IMG/VR virus record: IMGVR_UViG_3300012209_000011
Span: 1-44,433 of that record
Strand: one strand, 5' to 3'
Source: a virus
DNA: 44,433 nt
Positions within the stretch are counted from its first letter, which is position 1, and each line of letters starts with the position of its first letter. A program made the position numbers and the translations under genes. The notes below the pieces were generated by a model, which was given only the letters and a program-made list of their open reading frames with translations, was not told the origin of the DNA and did not search any database. Shown here in pieces: positions 1 through 44,433 of the stretch.

Positions 1-123
1 CACCTGGCCGCCCTGGTCGGAGATGTGTAGGGCGACGACGCCGCCCGGGCCGACTGGTGACCGCAACCGGATAGGCGCCACGCCGGTCGACAGCAGGTAC
101 GGCAGGACCGCGAAGTTGTGCGA
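1..123. repeat. Direct terminal repeat, left copy (circular genome overlap)
   Basis: These 123 bases are identical to 44311-44433. The repeat lies inside the histidine phosphatase gene, whose frame is kept only if the two copies are merged, giving a 44,310 bp circle. This is most simply an assembly overlap from a circular or circularly permuted, headful-packaged genome. A true short terminal repeat is less likely because it would cut through a gene. Confidence 0.95.
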
Positions 124-606
124 GTGCGTGATGTAGGCGCAGGCATGGTCCTCGCCGAGCGCCTCCTGGATGGAGCGGTCGAGCTCCTTGCCGAAGACAG
201 CGAGGAACTTCGCCACGCTCTGCGAGCTACCAGGCGCATGCGCCCAGAGCCGCGCCTTCAGGTCGGACATGATGCCCTCGATGTCCACGTCCTTCTCGCC
301 GGCCAGCGTGCCGACGTCCATCGGGCGCAGCCCCTCGCGCTCGGTGTTCGGCTTCTCGATGCCCAGCTTTTTGCGGATGATCTGGGCGGTCTCGATGCCG
401 CGGTTCAGGTCGGACGAGTACGTCTCCCCGACGCCCTTCGACGACAGGTACTCGGCGGCTGCTGCCGCATCCTTTCGACCCTTGGCTGATAGCGACGCCT
501 GCCCCCACCCGTGAACGCGACCCTGCTCGTCGAGCGGGGTTGAGCCGTGATGGACGAGGTACAGCGTCGTCCCGTCGCGCTTCGTGTCTTGCTTCGAGTC
601 TGCCAT
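1..606 (-). CDS. Histidine phosphatase (phosphoglycerate mutase-like), 5' part; continues at 44310-44260
   Basis: Across the circle junction the gene is 657 nt (218 aa), with its stop at 44260-44262. The start is the ATG at 606, three bases after the stop of the preceding small gene. Near the N-terminus is LVHHGST (catalytic His20), followed by an SDLNRGIETA segment like the family's S-x-L-x-R-A-x-x-T-A. Near the C-terminus is ITHSHNF, where the second catalytic His is expected. The usual RHG triad is HHG here, so the first phosphate-pocket Arg is replaced by His19. Members of this superfamily transfer or remove phosphate through a phosphohistidine; the substrate cannot be told from sequence. 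It lies directly upstream of the large terminase, sharing one base with its start (TAATG), so it is translated with packaging genes. Activity could be reduced by the Arg change. Confidence 0.85.
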   Translation of the reverse strand, partial: MADSKQDTKRDGTTLYLVHHGSTPLDEQGRVHGWGQASLSAKGRKDAAAAAEYLSSKGVGETYSSDLNRGIETAQIIRKKLGIEKPNTEREGLRPMDVGTLAGEKDVDIEGIMSDLKARLWAHAPGSSQSVAKFLAVFGKELDRSIQEALGEDHACAYITHSHNFAVLPYLLSTGVAPIRLRSPVGPGGVVALHISDQGGQV

Positions 607-607
607 T

Positions 608-802
608 CTACCTCATGCGCACGCGGACTTCGCGCCGCGGCTCGTGTCCGACGGTGGGCTGAATCTCCTGCTCGAGCAAAAACGTAGCGAACGCCTCGTC
701 GGTGAGGCTTTCCTCGGAGATCGCGTCGCGCAGCATGCGGCGCCGGCGTTCCTTCCCGCCCTCGCGGTCGGGGGTCTGCAGGTCCTGCCTCGTGAGTGAC
801 AT
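608..802 (-). CDS. Small charged protein, unknown
   Basis: A 64-residue protein with an Arg/Lys/Glu-rich centre (GGKERRRRMLRD) followed by an acidic helix-like stretch (EESLTDEAFATFLLEQE). No family is recognised. It sits between the lipoprotein and histidine phosphatase genes with gaps of only one or two bases, so it is almost certainly translated from the same message. Charge and length are compatible with a small nucleic-acid or virion-associated protein, but that is only a guess. Confidence 0.65.
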   Translation of the reverse strand: MSLTRQDLQTPDREGGKERRRRMLRDAISEESLTDEAFATFLLEQEIQPTVGHEPRREVRVRMR

Positions 803-804
803 GG

Positions 805-1365
805 CTACCTCTTCGCGCGGATGGAGTCGACCCGGGCGGAATCCGCCACAGGGAGGACGTCGTAGTCAGATTGGAAGGCGTTCAGCAGATCGTACGAACA
901 GTAGGCGCTCGACATCGCCTGTGTCGCGCGGCAGTCGAGGTAGCGGTAGGCGACGGTCTTGTGCCACAGGAAAAGTCCACGCTCGTTGACATGGAGCCCG
1001 AAGTCGCCGTACGGTGACACGAAGGCCCAGACGTAGTGCGTAGTCTGCCCGTCCGCCAGCTTGACACGGTACGTGACCGTTCCCTCACACCGTTTGAGCG
1101 CGGTGGCGAGGAGGCCGCAGGGGTCGTCGTAGGTCCAGTCGTCTTTCATTTCGGTGATGGTCCCGACGAAAGTCCCGTCGGCTTGGGCCGCGTTCTTCGC
1201 GGCATCCGGCCACTCGAGAGCCGTCGGTTCCCGCGGTTCCTGCGGGACAAGGTGCGGGGTTGGCGTCTGGAAGACGCAGCCCGCTAGTCCGAGCAGGACA
1301 AGGCTCAGTGCCGCGACAGCACCCCACAGTGTGCTCAGGCTGCCCCAGGAACGACGATCGGTCAT
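805..1365 (-). CDS. Phage lipoprotein, secreted
   Basis: A protein of 186 residues. Residues 1-30 form a bacterial lipoprotein signal: basic start (MTDRRS), hydrophobic core, then the lipobox LAGC with acylated Cys30. The mature part holds four further cysteines, in DDPC, LKRC, LDCR and AYCSY, which could make two disulfides in the periplasm. There is no resemblance to an outer-membrane spanin, which is normally much shorter and proline-rich. Phage lipoproteins of this size commonly act in superinfection exclusion or alter the envelope; that role here is inference. It lies in the packaging part of the late operon between an HNH gene and two small genes. Val at +2 after the lipid Cys gives no inner-membrane retention signal by the enterobacterial Asp+2 rule. 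Confidence 0.75.
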   Translation of the reverse strand: MTDRRSWGSLSTLWGAVAALSLVLLGLAGCVFQTPTPHLVPQEPREPTALEWPDAAKNAAQADGTFVGTITEMKDDWTYDDPCGLLATALKRCEGTVTYRVKLADGQTTHYVWAFVSPYGDFGLHVNERGLFLWHKTVAYRYLDCRATQAMSSAYCSYDLLNAFQSDYDVLPVADSARVDSIRAKR

Positions 1366-1369
1366 TTCG

Positions 1370-1615
1370 CTACTCCCCCTTCAGTAGGTGACAATTCGCG
1401 CACAAAGCTTGGAAGCGTACCTCGCCGGCTACGATCGAGGCCAGCACGCGCCGATAGTATCTCCGCTTCGAACTGCAGGCTGCGCGCTCGCGCCGACCAC
1501 CGCCGGCGACGTGATCTATCTGCAGCACTGCGAGGCGAGCAATTCCGCAGGCGGCGCACTTGGCGCCGAGCGCGTGCAGGCACAAGTCTCGTAACTGACT
1601 GCCACGCATTCTCAT
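1370..1615 (-). CDS. HNH-type endonuclease, small
   Basis: About 81 residues from the ATG at 1615; a GTG three codons upstream is an alternative. It shows the order expected of an HNH finger: CAACG, then LQIDHVAGGG containing the central His, then a basic Arg/Tyr stretch, then LCANCHLLKGE with the last metal-binding Cys/His. HNH nucleases cut DNA with one divalent metal. Similar genes beside terminase genes help packaging in some phages, while others are homing enzymes. Two more proteins of the same general type occur in this genome (18455-18751 and 38211-38465). The start ATG overlaps the stop of a doubtful upstream reading frame, and the region upstream is non-coding and repeat-rich. Confidence 0.75.
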   Translation of the reverse strand: MRMRGSQLRDLCLHALGAKCAACGIARLAVLQIDHVAGGGRRERAACSSKRRYYRRVLASIVAGEVRFQALCANCHLLKGE

Positions 1616-1890
1616 ACGTCCCACTCTTTCGGGTTTCGGTGAGGGACCCTTAAAATTTTTTCGAGGGGTGTCACCTTGCGCGATCCACCCTCCCCACTTT
1701 CTGTCCGATGGGGGTGGGGGGCCTCGCGCCTAGTCAGCCAGTCTGGCAGTCTGCCAAGCAGGCTGCAAGCGCAGCGACCGCAAGCACTTAGGTTGCCAGT
1801 CTGCCAACATGGCTGACTGCCGCGCGGTGGCACGATTCTTGCGGGCGTGGAGGATTGGCAGACTCGCGGTCGATCGCGCAACCCAGCAGG
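1616..1890. promoter_or_regulatory. Non-coding gap inside the late operon with short repeats
   Basis: No convincing gene is present. Open frames here give Pro/Arg/Ser-rich translations with no structure. The gap holds a short AT-rich patch (around 1650-1662, TTAAAATTTTTT), a G-run and the repeats listed separately. Its place upstream of the HNH, lipoprotein and phosphatase genes suggests a regulatory segment or the scar of a lost gene. Confidence 0.5.
1737..1864. repeat. AGTCTGCCAA repeats, two direct and one inverted
   Basis: AGTCTGCCAA occurs at 1748-1757 and 1798-1807. Its reverse complement TTGGCAGACT is at 1855-1864. A perfect small palindrome, GCCAG-T-CTGGC, overlaps the first copy at 1737-1747. 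The pattern looks like a cluster of protein-binding sites in the only sizeable gap in this part of the operon; the binding protein is unknown. Confidence 0.6.
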
Positions 1891-2061
1891 TCAGCAGCGG
1901 TGGCGCCAAGCCCAGACGCAGCGCGCCCGCTCTTCTCGAGCGAGTACTGCGTTGCGCTCATCACGCGCTCGAGCTTGAGCATCGTAGCGTGCGCCTCGCA
2001 CTGTCTTCCATGTGACACCACACAGCCAGGCGAGGAAGAGCAGCGTAACCACGCGCTTCAC
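1891..2061 (-). CDS. Small single-pass membrane protein
   Basis: A 56-residue protein starting with GTG directly after the TAG of the upstream gene. Residues 3-18 (RVVTLLFLAWLCGVTW) form one membrane segment. It is followed by a charged, helix-like tail rich in Arg, Glu and Asp. No family is recognised. A different frame on the same strand (ending at 1788) overlaps it and was judged a shadow. Confidence 0.55.
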   Translation of the reverse strand: MKRVVTLLFLAWLCGVTWKTVRGARYDAQARARDERNAVLAREERARCVWAWRHRC

Positions 2062-2063
2062 TA

Positions 2064-2216
2064 CTACAGCTGATACCACACGTCGCAGCCGAGCGCGTAG
2101 TCGTACGCGATGTCGAGGCGCAAGCCTGAGAGCTGCGTGCGTTCGACCCAAGCAAGCTTGCCGTTCTTGAACTGGAAGAGCACGTCGTCAGGCACCAGCT
2201 GGAAGCACTTGTTCAT
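2064..2216 (-). CDS. Small protein, unknown (50 aa)
   Basis: Starts MNKCFQLVPDDVLFQFKNGK and ends with DYALGCDVWYQL. The ATG at 2216 lies one base beyond the stop of the zinc-ribbon gene upstream (TGACATG), typical of coupled phage genes. It is rich in hydrophobic and aromatic residues in an alternating, beta-like pattern. No function is recognised. Confidence 0.6.
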   Translation of the reverse strand: MNKCFQLVPDDVLFQFKNGKLAWVERTQLSGLRLDIAYDYALGCDVWYQL

Positions 2217-2217
2217 G

Positions 2218-2421
2218 TCATGGCCTCTCGGTGTAGGTGCATCGCTTGTTGACGCAGCGCCAGATCGGGCCGCTTGCGTCGATCTCGAGGAGCATTGGCA
2301 TCCCGCATCCGTTGCGGAGACACCGAGGAGGAGCGTTACGATTGAGATGATACTCCGGGCCGGCACGACCAGGCTCCCACTCGGGCGCATCGTAGTCACG
2401 GCTCTCCCACGGCTGGCGCAT
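2218..2421 (-). CDS. Small zinc-ribbon-like protein
   Basis: A 67-residue protein. The C-terminal half contains RCLRNGCGMPM and WRCVNKRCTYTE, i.e. two Cys-x4-Cys pairs, consistent with a treble-clef or ribbon zinc site. The family is unknown. The start overlaps the previous gene by 26 bases, so the two are translated together. Confidence 0.65.
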   Translation of the reverse strand: MRQPWESRDYDAPEWEPGRAGPEYHLNRNAPPRCLRNGCGMPMLLEIDASGPIWRCVNKRCTYTERP

Positions 2422-2569
2422 CGCGCTCTACCTCTTCCATCTTCGTGACACCACAGTTCACGCACCACGCACCGTGAGCAGACCAACGATGACCCACGCT
2501 CGTACACCAGCTCTCGGTTACCTTCGCGTCAGACTCTTGCGTCGGCCGGCGCCAATCACCCTTGCCCAT
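2396..2569 (-). CDS. Small Cys/His protein, possible zinc finger (57 aa)
   Basis: Begins MGKGDWRRPTQESDAK. The centre holds WCTSV, GHRW, AHGAWC and VNCGVTK, so three Cys and two His lie within about 20 residues and could bind one zinc. The start ATG lies inside the end of the upstream gene (CATGGGCAAGGGTGA), and the end overlaps the next gene. No family is recognised. Confidence 0.6.
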   Translation of the reverse strand: MGKGDWRRPTQESDAKVTESWCTSVGHRWSAHGAWCVNCGVTKMEEVERDAPAVGEP

Positions 2570-2741
2570 GTTTCCCCTCCGCGATGTCGAGCAGGGCGAG
2601 CTCGAGCGCGCGTGTGCGTCTCCACTCGCAGACCTGCTCTGTCTCTCGACTCACGCGTGCAAGCGCGTAGGCTCGAGATGCTTGGAACACGACGAGCCGC
2701 AGCTGTCCCTCAGTTAGGTGCAGCGTCGGCTCAGTAGACAT
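2556..2741 (-). CDS. Small protein, unknown (61 aa)
   Basis: Starts MSTEPTLHLTEGQLRLVVFQ and continues as a probable long helix with alternating charge (RETEQVCEWRRTRALELALL). The ATG overlaps the stop of the upstream gene (GGATGTCTACTGA). Helical content suggests an oligomeric or regulatory protein, but no family is recognised. Confidence 0.6.
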   Translation of the reverse strand: MSTEPTLHLTEGQLRLVVFQASRAYALARVSRETEQVCEWRRTRALELALLDIAEGKHGQG

Positions 2742-2955
2742 CCAGGGCGATGCGCTTCTTGGAGCGCGCAGCCTTCTCGAATTGCTTCTGGTTCTTGAGT
2801 GCGCGATCACCCTTCGTGTTCGCGCGCTTTGTCTCACGAGCATGCGTCGCACGTTCGGCGTCGTGCGTCTCGAAGACGACGCCACCCGCGATGCGATGCG
2901 GCGGCGACACTTCGTTCTGCTCGTTGCGACTGATGATCTGACGCTTCTCGGCCAC
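2731..2955 (-). CDS. Small basic protein, unknown
   Basis: The start chosen is the GTG at 2955, which has ACGAGG at a good ribosome-binding distance; an ATG at 3018 in the same frame is possible but has no clear site. The product has about 74 residues. The C-terminal half is very basic (KRANTKGDRALKNQKQFEKA), suggesting nucleic-acid or virion contact. No family is recognised. The 90 bases upstream hold no other gene. Confidence 0.55.
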   Translation of the reverse strand: MAEKRQIISRNEQNEVSPPHRIAGGVVFETHDAERATHARETKRANTKGDRALKNQKQFEKAARSKKRIALDVY

Positions 2956-3048
2956 GGTCAACCTCGTGTAATGGAGAGCGGGGCAGGGCTCGTTTGTCTG
3001 GCGCGGGCGCGCACACAACTGCAGCCCGTGCCCGTACGCTCTCGCGCT

Positions 3049-3405
3049 TTACTTCTTCCTGTTCGGTAGACCCTTCGGCATCTTCTTGCCTGACGGCACG
3101 AAGTCTTCACCGACTGACGCGGGGATACCGAGTGTTGAGTGACCATGCTTCGCCGCCTGCATCGCCTTGAACTGTGCCTTCGATGTGACGGGGTTGAAGA
3201 TTGCGGGTGAGCGACGCGCGTGGTCCACGTTCACGCCACGCATGCCCTCGACGAACGAGCGGAGCTCGTCGGCTTCGGGCATCTCGCTCGAGATGTGCAG
3301 GTGCTCGACGCCAGCGTCGTTCGCGATCGCGCTCGACTGCCGCGCGCTACGAGGCTGGGTGTCAGAGATTGCCGGCTTCGTCACGGCGTCGCGTCCACGG
3401 GCCAT
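3049..3405 (-). CDS. Hypothetical protein, polar (118 aa)
   Basis: Begins MARGRDAVTKPAISDTQPR and ends with a basic Gly/Pro/Lys tail (GKKMPKGLPNRKK). A middle helix (PEADELRSFVEGM) is likely. The ATG follows the stop of the upstream gene after one base (TAACATG). The composition of both this protein and its neighbour, rich in Pro, Gly, His and Lys with no hydrophobic core, suggests extended peptides, perhaps minor virion proteins. No family is recognised. Confidence 0.6.
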   Translation of the reverse strand: MARGRDAVTKPAISDTQPRSARQSSAIANDAGVEHLHISSEMPEADELRSFVEGMRGVNVDHARRSPAIFNPVTSKAQFKAMQAAKHGHSTLGIPASVGEDFVPSGKKMPKGLPNRKK

Positions 3406-3406
3406 G

Positions 3407-3700
3407 TTAGTTCCGGCCGCGGCCGCGGGTGACGTGCTTCAGGCTGATGGGAAACGTCTTCGCCAGGTCCGTGCCGCCATGCTGTGCGGCCTTCTCTGGC
3501 CCACCACGCGAGCTGATCGTCCCACCCTTGAGGTTGGGCTTGGAGACATGCTGCGCGAGGTCGTGACCGCTACCCTTGTTGAACGGGTTCGCCTTGGGCG
3601 ACGCACCGAACGACCGAGGAATGTTGTAGCGTTTGGCGTCGGCCGGCGAATGGAGGTGTCCGGTCTCTGCCTTCTGGGGAATGCTGTCCTTCTTAGCCAT
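3407..3700 (-). CDS. Hypothetical basic, Gly/His-rich protein (97 aa)
   Basis: The ATG at 3700 (MAKKDSIPQKAETG) was chosen because GGAG lies nine bases before it; in-frame ATGs farther up lack a site. It is low in hydrophobic residues and ends in RGRGRN, so it is probably unstructured and may bind nucleic acid. The start overlaps the end of the 43-codon gene upstream, implying coupling. Confidence 0.6.
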   Translation of the reverse strand: MAKKDSIPQKAETGHLHSPADAKRYNIPRSFGASPKANPFNKGSGHDLAQHVSKPNLKGGTISSRGGPEKAAQHGGTDLAKTFPISLKHVTRGRGRN

Positions 3701-3824
3701 CGGATGGTTCTCCGGGAACTGGTTCGACTGATTGTACGTCCGCATCCTGGACGCTAGGCCCACCCAACGATTTGCGAATCTGTTCTTTGCGGCGCGGTGA
3801 CATGAACGCGAACAAGGTCATCAT
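3693..3824 (-). CDS. Very small protein next to small terminase (43 aa)
   Basis: Starts at a double ATG (MMTLFAFMSPRRKEQIRK) preceded by GAGGAG. It ends in an acidic Pro-rich tail (VEPVPGEPSDG). It is too small to classify. It is the first gene after the small terminase and overlaps the next start, so it is probably translated; the second ATG has the better spacing to the GAGGAG. Confidence 0.5.
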   Translation of the reverse strand: MMTLFAFMSPRRKEQIRKSLGGPSVQDADVQSVEPVPGEPSDG

Positions 3825-3850
3825 AACTCCTCGCGCTCTTGCTCCCGACA

Positions 3851-3868
3851 CATGCCAGTATGGGCATG
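3851..3868. other. Perfect inverted repeat CATGCC-N6-GGCATG
   Basis: Six-base arms with a six-base loop lie in the short gap after the small terminase gene. There is no T-run on either side, so it is not a classical terminator. It could be a weak RNA hairpin or a protein site. Confidence 0.45.
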
Positions 3869-3900
3869 GTTTGCCGAGAGGCGTCTTTTTCCGCGCCGAT

Positions 3901-4383
3901 TCACTTCGTCTCCTCGACGACTGCGTCGATAGGAGCGGATTTCAGAAGAGCTCTCGCCGGTGCCTGCAATAGAGCACTGATGTGCAGCTCGCCGATCGAC
4001 AGCGGCTGCGCCGCCTTCTCCTTCGGCTCGCCGTACTTTTCGCGATCGTAGATTGTTGCCAGCCAACGCATGTAGCCGGCGACCTGCGTCGCCTTGTTGA
4101 TCGCGTCGCGGTTGAGCTCCGCGTTCTCGAGCCGCTCGAGCCCACGTTCGGCGAGCGTCTCCGCGTACACCTTGTTGGCGATCGCCAATGCCTCCGCGAA
4201 CTTCTCGGACTCCTTGGCGGCCGACTTCATCATCGTGTAGATGAACGAGTACGAGCAGCCGACGTCCTTCGCAATCGTGCCCCACGACTCGCCGCCGGCG
4301 CGACGCTCGAGGAGGGCGGTCCAGCCGCCAAGCTCGTTCTTGATGCGTGCGAGCCACGCCCTACGCTTCGGTGTCGATGCCAC
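3901..4383 (-). CDS. terS: Terminase small subunit (probable)
   Basis: A protein of 160 residues from the GTG at 4383, which has a G-rich Shine-Dalgarno-like run just before it; the frame stays open farther up but has no ATG. Residues 31-53 (ESWGTIAKDVGCSYSFIY) read as a helix-turn-helix. They are followed by a long charged helix (residues 54-118) ending RWLATIYDREKYGEPKEK, an arrangement typical of small terminases that bind the packaging site and form a ring. It is the first gene of the late operon, next to the repeat-bearing control region. The large terminase is downstream in the same operon when the genome is closed into a circle. A Cro-like regulator is less likely because of the long helical tail. 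Confidence 0.75.
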   Translation of the reverse strand: MASTPKRRAWLARIKNELGGWTALLERRAGGESWGTIAKDVGCSYSFIYTMMKSAAKESEKFAEALAIANKVYAETLAERGLERLENAELNRDAINKATQVAGYMRWLATIYDREKYGEPKEKAAQPLSIGELHISALLQAPARALLKSAPIDAVVEETK

Positions 4384-4425
4384 TGGCCCCCACGGCGTCC
4401 TTGGTGACGTACCTGTCCCTACCAG

Positions 4426-4446
4426 AAATATAGCACCACTGTCAAG
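4426..4446 (-). promoter_or_regulatory. Late-operon element AAATATA-N7-TGTCAAG (copy 1)
   Basis: Read on the minus strand this is CTTGACA-N7-TATATTT, about 45 bases before the small terminase start. The same two blocks with the same 7-base spacing occur once more, at 37900-37920, before the scaffold gene. The halves resemble -35 and -10 hexamers, but the spacing is far too short for sigma-70. A TG one base before TATATT could make an extended -10. It is probably a promoter or activator site for late genes. Confidence 0.5.
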
Positions 4447-4460
4447 ACACCCCCGCGACA

Positions 4461-4476
4461 CCCTCCTCGAGGAGGG
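4461..4476. other. 16-bp perfect palindrome CCCTCCTC-GAGGAGGG
   Basis: A loop-free perfect palindrome between the late-operon element and the first GTGGTCCC repeat. The lack of a loop favours a dimeric protein site over an RNA hairpin. Confidence 0.55.
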
Positions 4477-4486
4477 GCAGGTTTAG

Positions 4487-4626
4487 GTGGTCCCGGACAG
4501 TGGTCCCCGCGGCCCCCTGTCTTGTAGACAGGGGGACCGCCGCGGTGAGATCACTGCTAACTCGTTTAAAATCAACAATGTAGGTGGTCCCCGAGGTGGT
4601 CCCCAAGTGGTCCCGGGGTGGTTCCC
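4487..4626 (+). repeat. GTGGTCCC iterons in the divergent control region
   Basis: GTGGTCCC begins at 4487, 4500, 4584, 4596 and 4607, with a variant GTGGTTCCC at 4618. The last four are 12, 11 and 11 bases apart, close to one helical turn, so bound proteins would line up on one face. A short AT-rich stretch (about 4562-4582, GTTTAAAATCAACAATG) precedes the phased set. The layout fits either an origin with iterons or a packaging site for the adjacent small terminase. Confidence 0.7.
4513..4535. other. 10-bp perfect hairpin CCCCCTGTCT-TGT-AGACAGGGGG
   Basis: It lies between the two groups of GTGGTCCC repeats. With a bulged base the stem can be lengthened by GCGG/CCGC. No T-run follows on either strand, so it is not an intrinsic terminator. 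It could be an extruded DNA hairpin or a structure in a leader RNA. Confidence 0.65.
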
Positions 4627-4711
4627 GGGGACCGCTCGTACCCGAAGATTTCCCGAAGTCCGCCAATCCGGCCCCCTGGCGCCCCCGTACCCGGACCATG
4701 TGTGTCATAAT

Positions 4712-4730
4712 GTGTGTCATAATGACACAC
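4712..4730. promoter_or_regulatory. Operator-like palindrome GTGTGTCAT-A-ATGACACAC
   Basis: Perfect nine-base arms around one central base. The core GTGTCA-TAA-TGACAC (4714-4728) has the same form as GTGTCA-TTT-TGACAC at 6036-6050. A half site, GTGTCATAA, lies just upstream at 4702-4710. It sits about 35 bases before the -35 of the early promoter, a usual place for a regulator. Confidence 0.7.
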
Positions 4731-4764
4731 TCCCTCGATGCCGGACTTTCGGGTCCTGTTCGGG

Positions 4765-4792
4765 TTGACTTCCTCGAGCCCACCCCTATATT
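4765..4792 (+). promoter_or_regulatory. Early promoter, sigma-70-like (TTGACT-N16-TATATT)
   Basis: TTGACT at 4765-4770 and TATATT at 4787-4792 are 16 bases apart. Six bases later comes the ATG of the first plus-strand gene, so the expected transcription start falls on or beside that ATG, and no ribosome-binding sequence fits between. It is the only good promoter seen for the 15-kb plus operon. Confidence 0.6.
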
Positions 4793-4798
4793 CCCACC

Positions 4799-4966
4799 AT
4801 GGACACCTACACTTGGACGAAGCGGCAGAAGAGGGACGCGCGGCGGGCTATCCGTCGCAGTCTACGAGAGGACCCGTCGATGGACAACCTCACGGACGTG
4901 GTGATGGAAGCCGCCCACATCCACGACTACTTGGAAGCACGCGCACTCATTCAGGAGCTCACATGA
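4799..4966 (+). CDS. First early protein, small and basic (55 aa)
   Basis: Begins MDTYTWTKRQKRDARRAIRR and continues as a probable helix with acidic residues. No family is recognised. If the promoter at 4765-4792 is used, its message is leaderless. An internal ATG (codon 28) with GAGGAC upstream is the alternative start and would leave only 28 residues. As the first gene expressed it may act on the host early in infection, which is inference from position. Confidence 0.6.
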   Translation: MDTYTWTKRQKRDARRAIRRSLREDPSMDNLTDVVMEAAHIHDYLEARALIQELT

Positions 4967-5055
4967 CACCGCTCGACTTAGGCGTTTTGTGCTTCATCGC
5001 CACGATGTTGGCGAGTCTGTTGTTTATTGCGTACACTTGGGGAGACGACGAATGA
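4963..5055 (+). CDS. Tiny membrane protein (30 aa)
   Basis: MTPLDLGVLCFIATMLASLL begins a single hydrophobic segment (about residues 6-24), followed by YTWGDDE. The start overlaps the previous stop (ATGA), and the stop overlaps the next start. It is too short to classify. Confidence 0.55.
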   Translation: MTPLDLGVLCFIATMLASLLFIAYTWGDDE

Positions 5056-5270
5056 CCGCGAACACCAAGAAGCAGCGCCGGCCCGTGGACGTCCGCATCG
5101 AGTACCACGGCAGCCTCTACCTGCTGCGGGCGCAGTCACGCGCGGCGGAGGAGTGGTTCCGCGCCAACGTCGACGAGGGCCAGTTCTTCGGTGGTGCCCA
5201 CGTTGTCGAGCCCCGCTACGTCTCCGACATTTTGCTCGGCCTCCGCGCCGAGGGATTGGTGGCACAGTGA
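5052..5270 (+). CDS. Small protein, unknown (72 aa)
   Basis: Starts MTANTKKQRRPVDVRIEYHG with a basic N-terminus, then alternating beta-like (SLYLLRAQ) and helical (AAEEWFRANV) segments and a C-terminal VSDILLGLRAEGLVA helix. No family is recognised. It overlaps both neighbours by four bases. Confidence 0.65.
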   Translation: MTANTKKQRRPVDVRIEYHGSLYLLRAQSRAAEEWFRANVDEGQFFGGAHVVEPRYVSDILLGLRAEGLVAQ

Positions 5271-5506
5271 CCATCGTCTCTCTCGCCGACCGCGCCGGCT
5301 GGACGATGCGACGCGTCTACTCAACCTTCACGTCGCGCGAGGTCTTCACCTCGCCAGACGGCGTCGAGTGGGTTCGCGTCTCGACGGACAGCTTCAACCT
5401 CGATCGTGGCGACATCCAGGTCGCGATGAAGACGCCTGGCCTGCGCCCGCTCACCCTCCGTCGGCGCGATGCGCTGGCGGGCAACCTGAAGAAGGAGGGC
5501 GTATGA
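5267..5506 (+). CDS. Small protein, unknown (79 aa)
   Basis: Uses the GTG overlapping the previous stop (GTGA). The product has a beta-rich middle (VYSTFTSREVFTSPDGVEWV) and a basic end (LTLRRRDALAGNLKKEG). No family is recognised. Confidence 0.6.
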   Translation: MTIVSLADRAGWTMRRVYSTFTSREVFTSPDGVEWVRVSTDSFNLDRGDIQVAMKTPGLRPLTLRRRDALAGNLKKEGV

Positions 5507-5856
5507 AAAAGTGCGACTGCTGCGACCACCCGCTCGAGCACGCGATCTCGCGGGCGATGGACCAGGTCGACAACGGCATCCCCACGCGACAGGCGTGGTC
5601 TGAACTTCGCGAGACGTTCGAGGAGTGGCGGGAAGAAACCGCCTTCAAGCCGGGGCGCTGTCTGATCGGCGGCTCGTTCTCGGACGAGACGGGCTGGTGG
5701 GTCGTCGATGAGGTCTACGACGACGGGTCGGTAACCCTGCTGGACAAGAATGCGGAGGCGCGCTGGACGACGGTCGACCACCTGCCCCCGCTCGAGTACT
5801 TGGAGGAGCACTGCAACCACCCCGGCGGCTGCTACAAGCCGCCATTCCCCTTCTGA
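5503..5856 (+). CDS. Zinc-binding small protein, unknown (117 aa)
   Basis: The N-terminus MKKCDCCDHPLEHAIS has three Cys and two His. The C-terminus has EEHCNHPGGCY, another likely metal site. Between them are a helix (ELRETFEEWREE) and a beta-rich stretch (GWWVVDEVYDDGSVTLLD). No family is recognised. The two metal-like ends suggest a compact fold, possibly protein-binding. Confidence 0.65.
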   Translation: MKKCDCCDHPLEHAISRAMDQVDNGIPTRQAWSELRETFEEWREETAFKPGRCLIGGSFSDETGWWVVDEVYDDGSVTLLDKNAEARWTTVDHLPPLEYLEEHCNHPGGCYKPPFPF

Positions 5857-5868
5857 GGGAGGTGCCCA

Positions 5869-6036
5869 ATGAGTGCACTTCTGACCTGCCCCTGCGGCGT
5901 CGAGACGCGAACACTCAAGCAGCTGCTCGCCCACCAGGAGGCCGCCCACGGGGTCGGGGAGCGGTCATACGCGACCCGAGTGCGGGACGACGTGTCCTGG
6001 CGCGACGAGGACGCCTTCAAGCGGGCAGACCTGTAG
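5869..6036 (+). CDS. Single zinc-finger-like protein (55 aa)
   Basis: MSALLTCPCGVETRTLKQLL then AHQEAAHG gives Cys-x-Cys-x12-His-x4-His, close to a C2H2 finger. GGGAGG lies upstream at a good distance. Such a protein could bind DNA or another protein. Its stop codon forms the left edge of the operator-like palindrome at 6036-6050. Confidence 0.65.
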   Translation: MSALLTCPCGVETRTLKQLLAHQEAAHGVGERSYATRVRDDVSWRDEDAFKRADL

Positions 6037-6070
6037 TGTCATTTTGACACATTGACACTCGTGTTAACCT
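6036..6070. promoter_or_regulatory. Second operator box GTGTCA-TTT-TGACAC with adjoining imperfect palindrome
   Basis: The perfect palindrome at 6036-6050 shares its core with 4714-4728. Next to it, TTGACAC-TC-GTGTTAA (6052-6067) is palindromic with one mismatch. TTGACA occurs twice (6044-6049, 6052-6057), so a -35 is possible, but no good -10 lies at the right distance. This is the largest gap in the first 5 kb of the early operon. Confidence 0.6.
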
Positions 6071-6086
6071 TACTACGGAGGGGTAC

Positions 6087-6311
6087 ATGAACCCAATCGT
6101 GCAGTTGCGGAAGGTGTTGGCTGTGAAGGCGGAGGCGGCGCAGATAGCGCAGCGTGACCCCTACGCCGACCTGGCCGAGGTGGTCGCGGTAGAGCGGGCG
6201 CGGGGGACACACTTTCTGCGCGATGGGGCGCACCATGTCGGCCCCGGGCCGGTATCGTCGGCGAGCGAGGAGGGGCTGACCCCCGACAGGATTGGCGAGG
6301 GGTCCAAGTGA
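6087..6311 (+). CDS. Small protein, unknown (74 aa)
   Basis: ACGGAGGGG lies upstream. The first 40 residues form a helix (IVQLRKVLAVKAEAAQIAQ, then DLAEVVAVERARG). The tail is Gly/Ser-rich. No family is recognised. It is the first gene after the second operator box. Confidence 0.6.
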   Translation: MNPIVQLRKVLAVKAEAAQIAQRDPYADLAEVVAVERARGTHFLRDGAHHVGPGPVSSASEEGLTPDRIGEGSK

Positions 6312-6478
6312 TCGACCCCAAGGTTGAGCACCTACGCTACGCCCATGCGTACTACGCGGCCGGGGTGGGCAGGTCTGACCCCGCGGCGGCCCTTAGGATG
6401 TTGCACCTCGTCTGCGACCAACTCTGGCCGCCGGCCACCATCATCACGCGCTACGGCGCAAGAAAGGCGAACCCATGA
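6308..6478 (+). CDS. Small helical protein, unknown (56 aa)
   Basis: A GTG start overlaps the previous stop. It reads MIDPKVEHLRYAHAYYAAGV with further helices (DPAAALRMLHLVCDQLW). No family is recognised. Confidence 0.6.
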   Translation: MIDPKVEHLRYAHAYYAAGVGRSDPAAALRMLHLVCDQLWPPATIITRYGARKANP

Positions 6479-6681
6479 CAACGATTCAGCTGACCGACGC
6501 CCAGGGCCTGGCCCTCGGTGACCTGCTCGCCCTCGCGGTGGGCGCGGTCTACAACGACTCCTACACGGACGTCGCGAAGGACAAGTACCTGGAGTCGCCC
6601 CTCCGCGTGCGGAACGCGCTCTTCGCGCAGCTCGATCAGTTGCTCGACATCCCCGGGGCCGGTCGCAAGGGGGCTCGATGA
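6475..6681 (+). CDS. Small helical protein, unknown (68 aa)
   Basis: MTTIQLTDAQGLALGDLLAL followed by a helical YTDVAKDKYLESPLRVRNAL segment. No family is recognised. It overlaps both neighbours by four bases (ATGA). Confidence 0.65.
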   Translation: MTTIQLTDAQGLALGDLLALAVGAVYNDSYTDVAKDKYLESPLRVRNALFAQLDQLLDIPGAGRKGAR

Positions 6682-7025
6682 AGGCGCGCTACATCCGCGT
6701 ACAGCGTTTTGGTGGCGCGGTCAGCGGGTTTCTGTACGTGACGGGTGCTCGAGGCGAGTACCTGAAGGAAGTCAATTACTACGTCGGCGACGTGAAGGCG
6801 GGCTACTACCGCATCTCGCGGGCGCCGAAGACGGGGCGCTTCGGTTTCGTGCAGGGGCTCGATCCGTACGGTGACATGCGCTATCAACTTCGTGACCACA
6901 AGACGGGGGAGAATGTGTACCGTCCCGCCGGCGGCAGCTGGTGTGCTAACGAGGTGGTCCTGTATAGGCTCGCGAAGACCCGCTTCAACATCGTGCGAGT
7001 CTCGAAGAAGGTAGCGACGGCGTGA
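6678..7025 (+). CDS. Beta-rich protein, unknown (115 aa)
   Basis: Starts MKARYIRVQRFGG and contains many Tyr, Gly and Arg in alternating strands (GFLYVTGARGEYLKEVNYYV, GYYRISRAP, RFGFVQGLD). It ends in a basic IVRVSKKVATA. It looks like a small beta-barrel. No family is recognised. Confidence 0.65.
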   Translation: MKARYIRVQRFGGAVSGFLYVTGARGEYLKEVNYYVGDVKAGYYRISRAPKTGRFGFVQGLDPYGDMRYQLRDHKTGENVYRPAGGSWCANEVVLYRLAKTRFNIVRVSKKVATA

Positions 7026-7234
7026 TCGCGCCGCGCTCGACGGACCGCGGAGGCCAGCCGTACATGGTCATGGTCAACCGTGACAACGGGGCGGCGATGC
7101 TGATTTCGCCGACGCGGCAGATGCGGAAGGCGCTGCACGTTTCTGGGCGCCAGTTTCGCAAAATCTACAAGCTCGCAAACCGGACCGAGGCGGCTCGTCG
7201 TCGCGCCCTGGCCCCCAAACCACCGGAGGCATGA
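7022..7234 (+). CDS. Small basic protein, unknown (70 aa)
   Basis: A GTG start overlaps the previous stop. The second half is basic and helical (RQMRKALHVSGRQFRKIYKL), resembling a nucleic-acid-binding helix-turn-helix only loosely. No family is recognised. Confidence 0.6.
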   Translation: MIAPRSTDRGGQPYMVMVNRDNGAAMLISPTRQMRKALHVSGRQFRKIYKLANRTEAARRRALAPKPPEA

Positions 7235-7491
7235 TGTCGTCACCCGTGAATCCGATACTCGTGATTCGAAACAACCTACCCGAGTACCGCGAGGAGGTGC
7301 TGGCGAGCATCGTCGATTTGACAGACCGCCTGGCGGTTCTGAAGACCGAGCTCGAGACGCTCGACGCCCTCGCGAGCACCCTTGAGCAGCAAGATCGCCG
7401 GCAGGCGGCGACGCCAACGTGCTATGTGACGGGAAGCGGTAAGGTGTCGTACGACCCGGGGACACAATCGTGGGGGCCAGAAAATGCGTAA
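7231..7491 (+). CDS. Small coiled-coil protein, unknown (86 aa)
   Basis: Residues 13-53 have heptad-like Leu/Val/Ile spacing (EEVLASIVDLTDRLAVLKTE, LETLDALASTLEQQ), indicating a coiled coil. The tail is polar (YVTGSGKVSYDPGTQSWG). No family is recognised. Confidence 0.65.
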   Translation: MMSSPVNPILVIRNNLPEYREEVLASIVDLTDRLAVLKTELETLDALASTLEQQDRRQAATPTCYVTGSGKVSYDPGTQSWGPENA

Positions 7492-7750
7492 TAAAAACCA
7501 CCAGTGGAACGGCGACGGCTCTTCCTGGCCGAGCGCCCACGCGGCGCTCTTCATGGACCTGCGGGACGAGCTCCAGACGCTCGTGCGCTTTTTCACCGGT
7601 CTTCCGTGTGCCGTACGGCTCCTGGAATCGATCGAGCGGCAGTTGCGGATGACGCGACGCTGCCCGAAGCACCCACGCTACACGGCGACGCGGCGACCGA
7701 GGGTCGCCTGCGCCGGCTGTCACCGGTACTACAAGGCGGTGTGGAAATGA
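7484..7750 (+). CDS. Small protein with C-terminal zinc knuckle (88 aa)
   Basis: The C-terminus holds RRCPKHPRYTATRRP then VACAGCHRYY, i.e. Cys-x2-His...Cys-x2-Cys, a probable zinc ribbon. The N-terminal part is helical (MDLRDELQTLVRFF). No family is recognised. Confidence 0.65.
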   Translation: MRNKNHQWNGDGSSWPSAHAALFMDLRDELQTLVRFFTGLPCAVRLLESIERQLRMTRRCPKHPRYTATRRPRVACAGCHRYYKAVWK

Positions 7751-7944
7751 TCTATGTCCTGAAGACTCGCTCTGTGACCGGCCACCTCGTGCCGCTGAAC
7801 GGGGAGCATATCGAGTACGACAAGTACGAGCGTGCGTACAACGACGCGGTCATCTGGGCGACCGTTCACGACGAGCCCGTCTCCCTCGTCGACTTTCTCT
7901 TCGGTGACGTCGTCGAGGTGGTTACTGGAAAGGTGGTGTTGTGA
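7747..7944 (+). CDS. Small protein, unknown (65 aa)
   Basis: Starts MIYVLKTRSVTGHLVPLNGE with alternating strands, a helix (YERAYNDAVIWATV) and a C-terminal strand pair (FGDVVEVVTGKVVL). No family is recognised. It overlaps the phosphoribosyltransferase start. Confidence 0.65.
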   Translation: MIYVLKTRSVTGHLVPLNGEHIEYDKYERAYNDAVIWATVHDEPVSLVDFLFGDVVEVVTGKVVL

Positions 7945-8582
7945 TTTGCCAGGTATTCTGGGAGGTTTGCGGCGCAAATGAAGAGCTGATTCCGTACCGA
8001 ATCACTGTTCCGGCAACATTCCCGGAAGAGATCGTGATACCGCCGGAGACGAAGACACTCGACGACATGGTGGTGGAGCGGAGGCCGTACGAGAACGGGC
8101 GGCTCGTCGAGAACGTCGAGCGGCAGCAAGTCTGCCCCTCGTACACGCGCGCGGTTTTCGATCCGAGCACCTTCCCCGGCCTCGTGGATTGGGCGGCGAA
8201 AGCGATCGACGAGACGACGGCCGACGGCAAGAAGATCGGAGCGGTTGCCGGCTGCGGGCACTCGGGTGTCCTCGTCGCCGCCGCCGTCGCCTACAAGCTG
8301 CGCCTGCCCGTCATCGCCGTCCGCAAGGTCGAGGAAGACGGCGGCATGAACCACGACGGGGGTGCCGTCAACACGATGCTCGAGGGAACGGAGTCGTACG
8401 CAATCATCGACGACCTGGTCGCCTCGGGAACGACACTCAAGCGTATCGTGCGGAAGGTGGCCGAGCTCTTCCCGCAGGTGAAGCCCGAGCTCGTGCTGCT
8501 GTACCAGGACGTCTACGGGAGCGACAAGGACGTGTACAAGGCGGTCGACTCCGAGCTCGTGACGATCGTGAGGAAGGCATGA
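7941..8582 (+). CDS. Phosphoribosyltransferase-like protein
   Basis: A protein of 213 residues from a GTG overlapping the previous stop. Residues 153-166 (YAIIDDLVASGTTL) are the 13-residue PRPP-binding motif of type I phosphoribosyltransferases, with the paired acids Asp157-Asp158. Earlier, VAGCGHSGVLVAAAVAYKL is the usual beta-strand/phosphate loop that precedes it. The N-terminal 90 residues match nothing I recognise and may give substrate choice. Type I enzymes exchange a base and pyrophosphate on phosphoribosyl diphosphate, so nucleotide salvage is the straightforward role. It sits alone among unknown small genes, not with the nucleotide genes farther on, so another use of PRPP or of a ribosylated substrate is open. 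Confidence 0.85.
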   Translation: MICQVFWEVCGANEELIPYRITVPATFPEEIVIPPETKTLDDMVVERRPYENGRLVENVERQQVCPSYTRAVFDPSTFPGLVDWAAKAIDETTADGKKIGAVAGCGHSGVLVAAAVAYKLRLPVIAVRKVEEDGGMNHDGGAVNTMLEGTESYAIIDDLVASGTTLKRIVRKVAELFPQVKPELVLLYQDVYGSDKDVYKAVDSELVTIVRKA

Positions 8583-8800
8583 AGTCCTTCTTCGCGGTGA
8601 TGCGGCGGCCGTGGGTGTTCGAGGACAATGGGGCACTCAAGGCGTGGTACTGGCGCGCCGGGCGCCTGCGCGCCGGGACGTCGATCAACATCTGCTTCGG
8701 TGTCGGCTTCTCGATCTACCGCGACTGCGAGGGCGACTGGAACGCGGCGCTACAGCTGTTGGTAGTAGGTGTCAACACACACTTCTGGTGGCGCGCATGA
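8579..8800 (+). CDS. Small aromatic-rich protein, unknown (73 aa)
   Basis: MKSFFAVMRRPWVFEDNG begins a protein rich in Trp, Phe and Arg, with short hydrophobic strands (TSINICFGVGFSIY, LQLLVVGVNTHFWW). It may associate with membrane, but the segments are short. No family is recognised. Confidence 0.6.
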   Translation: MKSFFAVMRRPWVFEDNGALKAWYWRAGRLRAGTSINICFGVGFSIYRDCEGDWNAALQLLVVGVNTHFWWRA

Positions 8801-9027
8801 GCACAACATCGTCGTTCGCCTTCACCGTCGCCGTGAAGGCTGGCCCGAACGGTATCGAGTCGGTCGAGGCCGCGGGGTCGCAGCTGTTCAGTGCGAACCC
8901 GGAGGCGCACGTCTACGAGATCGAGGTTGGTATTTTGGCACCGTTCGAGGTGACCGTCGTGGGGAAAGAGCCCAGGCTGATGTGTGTCTGGAAGAGTCCG
9001 AACGCATCCGGGGAGAACGGGAAATGA
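8797..9027 (+). CDS. Small beta-rich protein, unknown (76 aa)
   Basis: MSTTSSFAFTVAVKAGPNG then further strands (AHVYEIEVGILAPFEVTVVG, LMCVWKSP). No family is recognised. It overlaps both neighbours by four bases. Confidence 0.6.
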   Translation: MSTTSSFAFTVAVKAGPNGIESVEAAGSQLFSANPEAHVYEIEVGILAPFEVTVVGKEPRLMCVWKSPNASGENGK

Positions 9028-9200
9028 GCAAGATCGTGGAGGAATCACTCAGCGAGCTCGTCGCGGACCTTACGCTGAAAAATCGCGAGCTCAAGGCTCA
9101 ACTCGATCAGACGCAAAAGTGGGGTGAGGCCGGGTGGCATCGGTGGATGCTCCTGCAGAACGCGTACCTGTCGTCTCTGAAGGTGGAGCAGGCTCGATGA
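9024..9200 (+). CDS. Small coiled-coil protein, unknown (58 aa)
   Basis: MSKIVEESLSELVADLTLKN leads into a continuous helix (RELKAQLDQTQKWGEAG) with Leu spacing of a short coiled coil. No family is recognised. Confidence 0.6.
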   Translation: MSKIVEESLSELVADLTLKNRELKAQLDQTQKWGEAGWHRWMLLQNAYLSSLKVEQAR

Positions 9201-9403
9201 ACCTTAACCCGAAGCAGCGCACGATGCTGGCGAACGCGAAGACCTACATCGCGACAGTCAGCCGGCAAGCGGAGCTCGCGAAGGATATGGTGCTTGCGCA
9301 TGCGTTAGCCGACGTCGTCGCCGAGCTCCACCGCGTGATGTCGATCGACCAGCGGCTCGGTAGTCAGCCAGTTCGCGTCCTAGCCTTCAAGGGGAAGCCA
9401 TGA
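9197..9403 (+). CDS. Small helical protein, unknown (68 aa)
   Basis: The start overlaps the previous stop. It is nearly all helix (LNPKQRTMLANAKTYIATVS, ELAKDMVLAHALADVVAELH). No family is recognised. The stop overlaps the RNA ligase start. Confidence 0.6.
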   Translation: MNLNPKQRTMLANAKTYIATVSRQAELAKDMVLAHALADVVAELHRVMSIDQRLGSQPVRVLAFKGKP

Positions 9404-9945
9404 CCGACTTCATCGAGATGCCGAAGATCGCGCGGCTGTCGCGCGACATCATCGTGACGGAGAAGCTCGACGGCACGAATGCCTCGATCTACATCCCCGA
9501 AGACGGCAGCCCCGTCCTCTTCGGCAGTCGCACGCGCTGGATTACGCCGGCGGACGACAACTACGGGTTCGCGCGGTGGGCGACGGAGCACCTGACCGAG
9601 CTGTTGTTGCTCGGCCCCGGGCATCACTTCGGGGAGTGGTGGGGTCAGGGCATCCAGCGCAACTACGGGCTGAAGGAGAAGCGATTCTCCCTCTTCAACG
9701 TCGGCCGCTGGGGTGCCCCCGGCGTGATACTGCCTGACTGCGTGTCGCTCGTTCCGCTGTTGCTCACGCTGCCGGTGTTCGACACGAGCCGCGTCGACTT
9801 CCTGCTCGAGTCGCTGCGGGTGAACGGGTCCGTCGCCGTCCCCGGCTGGATGAAGCCCGAGGGAGTCGTCGTCTACCACAAGGCGAGCAACACCCTCTTC
9901 AAGAAGACGCTCGACAAGAACGACGGCAACAAGGGGGCGGCGTGA
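9400..9945 (+). CDS. RNA ligase-family nucleotidyltransferase, minimal
   Basis: A protein of 181 residues. EKLDGTN at 21-27 is motif I, with Lys22 as the AMP-accepting lysine. FGEWWGQGI near residue 78 corresponds to motif III, with Glu79. RFSLFNV at 95-101 is motif IIIa, PEGVVVYH at 153-160 motif IV, and LFKKT at 166-170 motif V. All nucleotidyl-transfer motifs are present, so the enzyme should activate with ATP. It stops right after motif V and lacks the C-terminal domain that T4 Rnl1 and Rnl2 use to position RNA, so it may need a partner. Phage RNA ligases often repair tRNAs cut by host defence nucleases, which would suit this early operon; the substrate is not shown by sequence. Confidence 0.85.
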   Translation: MTDFIEMPKIARLSRDIIVTEKLDGTNASIYIPEDGSPVLFGSRTRWITPADDNYGFARWATEHLTELLLLGPGHHFGEWWGQGIQRNYGLKEKRFSLFNVGRWGAPGVILPDCVSLVPLLLTLPVFDTSRVDFLLESLRVNGSVAVPGWMKPEGVVVYHKASNTLFKKTLDKNDGNKGAA

Positions 9946-10124
9946 GCGCCAAGGGCTGCCTCGGCCACCAGGTGAATCGCCAGGTTCCCGACTTCTTCTG
10001 CTCGAAGGATGCGGGCCACCAGGGCGGCCACATCGACCCCGTGACGCGGAAAGTCTGGGGGACGCCGAGGTTCCCGTACGGCTGTCGGAGTTCGAAGACA
10101 TCACGGAAGCGGCACACGAAGTGA
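9942..10124 (+). CDS. Small Cys/His protein, possible zinc finger (60 aa)
   Basis: GTG start overlapping the ligase stop. CLGHQV, FFCSKDAGHQGGHID and YGCRSS supply three Cys and three His. The pattern resembles small phage zinc proteins without matching a named family. The end is basic (SSKTSRKRHTK). After it come 115 bases without a gene. Confidence 0.6.
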   Translation: MSAKGCLGHQVNRQVPDFFCSKDAGHQGGHIDPVTRKVWGTPRFPYGCRSSKTSRKRHTK

Positions 10125-10239
10125 ACTTGGCGGGGGGTGGCGCACACACGGCTCGACGCTCGACCGGCCTAGTGCCAGAGCACGCCGTACCTTTTCAGGA
10201 GTGCGGGACGCCCCCTTCCACCAACATCAAGGAGGAAGT

Positions 10240-10473
10240 ATGAAAATCCTGAAGAAGAAGCCGCAGCCGAAGACGGTGACGTTCGAGACGGCGATGACGT
10301 GGCTCCGCCGCGGGAAGCCGATTCGCCGGCGCGCGTGGCACGTCGAGTCGCGCATCTTCCGGCTCGGCCCGGACGTCTTCGTCAAGCTGCCCGACAGCTA
10401 CAAGCGCTCCCCTGATACCTGGAAACCATACGGCCAGGACATTCTCGCGACGGACTGGATGGTGGCGCCATGA
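10240..10473 (+). CDS. Tad2-like protein (DUF2829 family), candidate anti-Thoeris
   Basis: A protein of 77 residues with a strong AAGGAGG before the ATG. TFETAMTWLRRGKPIRRRAW at 14-33 and the ending DILATDWMV match the shape of DUF2829: a helix with F-x-x-A, K/R-P-I/V-x-R-x-x-W, then beta strands, then a final L-x-x-x-D-W. Members of this family include Tad2, which binds the Thoeris signal molecule (a cyclic ADP-ribose isomer) as a tetramer and so blocks that defence. Whether this copy binds a signal is inference from family and from its place among small early genes. The 115-base gap upstream, with no obvious promoter, sets it slightly apart from the preceding cluster. Confidence 0.75.
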   Translation: MKILKKKPQPKTVTFETAMTWLRRGKPIRRRAWHVESRIFRLGPDVFVKLPDSYKRSPDTWKPYGQDILATDWMVAP

Positions 10474-10982
10474 AGAAGACGAGCCTAGAAATCGTGATGG
10501 CGGCGTGGGCGGGCGTGATTATCTTCGGGACAATCTTCGCCTTCGGGCGCTGGCTCACGACGTTGCAGCCGAAGCCGGCGCTCGTCAATCAGGCGTGGGG
10601 CTGGGTTCAGGGCTGCACGTCGGTCGTCGCCGAGCGCGGCAAGAACCCGAACGGCGCCCTCGGGAACGTCGTCTGGCGAACCTTCCCAGACGGCACGATC
10701 GCGGAGTACGAAGACTCAGTGCCGCATCCCGAGACCGTCATCGGGCTGACGGTGCGCACGCCCGGGTGGTCGGTCGATACGATCTTCATCGACGCGACGC
10801 ACCAGGACACGGTCTGGGTGCTGGCGCACGAGCTCCTGCACCACTACCTGGCCGACGAGGACGTGTGGGGGTCGGCGCATCCCTTCGTCCCCTTCGCCTT
10901 CCCGTGCCAACTAATGGAGTGGCAGCGCAACGGTATCGGGATTATGGGGCAGAAGCACGAGCGGGCGCGGCGGACGCCATGA
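10470..10982 (+). CDS. Membrane-anchored HExxH metalloprotease-like protein
   Basis: A protein of 170 residues. An N-terminal hydrophobic segment (about 9-30, VMAAWAGVIIFGTIFAFG) follows MKKTSLE, so it is either a signal or an anchor placing the rest outside the inner membrane. WVLAHELLHHYL has the zinc-protease signature HELLH (His120, Glu121, His124). Downstream Asp/Glu and His137 (GSAHPF) are possible third ligands. Cys49 and Cys146 could form a disulfide. There is no clear match to an endolysin or known phage protease. Expression with early genes argues against lysis and for action on a periplasmic or membrane host protein; this is inference. Confidence 0.65.
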   Translation: MKKTSLEIVMAAWAGVIIFGTIFAFGRWLTTLQPKPALVNQAWGWVQGCTSVVAERGKNPNGALGNVVWRTFPDGTIAEYEDSVPHPETVIGLTVRTPGWSVDTIFIDATHQDTVWVLAHELLHHYLADEDVWGSAHPFVPFAFPCQLMEWQRNGIGIMGQKHERARRTP

Positions 10983-11314
10983 ACCTGGCGGGCAGCATCC
11001 TCCGTCAGCGGCTGGTCTGGCAGGCGCGCATCTGGCGCATGTACGGGCTGACGCCGGAAGACGTCGCGTACATGTGGGAGAAGCAGGCTGGGCGATGCCC
11101 CCTCTGCTTCGTTCCACTCGAGACGAAGGTGTGGGTCATAGAGCACGAGCACGTCAAGGGTTTCAAGAAGATGCCGCCGGAGCAGAAGGCGCAGTACTTC
11201 CGCGGGCTCCTCGACGGATGGTGCAACCACCGCGTGCTCTCGATAATTGAACGTGCTGGCGCGATGCGGGTCTGGAACGCTCTAACGTACCTCGGATGGG
11301 ATGGGATGCTCTAG
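10979..11314 (+). CDS. Recombination endonuclease VII-like nuclease
   Basis: A protein of 111 residues with the endonuclease VII layout: helix YGLTPEDVAYMWEKQAG, zinc pair CPLC (Cys40, Cys43), active-site EHEHVKGF (His56-Glu57-His58), then RGLLDGWCNHRVL. T4 endonuclease VII resolves branched DNA before packaging; related proteins are widespread in phages. The usual second pair is Cys-x2-Cys in RGLLC-x2-CN; here the first is Asp79, so zinc binding may be altered. It is placed between a metalloprotease gene and small unknown genes. Confidence 0.85.
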   Translation: MNLAGSILRQRLVWQARIWRMYGLTPEDVAYMWEKQAGRCPLCFVPLETKVWVIEHEHVKGFKKMPPEQKAQYFRGLLDGWCNHRVLSIIERAGAMRVWNALTYLGWDGML

Positions 11315-11541
11315 TGTTTGCGGTCGAGAAGTGGCGGGACGACGCGTGGCACCGCGGCCCAGACATCTTCTGGATGCCGGGGCCGGCGGTGACGGCGGCG
11401 CGGCGTCAGGTGCAGAAAGAGAAGGGGACGGCGCGGGTGGTTGTGTATCCAGCCGACGCCCTCCAAGTAATCGAGACCTTTCACTACGTGCCGCCGGCGC
11501 CGAGAGACGTCACGGCCTTGACGAAGGAGATATTCGGATGA
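11314..11541 (+). CDS. Small protein, unknown (75 aa)
   Basis: The GTG chosen shares a base with the previous stop (TAGTG); an ATG 18 bases earlier in the same frame is possible. The middle is FAVEKWRDDAWHRGPDIFWM, followed by a basic helix and a strand (ARVVVYPADALQVIETF). No family is recognised. Confidence 0.6.
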   Translation: MFAVEKWRDDAWHRGPDIFWMPGPAVTAARRQVQKEKGTARVVVYPADALQVIETFHYVPPAPRDVTALTKEIFG

Positions 11542-11741
11542 TCGTGACCATCGTACTGCCGAACGGCACGGACGAGCTCCACAACATCGTGAGCTTCGAC
11601 CCGCAGCCGGGGGCGCTGAGACTCAAGCAGGCGCTCAAGGAGGAGACCGCGCCGAGCGGCCTGGTGGTACGACTCGGCGGGCGCTCGAAGTTCATCCTGT
11701 ACCCATGGCACCGTATCCTGAAGGTGGAGGTGGAGGAATGA
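11538..11741 (+). CDS. Small beta-rich protein, unknown (67 aa)
   Basis: MIVTIVLPNGTDELHNIVSF, a middle helix, then SKFILYPWHRILKVEVEE. The alternating pattern suggests a small beta-barrel. No family is recognised. Confidence 0.6.
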   Translation: MIVTIVLPNGTDELHNIVSFDPQPGALRLKQALKEETAPSGLVVRLGGRSKFILYPWHRILKVEVEE

Positions 11742-11971
11742 GCAACTACGACGATGATGTGTGGACGATCGAGGAACAGCGCGCGATTCTTACGAAGCGT
11801 CAGATGCGCCAGATACGACGCGCAAGGCTGCACAAGGTCTTCTCGTACTTCAAGTCGGTCACACGCCTCGCCGGCTATGTGCTGCTCTTCTTCGGCGTCG
11901 CGCCGGTCGTGGCCGTCCTGCTGATCTTGTCCGAGGCCCTCGGGGTCGCGGAGGAGGTGTGGGGCGCATGA
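11738..11971 (+). CDS. Small membrane protein (77 aa)
   Basis: A charged N-terminal helix (EEQRAILTKRQMRQIRRARL) precedes one long hydrophobic segment (LAGYVLLFFGVAPVVAVLLI). It is probably anchored with its basic N-terminus inside. No family is recognised; a holin is unlikely at this early position. Confidence 0.65.
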   Translation: MSNYDDDVWTIEEQRAILTKRQMRQIRRARLHKVFSYFKSVTRLAGYVLLFFGVAPVVAVLLILSEALGVAEEVWGA

Positions 11972-12150
11972 GAACGACGAAGCTGACGTCGCGCGAGGTA
12001 ATGGGCGTGCTCGCGGCCGGCATCACGCCTGGCGCGAAGCTCGTCAAGGAGTACATCACGCGCCTCCACGCGGCCCTGGACGACGCCGACGGGGAAGACA
12101 TGCTGGGCACAGAAGGCTGGCGAAAATATCTGCTGAAGGAGGATGTATGA
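11968..12150 (+). CDS. Small helical protein, unknown (60 aa)
   Basis: MRTTKLTSREVMGVLAAGIT followed by KLVKEYITRLHAAL and an acidic stretch. No family is recognised. Its stop overlaps the start of the DUF2800 nuclease gene. Confidence 0.6.
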   Translation: MRTTKLTSREVMGVLAAGITPGAKLVKEYITRLHAALDDADGEDMLGTEGWRKYLLKEDV

Positions 12151-13334
12151 GCACGCACGCACGCTTCGCGCCGTCCGCGGCGCACCGCTGGATGCACTGC
12201 CCGGGGTCGGTGGCACTCGCCGAGTCCCTGCCGGAGCAGGAACGTCAGGAGGGCGGCGATTCCGAGTATGCACGCGAGGGGACGCGCGCCCACGAGATGG
12301 CGGCGCAGGCGCTCGCCTTCGCGCTCGACGGGGTCGACTACCAGTTCGCCTCCGATGTCCCCGAGGAGATGCAGGAAGCAATCATGCTCTATGTCTCGAC
12401 GGTGATGAAGTCGGTGAAGCCCGGTGACGAAGTCGTCATCGAGAAAACGCTCCGCATCGACGGGCAGCCCGATCTGTGGGGTACGCCCGACGCGACCGTC
12501 GTGCACGTCGCCGACGCCACGTTCGAACACTTCGACCTGAAGTACGGGGTCGGCGTCGTGGTAGAAGCCAAGGACAACGAGCAGGGGGGCATCTACCTCG
12601 GCCTCTTCGCGCAGTACACGCACCTGCGGCCCCTGCGGTTCACGATCGTACAGCCGCGAGCCGGTCACAAGGACGGCCCCGTTCGGTCTTGGGAGCCGCA
12701 CCCGGGCGAGATTCGTCGCCTGATGCAGAAGGCGGAGGCCGCGATCAACGTGGGCCAGCGCGCGAACCCGCCGTTGAATGCCGGCGAGTGGTGCCAGTTC
12801 TGCCCCGCGAAGGGACACTGCCCCGAGCTCTCGAAGCACGCGCAGCTCGTTGCGGCGACTGACTTCGCGGTGGTCGTCGAGCAATCCGTCCCGCAAGTCG
12901 TGGCGGCGTTGTCGATCGGGCAGGTAACGGCGGCCCTGGCAAAAGCCAAGGTCATCGAAATCTACCTGAAGGCGATGCGCTCGCGCGTCGAGAAGGACCT
13001 GCTCGACGGCCGCCCCGTTCCCGGTTACAAGCTGGTGGCGAAGCGTCCGCGTCGCGTGTGGACGGACACGGCCGAACTCGAGACCTGGGCGCAGCAGGCC
13101 GGCCTCGATTGGGCCGACTACTACGAGCCCGCGACACTGAAGTCGCCGGCGCAGATCGAGGAAGTCATCGGCAAGAAGAATCTACCGGAGGCGTTGTATG
13201 CCTCCCTGAGCAGCGGCGCGACGATCGCGCCGGAAGACGACCCGCGGCCCGCTCTCGCGAGCGCGGCCTCGGCCGACTTCGCCGCCCTCCCGCCGGCCTC
13301 CGCGGGCGAGACAGACAACCAGGAGAATACCTAG
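12147..13334 (+). CDS. DUF2800 nuclease, Cas4/RecB-like (PD-(D/E)XK) with Fe-S-type cysteines
   Basis: A protein of 395 residues. GTRAHEMA (His49) starts the nuclease core, GTPDATVV gives Asp115, and FDLKYG gives Asp130-x-Lys132, the expected PD-(D/E)XK set. Four cysteines, Cys18 near the N-terminus and Cys216, Cys219 and Cys225 (WCQFCPAKGHC), match the iron-sulfur cluster layout of Cas4 and AddB nucleases. The family is frequent in phage replication modules and probably processes DNA ends for recombination. The next gene encodes a DUF2815 ssDNA-binding protein, the usual partner. The C-terminal 150 residues are an accessory domain with a basic segment (YKLVAKRPRRVW). Confidence 0.9.
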   Translation: MSTHARFAPSAAHRWMHCPGSVALAESLPEQERQEGGDSEYAREGTRAHEMAAQALAFALDGVDYQFASDVPEEMQEAIMLYVSTVMKSVKPGDEVVIEKTLRIDGQPDLWGTPDATVVHVADATFEHFDLKYGVGVVVEAKDNEQGGIYLGLFAQYTHLRPLRFTIVQPRAGHKDGPVRSWEPHPGEIRRLMQKAEAAINVGQRANPPLNAGEWCQFCPAKGHCPELSKHAQLVAATDFAVVVEQSVPQVVAALSIGQVTAALAKAKVIEIYLKAMRSRVEKDLLDGRPVPGYKLVAKRPRRVWTDTAELETWAQQAGLDWADYYEPATLKSPAQIEEVIGKKNLPEALYASLSSGATIAPEDDPRPALASAASADFAALPPASAGETDNQENT

Positions 13335-13937
13335 ATGGGCAAGTTCCCGTGGAAGCGGGACGAGGCGAAGGTCTGGACGACCGACATGACGCTCTCGTTC
13401 CCAAACCTGCTGAAGCCGGTCGTACCGGATAACGGTGGGACGCCGAAGTACTCGGCCTCCCTCGTCGCCGACGCGAACGAGTCGAAGCAGACGCTGCAGG
13501 AAGCGATCGTACAGGTCGCCGTCGAGGAGTGGGGCGACAAGGCGATCACGATGCTGAAGGCGGGCGAGATCGTCAACCCGATTCGCGGCGACGCAAAGGA
13601 CGTCGAGAAGAAGGGCTACCCGGTCGGCGCGTGGTTCCTGAACGTGCGGTCGGAGCGGAAGCCTGGCGTCGTGCACCCGTTCGATCTGGACGGGGACGGC
13701 AAACCCGACCCGATGACGGACGAGGAGATCGAGAAGAAGCTGTATCCCGGGGCGCGCGTGAAGGCCACGATCGTGGCGTTCACCTACGTCTACATGGGCA
13801 AGAAGGGCGTCAGCTTCGGCCTCAACAACCTGCAGTGGGTTGGTGACGGACCGCGGCTCGACGGCGGCAAGAAGGCGACGGACGACTTCGACATCGACCC
13901 GGCAGCGGTGCCGGCCGAGGTTGGGTTCGGCAAGTAA
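13335..13937 (+). CDS. DUF2815 single-stranded DNA-binding protein
   Basis: A protein of 200 residues with an acidic tail, beginning right after the nuclease gene. The core alternates beta strands (YSASLVADAN, GAWFLNVRSERKPG, ARVKATIVAFTYVYMGKKG, VSFGLNNLQWVG), as in an OB fold. The length and neighbour are those of the DUF2815 family, described as ssDNA-binding and related in fold to T7 gp2.5. The acidic C-terminal part (DDFDIDPAAV) is typical of such proteins and contacts other replication proteins. It should coat single strands for the polymerase and primase-helicase encoded downstream. Confidence 0.85.
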   Translation: MGKFPWKRDEAKVWTTDMTLSFPNLLKPVVPDNGGTPKYSASLVADANESKQTLQEAIVQVAVEEWGDKAITMLKAGEIVNPIRGDAKDVEKKGYPVGAWFLNVRSERKPGVVHPFDLDGDGKPDPMTDEEIEKKLYPGARVKATIVAFTYVYMGKKGVSFGLNNLQWVGDGPRLDGGKKATDDFDIDPAAVPAEVGFGK

Positions 13938-14140
13938 TCTGGCGGTGCGGTGTCCCGGGGCGCGATCGCGCTCGCAGGGACCCGATACGTACTCCACGGG
14001 ACCGGCAAGTAGGACACCGCCATTCGCCAGGCGGAGAGTCGATAGCGGGCCGTGGCTCGGGCGTATCAGAGGGGAGTAGGGTTGGCTACCCGTGTGGGGT
14101 TCGAGTCCCCACCCGCACTCTTTCACTTAAGGAGGAAGCA
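13938..14140 (+). ncRNA. Structured non-coding segment with tRNA-like 3' end
   Basis: No gene lies here. GGCGGTG...TGTCC at 13941-13955 can pair with GGACACCGCC at 14012-14021, enclosing a GCGCGATCGCGC palindrome. At 14095-14111, TGGGG-TTCGAGT-CCCCA is a perfect T-arm. CCCGCAC then stands where an acceptor strand would be, and GCGGG at 14045-14049 could pair with part of it. A normal anticodon arm cannot be drawn, so this is not a standard tRNA. AAGGAGG for the next gene closes the segment. Confidence 0.4.
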
Positions 14141-14389
14141 ATGACGCAGGCGTACATCGTGAAGGTCGAGCTGCCGTACGGGCTCGAGGTGACCGACAAA
14201 GGAAAAGTGTCGGAGCTCATCCCGCTAAAGGTCGCCGTGCTCGCCAGAAGCCGCACGGAGGCGTTCGCGATGGCGGCGGATGCGCTCGCGTTTATCACGG
14301 AGTCGAACGGCGTAGAGCTCCGCGGTCTCACGATCGAGAGCATTTACCCGATCGTGGGTGGAGTGACTCCACCGCAGGTCGAGTTGTGA
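14141..14389 (+). CDS. Small protein, unknown (82 aa)
   Basis: A strong AAGGAGG precedes the ATG. Strand-helix-strand pattern: MTQAYIVKVELPYG, SELIPLKVAVLARSRTEAFA, MAADALAFIT, LRGLTIESIYPIVGG. The Arg-Thr-Glu-Ala helix is like many small phage proteins with an alpha/beta fold of unknown role. Its stop overlaps the polymerase start. Confidence 0.65.
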   Translation: MTQAYIVKVELPYGLEVTDKGKVSELIPLKVAVLARSRTEAFAMAADALAFITESNGVELRGLTIESIYPIVGGVTPPQVEL

Positions 14390-16338
14390 GGCTCTTCCTC
14401 GACTTCGAGACGCGGTCGACGGTGGAGCTCCGCCGCTCGGGCGTCTACAAGTACGCCGCTCACCCCGACACCGACGTCTGGGTCGCCGCGTGGGCCTTTG
14501 ACCAGGAAGAGCCCGCGATCTGGTGGCCCGAAGATGAGGTGCCGGTGCGCATCCGCGACCACATCGCAGCCGGGGGCGACCTGATCGCCCACAACGCGGC
14601 CTTCGAGCGTATCATGCACCGCGAGGTGCTCGTCTCGCGCTACGGCTGGCCCGCTGCGACGCTCGAGCAGTGGCACTGCACGGCTGCCGAAGCCGCCGCC
14701 CTAGCCCTGCCCCGCCGGCTGGAGCAGGTTTGCGACGTCTTAAGACTACCGGTGCGGAAGGACATGGAGGGGCACCGGCTCATGTTGCAGATGTGCCGCC
14801 CGCGGCGCTTCGAGGACGATGGGCGGCCGATCTGGTGGGACGACGCGGAGAAGTTGAAGCGGCTCGGCGCGTACTGCGCGACCGACGTGAAGGCGGAGCA
14901 GCTGCTCTTCAAGGCGCTTAGGCGGTTGTCTGCCGACGAGCGCCAGGTGTATCTCCACAACGAGCGGGTGAACGACCGCGGAGTCGCACTCGACCTGGGA
15001 CTGGCCGGCGCCGCGCAGCAGATCGCGAAGAAAGAGATCGCGCGCCAGAACCTGCTCATGCGGCAGGCGACGGGCGGGAAGGTCGACAAGGTCACGAAGA
15101 TTGCGAAGCTGAAGGAGTGGGTCGCGTCGCAGGGACTCGAGACCGACACGCTCCGTGCGAAGGTGCTCGACGGGCTGATCGTCGAGGCGAAGGAGCTCTC
15201 CCCCGAGCTGGCGGAGGCACTGACGGCGCGGAAGGAAGCGGCGAAGTCGTCGGTCTCCAAGCTGCAGGCGATGTTCGACGTCGCCGACGCCGACGGGCGG
15301 GCCCGCGGCCTCCTGATGTACCACGGCGCCTCGACCGGACGCGACACGGGGAAGTTCATCCAGCCCCAGAACATGCCGCGCGGGCTCGAGGTGAAGAAGC
15401 ACGAGGAGGAGTGGATCGCGCGAGTCCTCGACGGCACGCTGCCGGAGAAGGCGGCGGAGGCGAACCTCACCGTCCTGACGGTGCTGTCGGGACTCCTGCG
15501 GTCGATGATCGTGCCGGCGCGTGGCAACCTCTTCTTTTGCGGCGACTACGCCCAGATCGAGGCGCGCGTCGTTGCCTGGCTTGCCGACTGCACGTTGATG
15601 TTGCAGCAGTTTGCCGAGAAGCGTCCGATCTACATCGAAATGGCGGAGAAGATTTTCGGCACTAAGGTCACGAAGGAGATGCCTGAGTACACGGTCGGGA
15701 AGTCAGCCGTCCTCGGCTGCGGCTTCGGCCTCGGTGAGAACAAGTTCGTGACGCAATTCGACGCGTCGCCCTATGTGGCGCACCTCGCCGTGACGACGTA
15801 CCGGGAGACCTACCCGGAGATCGTCGACTTCTGGGCGAACCTGAACCGGGCGGCGCTGAACGCCGTCGGCGCCGAGAAGACGACGTACCAGGTCGGCCGG
15901 CTGCTCTTCCGGCGCGAGGGTGCCTTCCTCTGGATTCGGTTGCCGTCGGGTCGGCTCCTAGCGTACCACATGCCGTCGATCATCCAGCGGCCGATGCCGT
16001 GGGATGCGAGCGACGTGCGGCCGGCGGTCGAGTACTCCGGCTTCAACAGCTACACGCACCAGTGGGAGCGGCTGTCGATGTATGGCGGCTTCATCGCCGA
16101 GAACGTCACGCAGGCGATCGCCCGAGACCTGATGATGGCAGGTGCCTTACGGACGGAGGCGGCAGGCTTCGCGACCGTCCTGAAGGTGCACGACGAAGTC
16201 CTAGCGGAGGCGCCCGCGGACGTGCTGCAAGTCGGCGGCCTTCACATGTTCAACGAGCTCTTGGAGACGCCGCCCGAATGGGCCGACGGCCTCCCGATCG
16301 AGGCCGAGTCCTGGGCCGGCACGAGGTACAAGAAATGA
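14386..16338 (+). CDS. DNA polymerase, family A, with 3'-5' exonuclease domain
   Basis: A protein of 650 residues from a GTG overlapping the previous stop. Exonuclease motifs: LDFETRS (Asp6, Glu8), AHNAAFER (Asn70) and YCATDVKAE (Asp167). Polymerase motifs: A is GDYAQIEARVV (catalytic Asp387), B is VGKSAVLGCGFG (Lys439), and C is KVHDEVLAEAP (His602-Asp603-Glu604). The position matching E. coli Pol I Phe762 is Leu443, and that matching Tyr766 is Phe447. There is no 5'-3' exonuclease. It replicates the phage genome together with the ssDNA-binding protein upstream and the primase-helicase downstream. Confidence 0.95.
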   Translation: MRLFLDFETRSTVELRRSGVYKYAAHPDTDVWVAAWAFDQEEPAIWWPEDEVPVRIRDHIAAGGDLIAHNAAFERIMHREVLVSRYGWPAATLEQWHCTAAEAAALALPRRLEQVCDVLRLPVRKDMEGHRLMLQMCRPRRFEDDGRPIWWDDAEKLKRLGAYCATDVKAEQLLFKALRRLSADERQVYLHNERVNDRGVALDLGLAGAAQQIAKKEIARQNLLMRQATGGKVDKVTKIAKLKEWVASQGLETDTLRAKVLDGLIVEAKELSPELAEALTARKEAAKSSVSKLQAMFDVADADGRARGLLMYHGASTGRDTGKFIQPQNMPRGLEVKKHEEEWIARVLDGTLPEKAAEANLTVLTVLSGLLRSMIVPARGNLFFCGDYAQIEARVVAWLADCTLMLQQFAEKRPIYIEMAEKIFGTKVTKEMPEYTVGKSAVLGCGFGLGENKFVTQFDASPYVAHLAVTTYRETYPEIVDFWANLNRAALNAVGAEKTTYQVGRLLFRREGAFLWIRLPSGRLLAYHMPSIIQRPMPWDASDVRPAVEYSGFNSYTHQWERLSMYGGFIAENVTQAIARDLMMAGALRTEAAGFATVLKVHDEVLAEAPADVLQVGGLHMFNELLETPPEWADGLPIEAESWAGTRYKK

Positions 16339-16496
16339 GCCTAGAGATCATGCAGTGGCGAGCGATCTTCGCGCGCTGGCTTCGAGAACGGCCGGCGCTC
16401 GACCGCATCGACTACGCAGACGTGTTTCGAATTCCTGGGCAGCAGCGTGGGTACGTCATGGACGGCTTGGTGGTCACTTTACGGAGGGGCGAATGA
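16335..16496 (+). CDS. Small protein, unknown (53 aa)
   Basis: Begins MSLEIMQWRAIFARWLRERP and ends VVTLRRGE. It is basic with a helical first half. The start overlaps the polymerase stop. No family is recognised. Confidence 0.55.
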   Translation: MSLEIMQWRAIFARWLRERPALDRIDYADVFRIPGQQRGYVMDGLVVTLRRGE

Positions 16497-16642
16497 AAAC
16501 ATACGTCTTTGAGCGACAGACCATCGAAGAGGTAGACGCGTACTCGGAGGAGGAAGCGCGGGTGCGGCTGGCGGAGCTCGGCTACCTCGAGGACGAATTC
16601 GAGCTGATCGACGTGTGGGGGTCCGATGCTGACAACCGCTGA
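16493..16642 (+). CDS. Small acidic protein, unknown (49 aa)
   Basis: MKTYVFERQTIEEVDAYSEE then a helix (ARVRLAELGYLED) and strand (FELIDVWGSD). This strand-helix-strand pattern is common in tiny phage proteins of unknown role. GGAGGGGCGA precedes the start, and the end overlaps the primase gene by 17 bases. Confidence 0.6.
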   Translation: MKTYVFERQTIEEVDAYSEEEARVRLAELGYLEDEFELIDVWGSDADNR

Positions 16643-18458
16643 AGGGGGGCTGGTCCGAGCAAGCGGTCTCGGGTGGGACGGCAAGCCGATGCGCGAGGTG
16701 GCGCTCTGCCTCGTCGAGCATGGCTGGCCCGTCTTCCCCTGCGGCCTCGACAAAGCACCGCTCGTCCCGACCGGCTTCAAGGCGCGGACGAAGAACGTGC
16801 AGCAGATCGAGCAGTGGTGGGCCCTGCATCCTGAGGCCCTGCCGGCGATCTGCCCCGGCGACAACGAGCTCGCGGCGCTCGACATCGACTCCTCCGGCGC
16901 CTGGCTCAAGGCGGAGGCGGCGCACGTCTCCTGCTTGACGGGCCTGATCGTCGAGTCGGGTGGAACATCGCAGCCGTTCGGCATCGTGAGTGGAGTCGTG
17001 ACGCCGCGGCACGTCTACGTGCGCACCGGCGCGGCTCCGAAGCTGCCGGGCGTGGTCGTCCGCTACCTAGCCGGGTACGTCATCGCGCCTGGCGCCCGCC
17101 GCGGCAGTCGCGTCTACCGCGTCACGGACTCGCATGAGCCGCCGCTCTGGGAGCGGGAGATCGAGACGCAGAAGACCCTGCCCGACGTCGAGCCGACGGT
17201 CATCGGGGTCGATCTGTCGCGGCTCGGGCGCGTCGAGCAGCTCGTCCGGGCAATCCCGAACCCGCTCGAAAACGACCGCGCGAAGTACATCGCCATGGCG
17301 CACATCATCCAGGGCGCCGTCGGCCCCGCCGGCCGCGACATCTTCCTCGAGTGGGCCGGCCGCTGGCCGGGGAAGGTGAACCGGGCCGAGGACGAGCGGG
17401 TCTGGGACAGTCTGCCAGCTTCGCATCTTGGCTTCGAGGACCTCTGGGTGCTCGCGTCGAAATACATCGACACCTCGGCGGAGCAGCAGCGGGCCGCAAT
17501 GGGGGACTTCGACATCCTGGGCCCTAAGGCGCCAGACCCCGAACCCGGCATCAAGTCGAGGGTCTGGCACTGGCTCGAGGAGTTGCAGCAGATGCCGGAG
17601 CTCCTCGCGGAGCCGACGCCGGTCGTTCCGTTCATCGCGTGGCCGGGTCGCAAAACCCTCTTCGCCGGCCGAGAGAAGTCTGGCAAGTCGACACTCGTCT
17701 GCGCCGGGGTCGCGCGGGCGACGCAGGGCGTCGACTTCCTTGGACAGCCTACGACCCCGCAGCGGGTGTTGTGGGTCACGGAGGAGTCGCGCGCCGACAT
17801 CACGCGGCGGGCGACGGAGATGGGGGCGAAGCCGCGCGGCATCGCTATCGTCTCGATCGGGCAAGACCCGTGGGGCGACCTGGCGACCGCCTTCAAGGAG
17901 ACGGCGCCGCACGTCGTCGTGATCGACTCCCTGTCGTGGTTTGCAAGTCTCGGGGAGGAGCAGGAGAACAGCGTGGGGGCGTGGTTGCCCATCTTCAAGA
18001 AGTTCAGCAAACTGACGGACGCCGGCGTCGCCCTCGTCCTGCTGCACCATTCGGTCAAGTACTCGGAGACGGGCGAGTACCGGGGCTCGACCGCGATCGG
18101 GGCGAACGTCGACGTCATCCTGCGGACGAAGAAGTTCGCCGACGGGAGCCGGCACCGGAGCTTCCGCGCCGACAGCCGGATGAACATCGCGCGGGAGTTC
18201 GACGTGACACTTCTCGACCTGAAGACGGGAGAGTTCAAGCTGACGCAGGGGGTCGAGGAGATCATGGAGGAGAAGCTCGAGGACCAGATCGTGCTCTACC
18301 TCGCGCAGCATCCCGGGGTGTCGCTCAACACCCTCAAAGAGGCCGTTGGGAAGCGGAAGGAGGCCGTGCGGGAGGCACTCGGGCGGCTCGGCACGCAGGT
18401 CGTCTTCGACAAGGGGTGGAGTCTGCAGCCTGACTTCGCACCTGTGGAGGTATCGTGA
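16626..18458 (+). CDS. Primase-polymerase fused to RecA/DnaB-like helicase
   Basis: A protein of 610 residues. Residues 23-200 are an archaeo-eukaryotic primase-type prim-pol domain: FPCGLDKAPLVPTGF, then IEQWWALHPEA, then the metal-binding ALDID (Asp86, Asp88). Residues 330-540 are a P-loop domain with Walker A GREKSGKST (348-356) and Walker B VVVIDSLSW (Asp434), followed by LLHHSVKYSETGEYRGST. The C-terminal 70 residues look like a winged helix (LNTLKEAVGKRKEAVREALG). It should both prime and unwind, so no separate primase or helicase is needed; none is seen. The same two-domain plan is used by cyanophage S-2L. Confidence 0.9.
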   Translation: MLTTAEGGLVRASGLGWDGKPMREVALCLVEHGWPVFPCGLDKAPLVPTGFKARTKNVQQIEQWWALHPEALPAICPGDNELAALDIDSSGAWLKAEAAHVSCLTGLIVESGGTSQPFGIVSGVVTPRHVYVRTGAAPKLPGVVVRYLAGYVIAPGARRGSRVYRVTDSHEPPLWEREIETQKTLPDVEPTVIGVDLSRLGRVEQLVRAIPNPLENDRAKYIAMAHIIQGAVGPAGRDIFLEWAGRWPGKVNRAEDERVWDSLPASHLGFEDLWVLASKYIDTSAEQQRAAMGDFDILGPKAPDPEPGIKSRVWHWLEELQQMPELLAEPTPVVPFIAWPGRKTLFAGREKSGKSTLVCAGVARATQGVDFLGQPTTPQRVLWVTEESRADITRRATEMGAKPRGIAIVSIGQDPWGDLATAFKETAPHVVVIDSLSWFASLGEEQENSVGAWLPIFKKFSKLTDAGVALVLLHHSVKYSETGEYRGSTAIGANVDVILRTKKFADGSRHRSFRADSRMNIAREFDVTLLDLKTGEFKLTQGVEEIMEEKLEDQIVLYLAQHPGVSLNTLKEAVGKRKEAVREALGRLGTQVVFDKGWSLQPDFAPVEVS

Positions 18459-18751
18459 GGACACTACGGAGCGAGTACAACCGCGGCTTCGCGGCGGGAC
18501 TCCGGCAGGCGATCATCGTCGCCCTCGGCGGGAAGTGTTCCCACGCGCGGTGCACGGTGACCAACCCGGTCATGCTGCACATCGACCACATCCACGGCGG
18601 AGGGACGCGACACCGGCGACTTGTCGGGTCGGGCGGCGTCTACTACAAGGAAATCCTGAAACGCGTTAGACAGGGCTGGTACCGGCTCTTATGTGCTAAC
18701 CACGATCGGGTCACGCAATACTACAAGCGAACACACGGAGGTGCAGCATGA
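18455..18751 (+). CDS. HNH-type endonuclease, small
   Basis: A protein of 98 residues from a GTG overlapping the previous stop. Order of motifs: CSHARC, MLHIDHIHGGGTRH, VYYKEILKRVRQGWY, LLCANHDRV. The pattern D-H-x-x-G-G-G...Y...L-C-A-N-H is very close to the protein at 1370-1615, pointing to a shared ancestor. It is likely a metal-dependent nicking or cutting enzyme, inside the replication cluster. A homing role cannot be excluded. Confidence 0.8.
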   Translation: MRTLRSEYNRGFAAGLRQAIIVALGGKCSHARCTVTNPVMLHIDHIHGGGTRHRRLVGSGGVYYKEILKRVRQGWYRLLCANHDRVTQYYKRTHGGAA

Positions 18752-19308
18752 TGGGGTTGAGTGGGACACTCGTAACACTCGAGAGTGGCATGTTGCCGCT
18801 CGAGGACATCGCGGTCGGACTCTCGCGGGCTCCACGCTTCGTGGGGCAGACGGTTCTGCCGTGGTTCGTAATCGACCACATCCTGGCGGGAATGGTTTAC
18901 GCGGAGCGGGCGGGATGGTCGAAGGCAATCCAGCTGCACTTCGGGCTCCATGATGCCCACGAGGCGATGACGGCGGACGTCCCGACGACGTTCAAGACGG
19001 GCGACTTGCGTGCGATTCAGCGGAAGTTGGACGCGCGACTCTACGTCGCCCTGGGGTTGTACTCCCCCACATGGGCGGAGAAGGACGTCGTGAAGGAGCT
19101 CGACGAGGACATGCTGCTGGCGGAGGCGTACACGCTCTGCCCGCCGGCGACGTACGAGCGCATCGTGGTGGAGCGAGGACACCGGAAGGCGGACCACGAC
19201 CACATCGTCGCCGTCGGGGAGGTGCTGTCGTGGAGTCAGATGGGACAGATGGCGGCGGAGGAGTGGCTCGCGCGCATTCGACAACTGATCGAGGAGGTAC
19301 AGCAATGA
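18748..19308 (+). CDS. HD-domain phosphohydrolase (YfbR/DatZ-like)
   Basis: A protein of 186 residues with the metal set of HD hydrolases: His44 in VIDHILAG, His68-Asp69 in GLHDAHEAM, and Asp119 in VKELDEDML. Size and motif spacing match YfbR-like 5'-nucleotidases and the phage DatZ group, which hydrolyses dATP in cyanophage S-2L. It removes phosphate from deoxynucleotides; which one is not shown. It overlaps the downstream MazZ-like gene by four bases, so the two probably work on the same pool. Confidence 0.8.
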   Translation: MMGLSGTLVTLESGMLPLEDIAVGLSRAPRFVGQTVLPWFVIDHILAGMVYAERAGWSKAIQLHFGLHDAHEAMTADVPTTFKTGDLRAIQRKLDARLYVALGLYSPTWAEKDVVKELDEDMLLAEAYTLCPPATYERIVVERGHRKADHDHIVAVGEVLSWSQMGQMAAEEWLARIRQLIEEVQQ

Positions 19309-19820
19309 GCGAAGGAACGGCGGGGCAACAGAACGCCACAATCTTCGACGTGAGTCCTACGGACACTCGTCAGTCGATGCCGACGGGGTCGGAGGCGCGG
19401 AAGGGCGTGCCGCTCTGTACCGGCGTGCTCGACTACTTCCCGGCGGCGCTGGCGGCAGTTGCGAAGCTATCGAAGTTCGGGAACGACAAGCACAACCCCG
19501 GGGAGCCGCTGCATTGGGCGCGCGGCAAGTCGATGGACCACGCGGACTGCATCGCGCGGCACCTCGTCGACCGCGGCGTCATCGACCCGGACACGCAGAT
19601 GTCACACACCGTCGAGGTCGCCTGGCGGGCGCTGGCGCTGTTGCAGGAAGAGCTCGAGGCAGCCGGCGCGCCGAGAGCGCGGGGAGCGTTTGAGCCCAAG
19701 CCGCCGCTGGGCCGGGGTTCGGACCACAACGCGTGGTGTGACGGGAAGGCGTCGCCCGGGCTCTTCTGCTGCGATCGAGCTGCTTCCCGGGCCGCGAAAG
19801 CATTCGAGAACGGCCTATGA
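19305..19820 (+). CDS. MazZ-like dATP/dGTP pyrophosphohydrolase (DUF5664-type)
   Basis: A protein of 171 residues. RKGVPLCTGVLDYFPAALAA, then KLSKFGNDKHNPGEPLHWA, then HADCIARHLVDRG, then VAWRALALLQEELE give the helical core and the KFG-x-x-K-H-N-P-G-x-P motif of the family that includes MazZ, which converts dGTP to dGMP in 2-aminoadenine phages. A C-terminal extension with Cys and His (NAWCDGKASPGLFCCDRAAS) may bind metal. No PurZ-like synthase occurs in this genome, so modified DNA is not implied; pool adjustment is the safer role. Confidence 0.75.
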   Translation: MSEGTAGQQNATIFDVSPTDTRQSMPTGSEARKGVPLCTGVLDYFPAALAAVAKLSKFGNDKHNPGEPLHWARGKSMDHADCIARHLVDRGVIDPDTQMSHTVEVAWRALALLQEELEAAGAPRARGAFEPKPPLGRGSDHNAWCDGKASPGLFCCDRAASRAAKAFENGL

Positions 19821-20035
19821 GCTTGCCTCTGATTCGAGCGCGTGACATGGTGCCGGATGACGTACCCCTGCCGGAGCTCATGGGACCGCGGGAGGCGGGG
19901 GAGCATCGACATGTCTTCGACCGGCTGCGGCCGACCGGTGGCCGAGACTACTGGTGTTGGTGTGCCGACTGTGGTGCGGAGTGGCCGGAGGGTGGGGGCG
20001 AGGAGTACTCGCCTACCTGTTCGAAGCGAAGCTAG
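19817..20035 (+). CDS. Zinc-ribbon-like small protein, last gene of early operon (72 aa)
   Basis: DYWCWCADCGAEWPEGG and the final SPTCSKRS provide four Cys. A Pro/Leu-rich N-terminus (VPDDVPLPELMGP) precedes them. No family is recognised. Its TAG stop is part of a CTAG palindrome that also supplies the stop of the convergent late gene. Confidence 0.65.
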   Translation: MSLPLIRARDMVPDDVPLPELMGPREAGEHRHVFDRLRPTGGRDYWCWCADCGAEWPEGGGEEYSPTCSKRS

Positions 20036-22602
20036 AAGGGGAGGTTTCCCTGGCCGGTAGATTCACTCGGAGGAAGGTGCTCCCCCATGTGGGCGCCTTC
20101 CTCTGCGAGTTTACGGAATCCGGGGAACTTCTCGAGCAGGTCGTCGTACTTGCCGGAGGCGAGGTGGTAGCGGAGCCAGTTCTCGAGCGTGGCACCAGAC
20201 TGCCCGTACCCTGGGGCGTACTTCGTCTTCCCGCCCCACACCGCGGCCTGGAACTCGCGCGGTGTCATCCCGGCGGCCTGGGCGTCGTGGCGGATGCGGC
20301 CCTCGACGATTCCATGCTCGGTCTCGTTGAGGGTCTTCTTGCCGGTGTAGTACTCGGCGATGTGGCGGTCGATCGCGATCGCCTCGGGCTGGCCCTGGCG
20401 CGCCATGACGTACCCGGAGACCTTCGGACCCTTCGTCACGTCGGTCCACGGGTTGTCGACGGCGATCCCCTCGAGCATCTTCTTCTGCGTATTCGTGTAG
20501 CCGGGGATGCGGCTGAAGTCCGCCATTGGACCAGTGTGCGCCCATGACCCGAAGGCGTCGAGGGCGCGACCGACTTCCGCCTGGGGACTCTTCTGGATCG
20601 ACGAGATGGCGCCGATGCGGTGGAAGACGTCTCGCTCCCGCTGCGACAGCCCCGCATCTTGGAGCACCTTGTCGGTGCCGTTGTACCAGTGCTGGATACC
20701 CTGACCCTCGGGTGACCTGGCGGTAGCGATCGCCTGCTCGGTCGACGGCATCCCCTCGATCATCTTCCGGTACTTCTGGACGGTCCCGAACATCTTGTTC
20801 GCGACCCACGGAGAAGCTGTCATCTGCGCGCCGAGCTCCGGGTGGACCTTCGAGACGGCCGCGGCGAACGCCTGCGGCGTCTTTGCGCCCGCGCCCAGGT
20901 GGGCGACGCCCATCCCGAGGGAGGGCAGGTCTTCAGGCGGGATGGCGAACCCGCGCGTCGTCGGCTTCGTGCTGAGGGTCTTCGAAGGGTCGAGGTGGAT
21001 CGTCGAGAAGCCAGAGAAGGACCGCTCGGGGGCGCCCATGTCGACATCGGTGGCAGTCCCCGCTCGGTAGGGTCGAATGTCACCCGTCTCATTGTTGATG
21101 ATGTGCGACGGCTTCCCCTCGAAGGAGTTGGGGTACTCGATCGCGTCGTAGCCGTGCCCCTTCAGCGTCGTTTTGATCTCGTTGAGCCAGCCGGAGCGTG
21201 AAGCCTGGTGCGCCTTCGTCCAATCCCATGACGGGGTATGGGCGGCGGCCGCAGCTTGCATGTCGGCGTCGGCCGACTTCGCGATCTGACGGAAGGACTG
21301 CTCCGCTGGCGTTCCCTTGAAGGCCGGATGCTCGGCGAGCGTGTTTGCGACTTCGGCCGGATGCCATTGGCCCAGGTCGGTATTGATGCGTAGCGGATTC
21401 TTCGCTGTCGAGTAGAGCCGCATGTTGCGTCGCTCATCCTCAGAACCAATCCCAAGCTGCTCCTTCTGCGCGAGCAAACTCGTCGCCTGCTCTCGTGTCC
21501 CCGTATGCACGCCGAGGTCGCTCGATTGCGTCGGGACGTCGAAGCCGGCGGCGTGGGTGCCGTGGTAGACGGGCGGCGTCTTGTAGGCGTACTTCGGGTC
21601 GGAGGCGCCCAGGACTTCGGGGGCTCCGGCCGGCAGGACGGGTTCACCGGGGAGAGTCGTGCCCGAGACCCCGCGAGGCTTCGGGGCCGGTGTTCCCATC
21701 TGCTGCGGGTTGTCCCAATCGAAGTCGAGGGCGATCTTCTTTCCGCTCGGAAGGATCGTATGCGGGTCCTTCTTGGTCGCCTGGCGAATTCCCTTGAAGG
21801 GCATCGTCTGCCCCGTCTGGAGATCGTGGTAGCCTGGCGACTCGCCGCCGATCGTGATGACCGACTGCTGACCAAGACGCTCACCGAGGTGAGCCGCCTG
21901 CGCCCGCTCCATCCCAGGAATGAGGACGGACGGCTCGATCTCCCACTTTTTTGTCGTAGGATTGAACCACTTGCCTGAGGTCTCGACGTGCGGCAAACCC
22001 TCGGACTTCAGCAGGTCGAGCAGGGCGGTGTGGCTGGCCTGTTGCTCGGCCTTTGACATGCCTGTGCGAGCGGCGGAGAGAATAGCGGCCTGCGGAATCT
22101 TGAAGCCGCCGAAGTCCGCCGCACCAGAAGCGGCATGCTCGATGTCGTAGAGGATCGGGCGCGTAATCGCGTTGACTTCGGGGCCAGTCGCCTCGAGCTC
22201 GGGCGCACCGACGCCGAGCGCCATCGCGCCGGCGCCGAGGATCGGATGGCCGGCCTTGTTCAACGCCTGGACCTGCTCCGCCGTCTCGCGACCCATGCCG
22301 ACGGGATCGTAGAAGGGGCGAGCGACGCCCTTGAGGGCCTGCCACCAGCTGGCGGGATTGAGGAGCTGCTTCCCGGCGGAGGCGAGGGCTTCACCGGGGC
22401 CGACAGCCGCGGGGCCGCCGACCCAGCCGGGCGGCATGGGGGCGGTGTAGGGCTGCTGGGGCACGGGGCCCATGCGAGGATTGGGCGTAGGTTGCCCCGT
22501 GGCGCGCATCATCTCGAGCGCGGCCGCAGCCGTCGGGTCGTACCCTTGAGGGAAAGGCATCGCCGGCGTCCGGGGAGGAAGCGGCGGGAAACCGTTCGAC
22601 AT
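20032..22602 (-). CDS. Virion polyvalent protein with ADP-ribosyltransferase-like domain
   Basis: A protein of 856 residues. Pro/Gly-rich N-terminus (1-70). Residues 180-300 form a domain with EPSVLIPGMERAQAAHLGER. Residues 343-505 read as an ART-PolyVal-type ADP-ribosyltransferase: VYHGTHAAGF (His347), LGVHTGTREQA (364-372), then GHGYDAIEYPNSFEGKPSHI with Glu495 as probable catalytic acid. A C-terminal helical domain (about 640-840) contains KVSGYVMARQGQPEAIAIDR. Polyvalent proteins are large multi-domain proteins delivered with phage DNA to act on the host at entry. The gene ends the late operon after three ejection-type proteins, which fits delivery from the capsid. ADP-ribosylation activity and target are inferred. 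Confidence 0.7.
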   Translation of the reverse strand: MSNGFPPLPPRTPAMPFPQGYDPTAAAALEMMRATGQPTPNPRMGPVPQQPYTAPMPPGWVGGPAAVGPGEALASAGKQLLNPASWWQALKGVARPFYDPVGMGRETAEQVQALNKAGHPILGAGAMALGVGAPELEATGPEVNAITRPILYDIEHAASGAADFGGFKIPQAAILSAARTGMSKAEQQASHTALLDLLKSEGLPHVETSGKWFNPTTKKWEIEPSVLIPGMERAQAAHLGERLGQQSVITIGGESPGYHDLQTGQTMPFKGIRQATKKDPHTILPSGKKIALDFDWDNPQQMGTPAPKPRGVSGTTLPGEPVLPAGAPEVLGASDPKYAYKTPPVYHGTHAAGFDVPTQSSDLGVHTGTREQATSLLAQKEQLGIGSEDERRNMRLYSTAKNPLRINTDLGQWHPAEVANTLAEHPAFKGTPAEQSFRQIAKSADADMQAAAAAHTPSWDWTKAHQASRSGWLNEIKTTLKGHGYDAIEYPNSFEGKPSHIINNETGDIRPYRAGTATDVDMGAPERSFSGFSTIHLDPSKTLSTKPTTRGFAIPPEDLPSLGMGVAHLGAGAKTPQAFAAAVSKVHPELGAQMTASPWVANKMFGTVQKYRKMIEGMPSTEQAIATARSPEGQGIQHWYNGTDKVLQDAGLSQRERDVFHRIGAISSIQKSPQAEVGRALDAFGSWAHTGPMADFSRIPGYTNTQKKMLEGIAVDNPWTDVTKGPKVSGYVMARQGQPEAIAIDRHIAEYYTGKKTLNETEHGIVEGRIRHDAQAAGMTPREFQAAVWGGKTKYAPGYGQSGATLENWLRYHLASGKYDDLLEKFPGFRKLAEEGAHMGEHLPPSESTGQGNLPF

Positions 22603-22609
22603 GGAGCTC

Positions 22610-24139
22610 CTACTGTTGCTGCTGGGTAGTATCGGGGGCTTCGGTGAGGAGGCCGCGGACCTTCGGGATCATCATCCCGGCCGCCGACCCCGCCGACCCA
22701 CGACCGAGGGGCGACTTCGCGAACGAGGGCCACAACTTCTCCGCCGCCGGAATCGCTTCGTGCGCGGGCTTGAAGAGTAGGGGGCCGATCTGCTTCGCGA
22801 CGCCACGCCGCAACTGCCACGGCTCCTGGCCCGCGTGGAAGGACAGCTGACCTTTGACGGACGTCGCGCCCGGGGGCAGCAGACCCGTACCACGACCTGG
22901 GGGGAGCGAGGCGTCGCCGGGGCCGGCCAACCGGTCGAGCATCTCCTGCCGCATGTTGACGCGCTCGATGTAGGGCTGGTACTCCTTCTGGAGCTCGGCA
23001 AACCCCTTCACGTTCCGCTCGAGGATGTCGGTCAAGTCGCCGGCGGCCTTATCGAGCGTGTGACGCGTGCCCCGCATGACGGGGTCGCGGACGTTCTCGA
23101 GCTGGTCCGCGAGCGCCGCACTGCGCTGCGTGAGTAGCATGCGGAGGTCGTTGAGGGCGCGCCCGGTGATCTGATTCTCCGGGAGCATCCCGGCGTCGTG
23201 GAGCTCCTTCAGGAACGACTGCACGATCGGACGCTGAAGCACCTGGGCGACCTTGGGGTCGGTGATGGGCTTCGCAAGGATCGGGTCGTACTTCGCGCCG
23301 ACGACGGACTTGGCGTCCGTCGCGGTCTTCAGTGCGGCCGTCGCGTCCGCGATCATCTGTGGCTGCATCTCGGGCGCCGTCAGCGGAACGCCGCGCGTCG
23401 CCGCCTTACTGAAGATCGGGTTGAGCTCCGCCAGTAGCGGGGGCACGCCTGGCGTGCGCGCGATCTCCCGCTTCGCCTGTTCGAGGAGGTGTTCCTCGCC
23501 GCCGGCGTACTTTATCATCTGCTCGAGCGACTCCGCACCGGGCGACATCCGACTGCCGATGCCGTGCAGGAGGCCCGCCGTCACCAGCGTCGGGACGCCG
23601 GCCGCAGCTGCGCCACCGCCAATAGACAGGGGTGTTGCACCAGGTTCGGAGGCTGCCTCGACCGCGCCCGCACCGGCCGCGCCGAGTCCGGCGAGCCAGG
23701 GGTTCCCAGAAGCCGCCGCCATCGTGTACGGCGCGACTCCGCCCGCAAAGCTCGACAGCTTGGCGGCGTTGGGGTCCTGCTGAGGCAGGCGGTTCATCGG
23801 GTCCTGCTCCGCGGGGGAGAGGAAGTGCTTCGGCCACCCGAGGAGTGCCCGGTTGCCCGCCATGCCGATCATGCCGGTCGCCTTCTCAGGCTCGGTCATC
23901 GGCTCGCCGCCCTGCTTGGCGACGTACGCGATGAGGGAGGAGAGGTGCTCCATCGTCTGAGGCTGCGTATCGGGGTGGCCCATGTTGCGGGCGACGAACG
24001 CGTCTGCATTACGACCCGCGCGACGTTCCGCTAGGCCGCCCTGGAAAATGCGCGACAGCTCCTTGTAGTCGGCGTAGGGATTTCCCGACGACTGCCAGGG
24101 CTCGGGCTGTGGGGCGAGGCTTGCCATGAAGTTGCTCAT
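22610..24139 (-). CDS. Probable internal virion (ejection) protein
   Basis: A protein of 509 residues. A Gly/Ala-rich hydrophobic stretch (about residues 125-200, LAGLGAAGAGAVEAASEPGA and GGAAAAGVPTLVTAGLLHGI) could enter a membrane. A long helical part follows (270-400, with DQLENVRDPVMRGTRHTLDK), and the tail is Gln-rich (TTQQQQ). No named family is certain, but the layout resembles ejected proteins that line a channel for DNA entry. The neighbours are two more proteins of similar composition and the polyvalent protein. Confidence 0.6.
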   Translation of the reverse strand: MSNFMASLAPQPEPWQSSGNPYADYKELSRIFQGGLAERRAGRNADAFVARNMGHPDTQPQTMEHLSSLIAYVAKQGGEPMTEPEKATGMIGMAGNRALLGWPKHFLSPAEQDPMNRLPQQDPNAAKLSSFAGGVAPYTMAAASGNPWLAGLGAAGAGAVEAASEPGATPLSIGGGAAAAGVPTLVTAGLLHGIGSRMSPGAESLEQMIKYAGGEEHLLEQAKREIARTPGVPPLLAELNPIFSKAATRGVPLTAPEMQPQMIADATAALKTATDAKSVVGAKYDPILAKPITDPKVAQVLQRPIVQSFLKELHDAGMLPENQITGRALNDLRMLLTQRSAALADQLENVRDPVMRGTRHTLDKAAGDLTDILERNVKGFAELQKEYQPYIERVNMRQEMLDRLAGPGDASLPPGRGTGLLPPGATSVKGQLSFHAGQEPWQLRRGVAKQIGPLLFKPAHEAIPAAEKLWPSFAKSPLGRGSAGSAAGMMIPKVRGLLTEAPDTTQQQQ

Positions 24140-25306
24140 TTACTTGGGATAGCTCACTGCCTTCGACGGGTCAAAGCCCGCCTTCGGCGCCTTCGGGGCA
24201 GCACCACCGAGTTCGATGCCCTGCCACTCGTCCGAGTAGTCGGAGGTATCGACGCCCTCGGGGGCGGCGTGCTGGTAGTGGTTGAGAATGGTCGAGTTGT
24301 GCGACTTCCAGTACTCTGCCGCCGTCCGCACGGCCTTCTCGTACCGGGCGCGCGTACCGGGGCTCAGTTGTCCCGCGCCTACGAGCATCTCCGTAATCAT
24401 GCCCTGGAGCGTCTTCGCCTGCGCCGGGTCCATTCCTGGAATCGCGTTTCCCTCGCCGAGCATCTGCCCGACGAGCTTTGCCCGCAGCAAATCCGTGCCC
24501 TTCTCGTGGTCGTTCGGGTCGATGTTCTGGAACGACTTGTACGCGAGGGCGCGCTGGTTGCCGGGGTTGATCTCCTCCGTGAACGCCTTCCGAATCTCGC
24601 GCTTGGCGATCTCCGTCTGGTCCGGTGTCAGCCGCGGCTTCGGCTCGAACACAGTCGTCGCGCCCGTCTTCGGGTCGAGACCCTTCGCGCCGTAGTCGCC
24701 GACCTTTCCGAGGTTCGGGTTCGCCTGGACGTCCTGCGGCGTGAGGACGCCGTCGACGTAGTGGAGGTCGCTCGTCGACTCGTTGTTCGTCTTTGCGAGG
24801 TTGGCGAAATTCATCGCCAGCGGCAGGCCGGCCGAGCCAGCCTCCGCCATCGCCCCCGCCATCTGTGAGTACCAGGCGGTGCGGGACGCAGGTGAACCCC
24901 CCTGCGGCATCGGACCGATCTTCTGCATCGCCTTCATCAGCGCCTGACGCCCCTGCATCTGGTACTGGAACTGCGTGAGCTGCATGGCCGAGTTGGCGGC
25001 CTGCGGGAGGCGCTGTTGCCACTCCTGCATCGTGCCACCGACGGCGCTTCCGATGTCTGAGAGCGGGCTCGAGGTGCCCTGCGGCTTCGGGCCGCTCCCC
25101 GCCACAAGGCGGGCGCCGAGCTCGAGCAGCTGCGACTTGCGCAGTGCCTTCAAGTTCAAGCCAGGCATGTTGCCGTAGGGACCGCTCGGGAAGAGCACCG
25201 AGAGCGGCCCGCGGTCGTTCGACACCGGCGACCCCTCGTTGAGGAGGCCGGGGGCGACACCGCCCTGTTGCTGATCTACGTCCGAAGCATCGAGGAGGTT
25301 TGGCAT
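24140..25306 (-). CDS. Probable internal virion or tail protein
   Basis: A protein of 388 residues, Gln-, Ala- and Gly-rich. QEWQQRLPQAANSAMQLTQF and YQMQGRQALMKAMQKIG indicate helices. The second half has an acidic-basic helical pattern (DQTEIAKREIRKAFTEEI). No family is recognised. It starts two bases after the stop of the upstream gene and is one of a run of four ejection-type genes. Confidence 0.6.
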   Translation of the reverse strand: MPNLLDASDVDQQQGGVAPGLLNEGSPVSNDRGPLSVLFPSGPYGNMPGLNLKALRKSQLLELGARLVAGSGPKPQGTSSPLSDIGSAVGGTMQEWQQRLPQAANSAMQLTQFQYQMQGRQALMKAMQKIGPMPQGGSPASRTAWYSQMAGAMAEAGSAGLPLAMNFANLAKTNNESTSDLHYVDGVLTPQDVQANPNLGKVGDYGAKGLDPKTGATTVFEPKPRLTPDQTEIAKREIRKAFTEEINPGNQRALAYKSFQNIDPNDHEKGTDLLRAKLVGQMLGEGNAIPGMDPAQAKTLQGMITEMLVGAGQLSPGTRARYEKAVRTAAEYWKSHNSTILNHYQHAAPEGVDTSDYSDEWQGIELGGAAPKAPKAGFDPSKAVSYPK

Positions 25307-25307
25307 G

Positions 25308-26132
25308 TTAGAATCCGTAACCCCAATTTTGTGCGCCCCCGTACCCGCCGCCGTTATTGCCCCACCCGAATTGCGGCGTCATGTAGTTCGGGGGTGCCGG
25401 CGCCTGCTGTGCCTGGCCCATGATGTCCTGCTGGTTGACTCCTGGAGGTCCGTTGCCGCCTTCGTTGAGGAGGCCGGGGGTCATCGCGAGTGAAGCGCCA
25501 CCAGTGAAGGGGGCGGCGACCATCGAGCCGATGCCAAGTGCGGTGCCGAGCCAGTTAGACTGCGTCGGCGTCCGACGTTCCTCGCCGGTCGGGCCAAGGA
25601 GACCGAGGCGCCCCTGTGCCCACGACATCGGAAGCATCCGGTTGAACATCCCCGCCTGCTGGAGGGAGCTCGCGGCTCCACCGCCGAGGTTGAGCATGGA
25701 GAGCATGCGGTTCAGGGTGTCGGCTTGGTTCCGATAGGTCATCTCCCCTTCCTGCTCGTTGACGCCCTGCTGCGACGCCGCCAGTTCCATACCGGAGCGG
25801 GCACCGATGCCGAACGGCGAGGTCGTTGCGAGTCCAGCACGAGAGGCCGCCTGCGCCCGCATCCGATCGAACATCGGCATGAGCATCGACATCCCGGGGG
25901 CGGTGAACTGCCCGAAGGCCGACGCGTCACCAGATAGGCCGCGGCCGGCAAGGCCGCCCTGCTGTACGAGCTGTGTCCAGTAGTCCTGCGCCGACGTCTC
26001 CGCGCCGGTCATCCCGGGCGCCTGAGCGCTGACGGAGCCCTGCGCCGACGAGAGCAGCTGCTGCTGCTCCGGCGTCAGGACGGGCCGTGTCGTGGTGACC
26101 TGATCGGGTCCTTGTTTCTGACCGAATGCCAT
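25308..26132 (-). CDS. Probable internal virion protein, Gly/Gln/Met-rich
   Basis: A protein of 274 residues. The middle is rich in Ala, Met, Gln and Ser (MSMLMPMFDRMRAQAASRAG). The hydrophobic LGTALGIGSMVAAPFTGGAS lies near residue 200. The tail is Asn/Gly/Tyr-rich and ends in QNWGYGF. Composition and place suggest an ejected, membrane-active protein. The start shares a base with the stop of the upstream gene (TAATG). Confidence 0.6.
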   Translation of the reverse strand: MAFGQKQGPDQVTTTRPVLTPEQQQLLSSAQGSVSAQAPGMTGAETSAQDYWTQLVQQGGLAGRGLSGDASAFGQFTAPGMSMLMPMFDRMRAQAASRAGLATTSPFGIGARSGMELAASQQGVNEQEGEMTYRNQADTLNRMLSMLNLGGGAASSLQQAGMFNRMLPMSWAQGRLGLLGPTGEERRTPTQSNWLGTALGIGSMVAAPFTGGASLAMTPGLLNEGGNGPPGVNQQDIMGQAQQAPAPPNYMTPQFGWGNNGGGYGGAQNWGYGF

Positions 26133-26503
26133 TACAGTGTACCTTCCATGACTACGTGAGTGAGTCGGAGGCGGTTACCGAGGAACGTGCGTTCCCAACC
26201 CCTGCGTCCCAGCATGACGACCTTCGTACATCCCATCTGCCTGCCCCACTCGAGCACCGTGTCAAACCACGGCTCCATCTCTGACAGCGCGCCCGCGCCG
26301 TAGCACAACTGAAGCACCTTCGCGAGCCGATACTGCTGGACCTCCGCGAGGAGGATCGAGCCACCGGTCGCGAACACCTGCATGCGACCCGAGGCGACGT
26401 CGTTGTAGACGCCCGCGAAGTCGGTGATGCCGCCGGCTTCCGCGATCGCTCGCTCGAGGGGGCCGCGAACGGCCGCGAGGGCCTCTACTCCGCTACGCGG
26501 CAT
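26132..26503 (-). CDS. GNAT-fold-like virion protein (T7 gp13-like position)
   Basis: A protein of 123 residues from the ATG at 26503. GRMQVFATGGSILLAEVQQY, an EWGRQMGCTKVVMLGRRGWE segment and a final RLTHVVMEGTL follow the strand-helix-strand order of the small GNAT-like proteins found beside ejection proteins in podoviruses. The acetyl-CoA loop is weak, so catalysis is doubtful. The start lies inside the end of a 16-codon frame (26493-26543) that holds the good ribosome-binding site, so it may be made by coupled translation or a frameshift. Confidence 0.6.
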   Translation of the reverse strand: MPRSGVEALAAVRGPLERAIAEAGGITDFAGVYNDVASGRMQVFATGGSILLAEVQQYRLAKVLQLCYGAGALSEMEPWFDTVLEWGRQMGCTKVVMLGRRGWERTFLGNRLRLTHVVMEGTL

Positions 26504-26543
26504 TCTCGACGAACTCAACCGTATACATCCGAAACTTAGCCAT
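26493..26543 (-). CDS. 16-codon upstream frame, leader or truncated gene start
   Basis: MAKFRMYTVEFVENAA and then TAG, preceded by GGGAG at seven bases. It overlaps the start of the GNAT-like gene in a frame one base different. It may be a translational leader, half of a frameshifted gene, or the broken N-terminus of a beta-rich virion protein. Confidence 0.45.
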   Translation of the reverse strand: MAKFRMYTVEFVENAA

Positions 26544-26555
26544 TGCTGATCTCCC

Positions 26556-27068
26556 TTAGGGTCTCGTGTACTCGTCCCAAATAACGCGAATTCGAATGAG
26601 TTTTGCAGCAGCTTGATCGAGGGTTTGGTCTGCGGAGTATTCCAACGCAGAGCCTGGCTTGACAATGAGCGGGTAGCCGGTTGGCCGAACGATTGGTTGC
26701 TCGAGGTAGCCGGCGCCGCCGGCCGTCGCCGTCTTGTCAAACCAAAAGCTGTTGGCGTCCGTAATTGCAGTAGTCGTAGTCGCCGTCCACCCACTAAGGG
26801 TTGCCTGGATGGCGGTTGCGTCGCGCTCGTCCATGCGGGCGGTAAGCCCAACCGACTGTGTTCCGGCTCCGGTTAGCGGCGCGTTGGTACGCCTCAAGCG
26901 CGCCCGGGCGGTAAGTCCTTCCTGTCCAAGAAGTATCTCGTAGATGACAAGATCGACCAACGAGCCCCCGGGGTTCAGGAGCTGAATGAAGGCAGGGTGT
27001 GTAGCATCCCCACCCGTGTTTACCATCGCGTGGATCGGACTGCGAGGAATTCGAATGTCGACGGCCAT
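26556..27068 (-). CDS. Virion protein, one copy of a repeated beta-sandwich domain
   Basis: A protein of 170 residues built of one domain that occurs twice in the next upstream gene. Shared landmarks in order: FIQLLNPGG, LVIYEI, ARMDERDAT, a helix or loop, NSFWFDK, LIVKPGSALEY, RVIWDEY. It is probably a decoration or tail-surface protein; the family is not named here. Its start shares a base with the stop of the two-domain gene, so the single-domain copy probably arose by local duplication. Confidence 0.6.
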   Translation of the reverse strand: MAVDIRIPRSPIHAMVNTGGDATHPAFIQLLNPGGSLVDLVIYEILLGQEGLTARARLRRTNAPLTGAGTQSVGLTARMDERDATAIQATLSGWTATTTTAITDANSFWFDKTATAGGAGYLEQPIVRPTGYPLIVKPGSALEYSADQTLDQAAAKLIRIRVIWDEYTRP

Positions 27069-28237
27069 TAGAGGTCTATCTCATCCCAGATGAAGTTGGC
27101 GAACAGGTTCGTGACCGTATCACCAGGTTGTATCTCAATCGCACTGCCCGGCTTCAAGTAGATCGGGGCGCCCAGCGACGGCAGGACTCGGTGGAGCTCT
27201 CCGACGCCGGAGACGACGCCATTCTTGTCAAACCAGAAGGAGTCGGTCTCGAGCCATTGGTTTCCCGCGCCCTCGAGGGGTGCGGTCGAGCTATTCACTT
27301 GACCGTAGATCGAATCGGACACCGTGCCGTCGGCGAACTTTGCGACGTCGGCAGTCGGATTGGCGCTGACGTGCAGGGGTTCGCGTGTCTTTCGCATGCG
27401 CATCCGGGTGTTCGAGACGTCACCCCAGACCCGAATCGACTTCACCCGCAACACCTTCGGCGAGTAGCTCGGGTTGAGCAGTTGCGCGAAGTTCACGTTG
27501 CCCGTCGCGACGAAGGCGCCACCCATGATCGCGTTGATGTAGCTTCCCGGGTCGACGATCGGCGTCGCCGGCAGTGCCAGCGCGGTGCTGATCTCGTCCC
27601 AGATGATGTAGGCGCCAAACGTCGGCCCCGCACCCGTCGTACCCTCCGTCAGTTCGATCGCCTGCCCCGGCGCGAGCACGATCGGCTGGTCGCCGTTCTC
27701 GGACTGGCTGATAATCGCGGCCGGCCGATACTGCGTCGTCGACGGATTGCCGAGCGGCTGCGCGTTCCACTGCGACTGCGCCGTGTTGAAGGCGGCGAAG
27801 GCCGAGTTGGTCTTCAGTGTTGCCAAGACCGACGTCGCGTCCCGCTCGTCCATCCGCATCGTCGGCAGGGGGCTGCCAGCAGAGAAGTTGGACGGCTGCG
27901 ATGTCATCCGCATCCGCTGCGTAATCTGGTTCCCCGTGATCGCGAGCCAGAGCTCGTAGATCACGACGTTTCGACCCGACGTCGGCGGGTTCAAGAGCTG
28001 CACGCACGCCGAATTGGAGACCTGTACGACGACCGCACTCGCCACGATCGGCGAGACCGGCGTCCAGGTACGAGGCGACGCGGGCGTGACGGTGATCGCC
28101 TGCCCCAACGAGCTGATCCCGAGCCCGGTCTGGGCCAGGAGGAGCTCGATCAGCCGGCGCGTATGGTCCTGGTCGCGCTTGTCGTACTGCTGCGGTGCCT
28201 GAGGCAACTTGATCGGCATCGCCTGGGGTAGACCCAT
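27068..28237 (-). CDS. Virion protein with two copies of the same beta-sandwich domain
   Basis: A protein of 389 residues. Domain 1 (about 70-220): VQLLNPPTSG, VVIYELW, MRMDERDATS, PIVLAPGQAIELTEG, YIIWDEIS. Domain 2 (about 240-389): FAQLLNPSYS, MRMRKTREP, DSFWFDKNG, PIYLKPGSAIEIQPG, NFIWDEIDL. The N-terminal 60 residues (QQYDKRDQDHTRRLIELLLA) are helical, a likely attachment segment. A structural role near the tail is inferred from place in the late operon and from the absence of enzyme motifs. Confidence 0.65.
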   Translation of the reverse strand: MGLPQAMPIKLPQAPQQYDKRDQDHTRRLIELLLAQTGLGISSLGQAITVTPASPRTWTPVSPIVASAVVVQVSNSACVQLLNPPTSGRNVVIYELWLAITGNQITQRMRMTSQPSNFSAGSPLPTMRMDERDATSVLATLKTNSAFAAFNTAQSQWNAQPLGNPSTTQYRPAAIISQSENGDQPIVLAPGQAIELTEGTTGAGPTFGAYIIWDEISTALALPATPIVDPGSYINAIMGGAFVATGNVNFAQLLNPSYSPKVLRVKSIRVWGDVSNTRMRMRKTREPLHVSANPTADVAKFADGTVSDSIYGQVNSSTAPLEGAGNQWLETDSFWFDKNGVVSGVGELHRVLPSLGAPIYLKPGSAIEIQPGDTVTNLFANFIWDEIDL

Positions 28238-28238
28238 G

Positions 28239-29891
28239 CTACCTCTTTCCGGCCGGGAGCACCCCGAGCCGCGGTACGCCGAGACGCCACAGCCCCGCGA
28301 CGATCTCGTCGACTCGCACGCGAATGTTGCGCGTCGAGAAGCGCAGGTTCGTCGGGTTTCCTGCTTGAATCGGCCCGACCGACTTCTCCACCTCGTCAGG
28401 AAAGCGCGAGCGGAAGAACGTCATCGAGAGCGAGCCGAGCTGGTTGCCGTCGTTGAGCGCGCCGACGTTGAACGTCTTCTCGTCGGGGATGTACTTCTGC
28501 ACCCGCATGATGTCGTAGCCGAGCGGTTGCCCGCTGATGTCCTTCAACTCCCCGGGGCCAGACTCTGCGAACGGCGTGCCCGCGCCTGTGTGATCGAAGC
28601 CGAACTCGTGCTGGTAGATATAGGTCGTCGTCGGGTTCGCCGGGTCCGTCGGGTCCGGGGAGACGTACTGTGGCTGCCCGAAGATGCCGCGGTCGATGCC
28701 GGCGGCGCGTCCGAGTCCGCCAATTGCCCAGGTCTTATCCTTGTAGTTGTAGGAGACGTAGGCGGTGTTCTCGAGTGTGGGATTTCCCAGGGCGTCCTTG
28801 TTGTCGGCCGTCGGGTAGAACCAAATGATCTCGTTGAACAAGGTGTTCGTCACCGCGTACACCTTTGCCGCCTGTGTCGCATCGAGGTTCTGGAAGACGT
28901 AGTCGAGGACGTCGCACTCGAGAGCCTGCAGCGCCCCGTCGTAGACGAAGAACTTCTTCGCGTTCGACATCCAGAAGACGATGTCGCCGATCGACACCAT
29001 GCTGTTGGGGCTGATCGCGCCGCAGTTGTCGCCGAGCTGCTCGAAGGCGTAGACGGCGGTGCCGCCGACGAACGTCATCGCGTAGACGTCGACGCTGGTC
29101 CAGAGGACGGACTGGCGGCGTGTCCTGCGGCCGGCCATGAGCTCGCCCTTCGTCGTGATGTCGAACTGGCCGGAGCTGTTCGTGGTCGCGGGCGTCCAGT
29201 CTGCCGCCGCGGTGAGCGGCGACTCCTGGGTTGCCCAGCGAACACGTCGCACACTGGCGGATTCACCAGCGGCACCTGTGCCTCCGATGGCGACAAGGAA
29301 CCGCTCCGGCGTCACGAGGACGCCCTTACAGTTGGTCGGCGCGCCGGGCACGGCGGTCGCGAGGTTGCCGTCGAGCTTCTGGACGAGGATGCGCCCGTCA
29401 GCCGTGAAGCAGGCGACAGGGAAGGCCCCGTAGTTGTCGATCTGCCAGGTATCCGCCGGCACGAGCGTCGAGGCGCCGAGGGAGAAGCCCCACTCGTCGG
29501 GGTCGGTGACGTCGGCCCAGAAGCCGTCGCCCCAGCCGCCCTGGTTCGTGAAGGAGCCGTCCGCGCTCCCGGCGACGAGGTCGCTCGGGGTGATGTCCGT
29601 GATCGCCTGGTTCAGGTACTCGTAGAGCTTCCCGGGGGAGGTGCCGATCGCCATCCAGGCTTGGTTGGCGTCGTCCTTCCATCCGAGCATGCCACGCGCC
29701 TTCCCGCTGATGGTCAGCGCAGCGCCGGCGGTCGATTTGTTCTTCGCCCACCCGCCAATCGGACCCATCGTGCCCTCGTACCAGCGCACGAGGTTCGCGT
29801 GGAACCAGTGCCCCTTCGCCTGGTACTTCGTCCCCTGCTTGAAGACGCCGGGGGCGAACTTGAGGGGAACGTAGGCTTCGATGTTAGGCAT
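28239..29891 (-). CDS. Tail hub/nozzle-like protein (P22 gp10-type architecture)
   Basis: A protein of 550 residues from the ATG at 29891, which overlaps the endolysin stop; a longer frame exists upstream but lacks reason to be used. Near the N-terminus is GPIGGWAKN, then RGMLGWKDDANQAWMAIGTS and KLYEYLNQAITDITPSD. Repeated beta-blade-like segments follow, and the end is RNIRVRVDEIVAGLWRLGVP. This is the pattern of packaged-DNA stabilisation/nozzle proteins at the tip of short tails. The adaptor gene is in the same operon. Confidence 0.65.
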   Translation of the reverse strand: MPNIEAYVPLKFAPGVFKQGTKYQAKGHWFHANLVRWYEGTMGPIGGWAKNKSTAGAALTISGKARGMLGWKDDANQAWMAIGTSPGKLYEYLNQAITDITPSDLVAGSADGSFTNQGGWGDGFWADVTDPDEWGFSLGASTLVPADTWQIDNYGAFPVACFTADGRILVQKLDGNLATAVPGAPTNCKGVLVTPERFLVAIGGTGAAGESASVRRVRWATQESPLTAAADWTPATTNSSGQFDITTKGELMAGRRTRRQSVLWTSVDVYAMTFVGGTAVYAFEQLGDNCGAISPNSMVSIGDIVFWMSNAKKFFVYDGALQALECDVLDYVFQNLDATQAAKVYAVTNTLFNEIIWFYPTADNKDALGNPTLENTAYVSYNYKDKTWAIGGLGRAAGIDRGIFGQPQYVSPDPTDPANPTTTYIYQHEFGFDHTGAGTPFAESGPGELKDISGQPLGYDIMRVQKYIPDEKTFNVGALNDGNQLGSLSMTFFRSRFPDEVEKSVGPIQAGNPTNLRFSTRNIRVRVDEIVAGLWRLGVPRLGVLPAGKR

Positions 29892-30270
29892 GACACTGTC
29901 CGTTCGCCGAAAGCTCGAAGTGATCGTAGTCGCCCCAGCCGCCACCCCAGCGGATGCCGATCTCGAGCGTGGTGGCGCGGGCCTGAACGAGGGCGGCGAG
30001 GGCCTTGAAGCCGTCGATGTCCTTCCAGTTGACCGGCCACGGCGCGATGTCGACCGCGAGCGCCAGGGGGCGTAGGCCGGGAATGATGACGTGGAGCGAG
30101 TGCGTCGGGTCCTTCAGCTGCGAGTGCCCGGTGGCGATCGCCACCTGCTCGTCCGCGAGGGATCGCGCACCGACTACCACTTGGACGTCATGCGCCGAAC
30201 CGATGTCGTACACAAGGCGAACAAGATCAGCGTGAACGCTAGCCAACCGAGAGGCTCCGTAGAGTGCCAT
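29884..30270 (-). CDS. Endolysin, M15-type peptidase (L-Ala-D-Glu or D-Ala-D-Ala type)
   Basis: A protein of 128 residues. GARSLADEQ, then THSLHVIIPG with His60, AVDIAPWP with Asp74, and IRWGGGWGDYDHFEL with His117 are the zinc ligands and core of the M15 peptidoglycan peptidases used by many phages. There is no signal peptide, so a holin is needed for release; two small membrane proteins encoded just upstream on this strand fit. The gene overlaps the nozzle-like gene by eight bases. It cuts the cross-link peptide of the cell wall at the end of infection. Confidence 0.85.
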   Translation of the reverse strand: MALYGASRLASVHADLVRLVYDIGSAHDVQVVVGARSLADEQVAIATGHSQLKDPTHSLHVIIPGLRPLALAVDIAPWPVNWKDIDGFKALAALVQARATTLEIGIRWGGGWGDYDHFELSANGQCHA

Positions 30271-30273
30271 TGC

Positions 30274-30474
30274 TTACGGCACCAGCTTCTGGCCGAGGCG
30301 ATCACTCGCGACTCCACCGAAGATGAGCGACGTTCCCGCGGTCACTGCCCCGAAGTCGACGGCGTGGCCAAGGAGCCAATGCCACACTGCGACCTCACCG
30401 ACGACGAGGAGGATGCCGGCGGCGTGGAGCAGGGACGAAGGGTCCGACAGCTGTGCTTTGAACCAGGAGATCAT
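30274..30474 (-). CDS. Holin-like membrane protein
   Basis: The ATG at 30474 gives 66 residues with two hydrophobic segments (about 16-36, LHAAGILLVVGEVAVWHWLL, and 41-56, FGAVTAGTSLIFGG) and a short charged tail. A GTG at 30534 in frame would add 20 basic residues. It lies three bases before the endolysin gene, the classic place for a holin. Holins open the inner membrane on schedule to let the endolysin out. Confidence 0.65.
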   Translation of the reverse strand: MISWFKAQLSDPSSLLHAAGILLVVGEVAVWHWLLGHAVDFGAVTAGTSLIFGGVASDRLGQKLVP

Positions 30475-30553
30475 GGAGTACCGAAAGCGCCGGGCGCGGT
30501 ATACGCAAGGCAAGGGAGTGGGGTCCGTGCTCACGCCCCGCTGTCCCCGGACG

Positions 30554-30823
30554 CTAGTTCTGTTTCGTTTCCTTCGCGACGCACCGAATCGGTGTGTCGA
30601 GTTTTGCCTGGAGGCAGATCAGCACGCCGAGCTTGCGGTTCGTCGCGTCGATCTGGTCGTACGAGGTCTTGCTGTGGTCCTCGATCGCCTTCTGGATAGC
30701 GGCGGCCTGCGCCGGCACCTTCGACATCCCGTAGAGGGAGGCAATGAGCCCGCCGGCGACGAGCATGGCGGCGATGATGTTCTTCGAGTCGAGCACCTTG
30801 GAGGCGAGGGTAGCGAGGCTCAT
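30554..30823 (-). CDS. Small membrane protein of the lysis cassette
   Basis: A protein of 89 residues from the ATG at 30823. One hydrophobic segment (about 15-32, IIAAMLVAGGLIASLYG) is followed by a helical, charged tail with two Cys (VLICLQAKL, PIRCVAKE). It may be a second holin, an antiholin or a spanin-like protein. Its place directly before the holin-like gene supports a lysis role. Confidence 0.55.
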   Translation of the reverse strand: MSLATLASKVLDSKNIIAAMLVAGGLIASLYGMSKVPAQAAAIQKAIEDHSKTSYDQIDATNRKLGVLICLQAKLDTPIRCVAKETKQN

Positions 30824-30824
30824 G

Positions 30825-32042
30825 TTACCGCTTCCTTGCCAGACGCACCCACGCGGAGGAGACGGAGATACCGCCAGACCGGTTGGTGCTGATGAAGACT
30901 TCGTAGTAGTCGCCGGCGATCGGGGAGTCATCGTAGGCGGAGACCTGCACCGAGTGCGGCGTGATGCTGTCGTTGCCGATCAGCAGGGTCGTACGCGCGA
31001 GCTCCGTCCCAGCGTTGCCGACGCCGTTGGCGTTTTTGCGTATGTGGACTTGCTGCAGGTCCTCGGTAAATTGGTTCGAGGCCCACTGGACCTGGGAGAC
31101 GATCTCGGCCTCGGAGCCGGCCCACCCACCCGCCGGTACCGTGACGCGGGAAGGATTGCTCACCGGATCGTGCAGGTTGTTCGTATCGTACGAGTCGGCG
31201 GCCGTGAACGGGATGACCGTGTCGGTCGTCTGCGGTACCGCCAGCGCGGCGCTGCGGTTCGCCTTACAGTGGTCGGAGGTGACCGCGGCGTCGATGTGCG
31301 CACCGTACCACGTCGTCCCCCCATCCGGGGAGAAGAAGGAGAGTACGTCCACACCCGCCTGCTGCAGGACGGGGGCGGAACCGGAGAGCCAGGTCACTGA
31401 CCCGGGCCATGTCTGCGCGAAGAGTCCGCCGTTCGTGATGGCGATCTTGAAGGTCGGCGTGTTCTTCGTCGCGTCGTCGAAGGCGATCGTCGAGATGTTG
31501 CCCGAGACCGTGTACTTGAAGTAGCGACCCGACCCGAGGGCGATGTGCGTCGTTGCCGAGGCGTTGTACGTTGCCGCGACTACGGACGGCAGGTCGATGA
31601 CGTCGTGGTGAATGCCGAGCCAGGTAACGCCGTTGTCCTTCGTGAAGAACTCGAAGAAGTCGGAACCGCCCGGTGTGAGGACGGGTACCTGCCCCGTCAA
31701 CCAGGTGACTGAGCCGGGCCAACCGATCGTACGCCGTGTCCCGTCGCCGATCACCAGGAGTGTCAGCTTCTGCCACACCTGCGTTGTGACACCCGCCGGA
31801 TTCGCCGCCGCGCCCGTGATGAGGAGCGTCGTGATGCTCTGGTTCAGGGTGAAGGCGAATGCGGACCCCGTCGCGAGGGCGAGCGTGGTCGTCGCCCCGA
31901 CCGTCGGCGCGATGTAGGCGCCGCGCGGGATGCCGAGCACGGAATCCCACTGGTCGAAGTCGGTGTTGGCCTTCGGGCCCCAACCCGTCGAATGGAGGGC
32001 GGGCTTCGTGAAGCCGAAGAAGGCTGTCAGTGTATCGGGCAT
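30825..32042 (-). CDS. Tail fibre/receptor-binding protein with internal duplication
   Basis: A protein of 405 residues. Start MPDTLTAFFGFTKPALHSTG resembles other fibre N-termini that bind the tail. A domain of about 90 residues occurs twice: GWPGSVTWLTGQVPVLTPGG with WLGIHHD, and TWPGSVTWLSGSAPVLQQAG with WYGAHID. The C-terminal 150 residues are beta-rich (VIPFTAADSYDTNNLHDPVS, VHIRKNANGVGN, YEVFISTNRSGGI), like C1q/TNF-type heads. No depolymerase motif is seen. It is the best candidate for host recognition. Confidence 0.7.
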   Translation of the reverse strand: MPDTLTAFFGFTKPALHSTGWGPKANTDFDQWDSVLGIPRGAYIAPTVGATTTLALATGSAFAFTLNQSITTLLITGAAANPAGVTTQVWQKLTLLVIGDGTRRTIGWPGSVTWLTGQVPVLTPGGSDFFEFFTKDNGVTWLGIHHDVIDLPSVVAATYNASATTHIALGSGRYFKYTVSGNISTIAFDDATKNTPTFKIAITNGGLFAQTWPGSVTWLSGSAPVLQQAGVDVLSFFSPDGGTTWYGAHIDAAVTSDHCKANRSAALAVPQTTDTVIPFTAADSYDTNNLHDPVSNPSRVTVPAGGWAGSEAEIVSQVQWASNQFTEDLQQVHIRKNANGVGNAGTELARTTLLIGNDSITPHSVQVSAYDDSPIAGDYYEVFISTNRSGGISVSSAWVRLARKR

Positions 32043-32755
32043 TAGAACACCACCGGGAGGTTGAGGCGCTTATTCGGCGCACCGACTTCGGCGGCCTCGC
32101 GCTCGGAGTTGATTTCTTTCACGGTCAGCTGGTAGCGCACCTCCCACAGGGGCACGCGTTCGTCATGGAGGAGGTAAGGAGCGGACTCGGCCAGCATCGC
32201 ATAGAAGTACACGTCGGGATGTCGACGCAGAAGCGCGTTCGTGTCCGACGGGTTCACGAGGGGCGACGGGTCGAAGACGTACTTGAAGTCGACGGCAAAC
32301 GACTGCCCGCCGGTCGTGGTCGGCTGCGGCCACAGGTAGAGCAGGGGGCCCGAGGTGGGCTGGTCGTCGTCCATCCACAGGTCCATCTCGGCGACGATCG
32401 CGTAGTTCGTCGGGATGGCGGCGGCGTCGCGGTTGGTCATGGCGAGCCGGCGGAGCTCGTCGAAGCTGATCTGCGTCAACGGGTGCTTCCACTGGTCGGT
32501 GGAGGCCCACAGCGAGCGAATCGTCTTGACGTGTGACGGCAACTGCGTCGGGTTCGCTCCGACGTTCAGGGGAACGCCGGCATTCGACACGGTGAACACT
32601 CGCGAGAACCAGTTCTGGTTCCGGCGGATGCGCGCCTCCGCGTTCGACAACATGAGCGGGAGCGCGGAGATGAACGTGTCATCGTCGCGATCGACCCACG
32701 TCTCGACCGCTCCGAGCAGTGTCGTTCGGTTACTGATTACTGGAAGGTCCGCCAA
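32042..32755 (-). CDS. Head-tail adaptor protein (P22 gp4/T7 gp11-like)
   Basis: A protein of 237 residues from a TTG. It opens with helices (TLLGAVETWVDRDD, LMLSNAEARIRRNQNWF), has a beta middle (LYLWPQP) and ends with YFYAMLAESAPYLLHDERVP, WEVRYQLTVKEINSE. The final helical motif is characteristic of adaptor/tail tubular A proteins that bind the portal. It overlaps the first glycosyltransferase gene by 26 bases. No connector for a long tail is seen. Confidence 0.75.
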   Translation of the reverse strand: MADLPVISNRTTLLGAVETWVDRDDDTFISALPLMLSNAEARIRRNQNWFSRVFTVSNAGVPLNVGANPTQLPSHVKTIRSLWASTDQWKHPLTQISFDELRRLAMTNRDAAAIPTNYAIVAEMDLWMDDDQPTSGPLLYLWPQPTTTGGQSFAVDFKYVFDPSPLVNPSDTNALLRRHPDVYFYAMLAESAPYLLHDERVPLWEVRYQLTVKEINSEREAAEVGAPNKRLNLPVVF

Positions 32756-33485
32756 CGTCGTCTCCCTCTATCCGGCACTCGGCCAGGGTGTTTACCGTCT
32801 CGGGCTCCCCGAAGGACTCGCCGCGCTGTTGGGCTGCGCGGATCGCGTGCTCGGGGGTGAATTCGAAGCGGCCGATGTGGGCCACCTCTTTCGACAGGTC
32901 CTGATCGAGCAGCAGCTTGACGCCCGTCTGCTCCGTCATCTTGAGGAAGAAGAACATATCCTCCCCCGCATGGCCGTGACCGGACGTGGTCTCGACCCAG
33001 GTCGTCATAAAGCGCGGCTGGGTCATGTCCTCGATGACGTGGCGCTCGAGCAGCACGCAACCGAAGCCGGCGTAGGCGATCTCCTGCAGCCCCGTCGACT
33101 CAGGCATCGTCCAGAGTCGCTTGTCCCAATTCGCCGGATCGGTGTAGGCGACCGGTTTGAAGGGTGGCTTCCGCTCGGTGTACGAGGCGCAGACCGCCGG
33201 CACGTTGTGCGCGAGCAGCCGAAGCAGGGTATCGCCCGGGAAGCGCATGTCGGAGTCCAGCCACATGATGTGCGTGGCGTCCGTCATCTTGAGCACGGTC
33301 TCCGCCAGCTGCTCCCGCTGCGGGCCGATGCTTGAGCCCGTCGAGATCATCGGGTAGAGCTTCAGGCGCGGGCGCGTGTGCGCCGTCCTGACCAACAGCT
33401 TCGCGTAGTCGTACGCGAAGTACGTGTCCACCATGTCGCCGGCCGGTACGCAGACCGCGACGCGTGGTTCCCCTAGTAGTTCCAT
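32730..33485 (-). CDS. Glycosyltransferase, GT-A fold (copy 1)
   Basis: A protein of 251 residues from the ATG with AAGGAG upstream; an in-frame GTG nine bases before is less well placed. The metal-binding DxD is WLDSDMRFP (Asp77, Asp79). The N-terminus VAVCVPAGDMVDTYFAYDYA and the middle PAVCASYTERKPPFKPVAY match the phage family-2-like enzymes. The copy encoded just upstream shares the same order and a nearly identical ribosome-binding region, so one arose by duplication. It should transfer a sugar to virion protein, DNA or envelope; which is unknown. Confidence 0.85.
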   Translation of the reverse strand: MELLGEPRVAVCVPAGDMVDTYFAYDYAKLLVRTAHTRPRLKLYPMISTGSSIGPQREQLAETVLKMTDATHIMWLDSDMRFPGDTLLRLLAHNVPAVCASYTERKPPFKPVAYTDPANWDKRLWTMPESTGLQEIAYAGFGCVLLERHVIEDMTQPRFMTTWVETTSGHGHAGEDMFFFLKMTEQTGVKLLLDQDLSKEVAHIGRFEFTPEHAIRAAQQRGESFGEPETVNTLAECRIEGDDVGGPSSNQ

Positions 33486-33497
33486 CGTCCCCACTCC

Positions 33498-34142
33498 TTA
33501 GATGGTGCCACGAGACTGCATGGCGTGTTCTGCGGTGAATTCGAACCGCCCCGTGTGGGCGATCTCCTTCGTCAGGTCCTGGTCGAGCATCAGCGGGATG
33601 CCGGCCTCGGCCATCCGCAGGAAGAAGTACAGGTCCTCCTGCATATAGCCCCCGTGCTCTCCGTCGACCCACGGCATCAGGAACCGCGGCTTGTGCACGG
33701 TCTCGAAGACGTGCCGCTCGAACAGCACGCATCCGAACCCGCAGGCGATGATCGGCACGAGCCCTGTTGACTCAGGCGTCGGCCAGACCCGCTTCGACCA
33801 ATCCGCTGGGTCCGTATACGCGAGAGGCAGGTACGGCGCCGCCCGCGTCGTGTAGGAGGCGCAGACCGCCGGCAGCTTGTGTGCCAGCAGGCGCGGGATC
33901 GTGTCCTTCGGAACCCGCATGTCGGCGTCGATCCACATCAGGTGCGTCGCATCGGAGGCGAGCGCCGAATCGACTAAACCCTCCCGCTGCCGCGAGAGAC
34001 TCGCGCCCGTCATAATCCACGGGTCGATCGAGATGCCCCGCATGACCGCCGTGACGATCATCTGCATGTAGTCGTAGGCCCAGAACAGGTCTACGGTGTC
34101 GCGAGCGGGAACCAACACCGCAACGCGTGGCTTCGTGTCCAT
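33498..34142 (-). CDS. Glycosyltransferase, GT-A fold (copy 2)
   Basis: A protein of 214 residues. DxD in WIDADMRVP (Asp72, Asp74), then PAVCASYTTRAAPYLPLAY, CGFGCVLFERHVFETV and LMLDQDLTKEIAHTGRFEFT, each aligning with copy 1. It lacks the acidic C-terminal extension of copy 1. The leader AAGGAGTGGGGACGATGGA is the same in both genes. Divergence of the body while the leader is kept suggests distinct acceptors or sugars. It sits between a small structural gene and copy 1. Confidence 0.85.
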   Translation of the reverse strand: MDTKPRVAVLVPARDTVDLFWAYDYMQMIVTAVMRGISIDPWIMTGASLSRQREGLVDSALASDATHLMWIDADMRVPKDTIPRLLAHKLPAVCASYTTRAAPYLPLAYTDPADWSKRVWPTPESTGLVPIIACGFGCVLFERHVFETVHKPRFLMPWVDGEHGGYMQEDLYFFLRMAEAGIPLMLDQDLTKEIAHTGRFEFTAEHAMQSRGTI

Positions 34143-34162
34143 CGTCCCCACTCCTTCGATGG

Positions 34163-34489
34163 TTAGAGTTTCATCCGACCGTCCGACCGAAACTTTGCGT
34201 TGTCGGAGTTGTTGAGCCAGGCACCGAGCTCGGCCTGGCGTTCGTCCTGGCTGAGGTTTCGGTTACGCCAGCTGTTCCACATCTCGCCAAGGATAGTCAT
34301 CGGCATGCTGCCGACCTTCTTGATGTCGCCTTTCGGGCGACCCATCTTGGAGAGGTAGGCGTTGATCTCGACGATCGCCCGCACGTCCTGCTGCTCGCGC
34401 AGCGTGAAGGTATCGTTCGACTCGTCGTAGAGGAAGGTGGTGACCGTCCCCATCTCCGGGTCGCGCTCGAACAGAATCTCGTTCGGCAT
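34163..34489 (-). CDS. Small late protein, unknown (108 aa)
   Basis: MPNEILFERDPEMGTVTTFL, then a helical segment (QQDVRAIVEINAYLSKMG) and a C-terminal basic helix (NSWRNRNLSQDERQAELGAW). Its start shares one base with the upstream stop. A minor virion protein is likely from position; no family is recognised. Confidence 0.6.
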   Translation of the reverse strand: MPNEILFERDPEMGTVTTFLYDESNDTFTLREQQDVRAIVEINAYLSKMGRPKGDIKKVGSMPMTILGEMWNSWRNRNLSQDERQAELGAWLNNSDNAKFRSDGRMKL

Positions 34490-35073
34490 TAGTGTCCCCG
34501 GAAGACGTCGTAGGCACCCTTCACTGCGAGGACCGTCTTCACAATCTGGAAGGTGGTCCCGGAGAAGAATCCCTGCTTGTTTGCCTTCTTGAGCTTCTCG
34601 ACGAGGGCGGCGTTCGAGGAACGGAGTCCGACAATCTGCTGATCCCGATCGAGTACCTGGGCCTGCAGGGTGACGACTTGGGCGTTCGCCGCGGTGATCG
34701 CGTTCTGTTGCTGTTCGATCACAACGGTAGCCTTATTTAGCGCCACCTTGTAAATAACGATCGAGTCGGATGACGATTTGGCGGACTGCAGCGAGTCGAT
34801 CGCTGCGTGCATGGCGGTGTGCGCCACGCTGGCGAATGTACGTGCGGCGGCCTCGTCTGCCGCCTTCTGGGCAATGGTCGCCCGGGAGACGGAGTCGCGA
34901 GCCGCCGCGCTGACGGAGTCACGCTTCGACTGGACGGTGACTGAGTCGGCGTACTGTTGAACGAGCGCCCGCTCGACCGCCTGCTTCGTGTGATCGTGTA
35001 CCCACAATGCCGCGAGGAGAACTGCCAGCGCGACGAGGAGAGGACTCGAGTACTTCTGTACCCACGTCAACAT
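34489..35073 (-). CDS. Membrane-anchored coiled-coil protein, spanin-like
   Basis: A protein of 194 residues. Residues 11-25 (PLLVALAVLLAALWV) anchor it near the N-terminus. The rest is a long helix with RDSV repeats (SKRDSVSAAARDSVSRATI) and a Leu/Val heptad region (AQVVTLQAQVLDRDQQIVGL). This is the plan of inner-membrane spanins (Rz), which bridge to an outer-membrane partner. No clear partner (Rz1) is nested here, and the lysis genes are 4 kb away, so a virion or membrane role cannot be excluded. Confidence 0.55.
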   Translation of the reverse strand: MLTWVQKYSSPLLVALAVLLAALWVHDHTKQAVERALVQQYADSVTVQSKRDSVSAAARDSVSRATIAQKAADEAAARTFASVAHTAMHAAIDSLQSAKSSSDSIVIYKVALNKATVVIEQQQNAITAANAQVVTLQAQVLDRDQQIVGLRSSNAALVEKLKKANKQGFFSGTTFQIVKTVLAVKGAYDVFRGH

Positions 35074-35091
35074 ATTCCCACCCTCCTGCTG

Positions 35092-35319
35092 TTAGCCGTT
35101 GTGCTTCGTCTGGTTACTGAGGACGGTGACGCTGGTCGTGGTACACTCATGTGCCCACTTCAAGTCATCGCCGGTGTGAATGCCCAGGACGTACCCACAC
35201 TTGTTGTTCACGCCAGGGGTAGGAATGCCGATGACGATACCGGTCTGCAGCACACCGGCGCCCGGACTACCGGCGGGCGGCGTGAACGTACAGAGGTCGC
35301 CGAGATTTCCGAGAGCCAC
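35092..35319 (-). CDS. Small late protein, unknown (75 aa)
   Basis: A GTG start with AAGGAG upstream. It is beta-rich (GVLQTGIVIGIPTPGVNNKC, TTTSVTVLSNQTKH), with three Cys. The composition suggests a small surface or decoration protein. No family is recognised. Confidence 0.6.
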   Translation of the reverse strand: MALGNLGDLCTFTPPAGSPGAGVLQTGIVIGIPTPGVNNKCGYVLGIHTGDDLKWAHECTTTSVTVLSNQTKHNG

Positions 35320-35347
35320 TGTGATTCTCCTTGAAAGAAGCTGAAGC

Positions 35348-35373
35348 AGGGGCAGGGCTACGACCCTGCCCCT
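35348..35373 (-). terminator. Hairpin downstream of capsid genes (AGGGGCAGGG stem)
   Basis: AGGGGCAGGG-N6-CCCTGCCCCT forms a perfect 10-bp stem with a 6-base loop, just after the stop of the 35381-35869 gene. On the minus strand it is followed by TGCTTCAGCTTCTTTC, not a clean U-run, so it may act as a partial terminator or protect the capsid message. Confidence 0.55.
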
Positions 35374-35380
35374 ACAGAGA

Positions 35381-35869
35381 TTACGACGGGGCGACTTCCG
35401 TCCCGGTCACTACCTTTTTGAACACCTCAGCGACAGACGCAGGCATCTGCATCGTGTTGAGGTTGCCCAGCATGTCCGCATCGAGCGAACCCGAGCCGCT
35501 CGCGAGCGTTGCTCCGCCCACGGTGACGTCGGTCGCCGAAGAGGTTGCCAGCGTGATCCGGTTACCGACCACCCCGGGAACGCCGGAGATGACGGTGACC
35601 GTAGCGCCAACGATCTTGAGGGCCCGAGTTTCCGGGTTCCGCACGGTGTTGGAGCCGAACGTCACGCCAGACTGAGCCGGCGTGTTGTTGATCGCGTCGA
35701 ACAGATTCTGCGCGGTCGCGGTGGCGGTCGCCCCGATTTTGACTTCGGAGACGGTGGTGCCAACGGCCGCCCGCAGCGTGTACACCACACCAGCGATGGT
35801 GATGGTGTCGGCGGCGGTACCTGCGTTGTTCAGCAGGATGGTCGAAGATGCGAAGGCTGACAAAGCCAT
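35381..35869 (-). CDS. Probable capsid decoration/fibre protein
   Basis: A protein of 162 residues, rich in Thr, Ala, Val and Gly, with only about ten charged residues. TITIAGVVYTLRAAVGTTVS, then EVKIGATATATAQNLFDAIN, is a motif seen in many phage structural proteins, and the rest is strand-rich (GATVTVISGVPGVVGNRITL). It follows the major capsid gene, separated by a ribosome-binding site. Decoration of the capsid is the likely role. Confidence 0.65.
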   Translation of the reverse strand: MALSAFASSTILLNNAGTAADTITIAGVVYTLRAAVGTTVSEVKIGATATATAQNLFDAINNTPAQSGVTFGSNTVRNPETRALKIVGATVTVISGVPGVVGNRITLATSSATDVTVGGATLASGSGSLDADMLGNLNTMQMPASVAEVFKKVVTGTEVAPS

Positions 35870-35888
35870 AGGAGTTAGTTCCTCTCGC

Positions 35889-36875
35889 TTACGGGGTTGT
35901 CAGATCGTAGATGCCGAAGTGCGCCTTCTCGTTGTGCACCTTCCAGCCCCACTCCGCGAGGATCATGCGCTTTTCCGCATCACCCGTCTTGGCGAGAGGT
36001 TCCGTCAGGTACGGACGGAGGAAGACCAAGGAGACGAACTCGGGGTCGATGCCGAAGGCATCGCGCCCACGCTGGAACCGGTTAGGCACGATCGCCAGGA
36101 TACCGAAGTCCGTCACGTAGACGTCTGCGGCACCGATGATCGCGGTCTCTTCCACCGCGCTCTGGTAGAAGGTCTTCGTCGCGACGCCGGTGAACCCGGA
36201 AGCGACGACCTTGTTGGACGGCCCGACCATCAACATCTCGGGCTTGCCACCCTGCGTGTACGCGAGCTGCATGCCAGACTTCAGCATGGACTCGAGGAAC
36301 GCGGTCTGCGAACCATCCGTACGCGTCGACGTGGGCACGTTCGTGTACACGGGAGCGTTGGGGTCCGGGGTGGTCGCGCTGTAGGCGTTACCGGCCGACA
36401 GCGAGTTGGTCTTGAGCCACGCGATCAGGGCACCGGTCTTCCGCGGCGTGGTCGTCGACCCGGCCGAAGCGGCCTGGTTGTTCAGGGTGATACCCTCGAC
36501 GTCCCGCTTGAGCTCGGCGGCCTTTTTCGCCAGCTGGTAAGCCATTTCTGACTTCCGGCCGGCCTTGTCCACGGCCTCGAGCGTACCCGAGACGATGGCA
36601 GTCTTACGGCTGATCTGCGTGTAGTTGCCGACCCGAGTGGTGGGCGTCACAGCGTCGAACGGGTTGACATCGTCACCGTCCAGCTGGGCGTTGTTCAGAT
36701 CGACAGATGCGAGCGAGTCGGTCTGCCACTCGAAGAACGTCTGCAGGGCCTGGCCCTTTTTGGCGTTCGACGTCAGCGGCGTGTCCTTCGGACTGATGTT
36801 GTAAATGGCGTCCGAGAGGTCTTCGCGGATACCCTTTGCGTCAAAAGTCGTGAAGGTGTTGGCGAGAATGGTCAC
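35889..36875 (-). CDS. Major capsid protein (DUF5309/SU10-like, HK97 fold)
   Basis: A protein of 328 residues from a GTG. MTILANTFTTFDAKGIREDL, then YNISPKDTPLTSNAKKGQAL and the E-loop-like WQTDSLASVDLNNAQLDGDD, are typical of the SU10-type capsid proteins. Later TYTDFGILAIVPNRFQRG-like text (VTDFGILAIVPNRFQRGRD) and LAKTGDAEKRMILAEWGWKV complete the HK97 core. The scaffold gene lies directly upstream. It forms the icosahedral shell. Confidence 0.85.
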   Translation of the reverse strand: MTILANTFTTFDAKGIREDLSDAIYNISPKDTPLTSNAKKGQALQTFFEWQTDSLASVDLNNAQLDGDDVNPFDAVTPTTRVGNYTQISRKTAIVSGTLEAVDKAGRKSEMAYQLAKKAAELKRDVEGITLNNQAASAGSTTTPRKTGALIAWLKTNSLSAGNAYSATTPDPNAPVYTNVPTSTRTDGSQTAFLESMLKSGMQLAYTQGGKPEMLMVGPSNKVVASGFTGVATKTFYQSAVEETAIIGAADVYVTDFGILAIVPNRFQRGRDAFGIDPEFVSLVFLRPYLTEPLAKTGDAEKRMILAEWGWKVHNEKAHFGIYDLTTP

Positions 36876-36909
36876 AGCAGTGAAATCTCTTTCCCCACTC
36901 GTTAGAAGA

Positions 36910-37899
36910 TTAGATCAGGTGCTCTAACACCTTCGCGGTGTCCTCGAGCTTCCCTGATTTCCGTTGGCGTTCGAAGGCGCGCGACTTTTCGTCTTTCGGC
37001 TTGACCGGAGCGGGTGTGGAACCTGGAGACGCAGGCTTTAACTTTGCCTTCGTCGGGGTCACCTTTGTACCTTTGGACTGCAGCTCATGCCACAGCATCG
37101 CATTGCGGAGGCCCAGCACCACCCGTGCGTCCGAGACGTTTGCAATCTCGTCGTCCGAGAGTCCGAGGACACTCTGCGCGTAACTCTTGATCTTCGCCTT
37201 GTCGGCCTTGCGGACGGTATCGTCGTGCCACTCGGGAATCGACTCGAGCAGTTTCTTGCCCTGCTCTTCGCGGTAGGTCTCGAGGTGCTTGTCGGCCGCT
37301 TCCTGCTGCTCCGTCTGAAGCTGCTTCTGGCGGGCGACGACGGCATCGTACTGGCGCTTGAACGTCGTGTACTCGGCGTGGGCGGCAGCAAACTGCTCCG
37401 GCGACATCTTCTGCCTCAGGACGTCCCAATCGGGGTCCGTCGGCACGAGTGCCACCATCGCCTGCCTGACCTGCTCGAGTTCGTTGATGTTCAGCTGTCG
37501 CGCTTCACTCGCGAGACGCTCGGCCTCGGCGGCTTTCTTCTTCGCCTCGGCGGCCTGCTGCGTCTTCTGAGTGTAATCCCGCTGGCGCATGTAACCGAGA
37601 TACGCCTCGTCCTCCGTCACCTCTTCCTCTTGACCCTCGAACGTCAGCTTGCGGCTGCGTGCGGGTTGAGGTTCGGTTCCTTCGGGCGTCGGTTCTGCGT
37701 CTAGCGCCGGCTCGACGTCGCCTTGCGGCTCGGTCTCGTCGGGGGCAGGCTCAGTGCCCTGGGTGGGCTCCAACTCTGCCTCGGTATCCTCCGGCTTCGG
37801 TGTTCCCTGGGGGGAAAGAAGTCCTTGGATGACCTGTTGTGCTCGGGCGATGCTGGCGAGTGCCTTGGCATCAACCGCGGAGATAGGCTCTCCTGTCAT
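36910..37899 (-). CDS. Scaffolding protein
   Basis: A protein of 329 residues, highly charged. An acidic Pro/Glu-rich N-terminus (EAELEPTQGTEPAPDETEPQ) leads to a long coiled coil (about 100-220, QKTQQAAEAKKKAAEAERLA and VARQKQLQTEQQEAADKHLE), and the C-terminus is basic (DEKSRAFERQRKSGKLEDTA). This is the plan of phage scaffolds, whose C-terminus binds the capsid protein during shell assembly. It lies directly upstream of the capsid gene. The ATG directly abuts the AAATATA half of the repeated element at 37900-37920. Confidence 0.8.
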   Translation of the reverse strand: MTGEPISAVDAKALASIARAQQVIQGLLSPQGTPKPEDTEAELEPTQGTEPAPDETEPQGDVEPALDAEPTPEGTEPQPARSRKLTFEGQEEEVTEDEAYLGYMRQRDYTQKTQQAAEAKKKAAEAERLASEARQLNINELEQVRQAMVALVPTDPDWDVLRQKMSPEQFAAAHAEYTTFKRQYDAVVARQKQLQTEQQEAADKHLETYREEQGKKLLESIPEWHDDTVRKADKAKIKSYAQSVLGLSDDEIANVSDARVVLGLRNAMLWHELQSKGTKVTPTKAKLKPASPGSTPAPVKPKDEKSRAFERQRKSGKLEDTAKVLEHLI

Positions 37900-37920
37900 A
37901 AATATAACCTCTCTGTCAAG
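37900..37920 (-). promoter_or_regulatory. Late element AAATATA-N7-TGTCAAG (copy 2), before scaffold gene
   Basis: Identical blocks and spacing to 4426-4446; read on the minus strand it is CTTGACA-N7-TATATTT followed at once by the scaffold ATG. With a hairpin at 35348-35373 at the other end, it brackets scaffold, capsid and decoration genes as a possible separately transcribed unit. Confidence 0.5.
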
Positions 37921-37935
37921 CGGACAAGTGGTTGG

Positions 37936-38214
37936 TTAGGATGTTGCCCCGCTCTTAGCAGCCCTAACTCCTTGGTCCATGATCTTTTGCATCTCCGACT
38001 CCATGAGCCGGAGGCCCTGCAACAGCGTGAATGCGCGCTCCCGTTCCTCGAGGGATTTGCTCTCAGCCCAGGCCAGGATACAGCCATCGGCCATTCCCGA
38101 AATGAGGCCAGTGAAGCGTGCGTCGTCGAGCATCATCGCGACCCACTGCGCGTCCTGCACCTGCTGCTCGGGCGACTTCTTCGGTTTCGGTGCTACCAGC
38201 TGTAGTCGAATCAT
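37936..38214 (-). CDS. Small late helical protein, unknown (92 aa)
   Basis: MIRLQLVAPKPKKSPEQQVQ followed by helices (DAQWVAMMLDDARFTG, LEERERAFTLLQGLRLME). It overlaps the HNH gene upstream by four bases. It is probably a minor assembly protein. No family is recognised. Confidence 0.6.
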   Translation of the reverse strand: MIRLQLVAPKPKKSPEQQVQDAQWVAMMLDDARFTGLISGMADGCILAWAESKSLEERERAFTLLQGLRLMESEMQKIMDQGVRAAKSGATS

Positions 38215-38465
38215 GTCCCCACTCTCTTTCGCGTTCTGATGCGGTGACAGTTAGCGCATACCAGGTCACACTTCAGGATTTCGGCGAGCAACTTGGGCAG
38301 GGCATACCGCTTCATGTGCGCGATGCCGGCGTGCTTTCGGCCCCGCACATGATCGTAGTCCATGCACTCAGGAGGAAACGTACCCCCACAGTCTTCGCAG
38401 GGCATCGCCTTTAGGAGCTCGATGAATGCCTGCGTTTTCTTGTGAGCTCTTTGAGCAGCGTTCAT
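38211..38465 (-). CDS. HNH-type endonuclease, small
   Basis: A protein of 84 residues from the ATG at 38465. PCEDCGGTFPPECMDYDHVR gives the first Cys pair and the central Asp-His, then KRYALPKLLAEILKCDLVC and ANCHRIRTRKR give the last Cys-x2-Cys-His. This version differs from the two Gly-rich HNH proteins elsewhere in the genome, so it was acquired separately or has diverged. It sits between portal-proximal genes and the scaffold gene, a usual place for HNH genes that help packaging or are mobile. Confidence 0.8.
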   Translation of the reverse strand: MNAAQRAHKKTQAFIELLKAMPCEDCGGTFPPECMDYDHVRGRKHAGIAHMKRYALPKLLAEILKCDLVCANCHRIRTRKRVGT

Positions 38466-38635
38466 CCGAGCGCAACTCCCGGAAAATTGAGAATGCGAGT
38501 TCCACATCGCCCGCAGACGTACTCATTGTACCGCTTGAACACCCAGCCGGGATGGTTGTACGGACACGCCGGCTGCGCGTCGGTCGTGGGCGGTTGCGGC
38601 GCCGGTACGAGTCCTGAGTTTCCGTCCTCAGCCAT
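38462..38635 (-). CDS. Small zinc-ribbon protein (57 aa)
   Basis: MAEDGNSGLVPAPQPPTTDA, then CPYNHPGW and YVCGRCGTRIL: one Cys and one His, then Cys-x2-Cys, a plausible zinc site. The start shares a base with the upstream stop, and the end overlaps the HNH start. No family is recognised. Confidence 0.6.
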   Translation of the reverse strand: MAEDGNSGLVPAPQPPTTDAQPACPYNHPGWVFKRYNEYVCGRCGTRILNFPGVALG

Positions 38636-39078
38636 TAGAGCTCTCCTAGGTCGAACAGGATGGAGATGACGAGCTCCTCCTCCTGCGCCCGGCGGACTGC
38701 AGACATCTCTGCTGCACGCCGTTTCGCGACGGTCTGGAGTACCTCGGCGACGATTTGTCGGGCTTCGGCGATCTGATGCGCACTGTGGGCGACGGAAATG
38801 GTCTGGAGGGTTCCCGCCCGCTGGGCCTTCGCGGCAACCTTCGCCGCCTTCCGTGCCTTCGGCTCGCTCGGTTGGTTCTCGACGACGACCCGAACGGCTT
38901 CCTTCGGAGCCGGCGCGGAGATGATCTCCGCCGTCGCCGGCCGACGTACGGTCCTGCCGGAGCGGAAGACGTCGTAGACGAAGCGACGTCGGGCAGGGGG
39001 CGGCGGTCCGCCTCCTCCGCCCTTCGCTGGCGGAGGCGGTGGCGGTGCTCCGCCGGCCCTCCACCAGAGGAGAATCAT
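38635..39078 (-). CDS. Late protein with Pro/Gly-rich N-terminus, unknown (147 aa)
   Basis: MILLWWRAGGAPPPPPPAKG then a Gly/Pro run and RRRFVYDVFRSGRTVRRPA. The C-terminal half is a long helix (KARKAAKVAAKAQRAGTL, ARQIVAEVLQTVAKRRAAEM). It is probably structural. The poly-Pro/poly-Gly coding stretch is low in complexity and could carry a sequencing slip. No family is recognised. Confidence 0.6.
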   Translation of the reverse strand: MILLWWRAGGAPPPPPPAKGGGGGPPPPARRRFVYDVFRSGRTVRRPATAEIISAPAPKEAVRVVVENQPSEPKARKAAKVAAKAQRAGTLQTISVAHSAHQIAEARQIVAEVLQTVAKRRAAEMSAVRRAQEEELVISILFDLGEL

Positions 39079-40188
39079 TTAGTACTCGTAGCCGACTAGT
39101 ACGACCGTTGCGTCGGCGGTCGCGACACCTTGCTGTGAGATGCCGATCTGCATGGCGCCACTTAGTTCTATTCCGTCAGGGAAGGTCACTGAATTGCTGG
39201 TGGCTTGTCGCGCGACCTGCGTTCCGTCTAGCGCCGCCGCCACGGCGGCGATAACCGGGCTCGTGACAATGGCTGCGCCGGCGGCTCCTATCCGCAGGTA
39301 CACGGCTACGCCAACAGCGGTCGTTGTCGAATCTTCTATGACAACCGTCAGGGATTGAAGTCGCCACGTTTTTCCGGCGGTCACAGCGAAGGATGTCCCC
39401 GTCGTTCCCGCACCACCGTTGACGACAGGAGTTAGTGTTACCATCGCCTCGGTCACTGCTGGCGTAAACTTGAAGGCACTTAGTACCTTCGAAACCCGTC
39501 CCGCGTCCTTCGCATCCTGCGTGCCGAGGAAGCGACTGGTCTGCGTACCCTTCACCGAGGTTTGATCGGCAGCGGCGGAGTCGACGATCTTGACTGACCC
39601 CATCACGTTCGCCCCGGTCGCGATGACGAAGGGACCCGCCTGCGTTACAGGCAACCCGTTTGTTGCGGCGCTGATCGCCACTACGAGCGAGGAATCCGAA
39701 GCCGTCGGGACGACATTCGGTGCCTTTACTGTGGCGGTATTCGTACCGTCCGTTACCTTCACAGACCCGATGATGGCGGAACCGGCTGCGATTACCCAAT
39801 TTCCCGATTGCGTGACCGCGAGCGTGGCGTTCTGAATGAAGATGTTGAGCCGATGGTTCACCGAATCCCACATGTCGGCGAGCATCTTCGAGAGGCCGCG
39901 CAGCTTGGCAGAGAGCGTCCCTGCCGTATCGCCCGTGACGGCGGCGTCGGCGTTGGCACCCTGGTTGACGTTGGCGCCGTCCGCGACCGTCGTGGCCGTC
40001 GATGCAGGAAAGTTCTGTACGGCTACGGGCAATCCGCCGGCGGGCGGAAGTCCCGTTGCCGGATCGACCGCGACGACCGCCTGGCTGTCGGCGGAGCCGG
40101 CGCCAGCATCGGCCGTAAAGACAGCGATCGGGTTACCGGACGAGGCATCCGGTGTCGAGGTTTTCGCGATGGCAGGGGTAACGGGCAT
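39079..40188 (-). CDS. Structural protein, beta-rich (369 aa)
   Basis: Extended N-terminus with Thr/Ala/Val repeats (SVKVTDGTNTATVKAPNVVP and SVKIVDSAAADQTSVKGTQ). The C-terminal half is a compact beta domain (TWRLQSLTVVIEDSTTTAVG, SVTFPDGIELSGAMQIGIS). Related-looking proteins occur next to phage portal genes and are probably head fibre or tail proteins. Its start shares a base with the portal stop. Confidence 0.6.
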   Translation of the reverse strand: MPVTPAIAKTSTPDASSGNPIAVFTADAGAGSADSQAVVAVDPATGLPPAGGLPVAVQNFPASTATTVADGANVNQGANADAAVTGDTAGTLSAKLRGLSKMLADMWDSVNHRLNIFIQNATLAVTQSGNWVIAAGSAIIGSVKVTDGTNTATVKAPNVVPTASDSSLVVAISAATNGLPVTQAGPFVIATGANVMGSVKIVDSAAADQTSVKGTQTSRFLGTQDAKDAGRVSKVLSAFKFTPAVTEAMVTLTPVVNGGAGTTGTSFAVTAGKTWRLQSLTVVIEDSTTTAVGVAVYLRIGAAGAAIVTSPVIAAVAAALDGTQVARQATSNSVTFPDGIELSGAMQIGISQQGVATADATVVLVGYEY

Positions 40189-42788
40189 TACTCAGACGCC
40201 TTCTCGTGGGCGATGACGACACGAACGGTCTTCGTACCCTTTCCGTCGGTGGCCGCGTTGGTGCCGGCCTGTATGCCGCTCTCGAGCGCATGCTTCTCGC
40301 GCTGGATGTCGGCCTGCAGGTCCTGCTGACGAATCGTCATCTTGTTCGTGGCCTCGATCTGCAAACGCTGGGTCTCGACCGTAGCAGCCAACTGCGACCA
40401 CTTGAGCTGCATCTCGCTGGCGGCCTGCTGACGCTCGAGCGCGGCCTCCGCCTGCAGAGTCTGAATCTTGATCTCAAGTTCGTGCATCTTCGCAGCGGAG
40501 TCGGCCTGAGCCTTCTGCGCGTGGAGCTGCGACTCCTGCCCCATCTGCTGGACCTTGGCGTCGGCCTTCGCCTTCTCGGCCTGCGCGATGACCATGTTCG
40601 GGTCGCCCGCGCCTGGCGGCGGAGCCGGTGGCTTCCAGTCTGCCGGCACATCCTGCACGTATGCCTCGGCGTCCATCCGGCCACGGAGGCGCAACATCTC
40701 GACGAGGGTATCGCGGTAGTTTTTCGGCGAGAAGACGGGCTGGTTCATGCCTAGCTGGGCGAAGGCGGATTCCATTCGCGTCGCCAGGTCAGCCATCGTC
40801 TCGTACTTCTGCTCGTCGAGGCCGCCGCCGATCGCGACGTTGACGATGACGTCGAGGCCGGAGTTCCACGACCGCGGGTCGATCTCGTTGTACTCGCCGT
40901 TCGACAGCCGCGCCATTCGGGCCGGGGCCTGGTTCTCGACGAGCAACTCGAGGATGCCACGGAAGAGCGGCGCCATGCCCATCTCGGCAAAGATACGGGC
41001 GATGGACTCGATATGCGCCTGCGCCGCGGTGATCGCGGCAATGGCGGCGGTGCGGGTGGTTGACTGCAGGGAGCCGGCGTCCATCGCGGCCATGTCCTTC
41101 GACACGCCGGTGCGCCGTTCCTTGACGTCACGGTAGAAGTCGAGGATCGCGAGCGCCTCGCGACCGACGAAGGTGTGTTCTATCGGCCAGACGGAGCCGG
41201 GCGAGCGCGCCCGAATCGGTGCGCCAATCTCGGTTGCCATGATGTCTTCGAGGTTCGCGTCCCCATCCACGTAGCCCAACCGCGGATTGATCGACAGCGC
41301 CAGCGAGTTGTTCATCGCCCGCGCGATCGACGACATGACCAGCTGTAGGTCCATCGTGTAGTCGGCGAAGCCCTGCCCCACGATCGTGTGCGGCTCGGGG
41401 TCGGGGCAGATGACGGCGAACGGCCGTCGCGCGCAGGCTTCGTTCTCAATGACGTGATAGGCCGGTCCGAGTGTCACGATCTTGCGGAGCTCCGCAATCC
41501 CATCCCCGTCGACGTCCATGAAGGGGTAGGATTCGATGTAGAGCGCCTTCTGCGTCGCGATCGGGCCGATCGCGGACGTGTCGGGCTTCACGATGTGCTG
41601 TCGGGCGATCTCTTCCTGGTTCATGTCGAGGGAGACGTCCTTGAACGCCCACTCCTCGATCGTATCCTCGTCGACGCCGATCGCGAGCAGCTGCGACCGC
41701 GTCAGCTCAGTTCTATGGGCCACCATGAGCGCCACGCCCGGCTGGGAGTGGTCGTCGGTGACGGTGCGGGCGCCGCGAGTGAAGAGGTACTCCTCGGGGG
41801 GCAGGGGGATGATGCGAATCTTGCCCTGCTTCCGTGTGCGCGTGAAGTCGACGTCGAAGAGCGGCGCCCCAGGGGTCGACAGATCGCTCCGACGGACCTC
41901 GTCGGTGCGGACTTCGTCGTCCTGCTGGAGGAGGACGACAGCCTGCGCTGATAGACCCGTCGCCTCGAAGGCGCGGGACTCAATCGTGTCGTCGTACCAG
42001 TACTTCACGATGCCGAGACGCTTCACCAGCGCGTCCTTGAACCACGACCACAGCGTGAGGAACCACCGGTTGTCGAGCTCGAGGACGACCTTGTTGACGT
42101 AGTTCGTCGCGTCCTTCGCGATCTGCACCGTCGACGCGTTGTTCGGCCCGTACTCGACGGCGCCGCGCGGTCCGGTAAAGATGCGCATCAGGGACGGCAT
42201 GACGTAGAGCACCGCGTCGCGGAGCTCGGTCAGGACGACCTTCGACCGCCCCTCTTGCTCGTTGCCGAACGGTTCGCCCTGGTAGTACTTCGTCGCGAGT
42301 GCCCGGAAGGGCGAGAGCTCTTGGTCGGTGTATTCGATCGCATCCCAGAGGAGCTTATGGACGGCGGACTGGACCTCCCCGTCCGACATAGGAATCGCCT
42401 CGGGCTTGACTTCGGGCGCCGAGTCTCCCTGCGCGAACACACCCCCATCTGCGTCCGCATGATCGTTTGGCTCCTGGCCGACGACACCCGAGTCAGTGTC
42501 CTGCGGCTTCACGTTGTGCGACCCCGTCTGGATGTCGCGGTTCGTCTCCTGGTTCGGGCTCGAGCCCTGTCCGCCGACGCGCACCTTCCCGCCGCCCTGC
42601 GAGGTGACACGCAGCTCGCCGGTATTGCGGTTGCGCAGGTTGTCCTTCTGCACGGCTTTGATGTCCGTGAAGTCCTGGTCGCGATCCTCCTGCAGGAGGC
42701 CCCCACGCGTCCGGTTGCGCCGCAGCTTGTCGCGTGCGGTGATGCCCTGCCCTTCATCGGCGGGGCTACGGAGGAAAGCTGTCGGCAT
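40188..42788 (-). CDS. Portal protein
   Basis: A protein of 866 residues. The core (about 140-640) has LLWDAIEYTDQELSPFRALA, TKYYQGEPFG, SLMRIFTGPRGAVEYGPNNA and KRLGIVKYWYDD, all portal-like. A stem with GVSKDMAAMDAGSLQSTTRT follows. The C-terminus (740-840) is a long Gln/Lys helix (SQLHAQKAQADSAAKMHELE), the barrel seen in P22-type portals. The N-terminal 130 residues are polar and may be disordered. Gene order terminase-portal supports the call. It forms the 12-subunit ring for DNA entry and exit. Confidence 0.9.
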   Translation of the reverse strand: MPTAFLRSPADEGQGITARDKLRRNRTRGGLLQEDRDQDFTDIKAVQKDNLRNRNTGELRVTSQGGGKVRVGGQGSSPNQETNRDIQTGSHNVKPQDTDSGVVGQEPNDHADADGGVFAQGDSAPEVKPEAIPMSDGEVQSAVHKLLWDAIEYTDQELSPFRALATKYYQGEPFGNEQEGRSKVVLTELRDAVLYVMPSLMRIFTGPRGAVEYGPNNASTVQIAKDATNYVNKVVLELDNRWFLTLWSWFKDALVKRLGIVKYWYDDTIESRAFEATGLSAQAVVLLQQDDEVRTDEVRRSDLSTPGAPLFDVDFTRTRKQGKIRIIPLPPEEYLFTRGARTVTDDHSQPGVALMVAHRTELTRSQLLAIGVDEDTIEEWAFKDVSLDMNQEEIARQHIVKPDTSAIGPIATQKALYIESYPFMDVDGDGIAELRKIVTLGPAYHVIENEACARRPFAVICPDPEPHTIVGQGFADYTMDLQLVMSSIARAMNNSLALSINPRLGYVDGDANLEDIMATEIGAPIRARSPGSVWPIEHTFVGREALAILDFYRDVKERRTGVSKDMAAMDAGSLQSTTRTAAIAAITAAQAHIESIARIFAEMGMAPLFRGILELLVENQAPARMARLSNGEYNEIDPRSWNSGLDVIVNVAIGGGLDEQKYETMADLATRMESAFAQLGMNQPVFSPKNYRDTLVEMLRLRGRMDAEAYVQDVPADWKPPAPPPGAGDPNMVIAQAEKAKADAKVQQMGQESQLHAQKAQADSAAKMHELEIKIQTLQAEAALERQQAASEMQLKWSQLAATVETQRLQIEATNKMTIRQQDLQADIQREKHALESGIQAGTNAATDGKGTKTVRVVIAHEKASE

Positions 42789-44260
42789 TAGACGAGTCCT
42801 GGGTCAGAGCGCGCGATCTTCGAGCGCCACGAGGTGGGTGCATTCCCACGGAGGAGCGTAATCTCGTCCGTGATGAGTGTCAGCAGAAACGATTCAGCGA
42901 TGTCGGGGGAACGGAAGCCGCGCTTCTTGAGCTCGTCCTTCTGTTCCGCCATGATCTTGTTGCCCTTGCCGGGCCGGTACTTGTACTTGGTTCTGGTCAG
43001 CTCGCCGACGAGGTCATCCCCGCCCGATGGCTTCCGGTAGTACTCGGGGATCGAGCAGTCGAGGCCGGCAAACCACTCCTTGCCCTTGAACCACGCCTCA
43101 GTCCGCAAGTTGACGTACTTCTCCGCGTTGACCGTCGCCGGTGACTCGCCCACGTTGATGCCGCGAACGGGCAGGCCGAGGGCGCGAAGCGTATCGAGGA
43201 CGCCGGCCCCCATGCCGATGACGTCGATGTTGATCTGCGCCGGCCGCAGCGGCTGCGGCGTCGTATCGTACTCGAGCTTCACCTTCACCGCGGTCGCCGC
43301 CAGGTCCAGGCCGGCCCACCACTTGATCGGCTCGATGATGCTCTTGCCCTGGCGCTTGCAGAGGGCGCAGCGGTCGGAGCCGAAGCGCGCGACGTCCAAC
43401 CCCCAGATCACCGGCGTGGTCGGCGACACGATGATGTCGCGCCCGATGCTCGAGGAGACAGACGCCCACGAGATGATCGTGTCGGAGTCCGTCGTCGGGA
43501 ACTCGCCCAGGATACGGACGCGGTACTCGTTCGAGTCCTCGCCCCATGCCTCACGAACGAACTCACCGTAGCTCGGGTCGACGCCCGCCACCGTGAGGGA
43601 GTTGACGTGGAATCGCTTCCAGGTCGTCCCCTTCGTGTGCGAGTCGAAGAAGAACCCCTGCCCCTTCAGCGGGTTGCCGGCGAGCACCATCGTCGCGAGC
43701 TTCCCCGACATCGACCCGCCGGCCGACTCGAAGATTTTGTTCGGGACGCCCGACGCCTCGTCCGCGATGAGCAACACGTTGTCCGAGTGGACGCCCTGCA
43801 GCGCCTCGGGCTGCTCTGGCCGCGCGGTGGCGATCGTGATGTAGCTCTCCGCCGGCTTCGACTTGTGTTCGGCCCGGTCGTGGCCGATGACGACGAGGTC
43901 CTGCATCCACGGTAGCTTCAAGCGCGAGTGCCAGACTTTGAAGTCGGCCCAGAGCACGTTGAAGAGCTGCTTCTCCGTCGGCGCCGTGATGGCGGACCGC
44001 TGGGGGAAGCGGGTGAGGATGTGGTGCAGGGCGGCCCAGGACAGCCAGGTCGACTTGCCGACGCCATGCCCCGACCGAATCGTGATGTACCGCTCGCGGG
44101 CGTCGTAGGCGGCCGACACGTCCTTCTGCCAGTCGTACGGGCCGCCAGGGAGGTACTTCTCCACCTCGAGGCACTCGTACACGAACAGCATCAGGTTCGG
44201 ACCGTAGCGGTCCGCGAAGGCAATGAGCGGATTCTTCTCGACCCCCACCGGTGTCGTCAT
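42788..44260 (-). CDS. terL: Terminase large subunit
   Basis: A protein of 490 residues. The ATPase has Walker A SGHGVGKST (63-71) and Walker B LLIADE (163-168). The nuclease has GLDVARFGSD (Asp289), NIDVIGMGAGV (Asp346) and SPDIAESFLLTL near the end. It drives DNA into the head and cuts it. Its start shares a base with the histidine phosphatase stop, and the portal start overlaps its own stop in the same way. The packaging strategy (headful or cos) cannot be read from the protein alone. Confidence 0.95.
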   Translation of the reverse strand: MTTPVGVEKNPLIAFADRYGPNLMLFVYECLEVEKYLPGGPYDWQKDVSAAYDARERYITIRSGHGVGKSTWLSWAALHHILTRFPQRSAITAPTEKQLFNVLWADFKVWHSRLKLPWMQDLVVIGHDRAEHKSKPAESYITIATARPEQPEALQGVHSDNVLLIADEASGVPNKIFESAGGSMSGKLATMVLAGNPLKGQGFFFDSHTKGTTWKRFHVNSLTVAGVDPSYGEFVREAWGEDSNEYRVRILGEFPTTDSDTIISWASVSSSIGRDIIVSPTTPVIWGLDVARFGSDRCALCKRQGKSIIEPIKWWAGLDLAATAVKVKLEYDTTPQPLRPAQINIDVIGMGAGVLDTLRALGLPVRGINVGESPATVNAEKYVNLRTEAWFKGKEWFAGLDCSIPEYYRKPSGGDDLVGELTRTKYKYRPGKGNKIMAEQKDELKKRGFRSPDIAESFLLTLITDEITLLRGNAPTSWRSKIARSDPGLV

Positions 44261-44433
44261 TACTGGCCGTCGATCTCGACGGGGTTCGGGTCGAACTGGT
44301 GGTCTAAGATCACCTGGCCGCCCTGGTCGGAGATGTGTAGGGCGACGACGCCGCCCGGGCCGACTGGTGACCGCAACCGGATAGGCGCCACGCCGGTCGA
44401 CAGCAGGTACGGCAGGACCGCGAAGTTGTGCGA
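44260..44433 (-). CDS. Histidine phosphatase, 3' part (repeats bases 1-123 of the window)
   Basis: This holds the C-terminal end of the gene whose start is at 606. Only 44260-44310 (17 codons, ending FDPNPVEIDGQ and TAA) is new; the rest duplicates 1-123. TAATG joins it to the large terminase. Joining the two pieces restores an uninterrupted 218-residue protein. Confidence 0.9.
   Translation of the reverse strand, partial: SHNFAVLPYLLSTGVAPIRLRSPVGPGGVVALHISDQGGQVILDHQFDPNPVEIDGQ
44311..44433. repeat. Direct terminal repeat, right copy
   Basis: Exact copy of 1-123; see the left copy for the meaning. Confidence 0.95.

Follow-up and report, generated by a model that had tools for sequence, protein, structure and literature searches.

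The only divergent intergenic gap of the phage genome analysed here (4384–4798) is, to judge from its architecture, quite probably a replication origin that is read by the phage's own primase-helicase, a PrimPol-AAA_25 protein. This reading is favoured by a layout common to four phages, by the association of similar arrays with PrimPol genes, and by likeness to PICI origins. The repeats and their phasing, the hairpin, the AT-rich patch, the four-phage layout, the concerted change of the repeat word, and the placement of arrays at PrimPol genes can be read from the sequences themselves. The alternatives weighed below overlap with this reading and with each other, and their probabilities need not sum to one.

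The phage and its divergent gap

The DNA is an IMG/VR virus contig of 44,433 bases, hereafter called the window. Its positions 1–123 and 44311–44433 are identical over 123 bases, indicating that the record was probably assembled as a circle. The + strand encodes an Enc34-type single-strand binding protein (13335–13937; PF10991, the former DUF2815), a PolA-type DNA polymerase (14386–16338; phrog_17, E 4e-85), and, in the same replication module as the polymerase, the 610-residue PrimPol-AAA_25 primase-helicase (16626–18458; PF09250 and PF13481). Other genes encode a DUF2800 exonuclease and portal, scaffold, and major head proteins, and many early proteins have no family match. Searches against phage records with the left 25 kb (megablast) and with 3800–5300 (blastn) gave no match. 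The replication module and TerL also occur (at 42–43%) in Sinorhizobium phage phiM5, a phage with 357-bp direct terminal repeats. Three phased copies of CTGACAG lie at an ORF end inside the direct terminal repeat of phiM5 (L018:276–304 and 43924–43952); these copies, which are partly coding, were left out of the evidence.

The gap adjoining the small terminase gene, which the sequence-only reading of this DNA had called the only large divergent one, is the sole divergent point on the map. On one side, the small terminase subunit TerS is encoded leftward (3901–4383, − strand; PF20901, E 4e-7), its start near 4383 being set by conservation; on the other side, the early genes run rightward. A syntenic gap is present in L011, L012, and L026. 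An early promoter, TTGACT-16-TATATT (4765–4792, + strand), is recognizable by its sequence. In the stretch 4765–4799, this promoter stops six bases short of the start codon (ATG) at which the first early gene begins, and the mRNA of that gene would be leaderless or nearly so. Close to the promoter, in the window and in all three relatives, is the palindrome GTGTGTCAT-A-ATGACACAC, which together with one additional half-site (4698–4730) looks like an operator. No terminator-like site was found in the gap, and no DnaA box (TTWTNCACA), of the kind that a DnaA-dependent origin would have, was found in the window. Cumulative GC skew is lowest near 5 kb, but skew is confounded with gene direction.

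Phased iterons around a hairpin and an AT-rich patch

The array at 4487–4625 consists of five exact copies of GTGGTCCC (4487–4494, 4500–4507, 4584–4591, 4596–4603, and 4607–4614) and a sixth, GTGGTTCC, with one mismatch (4618–4625), all on the + strand and with start-to-start distances of 13, 84, 12, 11, and 11. A sequence search thus recovered the six copies noticed earlier, together with the spacing of 11–12 bases ascribed to four of them, namely the last four (12, 11, and 11). This phased chain of four is the longest of its kind in the window and arose in none of 300 dinucleotide shuffles of the gap, a chain of three arising in two of the 300. The whole window contains one further exact GTGGTCCC, at 34553 (mean in whole-window shuffles, 2.1). 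Inverted near-copies, GCGGTCCC, occur on the − strand in the right arm of the hairpin (4533–4540) and after iteron 6 (4628–4635).

A hairpin (4498–4556) and an AT-rich patch (4550–4583) separate the two left iterons from the four right ones, in agreement with the position given earlier for the hairpin and with the two-set arrangement of the PICI type. The 10-bp perfect hairpin first described does exist, its arms enclosing a 3-nt loop (4513–4535), but it is merely the tip of a hairpin of about 24–25 pairs on the + strand (z −7.8 versus shuffles), in which a 9-bp tip, a 4-nt 3' bulge, a 7-bp stem, and a basal stem follow one another; iteron 2 lies within the left arm of the basal stem. The AT-rich patch, likewise present as noted before, is a candidate melting site of 34 bases with 32% GC, within the lowest 0.01% of the genome's 34-mers. 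It contains AACTCGTT (4559–4566, + strand), which recurs beside the array in the relatives: L012 has it unchanged, L011 has AACTCCTT instead, and G009 has its reverse complement.

Conserved layout and exchanged iteron words in relatives

The relatives were found by TerL and PolA searches; L011 and L012 share about 85% identity with the window in TerL, and G009 shares 81% in PolA and 55% in TerS. A single-protein scan of IMG/VR with TerS returned no relatives, an alignment scan of IMG/VR returned only the two already known, and a search with the conserved pattern of the terS promoter returned the same three and no others. In all three, which are IMG/VR phages, the gap next to terS contains a phased array together with a hairpin, and in each of them the gap array is the strongest repeat array. 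The words differ, however, being GTGGTCCC in the window, GTGCGTCT in G009, TCGGTACT in L011, and GGTTCCCG in L012. The proposal to look for the repeats in related phages is therefore answered in two parts: the layout recurs in all three, and the word is different in each. In G009, the spacing (12, 11, and 11) equals that of the window, and the spacers CAA and GGG are common to both. As read from the four sequences, the word has changed across all copies together while the layout has been kept. Sequence is kept far better in the flanks, both in the palindrome GTGTGTCAT-A-ATGACACAC and just upstream of terS, than in the iterons, which indicates that the iterons follow a different evolutionary rule from their flanks.

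The hairpin of G009 repeats the figure of the window's, with a 9-bp tip, a 4-nt bulge on the 3' side, a 7-bp stem, and an 8-bp base. When pairs were matched by helix order from the apex, without sequence alignment, 15 of the 24 pairs had both of their bases changed and no pair had a single base changed, counts that two unrelated paired sequences would also give, so that the point is the keeping of shape and not of sequence. The hairpin of L011 is similar in plan (z −6.5), and that of L012 barely beats shuffles (z −1.7).

Longer direct repeats containing AAGCCAAGTCTCTTGTG occur in the same gap of L012 (L012:800–930) and are absent from the window. G010, a fifth phage and a more distant one (E 7e-227 for TerL), has its strongest array, of CTGAAGC, in non-coding DNA ahead of a TerS-like gene; because the order of its genes is different, this phage was kept out of the scores.

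Similar arrays at the 3' ends of PrimPol genes

A scan of IMG/VR that took no account of genes and asked for three phased copies of GTGGTCCC gave nine stretches. In two unrelated contigs among them (L002 and L004), the array coincides with the 3' end of a gene whose product has the same PrimPol-AAA_25 architecture as that of the window. In another, L007, which is a contig without PrimPol, an array and a hairpin lie upstream of a terminase-like gene, and in L003, L006, and L009, the matches appeared by eye to be repeats inside coding sequence; L008 and L010 were further hits. In L005 (1661–2401), a putative initiator gene, read by eye and with a sub-threshold AAA_25 match, has a GTT/GTS linker encoded by GTGGTCCC-type iterons and is followed by a DnaB-like helicase gene, an arrangement that resembles phage lambda O and its origin.

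Conversely, 44 PrimPol genes were picked by protein alone (4 from IMG/VR and 40 from whole genomes, nearly all of one bacterial phylum), and the zone from −200 to +450 of the stop codon was taken as the 3' end. The strongest array fell in this zone for 28 of the 44 genes, about 7.6% being expected, and for 11 of the 12 strongest arrays of the survey; in the same test, PolA genes gave 5 of 63 versus 4.9 expected. Because some of the 44 loci are interrelated and many of the weaker arrays have three copies only, binomial p-values come out too small, and the comparison with PolA genes is more informative. Hairpins were also frequent at PrimPol 3' ends (12/42 versus 37/523), an enrichment left out of the evidence because transcription terminators are expected at gene 3' ends. 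The window differs from most PrimPol loci in that its array lies 12 kb from the start of the PrimPol gene and 14 kb from its stop; no array was found at that stop (18458), where an origin of the PICI kind, directly 3' of the initiator gene, would lie.

Strong arrays of many different words occur at the PrimPol 3' ends of L217–L256, where the partner domains are AAA_25, VapE, or DUF927. In Streptomyces phage mu1/6, the helicase gene gp21 carries eight copies of ACCTGCC at its 3' end (L258:5147–5312), and this array is a candidate origin in a named phage.

Candidate readers of the iterons

The sequence-only reading had named the DUF2815 protein among possible binders; as a member of the single-strand binding family PF10991, it is an unlikely reader of double-stranded iterons, and the primase-helicase is the better candidate. 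Between the window and G009, the HTH in the C-terminal domain of the primase-helicase (about residues 545–610) is the least conserved part, at 44% identity, whereas the N-terminal, middle, and AAA_25 parts are 64–73% identical; this covariation of reader and iterons rests on one pair, since the contigs of L011 and L012 end before their PrimPol genes. A structure model of the protein had a mean pLDDT of 43, a low confidence that was too poor for a fold search. The concerted replacement of the word suggests a recognition code common to the iterons and each phage's own primase-helicase.

The nearest alternative, itself unlikely, is that the array is an origin read by another early protein of the RepC kind, the PrimPol-AAA_25 protein being loaded later, as in RSF1010. 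RSF1010 divides the labour in this way (PMC4234260), and the window has its many early proteins without a family match from which such a reader could come; against it, the array sits at the PrimPol gene itself in L002 and L004, and no RepC-like protein was found in the subset of early proteins scanned.

Less probable still is the other function that had been offered beside an origin, a packaging (pac) site at which TerS would bind the iterons and packaging would start nearby. The array does adjoin terS in the window and in three relatives, and L007 has its similar array upstream of its terminase gene. The DNA-binding helices of TerS are, however, all but identical in L011 and L012, one conservative residue of the HTH being different, even though the iterons of these two phages differ. 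This is indirect evidence against a pac site; similar arrays lie at PrimPol genes in other elements, and the relative phiM5 has direct terminal repeats. Of the two functions first offered, the origin is well supported by comparison, and the pac site is not supported.

A purely regulatory array, in which a repressor or activator on the iterons would control the early and late promoters of the gap, fits the divergent promoters flanking the array and the phased operators common in phages, but it is about as improbable as a pac site, as some 140 bp separate the four-copy group from each of two −35 elements, that of the early promoter, which lies downstream of the group, and the conserved one of the terS promoter, a separate conserved palindrome (4712–4730) lies nearer the early promoter, and the AT-rich patch, the hairpin, and the link to PrimPol are left unexplained.

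Proposed mechanism and implications

For an origin read by the primase-helicase, we infer the following course of events. The C-terminal HTH of the PrimPol-AAA_25 protein would bind the GTGGTCCC iterons, whose phasing would line up several protomers along the same face of the helix. Once bound, this complex would melt the AT-rich patch (4550–4583) and build the helicase ring, and the exposed hairpin strand may serve as a loading or template site, on which the PrimPol domain would make the first primer. Synthesis would presumably be carried on by PolA with the single-strand binding protein.

We put forward, more tentatively, a general form of this proposal, which we regard as possible rather than probable: PrimPol-helicase phages and mobile elements may share one origin design, in which one fused protein reads a short phased word with its C-terminal HTH and primes on a shape-conserved hairpin, close relatives swapping the word and the HTH as a matched pair and the origin being able to leave the vicinity of the gene. 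If the matched-pair reading is true, the code relating HTH to word could be read from sequence. If the gap is indeed an origin read by the primase-helicase, the four phages offer iteron words and hairpins in matched sets on a common backbone, and cross-binding and swaps among them could reveal the part of the primase that reads the origin and the need for the hairpin shape. The survey also yields a simple rule for finding such origins, namely, to search the 3' end of a PrimPol gene for the strongest array of short repeats. To our knowledge, origins are known for few PrimPol phages. Iterons around an AT-rich patch are already known from PICI origins; new here are the distance of 12 kb between the site and the primase gene, the replacement of the word in all copies together, and a hairpin whose shape is conserved.

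Comparison with known systems

In PICI origins, an AT-rich region is flanked by iterons in two sets, and the whole follows directly on the 3' end of the initiator gene; for an E. coli PICI, the origin has been tested on plasmids (PMC6092414). The pri-rep-ori module of PICIs and SaPIs resembles the window in the two iteron sets flanking an AT-rich region and in its primase-helicase initiator. The position of the PICI origin directly after the initiator gene is shared by most of the PrimPol loci surveyed and not by the window, where the candidate origin lies beside terS, remote from the PrimPol gene, and contains a large hairpin, in a full phage and not a satellite.

In pRN1, which has a PrimPol initiator, a stem-loop conserved in shape but not in sequence is needed, and no specific binding was found for the replication protein (PMC4234260). 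Replicons of the pRN1 type share with the window a PrimPol initiator with a C-terminal winged helix and a shape-conserved stem-loop, essential in pRN1; the same keeping of shape without sequence is seen in the hairpins of our phages, weakly so in L012. pRN1 differs in having no iterons and an SF3 helicase, whereas the window has iterons and, in place of SF3, the RecA-type AAA_25 helicase domain.

The oriV of RSF1010 combines iterons, the RepA helicase, and an archaeo-eukaryotic primase that starts at the hairpins ssiA and ssiB (PMC4234260). There, three separate proteins act and RepC reads the iterons; the window encodes one fused primase-helicase, and no RepC homologue was identified among the early proteins scanned. 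The alpha protein of phage P4 unites a primase, a helicase, and a winged helix that binds the origin repeats (PMC4234260); its primase is of the Toprim type, unlike the PrimPol of the window, and no homology is claimed. Among related V. cholerae PLEs, the DNA-binding domain of the initiator RepA varies in step with the iterons of the origin (PMC8263062), and this initiator is a RepA_N protein without primase or helicase, with iterons of about 30 bp, unlike the window. The window combines features of these systems and departs from the PICI definition in the place of its origin.
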